A stretch of DNA of 64,000 bases from Hemibagrus wyckioides. Taxonomy: Eukaryota > Chordata > Actinopteri > Siluriformes > Bagridae. Under the pieces are notes generated by a model. That model was not told the origin of the DNA and searched no databases. It was given only the letters and a program-made list of their open reading frames with translations. A program made the translations under genes and the position numbers. Positions 1-64,000 of this stretch are shown here, in pieces. The stretch is from NCBI RefSeq assembly GCF_019097595.1, contig NC_080710.1, forward strand, positions 13,786,280-13,850,279, written 5' to 3'. Within the stretch, counting starts at the first letter, position 1. Each line of letters begins with the position of its first letter.

Positions 1-1036
1 AATTTCCTCGCTCCTAAATATTCCACAGTCAACTGTCAGCTGTATTATAAGAACATGGAAGTGTTTGGGAACGACAGCAACTCAGCCACGAAGTGGTAGG
101 CCACGTAAACTGACGGAGCGGGGTCAGCGGATGCTGAGGCGCATAGTGCGAAGAGGTCGCCAACTTTCTGCAGAATCAATCGCTACAGACCTCCAAACTT
201 CACGTGGCCTTCAGATTAGCTCAAGAACAGTGCGCAGAGAGCTTCATGGAATGGGTTTCCATGGCCGAGCAGCTGCATCCAAGCCATACATCACCAAGTG
301 CAATGCAAAGCGTCGGATGCAGTGGTGTAAAGCACGCCGCCACTGGACTCTAGAGCAGTGGAGACGCGTTTTCTGGAGTGACGAATCGCGCTTCTCCATC
401 TGGCAATCTGATGGACGAGTCTGGGTTTGGCGGTTGCCAGGAGAACGGTACTTGTCTGACTGCATTGTGCCAAGTGTAAAGTTTGGTGGAGGGGGGATTA
501 TGGTGTGGGGTTGTTTTTCAGGAGCTGGGCTTGGCCCCTTAGTTCCAGTGAAAGGAACTCTGAATGCTTCAGCATACCAAGACATTTTGGACAATTCCAT
601 GCTCCCAACTTTGTGGGAACAGTTTGGAGCTGGCCCCTTCCTCTTCCAACATGACTGTGCACCAGTGCACAAAGCAAGGTCCATAAAGACATGGATGACA
701 GAGTCTGGTGTGGATGAACTTGACTGGCCTGCACAGAGTCCTGACCTCAACCCGATAGAACACCTTTGGGATGAATTAGAGCGGAGACTGAGAGCCAGGC
801 CTTCTCGTCCAACATCAGTGTGTGACTTCACAAATGCGCTTCTGGAAGAATGGTCAAAAATTCCCATAAACACACTCCTAAACCTTGTGGACAGCCTTCC
901 CAGAAGAGTTGAAGCTGTTATAGCTGCAAAGGGTGGAACGACGTCATATTGAACCCTATGGATTAGGAATGGGATGTCACTTAAGTTCATATGCGAGTCA
1001 AGGCAGGTGAGCGAATACTTTTGGCAATATAGTGTA
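1..1036 (+). mobile_element. Tc1-type DNA transposon, 5' end cut by the window
   Basis: The right end is visible: a terminal repeat at about 1005-1034 (GCGAATACTTTTGGCAATAT then AGTG) followed by TA at 1035-1036, the expected target dinucleotide. This TIR sequence is common in fish Tc1 elements. The left TIR and the first part of the transposase lie outside the window. The element sits upstream of the first visible MS4A exon, in what is probably an intron of that gene, in the same orientation. Confidence 0.93.
2..952 (+). CDS. Tc1-type transposase (DD34E), N-terminus outside window
   Basis: The frame is open from the first bases of the window, so the coding region begins upstream; the TTG near position 65 is not a real start. 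The first 20 or so visible residues form the second half of a helix-turn-helix ([13 protein letters not shown]), followed by the GRPRK hook and a second DNA-binding helix region. The catalytic triad is present: Asp in WSDESRFS, Asp in QHDCAPVHK and Glu in [12 protein letters not shown], with 34 residues between the second Asp and the Glu. The protein ends in the usual [12 protein letters not shown] region. About 316 residues are visible with no stop or frameshift, so the copy is young or recently active compared with the other Tc1 relics here. It would act in the nucleus to cut and paste its own element at TA sites. Confidence 0.93.
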
Positions 1037-1312
1037 TCAGGTGCTATGAGTAACTAATTAGAGTGATCTAGATCTTTTTCATATTTTTCAGTTCACTTAC
1101 ATCTATTTATTATTATTTTTGTGTTCTAGATAATTCAATCTGAATAAATATTTTGAAGCTTACCCAAAAATGTTAGTACAAGGTGTGGAAGTGTATGCTA
1201 TAGATGTGGCAAATAGAGATGAGCTGATAAAAAACATTTATTTTATTTTTTTAATTTTAATAACTTGTGTATAATTTTAAATTGACTGATTTTGGATTTT
1301 GGCCTTTCTTAG

Positions 1313-2593
1313 ACTGTGCAGATCATGATTGGGATCATAATGATGGCTATGGGGGCAATTACCTGGTTCACACAAATTCTGTATAGTGAGATCTCTCTGG
1401 GGCTTGGACTATCAGTAAGTATTAGCAGCTTTGGCTCCACTGGCATCCTTTTGCATGACTGCTGAAAGCAAGTCTAGCTTTAAGCTGTTAAAACATTTTA
1501 TATTATTCTGTAGCATGTCGGCAAAGCACAGTAACAGTATTAGGAGTTGACTTCATGGTTTAGTGTATTTGTATTGATTAACTACTGATTGTAAGCCTGG
1601 CTGTCCAGCTATTTTATGCCACTTGTGATACTTTATTTTTCCTACTTTTTAACTTGCTAGAGTTGCAAAACATGGTGAACAGTAGTGACCAGAGACAGAG
1701 AACAAACATTAAAACCTATTTACAAGTCACTAATATTTTCCAGTTTATCTTCTCTGGATCTGTAACTTTGGGTGCACACAAGGGAACCTATCCTCCACTT
1801 GTAAGTAACCTATATGATGGAATTCAACAAGCTTCATTGCAGTACATTTCTTCTTCAAATATTTGTCTTTTGTGCCATTTCCTTGTTGTACAGGTACAAA
1901 TACAAGTGTGTATTTAATATCATTGTATCACTCCAGAATGTTTTGCTCAGTTCTACAGTCTGTCTAGCTTCTTCTCTTTTGTTAGATTAAAAGTGCACTT
2001 GCACTGAACATCATCAGTGCTCTGCTGGCCATGTCTGGTATCTGCTATTTCTGCTTTGCATTTACCGTCCAACCTGATTTGAAAACCTGTAACACTTCAG
2101 AATACGACCACACATACCATGAATGCGAATATAAAGTTGAGAGTCTGCAGGTAAGTGTTCCCACTGCATTTTTTTCTTTACAAAACATGTTTTAACCTGT
2201 GCAAACTAGTGATTTTGCTCAATAATATTGTGCTGTTTTATTGTTCATAACCATATCTCATGTTATTTGGCTTGAATTAGTTGACCTATTTTTGACAATC
2301 ATACTTTGTTCTGACATTATTCAGGAATTAATACATGGAATAAAGGGCATCCTGTTGATTTTGTGCGTGTTGGAGCTGTGTGTGTGTACAACAACTATCG
2401 TCTTTTCCTGCAAGGCTAAAGCCTTTGGGAACAAAATGGTAAGATTTCCAGAAGGCTAAGCTGATGGTTTCCCTTTCTGCTTCTATGACTCAGTAGTCTG
2501 ATTCTTAGAGTTTGCATGTTCTTTCTTTTCTTCTGTGGTTTACTCCAGGTTTACATGTATGGTAGGCTGACTGACATCCCTGGTGTGCCTTAG
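1313..2593 (+). CDS. MS4A-family four-transmembrane protein, 5' exons missing
   Basis: Five phase-0 exons can be read: 1313-1414, 1744-1800, 1986-2150, 2325-2438 and 2549-2593 (stop TAG 2591-2593). Lengths 102, 57, 165, 114 and 45 are all multiples of three, with AG acceptors and GT donors. The first begins TVQIMIGIIMMAMGAI, the family's TM1 motif; the second begins FIFSGSVTLGA (TM2); the third SALALNIISALLAMSGICYF (TM3) plus a Cys-containing extracellular loop; the fourth HGIKGILLILCVLELC (TM4); the last is a short tail. MS4A proteins are membrane chemosensor or receptor-associated tetraspans of immune and other cells; the ligand is unknown here. The start codon and N-terminal cytoplasmic exon lie left of the window, beyond the Tc1 element. 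The short last exon is the least certain. Confidence 0.82.
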
Positions 2594-3268
2594 GAAAGGC
2601 TTTTGGCTCCCTATGACCCTTGAGCTTATTATAAAATATCACTGCAGAATATGTTTGCTAAACTAACCTAGCAAGTTAAAGTTATCGATGGACAGAAACA
2701 TGGGTATCATACATTTTGGCAAGTGTAATACAAATTACTCAGAACTCTCACTCTTGTCTACTTTGACAAATAACTAAATGGCTAAATATGCACTATATTT
2801 TACTTATACAAAATATAGAATAGCTTTGCAGTAACATGGAGTGGTGTCAGTAAAGCTGACATACAAGCTGACATGCATCAGAATCAGGTTCTTTTCATGA
2901 TTTATAATGACATTTATCTTAATGTATTATGACTTTATTCACCAAATACTCTGTTTTTATATTTGGTCCTAAAATGCCATTGTACATTTTAGTGTTTATC
3001 CTGCCCTAACATACCAATGCCATCAGCTATGTGGATTAGATACAATGGCAGGTACAGGACCAGGACATAGAACCACTATCTGAAGGCACATTTCAAACTC
3101 AGGAAACTTTTCAGCAATGCAGTAACTTTTTCAGGAACTAAGGAAATTTTAGAGGTGTTTATGTTTGAGGAGCAATTTTAGTTACCATCATTTTAGTTAC
3201 CACACCAGCAGTTCCTGGAGTTTTTTTGGGCTCTTCCTTGGGGGTATGCAAATTTCTGCAGTACTGAT

Positions 3269-3361
<93 letters not shown>

Positions 3362-4750
3362 GCTGTATGGAGCATTGCTTTTAAGTCAAATGTAATGTTT
3401 AATTATGACTGTCGTACCCATCATTTTAATTTTAAGGCCAATCAGAGACAAGGTAGAGATCAACAGTTTCCAAACTCATGGAAGTGTGTCTATAATCAGA
3501 GTAGCTGGAGGTAATTTCTATTTGCATACATACAGTTCCCTGCATTGAAGAGATGCCCCTAACATCTTACACCTTTAGAGTTTATTCCAGCTTTGTGCCC
3601 AGTGTTATTGGGATATATATATAAGAACTAAACAAATGTTTAATGTTAATGTTTCTTTTTGTCATTACATATATAATGTAATGTATTTTCTCATAAACAT
3701 CTTAAAGTTGTAAAGCTATGCTTACCATGCTGTGATTTGACCATGTGTTTGTAAATGCAAGAGGTTGTTGTTCTGTACACATTGCCTCAAAATTCAAGGT
3801 GGGGTGATTTTAATTCATAAAACTCCCAACTTGTTTATTGTTTGTTTGTTTGTTTGTTTGTTTATTTTATGCATAACAAAGGTCCATAAGCGGTTAAGCT
3901 TCCAGGGATATGCAATACTTCCTCACACATGTGAGATGAGATTACATATCGATATACAATTAAAGCTAAAATTTTAGTTTAATGATTATATTTCAAAATT
4001 TCATGAATTTTGTGTTTATACTCTGTGGTTTACAGGTGTCAGTAGAAATGTAATCCATGTAAAAGTGATTTATCCAGTCAATAATCATTCCACCTCCATC
4101 TCTAACCATCTAACCTATAATGGGTCACAGAAATACAGAGTTGACATGCATGCTACATTACTGTTGTTTTGATTGCAGGGGAAATGCAGCAGCCATGCAG
4201 CTCTGCTAAACATACAAGAGGCTTGAGTGAACCCAAAGTATGAAAGCACTTCATGGTTTGAAGTATAGTAGCTTAGAAATGTACTTGCACCTTTTTGCAC
4301 ACTAATGTAAGAATCCCAAATACAATAAACTGATAACACTATAACACAAGTTTCATGTATTCTGCTTTTGATATTTCACAATTTTCTATAACCTTTGAAA
4401 CTGCCTGCAGTTATTCTGCATGGATGTATTTTTCAATAAATCCACATGTGCATCACGTATGTTCCTCTTGTCATTGTGTGATTTAGTGACACAATTGCTA
4501 TAGATTTATCTTCACAGCATAGTGGGGTGAGGCTCATTTACTGTGTCTGCCTTTAGAGCATGTCCTTTCCATACACACAGACTGGAAGTGTCGGCTCTTT
4601 AACATCATATTACTTTCTTCTCCTCCCACACCCACGACGTAGAACCCTAGTGTAAATACTGCAGTTCGCCACACCACACAACAGAACCCAGAAGCGTTTG
4701 CATAATACATACCCAGCTTAAAATACCGACACACACCGACAACTCTGCAT
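2594..4750. other. Spacer between the two MS4A genes
   Basis: Probably 3'UTR of the first MS4A gene followed by AT-rich intergenic DNA. I see no coding exon. It holds a compound trinucleotide microsatellite (3268-3361) and a short TTTG repeat near 3836-3864. Confidence 0.6.
3268..3361. repeat. Compound trinucleotide microsatellite
   Basis: Runs of TAC, then TAA, then TTA/ATT without interruption. The short peptide that can be translated here (runs of Thr, Asn, Ile) is only the repeat. Confidence 0.97.
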
Positions 4751-4900
4751 TTGCAATCAAGATTACTCTAGAGTAAGGAAGCACTGGGCTGCAATTTCGC
4801 CCTCGTTTGTGTCCGGATTGCTTCACCTCATTGCATACAGAGTGCTGCAGCGGTTTGGACCACTCCTCGGTTTTTCAGCATCACCTCTGCACGGCTCAAG
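4750..4900 (+). other. Probable 5' non-coding exon and promoter region of MS4A gene 2
   Basis: A locally GC-richer stretch ends in a good donor (CTCAAG then GTAGGG at 4901). The next acceptor is the CAG just before the ATG exon at 5139. No ATG-led frame continues from here into the coding exon, so it is most likely 5'UTR. The transcription start is not determined. Confidence 0.55.
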
Positions 4901-5138
4901 GTAGGGCTTGTTCAAGCTCCATGCATGCAAATGCAATCGCAACATTTTGATTTTTAGACCATTTGCGCTTTTTTTAACTTGAAGATGTAAAGAGTGCGTG
5001 CACGCGTGTGTGTGTGTGTATGTGTGTGTGTGTTTATGTGTGTGATGCGGTTCAGTCCCAGACTGGGATGCTGTGATGTTGCTGTGATGCTGATTAATGT
5101 CGTGTCGCTGACTGTGTTTGGCTCACACACAGAGCACC

Positions 5139-5398
5139 ATGTCGCTGTATCCGTCTCAGATTAAGGCGTTCAAGAGCAGCGAGCCCAAAACCCTTGGGGT
5201 GAGTTGTTTTTCTGATAGGAAGAGACTAGACTATTTGATATAGACTCTACGCCATGGACAACAGCAATGCGATTAGTGGCCTAAATATTGCTGAGTATAG
5301 ATTTTGCACCTAGTTGTGTCAGACACTAGTCCTGGTCATTTTAAAATTCATTTCTGTGATTAAAATTCTACTTACTATTCAAGGAAACGCCCATATAA

Positions 5399-5446
<48 letters not shown>

Positions 5447-8400
5447 AGTAAACAAACACGTAAGCAAAGAGATGCAGCAGTGCTTTGGAGCAGATCCATT
5501 AGCCAGACTTCTTTTGCACGTTTAGATTACATGGAGTGCTTTTTTTTTTTTTGCACTATAGTAGATGATCTTGATTTATTTCAGATAGTTTTGAAATCCA
5601 TACCTGGATTAACTTAACTAATCATGAAAGAGTAACATAGTGGTGTGTATTCTATTATAAGCTGCTTATCTGTTCAAAAGGCAGTGCAGATCATCATTGG
5701 CTTGCTGACGGTCATTCTGAGCACGATTGTGTATAAACTGCACTATCACATCCAGCGGGAGGTCATCATCCTCATCCTGAATGGTGCTCAAGTAAGGCTT
5801 GGCTCTTATGAACACTAAATATCTTCTTCACTACAACATACAATTGTGACAATAACTCAAACAATACTTAGATCAGTGGAGTAAGGAGCGAAGAAATGAA
5901 TGGTTAGTTGTAATTTTAATATACACTTAGAAAAAAAATGTTTTGTCAGTGATTCTGCTGATAGTTAAGGGATCCTGTAGCTTTTTAAATGTAAACCCTG
6001 TCTGGTTGGGGAATACAGTGTTGTTTGGGGCTCCACACAGAATCCACCTTAAGATCAAGTTAAAGGACCCTTTATAGGTGTAGATTTAAGGGTGTAGAGT
6101 GCTTTTTCTGGGTGTTTGTCATAAATAAGTAAACAAGAGAGCTGGTGTGCTTCACGTCATGTTATAAGATATTTAGGGTTCTTAAACAATTTAGTTGTCT
6201 TAGTTTGACTTACTGAAGTGATGCAGTGTTTTTTATTGCTCTTTCCTGCAGCTCCTTATCACTGGAATTGTCTTGGTGCATACTGGTAGGAGACCCTCTA
6301 AATGTCTGGTATGATATTTTGTATCCCTAATGTAAAAGACATTCTCATATAATGACTATAATAAATGCATAAAGTGCATCTGTTAAGTACTTGTATTTTA
6401 GAAAATGCTGGGCTTGTGCAACCTAGCCCCTTGGACAGCACCCAGTGCTGACTGATAGCTGAAATCTTGCTTCTTCAGCAGCCTAGACATGTGTCTTAGT
6501 GTCTTTTTTGAGGTAAATAGGTGAATGACTTTTTTTTGGACGATGATGATGATGATGATGATGTTAGCACTGTGACTGAAATGCCAGTAATTTACTGGCA
6601 TTTCACTGGCTACTTCAGTGAAGCCAGTAATTTACTTATATTTTCTCAAAGGTTCTTTCATCTTTCATTGCACTTCCTTGATGTACTTGTTCCAGTTAAG
6701 CTGAAAGGCCGATATATTGTTGAATGTTCAGTCTTAGAGTAGTCACAACTGTAAAATCTGCCATGTCTTACATTGCTTCATGGTCTCTATAATTTTTTTT
6801 TTAATTTTTCGTATATATATTATTGTTATTTGATCCTTCCGGCTCATGCCAGCATCAATACTATCTGTGTACAACGCATTTGTCACTCTGCTGCTCAGTG
6901 TCTCTCTTCTGGGAATGTGTCCAGTTTCATTCACCCTGGACTCAAGGAAGAACTCTGTTGAACTCAACACTGCAGTATACAGTATGCCTGCAATTTAGAA
7001 GCAGATTTTTATACAGAGACTTCACATTTGTCTTTTTTATTTTCACAGGTGGGTACAACTATTGTTTTGCAGTTGCTAACCGCAGCATTTGATATTGTCG
7101 GATTTGGTCTCATAGCCCGACATGTACCCTTTCGTGGGGAATCGTACTACTACAGAGACACTGAGGTAAACATCTGCTACCTTAGACACTTAAGACTTTT
7201 TGCATTATTTAATATGCCAATGCCAAGAAAACATCTGCAACATAATTTTATAACTCACTGACCTGGAAAAAAATATTGCACCAGTCATGGACTTTATAGC
7301 TGTGTTGCAGTAATATACTTATGTGTATGATCAGTTAAATTCATATTATATATTCAAATGTGTGATGCTCGAATTGGAAAATGTTATACTTCCTATACTA
7401 TATGTCACTCACATACCAAATATATAATCAATAGTATTTTTTTGTTTTGATTTGTCAACTATTACCTGTGAAGCAAGACCTTTCCTTATTTTATTACAAA
7501 TGTTGAATCTTCTTTTTAATGACAATATTTAATGTTCAGTACAGGAATATATACATTCAAAGTAATTTCACAATTATCCCGTAGATTGTGGTTAGTTTAT
7601 TTTATATATAATTCATTACAGTATACAGTATACGAACAGAAAGCATCAGTTATAATGTGAAGCAATTGTCATTTGGATGAACTACATTCCAAACTGAATA
7701 AATAGATGGATATCTAGGAAGGTGTGTATCACCTTTGAGAAAGGTGTGACTCCAGGCTCTGCCCTGCTCGTTTCAGTGGTGTTGTGACCCACGCCATTCA
7801 TTGTGGGCTTGCTGTGGAGAAGGAGATAAAAAGGGACAGAGAGAGGTGAGTTATATTCTGTGCTTTATTGTATGCTCCATTGACCAGTTTAACAAAGTAG
7901 TGCCTCTGCAACAATAATAACTTCCTTTGGTTTTCTGAAAAAGTTTATTAGGAATGATAGTTTTTTTCTAACAACCAATAAAAAAATATCACAACTATTT
8001 CAATACAGAGTTTTATTTTCTAACAAAGTATAACATTTTCCTTTGAGCATCTGACACAGGATTGTATTTTCTGCACTCACAGAGAACTTTATTAGGACCA
8101 CCCGTACACATATTCATGCAATTATCTAATTAGCCAATTGTGATGCAGAAGTGCAAGGCATAAAATCATGCAGATTTGGGTCAGCAGCTTCAGGTAATGT
8201 TCACATGAACTATTAGACTGGGTTAAAAAATGTGATTTTGACCATGGCATGATTGCTGATGCCACACAGGCTGGTTTGAGTATTTCTATAAATGCTGATC
8301 TCCTGGGATTTTCACACACAACAGTCTCTAGAGTTTACACAGAATGGTGCAATACAGAAAAAAAATCCAGTGAGCAGCAGTTCAGAGGATGGAAACACCT

Positions 8401-9681
8401 TGTTATGGAGAGAGGCCAACAGAGAATGGCCATAATGATTTGAGCTGAGAGGAAGGCTACAGTAACTCAGATAGATGGACTATACCAGCAGAAGTCCACC
8501 TCAGCTTCCACTTCTGTGAACCAAGAAAAGAAAGCTGAGGCTGCAGTGGGCACAGCATCACTAAACTGGACAATTGAAGACTGTAAAAATGTAGCCTGGT
8601 CTGGTGAATCTCGGCTGAATCACACAGATGGTATGGTCAGAATTTTGCACCAAGATCATGAATCTATGGACCCAACATGACTTGGGAAGTCCAGGCTGGT
8701 GGAGGTGGTGTAATGGTGTGGGGAAGGTTTTCTTGGCACACTTTGGGCCCATACCAATCAATCATCACTTGAATGCCACAGGATGTTTAATTGATTTGTT
8801 GCTGACCATGTGCATCCCTTCATTGGCACAATTTATCCTCTTCTAATGATAATGCACCGTGTCACAAAACTAAAATAATCAAACTGGTTTCATGAACATG
8901 AGATTGAGTTCAGTGAAATTAAATCCAGTACAACACCTTTGGGATGTGGTAGAACAGAAAATTCACAGCATCTGAAAAATCTGCAGGAATTACATCATGC
9001 AGTCATGTCAACATGGACCAGAATCTCAAGGGAATGTGTCCAACATCTTGTAGAATCAATGTCCATGAAGAATTGAAGCTGCCCTACCCAGCATTAGTAT
9101 AGTGTTCCTGATAAAGTGTTCTGTGAGTGTATGTATCTTATTTGAGGAGTAATATCTATTTATATAGTTTACGTTTATGCTTTTAGCTCTGGAAAGTATT
9201 GTATTATTTCTTATATCATGTTAGCTCAATAATCTTTTCTATCTTTTTTACAGTTCCTGGTGAATGGCATTCTGGGCACCTTGATTGGCTCTTTGGTATT
9301 AGTGTGTATTATCGGTTTGGTTGTGGCACTTTTCGGAGTGTATGCCCTGTCTGTTAGTGCTATTAAGGTAGGACTACTGCTATAAAATGTAATATCATGC
9401 ATACATGTTGTCATGGCTGCTTTGTAGAATAGTTTTTGGCATATATTTAGTTAAAAACTATAACTGTAAGCTTTACACATTGGAGTTAAAAATTCCATAG
9501 CAGAATTCATTTTTAATTAAATGTGGATATAATTTAACATTGATTAAAACTATTGCATTTAATGTTTACATTTCTTCTCACCATTTGCCTGCAGGAGTTG
9601 ACACCTATTCCCAACTCCAATGCAAAGGCACAGTATGGTTCTGGAGAACAGGCCAGGACTAATGTGCGTAATGGGAACTGA
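5139..9681 (+). CDS. MS4A-family four-transmembrane protein, complete
   Basis: Coding exons 5139-5198, 5681-5791, 6252-6308, 7049-7165, 9254-9367 and 9595-9681 are all phase 0 and give 181 residues. A non-coding first exon probably ends at 4900 (GT donor 4901). The N-terminus MSLYPSQIKAFKSSEPKTLG is cytoplasmic. TM1 starts AVQIIIGLLTVILS, TM2 ends LLITGIVLVHT, the RRPSKCL|V junction matches the family's loop before TM3 (TIVLQLLTAAFDIVGFGLIA), and TM4 is GTLIGSLVLVCIIGLVVALF. The tail ends NVRNGN. The 57- and 114-nt exons have the same lengths as in the upstream MS4A gene, indicating tandem duplication. Introns hold a microsatellite and a dead Tc1-type element (8072-9131). A polyadenylation signal lies at 9922. 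Ligand and cell type cannot be told from sequence. Confidence 0.87.
5401..5446. repeat. (TC)n(AC)n microsatellite
   Basis: Intron 1 of the second MS4A gene; pyrimidine-rich CT run followed by CA run. Confidence 0.95.
8072..9131 (+). mobile_element. Degenerate Tc1-type transposon with dead transposase
   Basis: Inverted ends are recognisable: CACTCACAGAGAACTTTATT at 8074 and its diverged complement ending GTTCTGTGAGTG before TA at 9130-9131. The left TA has decayed to TG. Between them, transposase remnants run in order on the plus strand: a helix-turn-helix (ADLLGFSHTTVSRVYTEW near 8290), WSGESRLNH where WSDESRF is expected, and NLQELHHAVMSTWTRIS near 8970. Several stops and frame changes interrupt them, and the first catalytic Asp is now Gly. 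It lies inside an intron of the second MS4A gene. Another copy of the same family is at 38656-39290. Confidence 0.88.
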
Positions 9682-9921
9682 CAGAACAAAATCTCTCACA
9701 AGATAAGGTCAACGGTTTCAGCACAGTTTCATACCAATCAAAAGAAACAACTGGTTCACCTCTAAATCACACACAAGTAAAAAAAACAAAAAACAAAAAA
9801 AACCTTTCGTGACAGTGTAAATAATTTGTAAAATTGTTAGCTCCTGTTATTTGGCTGTTTTCGCACTCTGCAATGAATTTTGATGGCTACACAGTTGCTA
9901 GAACTACATTCATTTTCCACT

Positions 9922-9927
9922 AATAAA
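9922..9927 (+). terminator. Polyadenylation signal of MS4A gene 2
   Basis: AATAAA about 240 bases after the stop codon, in AT-rich 3'UTR. Further copies near 10890 and 10980 could be alternative sites. Confidence 0.5.
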
Positions 9928-11351
9928 CAAGTTTGTTTGCATAAAAATGCTTATGTAGTATCAGTAATCAGCAAGCCATAGACGTGAATGCTGTGAGACT
10001 GTTTAGAAATGTAGGTAACAATTCTTTTTTTAATATGCTTAATAATGTTCAAATTAGACAGATTGTTCACAATAATTCATGTTTGTACTGGACTTCAACC
10101 GCTTTAAAAACAAAGAAAGAAATATGACTGAAGATGTATAATATAGTGTATTATTAATGCAAGTCTGTGCTGGGGTGCAGTAGAACATCATTTGCATGAA
10201 ACATCATTCAAATTATAAGGCTAGCAAAGAGGTAATATACTGAACAATATTTATTAAGCTTGTCCTAAAAAAGGAACTGGGTCCAAAATAATCTACCAAG
10301 AAATTAATCTGGTCAACTCAAACAAAAACCTTAACAGTAAACACTAGCAATATGTAATGAATGTTAATAATTACAATCTATTTGTAAGAACATTTGCATT
10401 TACATTTTTAGTCACCCAGAATTAACAACTTTTTTATTGCGAAAAGAACGAAAGCTTGATAAATATTGTACAGTGTATACATGAAAGTGAGGATGTTTCT
10501 ATTGAGGGAGAATTGTGTCAAGATCATCTAAGTGTTAACAAATGACTGGCATTGCTTGGCTTTTTTTTGTCATCCTGTTTTATATTTACTGATACTTCAG
10601 GAAAGCTATGATGACTGCCAACTCTGTAAGTGCCACCACTTGTGACCAAAATTAATGGACACTAACAACAAAAAAGTAAGAGGTTGAAGCCTCACTCAAG
10701 GGCTCAACCGGTGTATTCTCCTCTTATGGAAGCATGTTATCAGTTCATGGTACTGTTTGTGTCAGTGTTTCATTGCCTTTACAACAGCATGTCAGATTTA
10801 CATTTTGCTTGTATTCTTCAACTTCTTTATATGTAGCAACTGAAAATCATAGACAGTTCCATGCGTGTTTATGGATGATTGATGTTTAAAATAAACAGGA
10901 TTTGCTAGACAAACAGCAATGGAATATTTTCTGCATTAAGGAAAGTTCAAATAAAGAAAAATGTCAAACCCACAAAGTAAAATAAACATTCAGTATACCT
11001 AAAAATGTATTATGGTAATTTATTGTTTCATTTAAAAACCCAGCAAGGTTTTAAGGTAATATATTCGTTAATTCTTTTTAAGCAGCTGCACTGTCCTGCT
11101 CCAGTTTTACACTGATTCTAATGTATTAAATGAATAGTTCAGGTTGAATGATTTTAAAAATAATCTGGGAAACTGGTAGCCAGATCAACTATAATGCAAA
11201 ACTGAGAAAGCAAACATGTGATGCCAAATATGCTGTTCAGTTACAGTCTACAGGCTATTTTTGGCTGACGTTTTCTTTAATGTAGTGTGATGACAAACAC
11301 TTTAATGTCTCCACCTGCTTTACTATCACAAGCTATATCTGAAACCATATT

Positions 11352-11594
11352 CCATTCACTATACAGTGGACTATTCTCAGGGTCTGCCATTTTGTAGTGG
11401 TAGCAGGAAAAATAGGGGGCATCTTATTTCCTAAAATGTGCCTTCTTCTATCCTTTTTGCTTGCTTCCCTTGCTTGTTGCTTAGAGCCTCCTTCTGAAAA
11501 GAAAAGAAAACAAAGAGGCTCAGAACCCATTTTATACTACTTATACTACAACAAAATGGCAGGCCCTGATAATAGCAGACTATATAGTGAATAG
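11352..11594. mobile_element. MITE-like element with about 50-bp inverted ends
   Basis: The left arm (CCATTCACTATACAGTGGAC, continuing through CAGGGTCTGCCATTTTGTAG) is matched by the complement of the right arm (CCTATTCACTATATAGTCTG, continuing through CAGGGCCTGCCATTTTGTTG). By eye the arms are roughly 80% identical over about 50 bases, enclosing about 140 bases with no transposase. This is the structure of a non-autonomous DNA transposon. The superfamily is not assigned. Confidence 0.8.
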
Positions 11595-11814
11595 GTAGGT
11601 TTCAGACACAGCAAGGGAGGTGGAGATATTAAAGAGTTTACCGTCGTATTGCATTCTTTATTGAAAAGCTTAACAATGATATGTACTAAATTAAATGCTG
11701 TTGCTCACTGGAGTGAATTCACCTATTATTTACAAGTTGCCCAGTCTTATTTGGCTAACTTTATAAAAGATCTGCAGATACAAAACAGCGATTCTTTCAT
11801 TCATCAAAGTAATC

Positions 11815-12070
11815 TCTTTATCCTGGCCATGGTTGCACTGGGTTCATCTAGGGTATATCCTGGAAACACTGACTGTGAGGTGGCAATTCTGGATGAGACA
11901 CCACTCCATGGCAGGGATGCATGCATTCATACACATTCACATGCTCACTCCAGCCCACCTTTAGTTATGGGGTTTTTTTGTGAGGAAACCCACCTGGACC
12001 CAAGAAGAGTGTGCACAGAAGCTCAGCATTACATCAGGGACTCTGGTGAAGTGGCAATGTTATCAGCTGC
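11815..12070. repeat. Old dispersed teleost repeat, copy 1
   Basis: Contains the decayed string of phrases typical of an abundant fish repeat: TATCCTGG, GAACACTG, GATGAGACACCACTCCATGGCAGGG, CATTCACATGCTCACTCC, GAAACCCACCTGGACCC. The 148-residue open frame across it (11649-12095) is therefore not treated as a gene. A related copy is at 57490-57830. Confidence 0.65.
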
Positions 12071-13069
12071 ATTACTCTGTCAGTCAAAACTCTGATTGCA
12101 CTCGGAATCAACTTTAAATAAAACATTATTGCATGCATCACAATCTTAGTTGTCAATGTTTTAAAATAAACAAGGTTCTACTCATTATCCAAGCTTTTAT
12201 ATGATAATTTTAAACAATGCACATTTTAACCTAAAGCTTTAATTTGTACCTAATTGTTTATACTAAGACACTTCCACTTAGGAAAAAACCTGTGTGTCCT
12301 CCCCCTAAAGGCCTCCATTCTCCTACTGCATTGCACTAGCACTTTTTTAATGATGGCAGACTTTGATTGATGAGTTGAGCTGACAGAGCTGGGATTGAGG
12401 AATCAAGGACGTATCAGCTTGAGGTTTTGAAAGAACTAATAGTGAAATAAAACATCCTGTGTGCATTTAATTTCACAATGCACAAATGTATACAAATGCT
12501 GCACCTATATTGTCCTGAATTTCTGGGTTTGAGCAATTCACACTGTTGATGAGAAACAGCACTGAGACTTCTCCTCAGATTTCTTGTAAACATAAAGACT
12601 AGATTAATTGTTTTGTGTAGTCCAGCATGCCTGGTTTTAGGCTTGATACATGACAAGTGTCAAAGAGTGATGAGCAAGCTTGTTTAATGTACCATATCAA
12701 ATCATTTTCTTGAATAACCATTTCTGTTCCTATAATAGTGTTATAGTATAATGTAACAATATATTGTCCACTGCAGTGCGTAGGCAACCATTTCCGAACA
12801 CGGCGAGTTCGTTTGTGTGCGCGACTTTTATTTTGAAAAATCGGCAGCCATTTTGGAGAAGAGTCCGGTAACTGCCGCGACATTGGATTTATGGATACTT
12901 GTTTTTGGTGTTTTGACCAACTGAAACTTCATTTTTTTCCCCACTAAATTTCAATAATAAATCTATGATAGCTAATTTGCATTTGGGGGCTATGTCACGT
13001 CTGTTAATGTAGAAGTTCCGTTCTTCACGAGAACTTAATGTTAAATGCTGTTTAATTATATCGGAAATA

Positions 13070-16000
13070 ATGGAGAAAGTACGTAGAATCTTGGTGCATT
13101 TATCCAAAGAAAGCGCAGCTCCACACCGAGCCCAGTTTGTTCAGGTCAGTTCAACAAGAGCTGCTGTCAGTGTCAGTGCTTATACACTTGTACAAATAGT
13201 TTGACTGGTGTTTTTATATTCCTAGAGCATTACTGGCCATTTTATTGGGCAACTGGACGACCAAACAACGGTGAATTGTTCCTTGGAAAACAACCGATTT
13301 TTGTTGTTTGAAGGAAGCCAAGAGAGGGGCGTGCCTCTTAAGGTTAGACGTCAACAAGCGTTATGTCATTGCTGAGTACATCATTATTATCGTCATTCGA
13401 GCCGTTAATCATTAATCATCCAATTAAAAAATGTTTTCAGGGTTGCACGTTAAATGATTTATTAGACAGCATAGCGAAAACAGTTCCTACCGTAAGATTT
13501 TGACATTACTGATCAGTATGGTAGTATGCAGTTCTTTTATTTTGCCTCCTGTGGATGAAACTCACTTTCTGCCTCTAGAGGGCGCCGTTCTGCCCAATCA
13601 AATTGCTCTCTCCCTCAGAGGCGGAGTCGATTCCTCCAGACACTCTCCGGAGAGGGGTGGATGTGGGCGTGGCCATACTGCTCCAGTCAGCCAATCAGAG
13701 GCTGTTGCTGACCAGGCGCGCTCAGGCCCTGCGGATTTTTCCTAATGTGTGGGTCCCACCTGGTGAGTATGATGGTGCTGAGACTGCAGAGTGTTTTTTT
13801 CCCCTACGTGTTACACTAAACTGCAGCTTTAGGAAAGAACAAATGGAATATCCTCTTTGTTCAGTCTCATGCTTTTTATAAACTTTATAAGCTAAACTGT
13901 AATTTGCAATCCTTGGACCAACAGGGCTGAGTGTCACTTATTGCACAGATGCTTAATATCTCTTAATACCTAAAGAGCCATTATGCATGGACATTATTAG
14001 TGACTAAATGTTGTTCTCATATTCTGCAGGTGGCCATGTGGAACTGGATGAAAAGGTATAGTTTGAATTACAGCCAACTAGAGCATCATTGGCACCCTTT
14101 AGTAAAATGGTTATTTAGTATTTGAATATATTGATTTTTCGACAAGCAAAGAACATAAAGGTCATAGTTTTAACATTCAGTAAAAGATTTTTATAAATTA
14201 AATTTTAACACTAAAAAAGTTGAGGTTGTCAGGCTTAAAAAATCAACCATTAAATCAGTCACAGTATCAAGCTATGTGCATGAAAAAATTCCTTCATGTG
14301 AACAACCCAGGAAATTCAGTGCTCCTTGAATCGTTTGTCACGGTCAGACCGAAAGTGAACTTTGTTACAGTATTTTATGTACAGCATTGTGTTTAGTGTA
14401 TATGTGGGCTGCACCCGAAGAGAAGCACTTGATACTCATCCCATTGTAAAACAGGGTAGTAGATTATTGATTTGTTTGGGCTGTTCTGTGGCTGGTGGTG
14501 CAGAGGCTCATGAATTTTTTTTTTTTTGCACCAGTGTATTTTAGCACCAAACCTTGTTGCTTCTGCCAGAGAGTTAAAACTATTATTACTCTTGCTAGTG
14601 GATTTTTCAATGCTGGGTGATATGACAATATAATATTGATATTCTAATAAATTATGTTACTAAATCAAATTACTCACTCTAAGCTGTTATTTAAAACATT
14701 AAAATGTGATTTTTAAGTGTTAAATATTTTGTACAATACATTTATGCTTGTTATTTTAAATATAAAAATATTAAATATCGCAGGCAGTTTGTGACCTGTG
14801 TATTGTGATACATATTGTGCATCCTTGACTTGCCTTTGAGAATTGTAATATGGCCACCATTTTTACCATGACAGTGACCTCAAACATACAAAAAAAAAAG
14901 AACATTAAAAATTGCTTGCTTGGAGGAGTGAACCAAGATCCAACTCCAGTCTAGATCTTTAATAGGTATTTCATGACCAGGGCAGGTGTCACAAAATATA
15001 TAAAGGGTGTTGATCAATTTGAAACCAGTGTTTTGCGTGGCTTTTTTGGGTAAAAAAAAAAAAAAAAAACAACCTATGCACCTATATGTTCTTAAAAAAC
15101 TTATTGCCTATGTTAATCATGCTTGTGCATTTTCTCAAAGAGTGTCAAATATTTTCGAACTAACAGGACACATCAAAACCATTTCTGTTTTTGGTTTCTA
15201 ATGTTTAACCAACCTTTATAAATGCATTACTTGTGCAGATTAACCAGAGGCCCATCAATCAAATGAAGATCAGACATCCTTTGGCATTAAATATATCCTC
15301 TTTCTTTTCACTTCTTTTGCATTAGCTGTTGGATGCAGGCCTGCGGGAGCTGAGGGAGGAAACTGGACTCAAACTAGACCCTGAGGATGTCTCCTCCTCT
15401 CAGCTGCTAGGCCTCTGGGAGGTGAGCTCAAAGTGCTGATGTGTAGACACACTGGGCCAAACCAAATGGTCTCTAGGTTTGCAGCACAGAATAAAAATCA
15501 ACTTCATAAAATGTTTGAAAAATATTAATGTTGCAAAAGGCTACCATGAAACCAGGGATCATTACTGTTGAAAATTCTTCAGATTTTAGGCTTTGTATCT
15601 TTTTTCTAACTTTTTTTTCTTTTTTCTAAGTTTTTCTAATGCTTTTTAATCTATTCAGTAGATAATAGCCAATGTGGTCATTTTCACTTGGGGATTTACC
15701 TATAAAGAAAAGCTTTACAATAAGACTCTTCTCACATCCTGACTCTTTCACAGTCTGTATACCCACCCATGCTGTCCCGAGGACTGCCCCAAAGACATCA
15801 CATTGTCACCTACATGCTGCTTTGCAGTAGGCAGACACACCTGCACCTACAAGTAATGCCAGTCTACATCATCTCATCTCAGCTCTATGCAGCAAAAATG
15901 CCATTTAACTCCTAATGAAAGAAAGATGTAACTGGATTGTATGTGTGTGTCATTATTATCTATGAACCTGTCTCTTCTTTTCTTATTAGTCCTATATAAA

Positions 16001-16692
16001 GCCAGAGCCTGCTGAGGTGAGTGCTTGTGTGTGGGTTGATGCAGGACTGGTCAGGGCTATCGTATCTACGGTGGATGGGGAGGAAAAGTCTTTTCATGTA
16101 CCTGCTGATCTTCCTCAATCTGTCAGGTATTAACACAGTCCTGATTAGAAGTGTGCTTTGCAATAAACATAAGTTATGAACACGTCTATGAAGCTTGCAG
16201 CATGCAGATGAGCAGTTCAGATGTCTTTTGTAAACATTCTGGGCGTCTTTTGCTTTGTCAAAAGCATAGAATTTTCTGCCTGATTAGTATTTTACTCGGA
16301 AAACTGTCACTCAGGACACCTGGTCACTTTCAGGGTTATCTCAACTATAGAACTGTTTAATTGTAGTTTTACTAACAAGACAATCTAATTGGGGAACACT
16401 GTAGAATCTCCTGTGAACATCATTCATAGCTGAGCTTCTGTAAATGCAGATCATATGTTAGTATTGAATGTTCTTATCTCTGCCCTAATGCTTGTGATGC
16501 TGTGGTGTCCTCTGTGTTAGTGTTACTGAGGTGTCTCCTGATGGCGAGCTAAGTGAGTCGACACTGCCCGTGTCAGTGTTCTGTAACCGGGCTCCAGCCG
16601 AGGGTGAGGATGTGGAGCGGGTCAGCACCGGAACCAAGTATGCCTTAGAGCTGTGGCTGAATGCTCTGGGAGCTAGCTGTGAGAAGGGCTAA
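13070..16692 (+). CDS. nudt17: Nudix hydrolase 17 (NUDT17)
   Basis: Nine exons: 13070-13144, 13226-13342, 13441-13491, 13579-13762, 14030-14055, 15326-15421, 15754-15852, 15990-16126 and 16521-16692. All phases agree and give 318 residues, close to mammalian NUDT17. A complete Nudix box spans residues 144-166, split over exons 5 and 6: G-x5-E-x7-REL-REETGL, with the metal-binding Glu residues of REEx present. Before it are [13 protein letters not shown] and [20 protein letters not shown]; after it [20 protein letters not shown], typical of this subfamily. The C-terminus carries [15 protein letters not shown]. Nudix enzymes cleave nucleoside diphosphate-linked substrates; for NUDT17, acyl-CoA or capped-RNA substrates have been suggested and none can be read from the sequence. 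It starts at the first ATG after a GC-richer promoter and converges on the muc1-like gene. Confidence 0.95.
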
Positions 16693-18048
16693 CTGCAGCA
16701 GACGTATTCTCACTCTCAGGCCTGATCTGTGGAACCCAAAGAAGCACTTGATATTTACCTTCATAATGCTCAGAAGTTGTTTATGCTAAGTGCCATGAAA
16801 TTGATGATGACAGGATCTTACTTCTGATAAGCATCTCTGCTCTTTTTCTTAAACATCTAGCATGAAACGTTTTCCAACCACAAGAGGGCAGTAAAGATGC
16901 TTGTTACTGCTGAAACAAAAGTCTAATATGAATGTGAATTGTTCTCTCAGATAGTAGTGTAGCTAATTTAGTCTGTTGATTTCTTCATTTATTATTACTA
17001 AAATAGTAGTGATTTCTCTTTTATTTATTTTTTTCAGTACATTACACACAGATGATCTTGAACTCATTCTGCAGCACTAAGAACCTTGAAAGGCCTGTGG
17101 ATATATGCTGAGTGTATCACACAGCATGTAAACTATGAGCTTATTAGGTGTGGTCTTGTTTCTTGTAAAACGATAACAGTGGCACAGGCCATGCTGACCT
17201 GTCCTGACTTCTAAGGACCATGATCACTTTTATAGACTGTAATGTAGGTTATTTGAATCCCAGTTGAGCAGCAAATGAAAATGAAATTCTATTAGTTGCT
17301 AAAACATCAGCAGGTTTATTATAGTAATTTGTATGCTGAGCATTTATTAAAAAAAAAAAAAAAAAGTGTTTGGCCTCATACATAAAAGCACACCATGAGC
17401 CTTTTTGACAATGCATTATGTTTTATTTAGTCATTTTTCCTAAAACTTCAGTTTGACTTGAGGAGAGACAGTAACAGCAGAGCAGGATATCTTGTACCTG
17501 TGTACATTTTTACTGGCTTTTAATTCTTCTTTTTGGTAGTTAGCTTCTAAATCTAATTGGAACCCTCAGTAATACAAAGATAATTGTGTAATTCAAAAGG
17601 TATTTTTGGCACAGTTCCACCATGGGTGCAACCAATGAGTAAATTAACTGTTGATTATTTCATGTAAGAGTGTTCAATCACCTTGTTACAGGCTTATCAT
17701 TATTGTTCTACAATGTTTATCAGTTTCACTCCCGCCTGTCCTGGATAAGGCTGGGTGTAACAGGATGTAGGAGATATGGTATAAGTCACAAAATAAATTC
17801 TGACCATACAAAACATATAAGACTACATTTCTACATAGATTTAATGGATGAATTTGCAGATTGTTCCATACACTCAGGTTCACTTCTCTATGTTTTTCTT
17901 TCTTTTATGAAGAACAGCTCTTTAGAAGAAGGGTTCACAGCACTCTAGCTGAAAGTCTGTCTATCACCATTCTCTCTCTTTCCCTCTTCTTCCCTTTGAG
18001 ACCTGCAGGAGAATCTTTGAGCTGGTCCCATCCACACAAAGAAACCTT
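16693..18048. other. nudt17 3'UTR and convergent spacer
   Basis: No coding exon seen. It holds a poly-A run near 17348-17366 preceded by ATTAAA, which may end nudt17 transcripts or be a retroposon tail. Short open frames around 17670-18060 have no recognisable motif. Confidence 0.5.
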
Positions 18049-18054
18049 TTTATT
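18049..18054 (-). terminator. Possible polyadenylation signal of the muc1-like gene
   Basis: AATAAA on the minus strand (TTTATT on plus) about 520 bases past the proposed stop codon of the muc1-like gene. Other candidates exist nearby, so this is only a likely choice. Confidence 0.4.
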
Positions 18055-18570
18055 AGCACAATAGCTTCAGGAAGCAATGACCGTGGGGGCTGAGGTGATC
18101 TGGACACTGGCACAGCTTATTATCCCTAATCCTGCCCCCATTCAACACTGTTTAACCAGAGACATCTCTGGTTAGATTTGCAAAAAAAAAATGCATTTGT
18201 ATATTTGTATCAAACATTTTCCTTTTTAAAATAAAATGACTCATTTTCCAGACAGAATATATATTGTAATATTTCATTCTTGGTTGCAAAGCCTCAGAGA
18301 CCCATTTGAAATGACATTTTGCAATAGATTTCAAAACAGTTAGCAATTTGGAAGCAGTTCAGTTTACTTCTATGATCTAAATGTATTTGCAGTCACTGTC
18401 AGTAAACCATTTTGAAGCAAACAGATACTGTCTCATCGAACATTAGAGTTGTCCAAAGTGTAAGTAATAAGCAATAGTTGGTGATTGCTTTGAAATCAGT
18501 GTTATATATGCAGGATATTGTACAGTAGTATCCCCATTGGTTATTTGGAATGACAGTCTGTGATCAGCTT

Positions 18571-21500
18571 TTACATGGTGCCTCTTTGATCGCTGGTCTG
18601 GTAGGTGGAAGGTACAACATGGGAGCTCACTGGCACCTGAATGTTGCTGCTGAGTAGTGGTGAGTAAATTATTCCGTGGCTTTCACTGTTTAATTCAAAA
18701 GTTGTACCACTTGACTTTAAGCCCTGGGCGTTCACTTGTTCATTGTGTACATTCCAGTCCAGTTTTTAGGAGGTCTCGCTGAGGCTGAATCCTGTTAATT
18801 AAGATTCTGTTAGAGTATTAGTATGTGTGCTTATTGAATTCTCTTATATTTGCAACAATTTCAGTAACTTTTTGTCATAGTTTCATAGTTCTCTGAATTA
18901 AGTTTGAGTGAGTAAATAAAGGGCAAAACTCTTTCTCTGGGAGCTGCTGTGTGTGAGTTTGTTGTAGTCTGGACAGCATGCAGGCTTATTTATGGCCTAT
19001 CAATGGCCTCTTTGTGCGGGGGAAATGGAGCAACAGTCTTCACTGACTTCAAACAGAATCCCAGCATAATCATTTAATATCATTTAATGAAATTAATCAA
19101 TTTCATTTTAATATCATATGAGTAAATAAATATTCTTTAATCAATTTATTTAATGAATATGTAGCAAATATGTAAGAAGCATCTATATCGTTGTCTATAC
19201 CACATCCCTCCAGCTTCATGGCTGTTTCTAATCTCTTTGGGCAAAAATGATAGTGATAGTGTGAGGTATGAGGTCAGTTATATAGCATTTATAAACATTA
19301 GACTATAGAAAATCCTCATTGATGAAAACAACTGTGCAATTGTGTCTTAAATGATACTGATGTGTGTTTGTGTGTGTGTGTGTGTGTATGTGAGTGAAGG
19401 CAGTGTTCTTTCTATGTGTGGATGAAGACAGTGCAGTGTGAGGTCTGATAAAGCGTTAGCTCCAGGGCAGTTGGGGGAAAGAGAAACACAGAGCAGGAGT
19501 AGAGTTTCCCACGCCTCAGGTTTCCCTGTCAAAGCTGGCTGGGTACAAAGGAAGCCCTATACAGGTGGGAGGGAAGTGGGACTGGGGGCTGTTTAGTAAC
19601 TGCAGCCAGTTTTGCCTGGATGAACATTGTGATGGGGATGCATGGGGAGTCCCTGCAAGAGTGTGTTGTTACTTCCATATCTCTACATCTGATTGCCAAA
19701 GGATATGTATGTAGGAAATGTAGTGGTGCATATATTATAGAGTGTGAATGTGTGTGACTAAAGGAGGTGCTGAGTAATCTGGATCACAGTTTCAGATTCC
19801 AAAAGTCAACTGTGGTCAGAGTTGTATACATTTGGAAGCATGAAGCATTTTTTTGATAACATTTTTTATGTCACTGAATCTGAGTCTTTATTTTGAGTTA
19901 GTCTCTCATTTTAGTGTGGTCATAAGTGACATAATATGACTTATATAGAGCCAGTAGTGACTGGTGATACCAGTTTACTTTCACTCAGTACTCAGGACTC
20001 TTAAAAGGAACATTATCTTTGCCTTTTATCTTTTTTGCCAGTATGTAAAAAATGTTATTAATACTTTGTGGTCACACTAAGGACACTAAGGACACCCACA
20101 ATATAGTAAAACTCTTAGTTTCCCCAAAAAGGTTTTGATTGGTGTGCTCTAGTTAAAGTGTGTTAAGTGTGTAAAACCAAAAATTAGATGGAGGTATAGA
20201 TGGAGATTCACTCACCAGTGACTTGCCGTTGTGTGAGTCATACGTGCTGTGAGTGGAGTACATAGGAATGTCGGGGTTATAATAGCCCATTGGGTCTGGA
20301 TCAGACACATTCATGAAGCCACGCTGTTTCCACCAACAGCACCAAAACAGCAGCTGTGAGGAGGAGCATGCTTTATTTTACGTTTCAGCAAAACAATGAC
20401 ACAACAACCATGTTCCATTCACAGCAAGAGCACATCAGCGTGAACAACAGACTTGTTGCACCCAAGAGACATCAAGAATTCAGTGCAGAAATTCAGTGCA
20501 GAAATTTCACAATAGCTTCACTATGTAACAATATATTTATGGAATAGAAAAGAAGAAACATAATTGTTAATTGTTATTTAAATGTTACATAAATGTTATT
20601 GTATGATACAGCTTAGGTATTTTTGAATGGTTTGATTGGTAGTCTATTTAAGGCTCACCAGCAGTATGAGGAGGACAAGCATGAAGAATAGTATAATAGC
20701 CGCCAGCACGAGGATGGCAATGCCCCAACCAGGCACACCCTGCTCTGTTTCCACTGTGTGTGATCCTTCAGGTTCTGTGGGATTTTGTGTTACAGTTTTA
20801 CCCACACTTTCTGATGAACTGGAAGCAGACATGGTTGATATGTTGCTGCTTGGATGTACTGTCGTGGTTGAAGAACTGGAAGCAGACATGGTTGATATGT
20901 TGCTGCTTGGATGTACTGTTGTGGTTGAAGATCTGGTAGTAGACATGGTTGATCTGTTGCTGCTTGGATGTACTGTTGTGGTTGAAGATCTGGTAGTAGA
21001 CATGGTTGATCTGTTGCTGCTTGGATGTACTGTCGTGGTTGAAGACCTGGTAGCAGATATGGTTGATCTGTTGCTGCTTGGATGTACTGTTGTGGTTGAA
21101 GAACTGGTAGCAGACATGGTTGATATGTTGCTGCTCGGACGTACTGTCATGGTTGAAGAACTGGCAGGAAAGATGGTTGAAAGACTGGTATCAGTGGTGG
21201 ATGAGACGAAGGCGCTTGAAAGCACTTCCATACTTCTGCTGTCTGAAGTAGTCTGAGAAGTAGAATTGGTGAAGCCATGGCTATGAGTGGTAGAATAAGT
21301 TTGTGGGGGTGTGGTTGAGGAATTATCATCTATTGATTTGCTTTGGCCACTGGAGGTTGAGGCTGAAGTTGTAGAAATTGCAGACTTTTCATTTCCATCT
21401 TGATGGTGTTCAGTGCTGGTGGGGGATGTAGTCATAGCGGTGGTAGAATCAGAAATGTTTGTCAAGAAAGGGAGTTGGACAGGAATGGGTTCCTGATCTG

Positions 21501-22934
21501 GAAGGGGAAGACAGAGTCATATTGATAGTTAAGGATTTACAATCATGCATTACTATGTAATGTGTTTATAATCTATAGTGTAATATTCTTTTGAGAAACA
21601 ATACGAGGGATGTTTTACCTGCGGTATAGTTGATGTTTAGGTCCAGCGTCAAAAGCGAGTGGTGGTGTTCATAATTGTTAACAAACACCTGCTTTACCTT
21701 CTCTCCACTTTCCTGCTTAGTACCAAATATCACTGTGGAATTGGCAATCACAGATCCATTGCTGAGGAAAATAAAATTTACACATTATAAAAGGACTAAA
21801 GCAGATTTACGCCAGACCAAAACTTACAAAAACAAGCCATCTTTTTTGTTTAATCTACTTTAATATTGTACTTCAAATTTATTATTTATAAAGTATTTAC
21901 TGTTTAACCTTTTTATTTACCTGAAAGTCATCTCTGCAATCTTTTGATACTCTACTGCTGATGTAAAGTTATAGATCTCAGAAAACTGAAAAAAATGGGG
22001 AAAATTAAGATGTTTATGAAAAAAAATGTATATTACTAATAATGTCAGACTACTAGTCAGTTACATTCTTTGAGTGTATGATTACTCATTAATGAAGTTT
22101 TTTGGGGTTACTCTGTGTCTTTCTTTCTGTCTGAGAAAAATAAGACCTCTTACCACATTCTCAACCTCCCGTCGTAGTACTTTATAGCTCTGTGAGTGGT
22201 GGTCCTCAAGAGATTCATTGTAAATCTGATTAGTTATTTTTATGCTAATCATAAAGGCAGAGAATTCATATGAAATTTTTGTGCCAACTTCAGGTGCTGC
22301 TGTGGTATCGCCAGCGGTAATAACACCTGCACAATCAAAGCCAAGAAAATATTTACTCAAGATAATCAGCTATCGGTCAAATGGTCAAACATTCTTATTT
22401 CAACATATAATGAGATAAAGACATAAAAGTTATGCTGCATTGTCTTTATATTAAGAAATTTTCATTCAAAATGTGGGACAACTGGAGTGTAGATACAAAA
22501 TGTGTGACAATGACACGAGAATATTTTACAAAAATGAAATAATCTCCTTCAAAATAAATAAATAAATAAAATAATACTGTAATATATATTAATGCAGTAC
22601 TTATATATTACTTATTATATATATATATATAAATTACATTGTATTCATTCCATACATGTTTTCTAGTGGTCCTTGAGGAAAATAAAATCTAAGCATTATA
22701 TACTTTTTATAGAAAAGATTGCCAAGTAAATTTGTATGATGACTTCTTAAGAAGAACATTTAATGAAATTCAGTTATTCACAGCTTTGACAAAGAAAAAA
22801 ATGTTGCTCATAATTGTAAAAATATTGCAAATTGATCTCCTCGTTTCATCTTTATTTCTGTACATCAAAGAATATTTTAACACCTTACCTGACCAAAGTA
22901 CTAGGAGCCCAATAATCCAATAAAGATTCATCAT
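18571..22934 (-). CDS. muc1-like: MUC1-like transmembrane mucin, order SP-SEA-mucin repeats-TM-tail
   Basis: Seven minus-strand exons: 22934-22889, 22326-22154, 21985-21921, 21761-21619, 21497-20659, 20353-20216 and 18636-18571. All phases agree and total 1470 nt (489 residues). Residues 1-16 are a signal peptide (MMNLYWIIGLLVLWSG). Residues 28-145 form a SEA domain: YNESLED, SYKVLRREVENVFSEIY, then FSNGSVIANSTVIF, where G97-S98 sits at the SEA self-cleavage position. Residues 145-390 are Ser/Thr-rich with six 19-residue repeats. GVPGWGIAILVLA (396-408) opens the membrane helix and closely resembles MUC1's GVPGWGIALLVL. It is followed by LLFWCCWWKQR, with a cysteine pair where MUC1 has CQC, and a tail of about 60 residues with four spaced Tyr sites (GYYNP, MYST, TYDS, TYQT). 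Mammalian MUC1 carries its repeats before SEA; here they follow it. The last exon is the least certain. The neighbours mtx1, thbs3 and mir-92b support MUC1 orthology. Confidence 0.85.
20816..21157 (-). repeat. 57-bp coding minisatellite (mucin tandem repeat)
   Basis: Six adjacent 57-bp units start at 20816, 20873, 20930, 20987, 21044 and 21101. Each encodes 19 residues on the minus strand of the type SSTTTVHPSSNRSTMSTTR. Every unit keeps VHPSSN or VRPSSN and an N-glycosylation sequon (N-R-S or N-I-S) as well as about ten Ser/Thr for O-glycans. The inner units are nearly identical, and the unit at 21101 is the most diverged. The same stretch is also open on the plus strand, which is a by-product of the repeat. 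Confidence 0.95.
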
Positions 22935-23692
22935 TTCTCTGATGATTACGCACATTAGTGCTAATCCTTCAGCCTGGAAACTCTTCTGCTCAGCTTTTGT
23001 CCGGATAGAAACAGTGCTTTAGATGCAGTGCCTCACTTTGAGAGTGAACAGTCCCTTTATTGTTTGTGCACCTGAGCAGGCATTGGGGTGGGACCCATCT
23101 GCTTAATCAGTGGGCCACATCCATGTGGATACATTAGTCTACACAGGCAGCAAAATGGAACTATGCTTCTGCATGCAAATGATGAAAAAATCATAGATTG
23201 GAATTGAGTGAAAAAAATTTTTTCTGTGACTGTGGAAGATACCTTTATTGTTTAAAGAGTTCATGAAGAGGTTATCAATAAGATAAGATAAGACAAACCT
23301 CCTCAACTAGGTGTTCATCCTGAAATGATGCTCAGTACTGCCCACTAGTGACACATTTTGGAGCTTTATTGAAGATCAGTTAGATGTTACTTTTGAATTG
23401 TAGTTTAAAACGTGTAAAAGATTAACAGATATAGATAAAGGAAAAGCCTCACAGATAGTGATCAGTTGAAACATGTGAACCTATGCAGCACAAGCAAGAT
23501 GTCTTTGTGATATTATTAACAATCAAAGACAGTTATGGAAAATTTGAAAGTAGGTAGCCTCTTTGCGGTTTTTAAATTGAGGTCACGACACATCAGTAGC
23601 TTTGTTGACGAATGAAATGAAGGTAACATGCTATTCTTAGCAGTTTTCATTTTTCTTAAGTATCAGTCGAAGAGGTTAGTCAAGATAACAAG
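22935..23692. other. Divergent intergenic region between muc1-like and the Ig receptor
   Basis: About 760 bases separate the two start codons, which point away from each other. It must hold both 5'UTRs and promoters, and possibly shared control elements. I see no clear TATA box or CpG island, and nothing else annotatable. Confidence 0.55.
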
Positions 23693-25613
23693 ATGCTTTA
23701 CAGCTTCTTTCTGATTTTTCTAATTCAGCTTATATGTACTGGTAAGACAAAAAAATTAAGATATGTTAAAAAAAAAAAAAAAAAAATTTTGTTTTACTTT
23801 TTTTCTTTTGTGTTATAGGTGGGAATCTGGTCTTCCAGTCTTCCAGTCTGACTGTGGATGTTGGTACAAATGTCACATTAATTTGTGATATTGCAACTGC
23901 ATTTGGTCAATGCTCCTCTGTCAGATGGCTGCTGTACCAACAAGAAACTGGCCTTAAGATCTACATCTCAGGCATCAGGACCATTACCAGAAAAGCCCAG
24001 CAAGACACACTATGTACAATGCAAATTTCCAGAGTCTGTCCTTCAGATAACGGCACTTATTATTGTTTACTGTTAAATGAAGGTGTGGATTTTATGGGCA
24101 ATGGAACAGAGCTGACAGTCATGGGTAAACATCCTTAAGCTATACTCATTTAAAATGAAATGTATGTACTGTATGTATTCTGGTCTCGAGCGTGTATTGT
24201 GTTTGAAGTCATGTTTTGTTTTACAGCTCCAGATATATCCAGCAAGCAGAAGGTGAATACTCATGACCTCAAGACAGATTTACAACAAGGTATTATTTTT
24301 TTAGTTTTTTGATTGTTATTGTTACAGAATTAAACCTTATTTTGTTAATAGGAGTTTGTTCAATTTTATTGAAGTTTTACATTTTGTTCATTAGTTTCAG
24401 TGTAAATAATTGGGAAGTTTTTTGTCGACAAGATTTATAATAACTTATTCAAGTAGCTCATTCATTTATCATAACTCATAACAACTCACTTATAATTTTA
24501 TTCAAAGGTAGAGTTTTTGAGTACTGCTAACTGAGAAACTCTCTCTGTGTTACATATTGGCTATGATTAAATTATCTCTATCATCTATAAACAGTCTTTT
24601 TAACCCTTTAATGTCCAAAGCAATAGAAAAAATTCTTACTTTGCATTATTTATTTAATTCGGTCAATAATAACAACAATATATAACTGGTTTTTTTTAAC
24701 AGACCCCATAATTATTTAAATATAGGCCTCTATACCAAATGGCTGCCTAATCGGCTTGGGTTAAGTTAAAAAAAATTTGTTAATGAAATATAGTGACTCT
24801 ACCAAACCGGTTTTATTGCAGTGCAGGAACATCAGTGTTTAGTCCCTGTGGCTGTTGTGGGAGGAATCTCACTTCTGATCATCTTGGGAATTTTAGCCGT
24901 GATTACCTGCCACAGAAGAGGTATATAATGAATATGCAATGTAAATATCTGTTATATCTGCGATATGATATCCCAGGATATGATAACGGTAGTCTTTAAA
25001 TAATGAGCCAACTAAATATATTGTATATATCATGCAAAAATGTTTACATTAAAAATGTATATTCAGTTATGAAATCTAGAAATATATGTTTATAATATGC
25101 AATATACTGATGCAATATTTTTAAAATGAGGTGATTGTTTTCTTCAGCTGTTTTGATGCATCCGAGAGGCAATAATGTATCACGGCAACATCAACAAGTA
25201 AGAATAAAAAAGAATCAGCTATAACAATGTCTTTTTACAGAGCCAGAGAAGTAACAGCTACACAAACTGAATTATGATAGAATTTACTTCTGGTCATTCA
25301 GCACAACATTTTGAATAAATTATTATATAAATTTTATTATGTGTATAATAATTATAATAATTATATTATGTGGCTGTTTTTGAGAGATAATGAAGAACAA
25401 GATCTAGGGTTAGCCCATGGCTTGTCATTTAATGTACCTTTGAGGACAAAAATACAGAAATGCTTCCCTGGCTCTGCTAATTTTTTTTATTTTACTTTCA
25501 TAGAAATATTTTTTTAATGTGTCTGTAATTATTCTCCACAGTCCTCCGGTGAGACCCAGTATGCTAGCCTGATGTTTGTAACCGGGAGACGTAACCATGT
25601 TGCAAAATCCTGA
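23693..25613 (+). CDS. V-set immunoglobulin receptor with tyrosine motif
   Basis: Six exons: 23693-23741, 23819-24124, 24227-24289, 24822-24920, 25148-25197 and 25542-25613. They give 212 residues with consistent phases (internal phase-1 joins typical of Ig exons). Residues 1-17 are a signal peptide (MLYSFFLIFLIQLICTG). Exon 2 is one V-set domain: B-strand Cys in VTLICDI, Trp in SVRWLLYQQ, F-strand DNGTYYC and a J-like NGTELTV end. Three extra cysteines (FGQC, TLC, RVC) suggest additional disulfides. A short stalk is followed by a TM helix (PVAVVGGISLLIILGILAVI) and a 40-residue tail with ETQYASLMF, an ITIM/ITSM-like site at Tyr196. The form suggests a type I leukocyte receptor, perhaps inhibitory, like the many single-V fish receptors. 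No orthologue can be named. Confidence 0.85.
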
Positions 25614-25901
25614 ACCTAAATCTTTAGTGGTAAACATAATTTTGGTTAAATTCATCATATGAATAGTCCTGTACATTCTATCTGTCTGCTTTTTTCACCA
25701 TAAGTTTACTATATTTTACAATCTTTTGCTAAATGTATTAAAATGTCAGCACTGCAACTTAAAAGTATTCAGTGCTGAGGGCCAGTTCTCGATGAACTGT
25801 AATATTTCTTGTTTTTCATACAACAGCAAACCTGATTTTATTCAGTGAGTAATTATAAAGCCCTTTATAACTTGACTGAGTCAAAACAGACCTAAGAGCA
25901 C

Positions 25902-25923
25902 GGGGGGGGGGGGGGGGGGGGGG
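25902..25923 (+). repeat. Homopolymer run of 22 G
   Basis: An uninterrupted G run in an otherwise AT-rich spacer. It could form a G-quadruplex, or its length could be a sequencing or assembly artefact. Confidence 0.9.
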
Positions 25924-27306
25924 ATATATAGGACAGGCAATCTCTAGGACTTGAATTGTGAAGCAGTGCTGCAGATGTGCTCATTTACAACCCATCTAGT
26001 GTCATGATTTGCTGTAATCTGCAAAAACATTTCTGCACTCACGGGAAGTATATGACAAATACTTATACAAACTTTATGATTATTCTAAGATAATTATACT
26101 CATTATTTAAATTAGGCTCAGTATTACAATATTGAACCCATAGAGTTCTTTTTAATTCCTGAGCCTATTCAGTTAAACCAATTTAAATCAAGAGACCAGT
26201 AAATCAAGCTAATAACTATAAGGAACTTAATAATAAATACAATAACTTCAATAAAGGTGCTGTGTAGTTACCACCATTGTAACAAAAGTAGAAAATCATG
26301 GACTCCTGGATATGCTTCACATACCCCTATGGGTTCCTAAACCCCACTTTGAGAACTATTGGCATGTACAATATGACTTGAGTCAAGTTTTGGGCCTGCA
26401 ATAATTATTTGGCTTTGGGCAGGAAATCAAGAGCTATGCTGGATGCTGGCCATTTTTTGTCAAGATACAGTCTATCAGCCAGGCACCCACTAGAAGGCAG
26501 CAGATTTTCCTTCATAGATAGGCCAGCGTACATTGTCTCTAGAGTAGAGTTACATTTTGGCTAGCTTTGATCTGTGATTTTGCTTTTTTGTAATTGTCTT
26601 TTTTTGAACTGCCATTTTGGGGTTTTTGTTTGGCCTCTATTAAAAAGACAAGAACACAAAGTGTTTGTGAACGTGTTTTATTTGTCAAGACAGAATTACA
26701 GTTTAGACGTCAAAATGATCAAGATCAAATGAGTTTTTCAAAAACAACCGCAGAAACATAGAGATCTTTCTGTCCTCCAAAAGAATAAACAGAATATCCC
26801 TTTATCTCTGAACACAGCATGTGATGTCATGTGTTGTGAATGTTCTGGCCCACATCTTGCCAGCGGCAAAGTTCAACTGTTGCGACACAGATTCAAATTA
26901 ATGTCCAGCTTAGGGTCCCTCTGCATCTATAAAACAGTATCCTCATGTATGACACCATAATATGCCTAAATTGTTTTCAGATTTTGGTATACTAATACTT
27001 AGCAACATATAAGACATCATCTACTAGCATCTTGGCTAGAGAATTCTAGTTTTATCCAACAAAAATAAATTGCATATGAAACAAGGCAGTTGGGCAAATG
27101 TGTTATTTATAAATGCATTTTTATTGTTGTATCGTGGCATGTTTCATGCAGTAACTGTGTTTAATTCTGTTAAACTTTTTTAAAAACTCTGAATGCAGAT
27201 GAGACTTTTCATAAGAACTACGTGCAGATCTCCAGTCATTAATTCATAAATAATTCATTAATTCTTTCCTCATCATCAATAACCTGTTCTGGTCAGGTAG
27301 ACCATT

Positions 27307-27378
27307 CATTCCTTGATTTATTCAATAATTCATTCCTTGATTTATTCAATAATTCATTCCTTGATTTATTCAATCGTT
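27307..27378. repeat. 24-bp tandem repeat, three copies
   Basis: The unit CATTCCTTGATTTATTCAAT plus four bases begins at 27307, 27331 and 27355. There are no spacers, so it is not a CRISPR array. Confidence 0.93.
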
Positions 27379-27506
27379 CATTCATTCACGTTCAGAAACC
27401 TATGCTGGTGAACTATATGCCATCAGACAGTCAAGTAAAATTAACCGCATGTACTGAATTGTTACATAACTAATAAAATATAACATCAGCGTATGTTGCA
27501 CCATGC

Positions 27507-27740
27507 TATTTATTTATTTATTTATTACAAAAATTAATTAAACAAAAATTAATATTAAAAAAATATATATTACAATATTTATATTACAAAATAATTTAAA
27601 ATTTATTTTTAAAATATGTTATTTAAATATTATAATATTATATTTAATATGTAATATTTAATAATATTATAATATTATATTTAAAAATATTTAAAATAAA
27701 ATATTAAAATTAATATTGAAATAAAAAATAAAAGTAATAT
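27507..27740. repeat. Extremely AT-rich low-complexity block
   Basis: Nearly all A and T, made of TTAAAA, ATATT and AATATTATAATATTA-type motifs with self-complementary stretches. It ends less than 200 bases before the mtx1 start codon. Confidence 0.85.
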
Positions 27741-27914
27741 AGAGAAACATCCCCAGATGCGTTTTTTCCACTTATGATTCATTATACAACAATTTAATAT
27801 GTGTAATTTAATATATTTAATTTTACATGATTGTCCCCAGATATTTTGGTGTTTTCTCCACCGCGAAAAAAAAAGAAAAGATTATTTCCGTGTCAAAGTT
27901 TATTTGAGTTAAAC

Positions 27915-27925
27915 AAGATGGCGGC
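27915..27925 (+). promoter_or_regulatory. YY1-type motif over the mtx1 start codon
   Basis: AAGATGGCGGC includes the mtx1 ATG. This is the well-known extended YY1 site that in many housekeeping genes lies just downstream of the transcription start and supplies the start codon. It suggests a short 5'UTR and TATA-less transcription. Confidence 0.6.
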
Positions 27926-30900
27926 TCCCATAGAGTTGTTTTGCTGGAAAGGGAGTTGGGGTTTACCTTCTGTTGATACTGACAGTCTGATTGTGTTGGT
28001 AAGCCTTGATATTGTTTTATTCTGTACTATAACCGGATTTACCTTCAATCAGCATGCGTTTATTCTTTTTAAGATCCAACTTCATTTAGGTATTGTGTTA
28101 CCTGTTAGCACTGACTGAGTGTTAATCATTTTAACTTCTATTGCATTAAGGTTGTCTAAAAGCACACACACAAGCCCTGATATCTGCCAGCACCTCTGAC
28201 ATTATGTATGCAGTAAGTTTGTAGTTTGTAGTTTGTAGCAAACGCACGAAACAGCTGGAAGCTATAATAAAAACAATGATCCTGCAAGACGGAATTTGTA
28301 TCGCGAAAGGTAACAGGTCTGTTTATGTGGAGTGCTTTTATAAGGACAAAAAAAATCCCATACCATAATGTTTGTTAATATTCTAATGCTTAGGAGAAAC
28401 CCACCGTATTCGAAAATGTGCTACTCTTTGCACAACAAACAATTATTTGTGATCTAGGAATTAGACAGTTATGATAAATCTCTAAATATCCCATTGTAAT
28501 TTATTAAGCTATACACCAATCAGCCATAACATTATGACCACCTGCCTAATATTGTGTTGGTTCCCCTGGTCTGCGGCTATGTGCAACAAACTGTGATGCA
28601 CTGTGTATTCTGACACCTTTCTATCAGAACCAGCATTAACTTCTTCAGCAAATTGAGCAACAGTGGCTCATCTGTCGGACCGGATCACACGGGTCAGCCT
28701 TTACACCCTAGGAGCATCAATGAGCCTTGACCGCCCATGTTCCTTCCCGGTTCACCACTGTTCCTTCCTTGGATCACTTTTGATAGATACTGACCACTGC
28801 AGACCGGGAACACCCCACAAGAGCTGCAGTTTTGGAGATGCTCTGATCCAGTCGTCTAGCCATCACAATTTGTCCCATGTCAAACTCGCTCAAATCCTTA
28901 CGCTTGCCCATTTTTCCGGCTTCTAACACATCAACTTTGAGGACAAAATGTTCACTGCCTAATATATCCCACCCACTAATAGGTGCCTTGATGAGGAGAA
29001 AATCAGTGTTATTCACTTCACCTCTCACTGCTCATAATGTTATGGCTGATCGGTGTACAGTTTCACTCATAATAATAATCCAGCTGTGTATTTTTGTATG
29101 TCTCTGGTTTAAGTCGTATTGGCTCTGAAGTCTGTCCTAAGCACACTAGGCATGAGGCAGGAATGCATACCTGTATGTACACATTGTAGATGATTGAATC
29201 CCATACATGTACACCTCCTTCATAACAACTACAGCTAAGAAAAACAAATTTCACGCTTTCAGATTTTTCCAGTTTTATTTATGTAGGAACATGGAGACTT
29301 CCACAGCAGGATGCACGGGCGAGTGTTTTTATGACTCCTCTAGCAGCTGGTTTGGGTTTAAATACTGGTTGAAATAAAAGTTTAACTGTTGCATTAATCC
29401 AGAGTTAAGAACAGGACTTTGATGGCTAAGCTTGAAATCAGGAAAATATAAGAGAGGGATTTGGGAAGCAGCAATGCACATACATTTTGATACAAATTTA
29501 TCGTAGATTTTAAATATCACACAGACTTTACTGCAGCTCAGTCATTTATGACTAGGATAATGCAAATGATGAAAAATTGCTTGCACCTTATTATAATAGC
29601 AAACATCTATATCAACCAGTTAATAGAGGGATCATGCATAGACGAAAGTATTTCTCATTCCACAGTTTCAGTTTCGTGATGTTTCAGTTCTTTTCTAGTT
29701 TAACACAGTTTGCACATGCTAAATCGCTGTCTGATACAAAGTACTGATATTCTGAAACTTGATCTAACTTCAGCAGTGTACTAGATTGTTTATTATTTAC
29801 CCTTTGTGTTCTACAAATTTCTTCAAATTTCAACCATACAGTTTGCATTATGGGTAGTTAATGGTAGTCCTGGTGTGATGCATTTCTGAAGAAAGTTCTT
29901 TGAACAGCTAACCAGATAGCTAGATTGTTGTTGGTAAGAAACAGTATTCTGACTAATCTGTGCTATCTGCAAATTTTAAACAAATTTTTATTAGAAGGTT
30001 CAATTAGCTAGGTAGTGGTAGCCTTGTAGCATGCTGCATCACGATACAAAAACTGGATAAAAATGATGCATATACTGCAGTTGCACTGTTTGCACACCAG
30101 AGGTCCCATCCTGTGCGTTCCATAGATTTAAAATATATAGAGAGCACACTGGTCATGTGATTGTGTCTTTCATGGAGAGTTTGCACCATTACTAAAACAG
30201 GAATCATCTGCACTTCAGACAGGCAATCCAGACCACATTATAACCATAAAAGAGATGCTGGTCCAGCGGCAGGATCCCGTGCTCTCCCTGCTATGACCCA
30301 GGTTTGATTCCCAGGTTTCCCCACAGCCACTGAGGGGTTAACTCTCAGTGCCAGTCCCAAGCACAGATAAAATGGGAGAGTTGCGTCAGGAAGGGCATCC
30401 GGTGTAAGACTTGCTAAATCAAAATATGTGGATCAGATGCTCCGCTTTGGTGATCCTGAACAGGGAGCAGCCGAAGGATAAAAACATAACCATAAAAGAG
30501 ATCTTCAGTAGCTTTCAACTGACTCCAGCTCTGTGAGCTATTATGCTCAAGAAGAATGTCATCCAATTTTAGCCAGTTTTGGAGCTCTATTTCTCAGACG
30601 CTGCTACAAAGATCATTATGTTTTAATCGATCATTTTCCCTGGTCAGAGACTTTATATAACTTATTATACATGACCCCAGTATCTCGAATCAAATCATGA
30701 CAAGCGTGTATCATTACACTCCTAGTGTACATACTCTGCTAGTATAAAACAGAAGATACCTGAATCATTTATAAGCACTTCCTCATGCCAGAAGGACATG
30801 TCAGAAGGACCAGGCTTCTAAGATTGACAAATTCTGGGGTTCTGGCTTGATATTTCCCCACTGAATGCTTTGTGTTGTTGATATTTGAGCTGTAATATTC

Positions 30901-33900
30901 ACTGTGACCCTTTTTAAGGATTGGTATATACTTTCGATTCCTAAGAAGTTTCCTTCCTCATACAGTGCTGTTGTGCTCGGTTAAGAATAATGCTTGTTTT
31001 GGGAGAAAAAAGAGATAATTACTTGATAATTACACATGATAATGCAGCTATCAAAATTTGGATTGCAATTGGCTGATATTTGTATTGTTTTAGTGCACTG
31101 TGTTTTTAATTTTCTAAATAAAACCATGAACAGCATGATGTCTCTTCTGTGGCTTTAGGGCTTCTTCTATAACTTATCATGGAAAGACTTTCTTCACTTT
31201 CTTACTTTTCCACTCTGTCTCAGCCTCACCAGGAAATCCCTGTCCATATCTCAGCAACACCATAGTAGCCACATGGAATTAATTTCCGTTGTTTCAGGAT
31301 CCCCCACTTTTTTTTTTAACTTTCAAATCATGTGGCTTACTTGCAGGAGGCGGCTTCAGAAGAACTTTCCTCTACTTGGTGGTTGGGAAAATGCCTGTGG
31401 CAGTTTTTCCCCTGTGTAGTAGGGTCTGTAACTACAGGCTGATTCGTGACACATCAGTGTACTCTCACTCAGACTGTCTGGAAAATTATAGCCCAGTTCC
31501 ATTCAGTTTTCCACATGATTTCTGGCTTGTTCTTGCAATGAATAAACTAACAGTATGAAGGAGGCAGCCGAAGAGCAAACGTTCACGTGCACTCTAGTGA
31601 TCTGCGTATAAGAGAATTCCATGAAAATAAATTCATCCCAGGCTATATTAATCCTGTACAAGTTTTTAGTGAGCTGCCATTTTGAAAACGATCTTAACTG
31701 TACAGCCTGTCTTGATCACTTTCATTTAGGGTTCAGTGGTGTCCAGTTTCAGTTTCATTATTTTATTTTATGATCTTATTTTAAGAGACTCCACATTACA
31801 CCCAGTGCTAAACCATAGATTCATTCAATATGCATGATTTGCTTTCAGAGCTCAATCATACAGTTTATACTGTGGTGAAATTGCAGCTGAGCATAGTTTA
31901 TAGCAGAAAGTCCATTTGGAATGGTGCTTATGGCATTTTTATACGAACTGGTGCTGTGTTGTAAACTAAACTGTCAGCAGAAGCAGTTTGGCCTGCAGCA
32001 ACTTTCCTGTTCGTGTTTCTGTTGGACAGCACAGGGGCATTCATGTCTCTGGTTTTACGACATACAGTTTAAAATTTGCTGAGGAATTCTCCAATAATCT
32101 GAAGGCATGATGTCAGTCTTTGTGGGTAATGGTGGCTATATCGCACCGGGTCTGTTTCTGTTTCCACTGCTCTGCCCGCTTTGGCAGTAATTCTGAACCG
32201 CACAGTGACAGTAAAGACACTTAGATTTCATTTGACTTCTAATTTCTGAATTATAAAACTGCAAAAAGATGGAAAGTTCCAGAACTTTATAGAAGAATAC
32301 GTGTATACAATCTCGACTAGCATGAAACCTCCTGGACTTTCTGACAGTGTTTTACAGAACGGCCATTTAAAACTATTCTTAACTTTTTCACTGGATGATT
32401 TGCGTTTTTATTCGTTCAGAAATGTAAAAGTGTTTTTTTATGTGAGGTTGATTGTGTTCTGTCATTAAAAACAATGCTGACAGCTAAATCTCAAACTTTC
32501 AAATACAGCATTTGTTGTTCAAAGATTTTTGTTGCTTTATTAGATATCTAGCCTATTTATAAGCCTTTAGTGCTCTAGACTCCAGGGAGGTTTTACTGTC
32601 ACAATGATCTTGCAGTAAAATTTTATTACCACTTGAAATGAAATAAAAGGCAGTAATTTTTACATTCTGTTTGTGGTTGTACTAGATATGTAATTTCACC
32701 ACCACTTGACTTTTTTTTGTGGGTCTCCTGGCATGCTGCTTTTTCCTTCGTCCATTCTCTTTGTAATTCCTGAAACAGCTTTTTTTTTTTTTTAAAGAGA
32801 AAAAAAGGATCTCAAGACCTGCAGACATTGTGGAAGAAATTTAGCAGTGTTTTCCATGACGTTCTCCTCTCCTCTCTCCTTCTCTCTGTCTCTTTCTCTC
32901 TAGCTCTCGCTCTCATTCACCCGCCCTTTATGCAAGAAGGTCTACGTGACTCTCCTGTCTACATTGAAATATAAATGCCCTGCAGCAAAAATGTCACATT
33001 GATCCAAGTGTTTTTTATGGTTCCCCACAAATGTATATGTCACCCAAACTATTCTCTAGCTATATAGAATACTAGTGTTGTTTCTGTCTTAATAGAATTC
33101 CACTGTGAGTATTCTTCACACCCTTGTCAATTATTGCAAGCATTTGCCGGGATATAAATAATAGGAAGCTTTATTCGCTGTAATTAATGATGTATTAAAA
33201 TGTTTGCCATTAAGTAGTTAATAGCAGAGTTCTGTGGCTGTAACGTCTTCATCAGGAATTAAACTGCAAGTTCAAGCTTGGTCCACATGCGGTTGAGTGG
33301 ATGTTTTCTTTTCAGCCAGAGGAGGTGTGAACTGCTTCCTTTCTCAAGATAAAATAAGCAGAGCTTGGCTTCCTGTCTTCCTCTACGAAGTCTGTTCAAC
33401 CAAAAATCGTGATCGCACTAAATCACGACCTCACTCTGCTGTGTTATCAGGAATATCCCTATAATGTCATTGAACTGTTACCTAATTCTAAAGCTGTGAT
33501 TGACACTTGTGTAAGACACTGCATCTCTGTCTTTCTCCTCAGTAAAAGCTCCTTTAGCATTGCGCTGGATGTGTACACTTTTTCTCAACTAGGCTCAGTA
33601 CCTGCAGGTTTATGTGCTGAACTGTTGAACTGCTTAACATCCTGTCCTAAATTTTCTGCACTTAAAAATAAGGCTGCCAGTGGAAAAGTGTTTTGAAATA
33701 GTTATTTGTCTGTGTCTGGCTTGTATGCGAAGGCTGTTATTATTTATAGTTTATGATATTCATTAGGTTTTGAAGCTTTATAGTTTGCTATATCCAACTC
33801 TTGAGGAAGACACACTGTTTGTTTTGGGGTTGTTTTATGTCTTGGCTGTGTTTACTGTCCACAGATGTCTTGTAGGGTGTGTAGAGAGTGTTAATGCTTT

Positions 33901-36900
33901 CTGTGTCTGCAGGTCCATTGGCGCTTTTCCAGTCTGGCCTGGTTATAATTTGATTAAATGTGCAATTAACATAGATCTTTTCCAGGCTCAATCATGGACG
34001 GCTTTGCCAAAATAATGACTGGACAGTTGTTTGCTTATTGCAGCATTTACACTTTTACCTCAGTAGCAAGTTTGTGTTCAGCTACTCCTTCTAAATCACT
34101 TAACTACATTACAAAACGTTCTTCTGTGAGTTGCATGGAAAAACATTCCTCCTGAAGATGCTGCTAAGTTTCCAGATGTCACTAATGCTGCTTTAAGAAG
34201 TGCATGGATTATGGATTATAAATGGATTAAAACAAAACAAAAAAAAAAGCCTGGTGGGTCTTATCCATTGGTGGTTTTCTTTTCCTAAAGCTTTGTCCAC
34301 ACATGCATCGATTTTTATGATGTCAACAGTAGGCCTTCCTAATAGTTGTTGCCATGGTAATAATGTTCATCATTGCAGAAGAAGAAGCCTTTATTTTTCA
34401 CATATACATTAAAACACAGTGGAATTCTGGGGCTTGAACCACCAACCTTCTGATCAACAACCCAGAGTTTTGGGTGGGGTTAATAGCATTTCACAGTAAA
34501 AATCAGTTTTCTTGTCGCTAAAATGAAACATTCTGTAGGGAGATTTGGTGTTTGTATATAAAATTCACCAGTGTATATAAGCATCATGTCATACAAGATG
34601 AAGGAGTAGCAGTGTGAGCTTTTTGCCACATGCACTCTACTGTCTTCCATTTACTTCTTCACTGCAGCAGGTTGCTCCATATGTGTGCAAATTTCTCTCA
34701 GCTTTATTGCCTCACTGGAGACAACCACATTGAAAGCTCTCATTGAAAATGGAATGTTCTCCGTTCACTTTGTTGCCACGAGTTGTATGTGTGAGTTGTA
34801 ACATGGCATAAGACAGCAAATTCTGCCCATAAAGTTCTAACTAGTTGATGAGAGTGCGTTAAATGAGCTACATGCTTACCTCTGCAGTTTCGTGCAGCTC
34901 TACTCTGGCTTACAGCAAGAGTATTACTCATAACGTTGTTGGCTTCTAAACTGATGTTTTATTCTTCCAGGCATATGCTCGATTTGCTGGAACCCCACTG
35001 AAAGTTCACAAGATCTCCAACCCCTGGAGGAGTCCCACAGGTAGGCAGATTTTTTTTTTAATGTTTTTCCATGGGATTTTAATGGTTGTTTTCTGGCCAG
35101 CCATGCATCATTAATGTAAGTATTTGCTTTTAGGCTGATCAAGTTACCTCAAATTGCAGAAAGTGACTAAGCCGCTATTTCCAGAAAACTGACACTGATC
35201 TGCACTGGATCTTGTGTCAGAAGACATCGACATAGCAGCTTAGTGCTCACTGTATCCTGTACAACACAAGCTTTATGTTCCTGCCTCAGCATTACTCTTC
35301 TGCCATGATAAGCTTTTTCTTTAGATGCATGAGTAGCATTCGTACTGTTTATAAGTTACTGCAATCTGTGGTACTCTAGTATATAATACTAGAAAACAAT
35401 TGTACTAATGTTACATCTTTTAAATCTATAAGTAACATAGAAACACTGAGCAGCGTTTGAATAAGAATTGTCATAGGATATGAAGAAGAATCAGTGTGTT
35501 TCTTTGCCAAATATCAACTGTCTTCACCCCTGTTGGTAGTCACAGCACCAGGTCACTTCATATTTGCATAAGGTTCAACTTTTCTCAACTTTGTTGCATA
35601 ACTGGGCATATCCACTTTGTCACCAATGCTTACTTTCACTCAAAATATTATATTATTCATCACATTAGCCTTAAAATAATGTGAGGAGAATATTGTAGCA
35701 GGTGTATTGACGGACTGATCTGTGTGTTTGGGCTGTATGCTCCCAGGTTCACTCCCTGCTCTGAAGACCAAAGAGGATGGGAGCTTCTCTCAACCCAGCA
35801 AGATTATCATCCAGCTCAGGAAACAGGTAGCTCACTGACTTTGACTCATCAGCCACAGCTTTTGGCCCATTTTAGCTTGGCTAACATGTAAGTTCCAAAC
35901 AAATGCACTAAACTGTAATACATTTAGACAGTTTCAGAGTCACTGTGGATTGTGGACAGAAACTCTATCAGAAAGTCTCCTATATTCCCATTAAAATTAG
36001 CCAAACCATTATAGGGGGATATTTGCTTTACTTTCTGACATTTGGCACATGCTATGACCTTTTTATCTCATTGCCATGAACCAGTTGCTTGTTACACTGC
36101 AATGTTAATAAAATTGAAAAAAAAAAAAAAAAGTAAATTGAAAAAAAATGAAAATGGGAAATATGTCAGTGTACAATTACACTGCAGTCTGTGCGAATTT
36201 TCAAATCTGATTGGTCAGTAGGTGTACAAGGTAAACAAATGTAATTGTTTTAATAAATTATTTCTATAGTTACAACTCATTTACAGGGATTTGTATAGTG
36301 GACATCTATGATTTAATGATCTAAGGCTAATAATTAACAGATTATAAAACATCTTGTTATTAAACAAATAACTTGTGATATGGTGAAACTGTATGTGAAG
36401 AGAGGGGAAGTTTTCTGATGTAGGGGAGTCTTTTGCACTTTCTGGTTTCTGGGTATCAAGACTAGCTTCATTTTTGATTTCCAAACTTAAAAAGTAAGAG
36501 GAAAAAACTGATGCTGCTGTGGGAATGATTGTTTATAGATGCGATGATACAAGTGAAAACAGGAACTAACATGTCTTGTGGACATTCCACAGCATTAAAT
36601 GTAACTTCATATGTTAAAAAGTATGTGGTGTCATTTATCAATAAATGAATTGTAAAAATTGCTGTGATGTATCATATTTCTCACTTTGCCTGTTCTAACT
36701 TTCTGCTTTATTTTGTATTACGATAACTCTGATCATATCTCGGTATGGTCCTCATGTTGAAACCTGAATCTCTGCTAATGTGCGGGAAAACTGTGTTGTT
36801 TATTTCAGAAATACAATGCAGACTACGACCTTTCTGCGAAAGAAGGGGCCGACGCACTCGCTTTCATCTCTCTGTTGGAAGAAAAGCTGATGCCTGCTCT

Positions 36901-39900
36901 GGTAAGATTCACATGAGGAGTACAGAAGCTCGTTTGCAGAGATACATGATCCAGTCCTGTTAGTGATATAAATGATAAGAAAGGTGGACTGGTGTTCCCT
37001 GGAAGTTGAAAGGGGGCCAATATTATATAACAATATCTTTTTCATTACTTCTCATTACATGCTGTTTATCTTAACAAGCTCGCTCTCCTGCTATAATTTC
37101 TCCTATGATTCATTAATAGGTAAACAGTGACTGGGTTATTATCTCTGCTATTTAGTAGCTGCTGTATAACAATTCCTGACAGTTTCCTCTCAGTTGGAGC
37201 CAGTGAAGCTGGAGTTAGACCATTTTTAACTCTTCCATCACTCGAATTGCTGTTATGAAGGGAAATCCATAGGAAGCTTATGTTATTAACCACAGAGATA
37301 ATGTTACTATACTGTTATTTATCATTATACAAATATTTATTATTATTATACTAATATATTGACTTTTACAAGGAATGATCTCCACTCACACATCTCTGTA
37401 AATGTCATTTTCTTCGTTCTGTTCCATGGTTGTCTATTGTGCACACTCTTGCAGATTTATGCTCTGTGGGTTGACCCTAAGAACTATGCTGAGGTGACAC
37501 GTCGCTGGTATGCAGAGAACATCTCCTTTCCACTGAACTTTTTCCTGCCGAGCCGCATGCAGGGCCAGCAGCTGGAGAGAGTGAGACTCATGTGGGGAAA
37601 CAGCACTCTGGAGGCCGGCGAGGAGGCTGAAAAAGAGGTGCACAGGCATGGAATTATGGGTTAAAGTGGGACAGATTGTAGCAATCTAAAGCCCAGGTGT
37701 CCATACTTGCAGCTGGGGATTGACCCTGCAGCCAATTTTGTTTCCACGGCTAATATAATAACATAATCCAACCAAACAGAATCTTGATGATCATCAGAAT
37801 ATTACAGGCAGAGGTGTTGAGAGACGTACTGCTGCTCTGCGTACCACAGATTCTTTTTATATGCACACACGCACGCACACACACACACACATACACACTT
37901 TTAGACACCTGCAAGTTTGATTTATTTTATCATGATGTCACAGACATAGTAATTGTGTTTTTTCCCCCAAAGACAAAAAAAAACCTCCCTTTTTCTTTTT
38001 CTCTTTGAAGCTATATGCCGATGCTCTGGAGTGCATGAATCTTCTCTCTCAGCGCCTCGGCTCAAACAGATTTTTCTTCGGGGACTCGTAAGTTACTCAA
38101 CACACAAAGGCTTAAATTAGACCTTTCGAAAATGGATTTGAAGAAGCTTCCCTCCTTCTTTGTCTCACAGCACTAGTTCCTAAAGTGATGACTACTTTAT
38201 TTGTAAGCCAGTAAATCTGTTAAATAGTGAGTCTGCACAGCTTCTTCTTCTAAGGCCCTATTTGTTAAGGAGGCACTGAAGCAAATTTATCTCCAGACCT
38301 GAAGAAAAAGATATGACTTCTAGTTAACTTGTATGATGTCATCAGTAGGAATGGGTTAGGCAAGCTCTAAAAGCTCAGAGGATGTGAAAGACATCAGAGG
38401 CAGATATAAATTTGTACAAGTTATTAGATCATATTTATATCACATTCAGAAAAGGAAATACAGGTCTTCGAACTGAACTGAACTTTTTTTTTTCCCCTCT
38501 TAAATTCCATTTCTCTGTATGGAAAGTTTTGCACATAAATCTATTTTGTGGATTTGTGTTAAATGTATTTTAGCTAGTTTTTAAGAAAACATATTTCTTC
38601 TGCACATGTTTTAAGATTTTGAAGAATTCCATCATCACATATTTAAAGTACCAGAGTATGCACTCACTGAGCGCTTTATTAGGAACACTGCACTAATACT
38701 GGGTAGAGTTTCCCTTTTTGGCATGGATTCCTCAAGATCATGGAAACACTTCTTTGAGCTTCTGGTCCACGTTGACATGATTACATCACACAGTTGCTGC
38801 AGATTATTCAGGTGCACTTTCATGCAGCAAATTTCCTGTTCTGCCACATCCACAACGTGTTCTATTCTGCTGACTGGGAGAACACTTAACTCATTGTCAC
38901 ATTCCTGAAGGCAGTTTGAAGGACTTTTGCTTTGTGAGATTGATTTGTATGAACAGGCGCAAAGTGTGCCAAGAAAACATTCCTCACACCATTATACCAC
39001 TCTACCATCTGTGTCCAGTTTTGGGGAGTCTGTGCCCACTACAGCCTCAGGTTTCTGTTCTAACAGAAGTGGAACCTGACATGGTCTTCTGCTCTTGTAG
39101 CCCATCCTCCTCATGCTTTTCTGCTCACCTCAGTTGTACACATTGTTTATCTGAGTTACGGTAGCCTTTCTGGCAGCTCAAACCACTATGGCTAATCTAT
39201 GTTGACCTCTCTTATCAACATGGTGTGTTTGTCTGGTGTGTGGTGTGTGTCTGCAGAACTGCCTCCCACTGAATTTTTAATTTTTTTTTTTATATTGAAT
39301 GGAGTAAATTTTAGAGATGTGCATGTAAAATACTTAAACCTGCCACATCAGTGCTCTCTGGGGCTATTGTAGAATTGCTTTGACGATCTATGAAGAACAG
39401 GCTATAAAAAGCTCACTTTAAGATCTACCCTCCAGGCCCTCCTCCCTTGATGCCTATGTGTTTGGTCATTTGGCACCTCTACTAAAGATCAGGCTGCCCA
39501 GCAGCAGACTACAGCAGCAACTGAAGGCTCTGGACAACCTGACCAAATTCTGCTCTAACATTCTCTCCCTCTACTTCCCTGATGAGAGTCAAGGTGAGCT
39601 ATCAGTCACTATTGGGAGAATCGTATTTGCTACAGACGAACTAATAACATCCTGCCTCTGAGGTATAAAAATTCTTTGTTGTTTGAGATTAAGATGAGAT
39701 GAAGTGGTGTACTGTTATCATGTATGGTTTGGTGCCTTGTGCCCAGTGTTATCAGGATCAGCTCCAAAATTAACGTGACCCAGCTCAGGATGAAGCGGTT
39801 ACTGGAGACAAATAAATAAACATGATTTAATCCCTTATTTATTTGTGAACAGAAGGAAGGAGTCAGCCGACATCCCGTGTGCAGGAAGGGAGTGACTTTG

Positions 39901-40067
39901 ACCACGAGCCTTACAAGAGACACAAGCAGCTGCTGTCTGTCCTTGTAGCTGTAGCAGCCATGCTGGGTTACGCTCTTCTCAGCGGCATTGTTGCTATTGA
40001 GCATGTGAAGGAGGAGAGGTCAACAGGAAACTCCTCTATTGAACCTCCGGATGAAGAAGAGGCATGA
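27918..40067 (+). CDS. mtx1: Metaxin 1, outer mitochondrial membrane import/SAM-complex protein
   Basis: Eight exons: 27918-27998, 34971-35040, 35747-35826, 36809-36901, 37455-37637, 38011-38087, 39436-39593 and 39853-40067. Phases agree and give 318 residues, matching vertebrate metaxin 1. The start [20 protein letters not shown] is diagnostic. Then follow [33 protein letters not shown] and SLLEEKL of the thioredoxin/GST-N-like (Tom37) half, and [22 protein letters not shown] and [10 protein letters not shown] of the GST-C-like half. A C-terminal hydrophobic anchor ([20 protein letters not shown], about residues 274-293) and an acidic tail complete it. Metaxin 1 sits on the cytosolic face of the mitochondrial outer membrane and works with metaxin 2 and SAM50 in beta-barrel protein assembly. 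Intron 1 is 7 kb and carries several retroelements. The next gene, thbs3, lies head-to-tail. Confidence 0.97.
28512..29057 (-). mobile_element. Internally deleted Tc1-type transposon in mtx1 intron 1
   Basis: Inverted ends are TACACCAATCAGCCATAACA on the left and TGTTATGGCTGATCGGTGTA on the right, each with a TA at the border (28512-28513 and 29056-29057). The minus strand keeps the first transposase segment ([20 protein letters not shown], then [16 protein letters not shown]), a helix-turn-helix region. The catalytic core is missing. The total of 546 bp marks a non-autonomous deletion derivative. Confidence 0.9.
30257..30486 (+). mobile_element. tRNA-derived SINE with intact 16-bp target duplication
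   Basis: The element is flanked by perfect direct repeats TAACCATAAAAGAGAT (30241-30256 and 30487-30502). The 5' part has polymerase III box A (TGGTCCAGCGG) and box B (GGTTTGATTCC). The 3' part carries AGGAAGGGCATCCGG and GGGAGCAGCCGAA, a LINE-like tail common in fish SINEs. The intact duplication implies a fairly recent insertion into mtx1 intron 1. Confidence 0.9.
34376..34470 (-). mobile_element. Truncated tRNA-type SINE in mtx1 intron 1
   Basis: On the minus strand it reads TCAGAAGGTTGGTGGTTCAA (box B region), then ATGTATATGTGAAAAATAAAGGCTTCTTCTTC. This is the same 3' end as the SINE at 47058-47312. The 5' tRNA head is lost. Confidence 0.7.
38656..39290 (-). mobile_element. Truncated Tc1-type relic in mtx1 intron 6
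   Basis: The left end CACTCACTGAGCGCTTTATT (38660) is the same TIR family as the element at 8072. The minus strand encodes [20 protein letters not shown] and a decayed transposase C-terminus, matching the 8072 copy (NLQELHHAVMSTWTRIS). Near 39205 the phrase CTTATCAACATGG and CAGAACTGCC of the same family can still be seen. The transposase N-terminal end and second TIR are gone. Confidence 0.8.
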
Positions 40068-40750
40068 TGAAGAGAGGAGTGGGAAATATATAAGGACGCT
40101 ATTTATCTGGTGGATAGAAATTTTCACTGGAGATTCTTACTGTGAGGAAGATTAAGAGTACCATGTGTCTAATCAGAGAACTTTAAAAAGCGCATATATG
40201 ACAATCATTTATTTTTCTGTTTTTTTTTTTTTTTTTTTTTATTTCATCCTGTGGTCCTTTAAACTATTCTAGTTTCTACTAGATTCTACTATTAGTAACA
40301 TTTAGCTTTTCATTGTACTTTATCTGAAATGTACTATGACAGGTTCTAGGATCTGGCTCAAAATTGATAATCGGAAATTGCCCATACTAAAAGTCTAATT
40401 TCTGTGTGGGTTGTAGACTTGGTGATAAATACAGTGTTTTTTTATTGACATATTGGTTTTACTTAGTAAATGTTTGTTCAAATTCCACTGATGGACCAAT
40501 TAATGTATCTCAGCTTGATAAGCAGTCTCTGCTCATAGCACTTAGATGACATCTTGTTCGCTTGCTGCCTTGTTCACTAAGACACACATTCCTGCTGACC
40601 TTTGCAATTTTCAGACAAGTAATGATGTTCAGGGGACATTAGTGCTTAAGTAACTGATTAATGTATTATATTTGTTTTACTTAATATTTTTATGTTGTAT
40701 TTGTATGGCTTTTAAAACACACTGGTAGTAACATTTGAAAGAGGAGCTTT

Positions 40751-40756
40751 AATAAA
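40751..40756 (+). terminator. Polyadenylation signal of mtx1
   Basis: AATAAA about 680 bases after the mtx1 stop codon, followed by a GT-rich stretch. Confidence 0.6.
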
Positions 40757-41127
40757 GTGTTATTTACCTGGTTGCAAAGTGCATGATCACATTTTCTTTT
40801 GTATTTAAAAAGTGCCATCTTAATGTCTGCTCTATCATTTAGTTAATATGATTATTTCAAAAACATTTATCCATATCTTGCATTAGAGTGCTAGCTTGAG
40901 AGCCAGGCTTGATGATCCTGCGTATGCATGTTTGTATGTGTGTGCGTGTGAGTGTGTGTACTTGCATGTGTGTACTTGCTTGCAAGACGAGGAGTTTGTA
41001 GTTGTTGAAAGGAAGTAATTTGTCTGGGGCCTATAAGTCATTTTTCAGTATTCAGTCTTATGTTCCGAAAACATCCATCACAGTTTTATTCGTGTATGTA
41101 CGTCTGGGACCTTCTACATTTCTTATA

Positions 41128-42513
41128 TATAGTACCTTGCAAAAGTATTCATACACTTTGAGCTTTTCCACATTTTGTCACGTTACAACCACAAACGTAA
41201 ATATATTTTATTGGGATAGACAAACACAAAGTGGTATATAATTCTGAACTGAAAGGAAAATAATAAATGGTTTTAAAGATTTTTGACAAATAAAATCTGA
41301 AAACCTAATTAGTTAATAGAGACTGTGTGTAATCTCAGTATAAATACAGCTGTACTTTAAAGCCCTCAGAGGTTTGTTAGAGAACATTAGTGAACAAACA
41401 CCATCATGAAGCCAATGGAACACACCAGACAGCTCAGGGATTTTAGTTTAAAGCAGGGTTAGTTTATAAAAAAATATCCCAAGCTTTGAGCATCTCACCG
41501 TGCACTGTTCAATCCATCAGCCGAAAATGGAAAGAGTATGGCACAACTGGCAAACCTACCAAGACATGGCTGTCCACCTAAACTGACAGGCCAGGCAAGG
41601 ACAGCATTAATCAGAGAAGCAGCCAAGAGACCCAGGGTAACTCTCAAGGAGCTGCAGAGATCCACAGCTCAGGTGGGAGAATCTGTCCACAGGACAACTT
41701 TTAGTCATGCACTCCACAAATCTGGCCTTTATGGAAGAGTGGCAGAAAGAAAGCTATAAGAAGTCCAGTTTGCAGTTTGTGACAAGCCATGTGGGGAACA
41801 CAGCAAACATGTGGAAGAAGGTGCTCTGGTCAGACGAGACCAAATTTGACATTTTTTGCCTGAATGCAAAATGCTATGTGTGGCGGAAAACTAACACTAC
41901 ACATTACCCTGAACACACCATTCCCCCCATGAATTATGGTGGTGGCAGGGAGAGGGAAGCTGGTCAGAGGTGATGGGAAGATGGATGGAGCCAAATACAG
42001 GGCAATCTTAGAAGAAAACCTGTTTAAGTCTGCAAAAGACTTGAGACTGGGGCGGAGGTTCACCTTCCAGCAGGACAACAACCCAACAGCCAGAGCTACA
42101 TACATATAGCTAGAGCTACAATGGAATGGTTCAGATCAAAGCATATTCATGTGTTAGAATGGCCCAGTCAAAGTCCAGAGAATCTGTGACAAGAATTGAA
42201 AATTGTTTCATCCAATCTGACTGAGCTTGAGCTATTTTGCAAAGAAGAATTTTACTCTCTAGATGGGCAAAGCTGGAAGAGATGTACCCCAAAAGACTTG
42301 CAGCTTTAATTGCAGCAAAAGGTGGTTCTAAAAAGTATTGACTCTGGAGGGCTGAATACAAATGTATGTCACACTTTTTAGATATTTATTTGCAAAAAAA
42401 ATTGAAAACTATTTATCATTTTCCTTCCACTTCACAATTATGTGCCACTTTGTGTTGGACATGACAAAATGTGGAAAAGTTCAAGGGTATGAATACTTTT
42501 GCAAGGCACTGTA
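41128..42513 (+). mobile_element. Degenerate full-length Tc1-type transposon
   Basis: Left end TAGTACCTTGCAAAAGTATT and right end AATACTTTTGCAAGGCACTG are inverted repeats bordered by TA (41128-41129 and 42512-42513). Longer internal copies of the TIR (CTTTTCCACATTTTGTCACG and its complement) are also seen. The transposase is broken into several frames: PPKLTGQARTALIREAAKRP and HALHKSGLYGRVAERK, then WKKVLWSDETKFDIF, then a frameshifted remainder with a decayed QQDNNP motif and PSQSPEN where SPDLNPIE is expected. It cannot make an active enzyme. Confidence 0.9.
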
Positions 42514-43559
42514 TAAATATAATTCTGCCTAATTTTTCTTACCTCCATTCCATTTTAAATCACATTCAGCAGTAAATTTGAGTGACTTCATGGAATAGAT
42601 GTCTATTTAAAAATGGATCATTCTTTATTAAGTTTAACAAACAGTTGATGACCTGGCTGATAATCTATAGTGAGTTACATCGACTCAGTTGTGTAACCAT
42701 TTATCAGCTGTGGTCATAATGATTCAGATGTTATTGATGTCTGGCTGCTGTTTGAGCACAGCTGAATCTGAAGCTTTGAAAGAAATCTTTGAATCTTGAT
42801 TTGTTGGTGGCGATTAAAGAAACGGATTATAATAGAAATGGACAGGCTGTTCAGATCATTTAGTATAACCCACTGAGTACCAAAGATGGAAACTGTAAAC
42901 TTAATTAGCGTAGAAAAAAGCCAGATTTGGAACTCCTTCATACCTCATACTTTGCACACACACACAGACATTTTGACAGTCATGACAGTGACTATATAGA
43001 TAGATGTACATTTATCTAAACTTACAGAAGGTTTGCCTGCCAAGTGCAGGCACTGAATATCAAAGTTCTACCCCTCAGCCTCTTCCTAGCATCATAGATG
43101 TTTTTCAGGCAGCTTGATTCACTGAAACCGGTTGCCACCGTGTTAACTCAACATGTGGTAAACATTATTATGCTTGCCAATCAGATTCAGCCAGGTCATC
43201 ATGTGTGGTACTAGCTGATGTTGAGGATGATAGGAATGATAACAGAAGCCATAGAACAAATTCTTCTGGGCTTTCTGGAGCTATTATCCTTCAGTAGTGA
43301 CTTATCAGACTTTGACCTCATACACCATAAACAAATGTTAATTTGTCTTAGTGTAAGTGACTCGGGCTCTAGCCTGCTAGAGATACAAGGGTCTCCTAAG
43401 TGCACAGGGTGACAAGACAAGACAGTGCAGACAAACAACATATAAACCGACTCTGTGCAAAAGAATAGTGTTGACTGAGTGCAAATATTAAAGTTAACGT
43501 GAACAGGATCAATATAAAGTGTAATGTAAAGTGACATATGCGTGCAAACAGGACAATTT

Positions 43560-43825
43560 TTGTGTGTGTCTGTGTCCAGCACAGTATAGTTCTCTGTTGA
43601 AAGCAGTTCTCAGATGTGTGTGTTTCTGTGTCCAGCATAGTTCATTTCTCGTTGGGAACACAGTTCTCAGTTTTTGTGCGTGTGTGTGTGTTGTGTATGT
43701 GTGTGTGTCCGTGTCCAGCATAGTTCAGCTTCTCTGTTGAGATCAGATCTCGGTTGTATGTGAGTGTGTGTGTGTGTGCGTGTGTGTGTGTGTGTCCATG
43801 TCTAGCTCAGTTCAGTTCTCTGTTG
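43560..43825. repeat. GT-rich minisatellite with CCAGC-AGTTC units
   Basis: About four units repeat GTGTCCAGCATAGTTC, a CTCTGTTGA-type segment, CAGTTCTC and a GT run of varying length. Unit starts are near 43576, 43632, 43715 and 43800, so the period is uneven (56 to about 87 bp). It directly abuts the 3' end of the minus-strand LINE and was probably its tail or 3'UTR. Confidence 0.8.
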
Positions 43826-44442
43826 AGATACCTGTTTGCCTGAGGGAAGAAGCTGTTCAACAGTCTGGTTGTGCGGGTCCGAATGCTTCGGTACCTCTTT
43901 CCGGATGGCAGGAGGGTGAAGAGTGTGTGTGAGGGGTGTGTGTGATCATCCATAATGCTGTTTGCTTTGCGGATGCAGCGTGTGGAGTAAATGTCTGTAA
44001 TAGAGGGAAGAGAGACTCCGATGATCTTCTCAGCTGCTCTCACTATCTGCTGAAGGGACTTGCGATCCGAGACGGTGCAATTCCCAAACCAGGCAGTGAT
44101 GCAGCTGCTCAGGATGCTCTTGATGGTCCCTCTGTAGAAGGTGGTCAGGATGGGAGGTGGAAGATGAGCCTTCCTCACCCTTCGCAGGAAGTAGAGACGC
44201 TGCTGGGCTTTTCTGGTGATGGAGGTGATGTTGAGTGACCAGGTGAGGTCCTCCGCCAGGTGAACACCAAGGAATTTGGTGCTCTTGACGATCTCCACGA
44301 TGGACCCATAGATGTTCACTGGAGAATGGTCACTTCGTGCTCTCCTGAAGTCAACAACCATCTCTTTCATTTTCTCCACATTCAGGGACAGGTTGTTGGC
44401 TTTATACCAGGCTGTTAGCCGTTGCACCTCCTCTCTGGACAC
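43807..44442 (-). mobile_element. 5'-truncated L2-type LINE, reverse transcriptase C-terminal part
   Basis: A minus-strand open frame of 211 residues matches the end of fish L2-like non-LTR polymerases: WYKANNLSLNVEKMKEMVVD (thumb region), [57 protein letters not shown] and HTLFTLLPSGKRYRSI. The polymerase active site and endonuclease are missing, as usual for truncated copies. The frame is uninterrupted, so the copy is moderately young. Confidence 0.9.
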
Positions 44443-44875
44443 TTCATATCACTATACCACGCTCCCTCCGATCTACTAGCACTGCTGGACTGTTCCCATC
44501 ATCTCTTACGGTAAGAGGTAGGTATACGTCAAGACTCTTTTCTGTTCTGGCAGTGAGGTGGTGGAATAAGCTTCCCCTAGATATACGAACAGCTGAGTCA
44601 CTGGCTTTCTTCAAACAGAGGATGAAGATCTGCCTCTTCCTGAAACACTTAAACTAGCTCTTATTTTTCCTGTCTGTTTTATGAATTGCTCTATGTATTT
44701 AAACAAAAAAAAAATCCTCCCAACGCAGTTTTAGGCTGATGGTATCCTAAATCTGTGACCTATTGAACTAGTGTTAATGTATTTATTGATAGAGACTTCA
44801 AAGCACTTTTATACGTCACTCTGGATAAGGGTGTAACTGCCAGAAATGTAAATGTAAATGTAAATGCAAATATCA
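44443..44875 (+). mobile_element. Second non-LTR retroelement 3' fragment with SINE-like tail
   Basis: On the plus strand a short remnant reads YTSRLFSVLAVRWWNKLPLD then FFKQRMKICLFLKHLN and a stop, a polymerase C-terminus. About 180 bases later come CTCTGGATAAGGGTGTAACT and a repeated AATGTAA tail, the usual 3' end of these fish retroposons. It lies head-to-head with the L2 fragment. Confidence 0.7.
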
Positions 44876-46979
44876 CCCAAATATTTGATAAATCCTTTTT
44901 GAGAAGCTTTGGCTATTCTCTGGCTGGTCAGTTTGTCTCAGTGTTTTGTGCAATACTTACTGGCAAGCCATTATCTTGGGAGAATTTATATTAGACTTTG
45001 TATTTGCAATACAATTTAAAATACTCCAGCTCAGCATCCATCTTTCTCTTTGTGAAGGACATTAAACATCTTCTGTGGGCTACCAAACTAAGAGTTGTCT
45101 CTCCACTGCACCCTATGGACACACAGCTGTGTATTACAACACAGCCCAGGAATCCCACCTTGGCTCCTGTTCACTCCAGGTTTTTTGTGTTTCTTTGGCG
45201 TGTGTGTGTGTGTGTGTGTGTTTGATGACATCAAAATTCAGCACTATAAGAAAATATTCTGCAGCTTTGTTCTGTATGAGATTCCAATTCAGATAGAACA
45301 GGAAAGATGAAGTTTAATGCCTGAACATGTATGTCATGAATGTGTCTGCTTTTAGTTTAGTTCAGGAACTAAAAAGTGTGAGTCATCCTTTTTAGACTCA
45401 CAACTGCTAAGCATTCTAACATTTTTCTGGAAACTCTATTTTTTTTCCTATGAAAGAGAATGATTTTAACAAGCCACCCATTCCATACAGGCAGGTTACT
45501 TCATGTTTAGCGTGCCTTTTTAGCAGACACACTTTCAAATTGTGTAATGATGTTTGAAAAGGGCAAGAACCAGCCATTCATTTCAAAACCTCCTGCTTTC
45601 AAGGTCCAGCAATAATGAAGCATGAGCGGAAATATTTCCTTGGCACAGACTGTTAAAAGCGGTTGCTGAGGCAACACAGTAGCAATCAAAAATAAACACT
45701 TTCTCAGAGCATGGGAGGGAGATGTCAAGCCTGTCCTCAGTAAAACCTGGCTAAAAAAAAGTTTTTCTAGTTTTAGTTTAAACCTTCAAATTCTATGAAT
45801 CATGTTATTATTATTATTATTAACATTACTATTCACAGTAATATTTATTTATTAAACACATCTTTGAATGATTATTATATCATTCCATTTTATTTAACAC
45901 TGTACAGTGAATACAGTAAGGTTTCAAGGCTGTGTTTAATAAGGCTCTTAAAGGACTCTGAGGTCACATCAGAGGTCAAGTGTTTGCCTGAAGGGGTCAA
46001 CTGCTGGGTCTCAGAAATACCAGTATAATTGTTTTATTTCAACAGTGCCTTTATTTTCCCTACATGGTGATTTTCTGCTGTTTGTGACTGGACTACTGAA
46101 TTTAGTCCAATCACAAATGAACACAGGACTGATTTATTCTGGTGATGAATGAAAAGAGTCTTGGCGGTAACAGAACATGTGTATGATCATTATGTGCATA
46201 ACCTCAACATCTGTTTCTCTCTTTTGTTCCTTGTACTGTATGTATGTGCACTGTAGAAGGCCAGAAAAGCATTCTACTGTGAATTTCTTGGTACATTTTT
46301 GTTAGCTTCCTTCCAGTCACTATTCCATTTACTGCTGCTAAGATTCTATGTTAATGTCTCCTTTTTTCCCATTGTGTTTTTACAAAAATATGACTTTAAC
46401 TTAAATAAGGTCCCCATAATAAGGAACAAAAATGATAGCATGTATAGTGTCATACAGGCCTATCCTTGCTTGTTATTCTACATCAGACTAGCTGTTTTAC
46501 ATTTGTGAGAATTTCTGATGTCTCTGGGCGAAAAAAAAGGTTGTGAGTATTAAATATTTGAAGGCTAAACAACTTATTCGTAATTTAGTTGTGTATTTTA
46601 CCCAATTTCCTGAAAATATACAATTAACATTAATAACATTTTTCAGATCTTTAAGCGTCCTTTTCAATTGACAGACTTTAATTTACATGCATGTTTAGCC
46701 CATCATTTCATTATTACAAGACCTGGTTTAATTTAACTTCTGTAGACTTCTGTAATTTAATTTATCTGTAGACCTTGTGCCCTCATCTGATGGGCAAAAA
46801 TAACAAAATACAGAATAATCAGAAAGTATTTTTCTTGTATTCACCAGGAAATATTCATTATAATAACTTTCTTTTAACATAATGTCACTTTTTTAACTTG
46901 GTGACTGTCAAATGTGCAGATTATTAGGTGAATCCATATATATTAGGACAGTTTTTTTTAAATTTCCTCATTGTTAAAA

Positions 46980-47640
46980 TAACTTATCCAAAAGTATGTA
47001 GACACATGACCATCACAACAAGATGTGCTTCTGTTACTATAGGCAACTATCAAAATTAGTAACTAGGGCAATAGTTCCTAAGTGGATAAGGCTCTGTGTT
47101 ACTGATCAGTAGGTCAATTGTTCATGCCCCAGCACCACTAAACAGCCACTGTTGGGCCCTTGAGCAAAGCCCTTAACCCTCTCTGCTCCAGGGGAGCTGT
47201 ATCACGTCTGACCCAGCGCTCTGACCCCAACTTCCTAACAAGCTGGGATATGCAAAGAAAAGAATTTTGCAGTGCTATAAGGTATATGTTACAAATAAAG
47301 GCTTCTTCTTCTAGTTGGTCCCCGCTTTGCAGACATAACAGCTTCCACTTTTCTGGCAAGGTTTTCCACTAGATTTTGGAGCATGGCTGTCGGGATTTTG
47401 TAGTTCAGCCACAAGAGCATTAGTGAGGTCAGGCACTGATGTCAGGTGAGAAGGCCCAGGGTGCAGTCGGCATTCCAGTTCATCCCAAAGGTGTTTAGTG
47501 GGGTTGAGGTCAGAGCTCTGTGCAGGACACTCATGTACTTCCACACCAACCTTCTTACTTTGTGACAGGGCCATTTTCATGCTGAAAGACATTTCCAACT
47601 TTGGGGCAATAGTGTGAGGAAGACCACCTATGGGTGACAT
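46980..47640 (-). mobile_element. Tc1-type relic interrupted by a SINE
   Basis: The left end CCAAAAGTATGTAGACACAT (46989) is a known type of fish Tc1 terminus. The minus strand between 47311 and 47640 encodes a transposase C-terminus with CPAQSSDLNPTKHLWDELE; the catalytic Glu of PIEHLWDE is changed to Lys. A SINE at 47058-47312 separates this from the end repeat. Confidence 0.8.
47058..47312 (+). mobile_element. tRNA-derived SINE inside the Tc1 relic
   Basis: Starts with a decayed tRNA head (CCTAAGTGGATAAGGCTCTG; box B-like GGTCAATTGTTCATGCCCC). It continues with TTGGGCCCTTGAGCAAAGCC, AACAAGCTGGGATATGC and GTTACAAATAAAGGCTTCTT. The same tail is found at 34376-34470. Confidence 0.8.
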
Positions 47641-48095
47641 GGCCAGCTTTTGGCTAAATAGTTTTTTACACTGTTAATCAACCGACCAGATTTACCACAA
47701 GTCTTAGAAGAAAGAAATTAGTTGTTTTACATGTGCTTCATTATTAACTAAAAAGTAAATACAAAACAGCTACAGCACATGTCTTATGGTATTTGGTCTT
47801 ACAGAATAATAAGTCTCCATCTATGGGTAGTTTTTCTAATTGCCTCAGCATGCTGAAAATGCAAATTTTTGCACAACGTTAAATATAACCCAGGTTGAGC
47901 TATGATAACAGAACTTCAGGGTTTGTTTACAAAAAATGACAAAATAAAAGAACATAACGAAAAAGTAGCAGATTCGTAAAAATGCTAGGTTATTTAAGAT
48001 TATTTAATCGTTCAGATACTGTGAAATATAAGAACAAAGCCATAGAATAACACTGGCTTCAAACAATCTTTTGGGTATAGTATCTTCTACTGTTA

Positions 48096-48096
48096 C

Positions 48097-48153
<57 letters not shown>
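48096..48153. repeat. (CT)n(CA)n microsatellite
   Basis: CT run followed by CA run about 400 bases upstream of the thbs3 start codon. Confidence 0.95.
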
Positions 48154-48155
<2 letters not shown>

Positions 48156-48348
48156 TAGTAACGCTGTTAGAGGTGTATAAGTTACAGTATGACCCGGTGA
48201 GTGTGGGTTAAGGGAACACACAGTATTTCTGGATGGCAACAAAGGTTCAATTATACGGATAAATCCAAAGAACCGAGTCAGTAAAGTGAGTCATAAAGAC
48301 AACAGCTGTTAATTGAGATATACACCCACGGCGCGCTTAATTGGACAC

Positions 48349-48353
48349 GTCTC

Positions 48354-48393
<40 letters not shown>
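48349..48393. repeat. CT-rich run in thbs3 promoter/5'UTR
   Basis: TCTCTCTC run about 160 bases before the thbs3 ATG, followed by a GC-richer stretch (GAGCGCGCTCTGAACGCGGC and neighbours). It could be a GAGA-type promoter element or a plain microsatellite. Confidence 0.85.
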
Positions 48394-48395
<2 letters not shown>

Positions 48396-48554
48396 CGCAC
48401 GAGCCAGTTGGTCTGAAGGAGCGCGCTCTGAACGCGGCACCCGCAACTTCACGCGCGCTGGTTTAATAAGGAAAACGTCTGTTTTATAACTCATTTATTT
48501 TTTTTCTTCCACTGGAGATTATCCTGTTCTTCCTATTTCGCTTTACCCAAGAAC

Positions 48555-62402
<13,848 letters not shown>

Positions 62403-63516
62403 GGAATGGAAGACTCTGACCACCCTGTTCTGCACTGCCTCTTCATACAGAAACACTCACAAAGTCTCTACATTTGCTCTAGGTCTTCAAACCAGCCACT
62501 GAGCACGAGTCAGACTGTTGAGCTCTTGTGTGAAAGGGAACACAAGATCAAAAAAAAGGAGAAAATGACACCAGGCATCTGAAGAGGCTAAATCAAAGTA
62601 GAGAAATCAACAACTGACTTTTTATTGTATGAATGAGACTGTTGTAGTTAGGAGGTGCCTCAGGTCAATGTAAAAAGCAAAAAGCTGTATTCTTTCGTGT
62701 GTGTGTGTGTGTGTGTGTGCGCGTGTGTGTGTGTGCGCATAATGATGTGTGAGAGAACAAGTGAAAGGGAAAATGTGTACAGTTGACCATGTGTTAATGA
62801 TCACTGACTTGTACATCTAGGACAGATTTGCTTGGCAGCTTCTTGCTGTAAATCTGTCATCCCATTATTGTAAATATCAAATTAATCCATGAAACTTTAA
62901 AGTATATAAGAAAGAGATAATGCCAAGAAGGAGCGCCATCCTGTGTAATAGCTGTCCCAAGTGTAAAATGAAAAAATGTGCAGGTGTAATAGACCACCAT
63001 TAAATATACATATAATTAAAACTAAATAGCCTCAGATATGAAACTGTACCTTTTTTACTTTCTTTACATTCATTGTGACAATTGCTCAGTGTGGATTATT
63101 GGCTATGTTGACATCCTTGTGATTAATAGTGATACCACTAGTATATACCACTACCACTATAGATACCACAAGACTAATACCACTACAAGACTAGCTGGCT
63201 GTTTAACACAAAATAAGTATTTATATATTTGTTTGGTCTGGCCTAATGTAGGGGTGTCAAAATCTCTAATTCACAGGTGTTTTCTGACTGATGTTTTTTT
63301 TTTGTTTTTATTAAACTTATATTTGTAATGTATTTTTAAAAACCTTGAACCCAATCTTTTTAATGAAGGAGGGTGTTGAAGACAGTCACAATCCCAATGT
63401 TCCTGTCATTATTCGTATCCCAGCAGCAGGACCTCGGTCAGTATTGTCGCTGCCTCTCTGTCACAGTCATCACTAATGAATCCGGCCATTTCTAGTTCAG
63501 ACCGGCTCGCGGTGTC
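62403..63516 (+). other. thbs3 3'UTR and spacer to mir-92b
   Basis: No coding exon. Contains a (GT)n/(GCGT) run at 62697-62738 and ATTAAA signals near 62999 and 63309 that could end thbs3 transcripts. TTTATT near 63304 would be a minus-strand AATAAA, possibly ending the mir-92b primary transcript. Confidence 0.5.
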
Positions 63517-63519
63517 CTC

Positions 63520-63600
63520 GCGCTCCAGGAGGCCGGGACGAGTGCAATATTGGCGGGAAATCTTACAACAATGCACCGCGTCCCGCACCTGCCGGCCGGC
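63520..63600 (-). ncRNA. mir92b: microRNA precursor mir-92b
   Basis: The minus strand reads, 5' to 3', an arm GCAGGTGCGGGACGCGGTGC, a loop beginning ATTGTTGTAAGATTTCCCGC, then the 3p arm. The 3p arm at 63549-63528 begins TATTGCACTCGTCCCGGCCT and ends CC, and is identical to vertebrate miR-92b-3p over all 22 bases as I know it. GGGACG and GTGCA of the 5p arm pair with CGTCCC and TGCAC of the 3p arm, and CCGCCAA before the mature sequence is also as in the human hairpin. miR-92b has the miR-25/92 seed and acts in post-transcriptional repression, for example in neural progenitors. It lies about 1.1 kb past the thbs3 stop on the opposite strand; human MIR92B lies just beyond the 3' end of THBS3, also on the opposite strand. 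Confidence 0.95.
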
Positions 63601-63616
63601 GGGAAACATGATGTTC

Positions 63617-63626
63617 GCGCATGCGC
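63617..63626. promoter_or_regulatory. NRF1-type palindrome upstream of mir-92b
   Basis: GCGCATGCGC is a perfect consensus core for nuclear respiratory factor 1. It lies about 20-30 bases upstream of the hairpin on the mir-92b strand, within the only CpG-rich stretch of the region (about 63480-63680). It may be part of a promoter for the primary transcript or for a transcript leaving to the right. Confidence 0.5.
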
Positions 63627-64000
63627 TGTCCACACCGTGGCCGTCCAACCGCAGAGCAGCGCTAAACACAACAAAAACACACGAGTTGGAGGAGAGCGCC
63701 CATAACACTTTTCACTTTTCACTCAAATATATTATATTAGACATTTAGACTAACATAATAAAATACTTGACTTTCTCACTCAACATTTAAAAGCACGACG
63801 AACTTTGCTTGTTTGGTTTATATTCACTGTTTTGGAGCAGAGAACAAGCAATAGCAGGAGAATCAGAAACGCAGTCCTTCACATGATGGTACAAATGGGC
63901 TTTCTTTGTTTGTTAACATTTTATGTAGCATGTGTTATTTCTTTTGCATGCCTATGCATTCCTAAGTACTTAGTTAAAAAAAAATACAGCGAGCACGTGT
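63627..64000. other. Right edge, CpG-rich then AT-rich, no gene seen
   Basis: CpG density falls off after about 63680. I see no splice-supported exon. Open frames of 76 to 99 residues crossing 63409-63748 on both strands overlap the mir-92b hairpin and have no protein motif. Confidence 0.5.

Follow-up and report, generated by a model that had tools for sequence, protein, structure and literature searches.

Human MUC1 is built in the order mucin, SEA, membrane, with its repeats ahead of the SEA domain, and lies at 1q22 in a series that we take to be TRIM46, MUC1, MIR92B, THBS3 and MTX1. According to PMC3680472, the SEA of membrane-bound mucins is typically found between the repeats and the membrane span, exceptions being for example MUC4, which has no SEA. 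For fish, PMC1552070 (2006) lists in its Table 1 a Fugu 'MUC1-like protein' marked '?', which is known here by name alone and shares with the gene described below that both come from fish and both were likened to MUC1; this entry counts against the novelty that the first-pass annotation had attached to a fish MUC1. Among the excerpts listed as literature matches on fish and mucin evolution, a set lying outside the main mucin surveys, there is no fish MUC1 with the SEA before the repeats. We propose, with a probability of about 0.8, that the catfish Hemibagrus wyckioides has a co-orthologue of MUC1, belonging to a pair that survived the teleost genome duplication, and that its repeats expanded inside the exon of the membrane span and not, as in MUC1, between the signal peptide and the SEA.

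The window, meaning the whole stretch of DNA that was analysed, is 64,000 nucleotides long. On its minus strand we rebuilt the MUC1-like gene. Six exons, all bordered by GT-AG and compatible in phase (1,0,2,1,0,0), encode 468 residues; a seventh exon adds 21 residues and brings the total to 489. Seven exons with consistent phases had been claimed by the first-pass annotation; the first six are the surer part of the model, while the acceptor of the seventh looks poor by eye and three alternative acceptors (ending at 18724, 18715 and 18598) give the identical frame and stop. The features of the gene are as follows.

22889..22934, minus strand: exon 1, signal peptide MMNLYWIIGLLVLWS(G), donor GTAAGG, phase 1
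22154..22326, minus strand: exon 2, first part of the SEA (NQIYNESLEDHHSQSYKVLRREVENV), leaving phase 0
21921..21985, minus strand: exon 3, middle of the SEA (FSEIYNFTSAVEYQKIAEMTF), leaving phase 2
21619..21761, minus strand: exon 4, remainder of the SEA, starting at the presumed self-cleavage motif NGSVIA (cut between Gly and Ser), 143 bases, leaving phase 1
20659..21497, minus strand: exon 5, carrying the Ser/Thr-rich mucin domain together with the membrane span
20812..21180, minus strand: 6.5 tandem copies of a 57-bp repeat unit (19 residues, of the SSTTTVHPSSNRSTMSTTR type)
20653..20748, minus strand: membrane entry and span, matched by the human MUC1 membrane-tail query, its last 6 bases past the exon 5 donor
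20216..20353, minus strand: exon 6, LLFWCCWWKQR and the Tyr-rich tail
18571..18636, minus strand: proposed exon 7, the least certain one, with 21 residues followed by the stop

An in-frame ATG at 22955, 21 bases upstream of the start of exon 1, is possible and could add 7 residues, and a candidate polyadenylation signal lies at 18054. From N to C terminus the product consists of signal peptide, SEA, Ser/Thr-rich domain, membrane span and tail; that the SEA stands ahead of the mucin repeats had passed unremarked. Ser, Thr and Pro make up 59% of the Ser/Thr-rich domain over 240 residues (Pro only 12), and an N-glycan site is present in the repeat. Codon differences over all pairs of six repeat copies, 18 synonymous and 49 other, are uninformative, and a synonymous bias among the repeats was dropped as evidence.

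The same genome holds a second MUC1-like gene, on the minus strand of C12 at 11.489-11.492 Mb. It shares with the window gene the order SEA, mucin, membrane, matching intron phases (0,2,1,0 over SEA and span), an exon 4 of 143 bases and GVPGWAIALLVL. In both genes the mucin repeats lie between SEA and span, those of the window gene in the exon that codes for the span, and in neither do repeats occur between signal peptide and SEA, as they do in MUC1. Directly past the second gene, in L020 (C12, from about 11493.5 kb), 8451 of 10000 bases are N, either a gap or a withheld stretch. Could the gene model be mistaken, either because it fuses two genes, one with the SEA exons and one with the mucin-membrane exon, or because it overlooks a mucin exon ahead of the SEA, so that the order would be that of MUC1 after all? 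The model was built from sequence alone and its last exon is weak; against such an error stand the phases, which fit in both copies, and the exon 4 length common to them. Intron 1 of neither copy contains a Ser/Thr/Pro-rich frame (frames of at least 25 residues on the gene's strand; highest fractions 0.18 and 0.24), and exon 5 has, by eye, no signal peptide of its own. We regard an error of this kind as very improbable, and the best reading of the architecture is a new variant in which the mucin stalk occupies a different exon from that of MUC1.

The SEA domain named in the first-pass annotation is recovered by Pfam at residues 40-123 of the predicted protein (E 9.7e-10, above the curated cut-off). 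Among the SEA sequences compared here, that of the window gene is closest to MUC1, and HSPG2 (perlecan), considered as the nearest SEA, was rejected by the same comparison; an HSPG2 SEA query gave no match in PDB. A self-cleavage motif of the GSVVV type, cut between Gly and Ser, reads NGSVIA in the window gene and KGSVIA in the C12 gene, at the position of PGSVVV in human MUC1. In a tree of SEA domains the two fish genes cluster with human MUC1 and a long branch of mouse Muc16 (85/87), and HSPG2 and TMPRSS11D fall outside this group. The tree was made from 15 rows and 40 columns of the first SEA half only, the rows being the two fish genes, nine of 13 other genome matches, human MUC1, HSPG2, TMPRSS11D and mouse Muc16; L010 and L011 were omitted for matching other parts or matching poorly, L013 and L014 as copies of L012. 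No branch is starred, and the three MUC1 rows are grouped in only 26% of 200 bootstrap trees; the tree is weak evidence and would neither prove nor disprove orthology with MUC1. Elsewhere in the genome, some 86 kb of C29 contain three SEA exons (L012-L014) whose matched residues are identical. Each lies behind a Ser/Thr-rich stretch, and together they likely form a tandem mucin cluster; these copies resemble the window gene in combining a SEA with Ser/Thr-rich repeats.

The membrane entry, the Cys pair at the inner face and the Tyr-rich tail described earlier are all found in the rebuilt model: the span is present with its GVPGWGIALLVL entry, as are GVPGWGIAILVL, a CC pair directly after the span and several Tyr in the tail. 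The human letters of the MUC1 membrane entry are those given in PMC4534190. When the human MUC1 membrane-tail query was run against the genome, the window gene was the better of two matches (E 0.037), the other being a chance-level match on C26 (E 9.9), and in this search no canonical MUC1 appeared elsewhere; the query missed the C12 gene, hence that look was not exhaustive. At the inner face both fish genes have CC where MUC1 has CQC, and the tail alone matches the MUC1 tail weakly at best. Such likeness might arise in a different SEA membrane protein, from family traits together with a common membrane-entry motif. A PGWG ahead of a hydrophobic span is found in PsbH too (E 0.008), and SEA domains are common, with 15 matches listed in the genome; the tail match is weak and the SEA of the C12 gene shows no preference for MUC1 in PDB. 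Nevertheless SEA and span each match MUC1 separately, in two genes, and both genes are linked to MTX1 and a THBS3-like gene, and we hold an origin outside MUC1 to be unlikely. That the window gene is related to MUC1 is well supported, and strict orthology is likely.

The neighbours of human MUC1 that the first-pass annotation had placed in the window, THBS3, MIR92B and MTX1, are indeed there: the MUC1-like gene on the minus strand is followed by MTX1 and THBS3, both on the plus strand, and then by miR-92b on the minus strand.

27918..39658, plus strand: MTX1, five exons recognised, the first only by likeness to a human sequence
50845..60109, plus strand: THBS3, recognised exons
63528..63549, minus strand: mature miR-92b sequence, 22/22 bases

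The miR-92b match is to the mature sequence, and none of 100 shuffles matches with three mismatches or fewer; with one mismatch permitted, the sequence occurs in the genome on C1 only. Its site folds as a hairpin (z -3.2; 1/200 shuffles equally good) that stays below the Rfam gathering score, the Rfam gathering search having returned nothing. In comparison with human sequences, MTX1 outscores MTX3 in four of the five MTX exons and falls below it in the fifth. A THBS4/MTX3 block in place of THBS3/MTX1 was rejected, given that MTX1 is favoured in these four exons and that a separate THBS-MTX pair, probably THBS4-MTX3, lies on C22. TRIM46 gave no match at E 0.01 in the flanks examined, a poor test, as the query was a short fragment. 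The MUC1 locus and the window gene have in common the linkage to THBS3, MTX1 and miR-92b, yet the window gene lies on the other side of MTX1; since the fish order differs from the human order given above, the linkage was kept and the order was not.

Several other elements were seen around these genes. A small V-set immunoglobulin gene (23692-24925, plus strand, span by eye; Pfam V-set 1.9e-9) adjoins the MUC1-like gene, and a distant V-set relative adjoins the THBS gene of C12 (L035 7551-7847, E 1.6e-5). At 13579-13878, plus strand, there is a possible exon (Pfam NUDIX E 0.018, below cut-off) that we take to be NUDT17-like, and about 14 kb right of the window, in L022 3838-5413 of C1 (plus strand), frames resemble by eye an arrestin-domain gene, presumably of the TXNIP kind. 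Tc1-like transposase copies are found at 41490-41970, plus strand (Pfam HTH_Tnp_Tc3_2 for 41490-41756), and by eye at 2-949, plus strand, and in L021 1058-2236. A mir-459-like Rfam match at 26740-26821, minus strand, reaches 29.8 bits against a gathering score of 62 and may be chance.

Beyond the second MUC1-like gene (minus), C12 carries two plus-strand genes, an MTX1 copy at 11.594 Mb and then a THBS gene at 11.622-11.633 Mb. In the window as on C12, MTX1 and a THBS3-like gene stand on one side of the MUC1-like gene in equal order and orientation; of the C12 sequence lying between these genes, the smaller part was read. Against the window THBS3, the C12 THBS gene agrees at 57/69 positions in a first stretch (C22 gene 47/68) and at 46/59 in a second, close to 44 for C22 and 46 for C18, the C10 gene being outside this comparison. 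In the C-terminal exon it reaches 84%, against 88% for C10 and 87% for C22, and is not the closest; a search of the 20 kb upstream turned up none of its N-terminal exons. A later segmental duplication, silent on age, would also leave three genes in the same order and orientation, but identity between the MTX1 copies is just 65% in the exon compared, and the two MUC1-like genes have mucin repeats that look unrelated; we rate such a duplication as the least probable of the alternatives. The equal arrangement of three genes on two chromosomes, in much-diverged copies, fits the teleost genome duplication, from which we infer both the dating and that the two MUC1-like genes are copies kept from that event.

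How would such a protein work? Its core would be that of MUC1, namely signal peptide, SEA, membrane span and short tail, and we expect the product to sit at the epithelial surface as a single-pass glycoprotein. Its repeats would be O-glycosylated, with the N-glycan site in the repeat, and this domain would hold the SEA at its tip. The SEA would cut itself within NGSVIA, between Gly and Ser, its halves staying together, although a glycan on the Asn that precedes Gly-Ser could stand in the way of cleavage. As the stalk is not on the outer side of the cut, shedding would free only an outer piece of about 80 residues, the first SEA part past the signal peptide, and leave the stalk on the membrane piece, whereas in mammalian MUC1 shedding releases the mucin part. 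The CC pair may be lipid-modified and the tail tyrosines phosphorylated. Given that the stalk stands on the other side of the SEA, the comparison suggests that the basic protein may predate its mucin part. Tentatively, and at somewhat less than even odds, MUC1 would have originated, before ray-finned fish and tetrapods diverged, as a small protein of SEA, membrane span and tail. It would have turned into a mucin on more than one occasion and at different places, inside the membrane exon in teleosts and between signal peptide and SEA in mammals, with a self-cleavage that in fish does not shed the stalk. If so, MUC1 would be ancient within vertebrates rather than a late acquisition of mammals, with a conserved SEA-membrane core and a replaceable mucin part, its signalling and self-cleavage roles would be separable from its barrier role, and fish would offer a model whose stalk stays in place after the cut.

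The exon structure, the domain order, the MUC1 match in SEA and span, the linkage and the second copy can be read from the DNA itself. The fish MUC1 of the first-pass annotation stands in part: two sequence regions, the linkage to THBS3, MTX1 and miR-92b and a second linked copy favour it, but the domain order is not that of MUC1, the tail by itself is at best weakly alike and the gene order differs. Compared with human MUC1, the window gene has SEA, mucin, membrane instead of mucin, SEA, membrane, other repeats, and a weakly alike tail without YEKV or C-terminal YTNP, motifs that we take to be those of MUC1. On the other hand it is like MUC1 in the sequence of its SEA with the GSV cut motif, in the membrane entry GVPGWGIA(L/I)LVL and in having Cys at the inner face, there as CC and not CQC.
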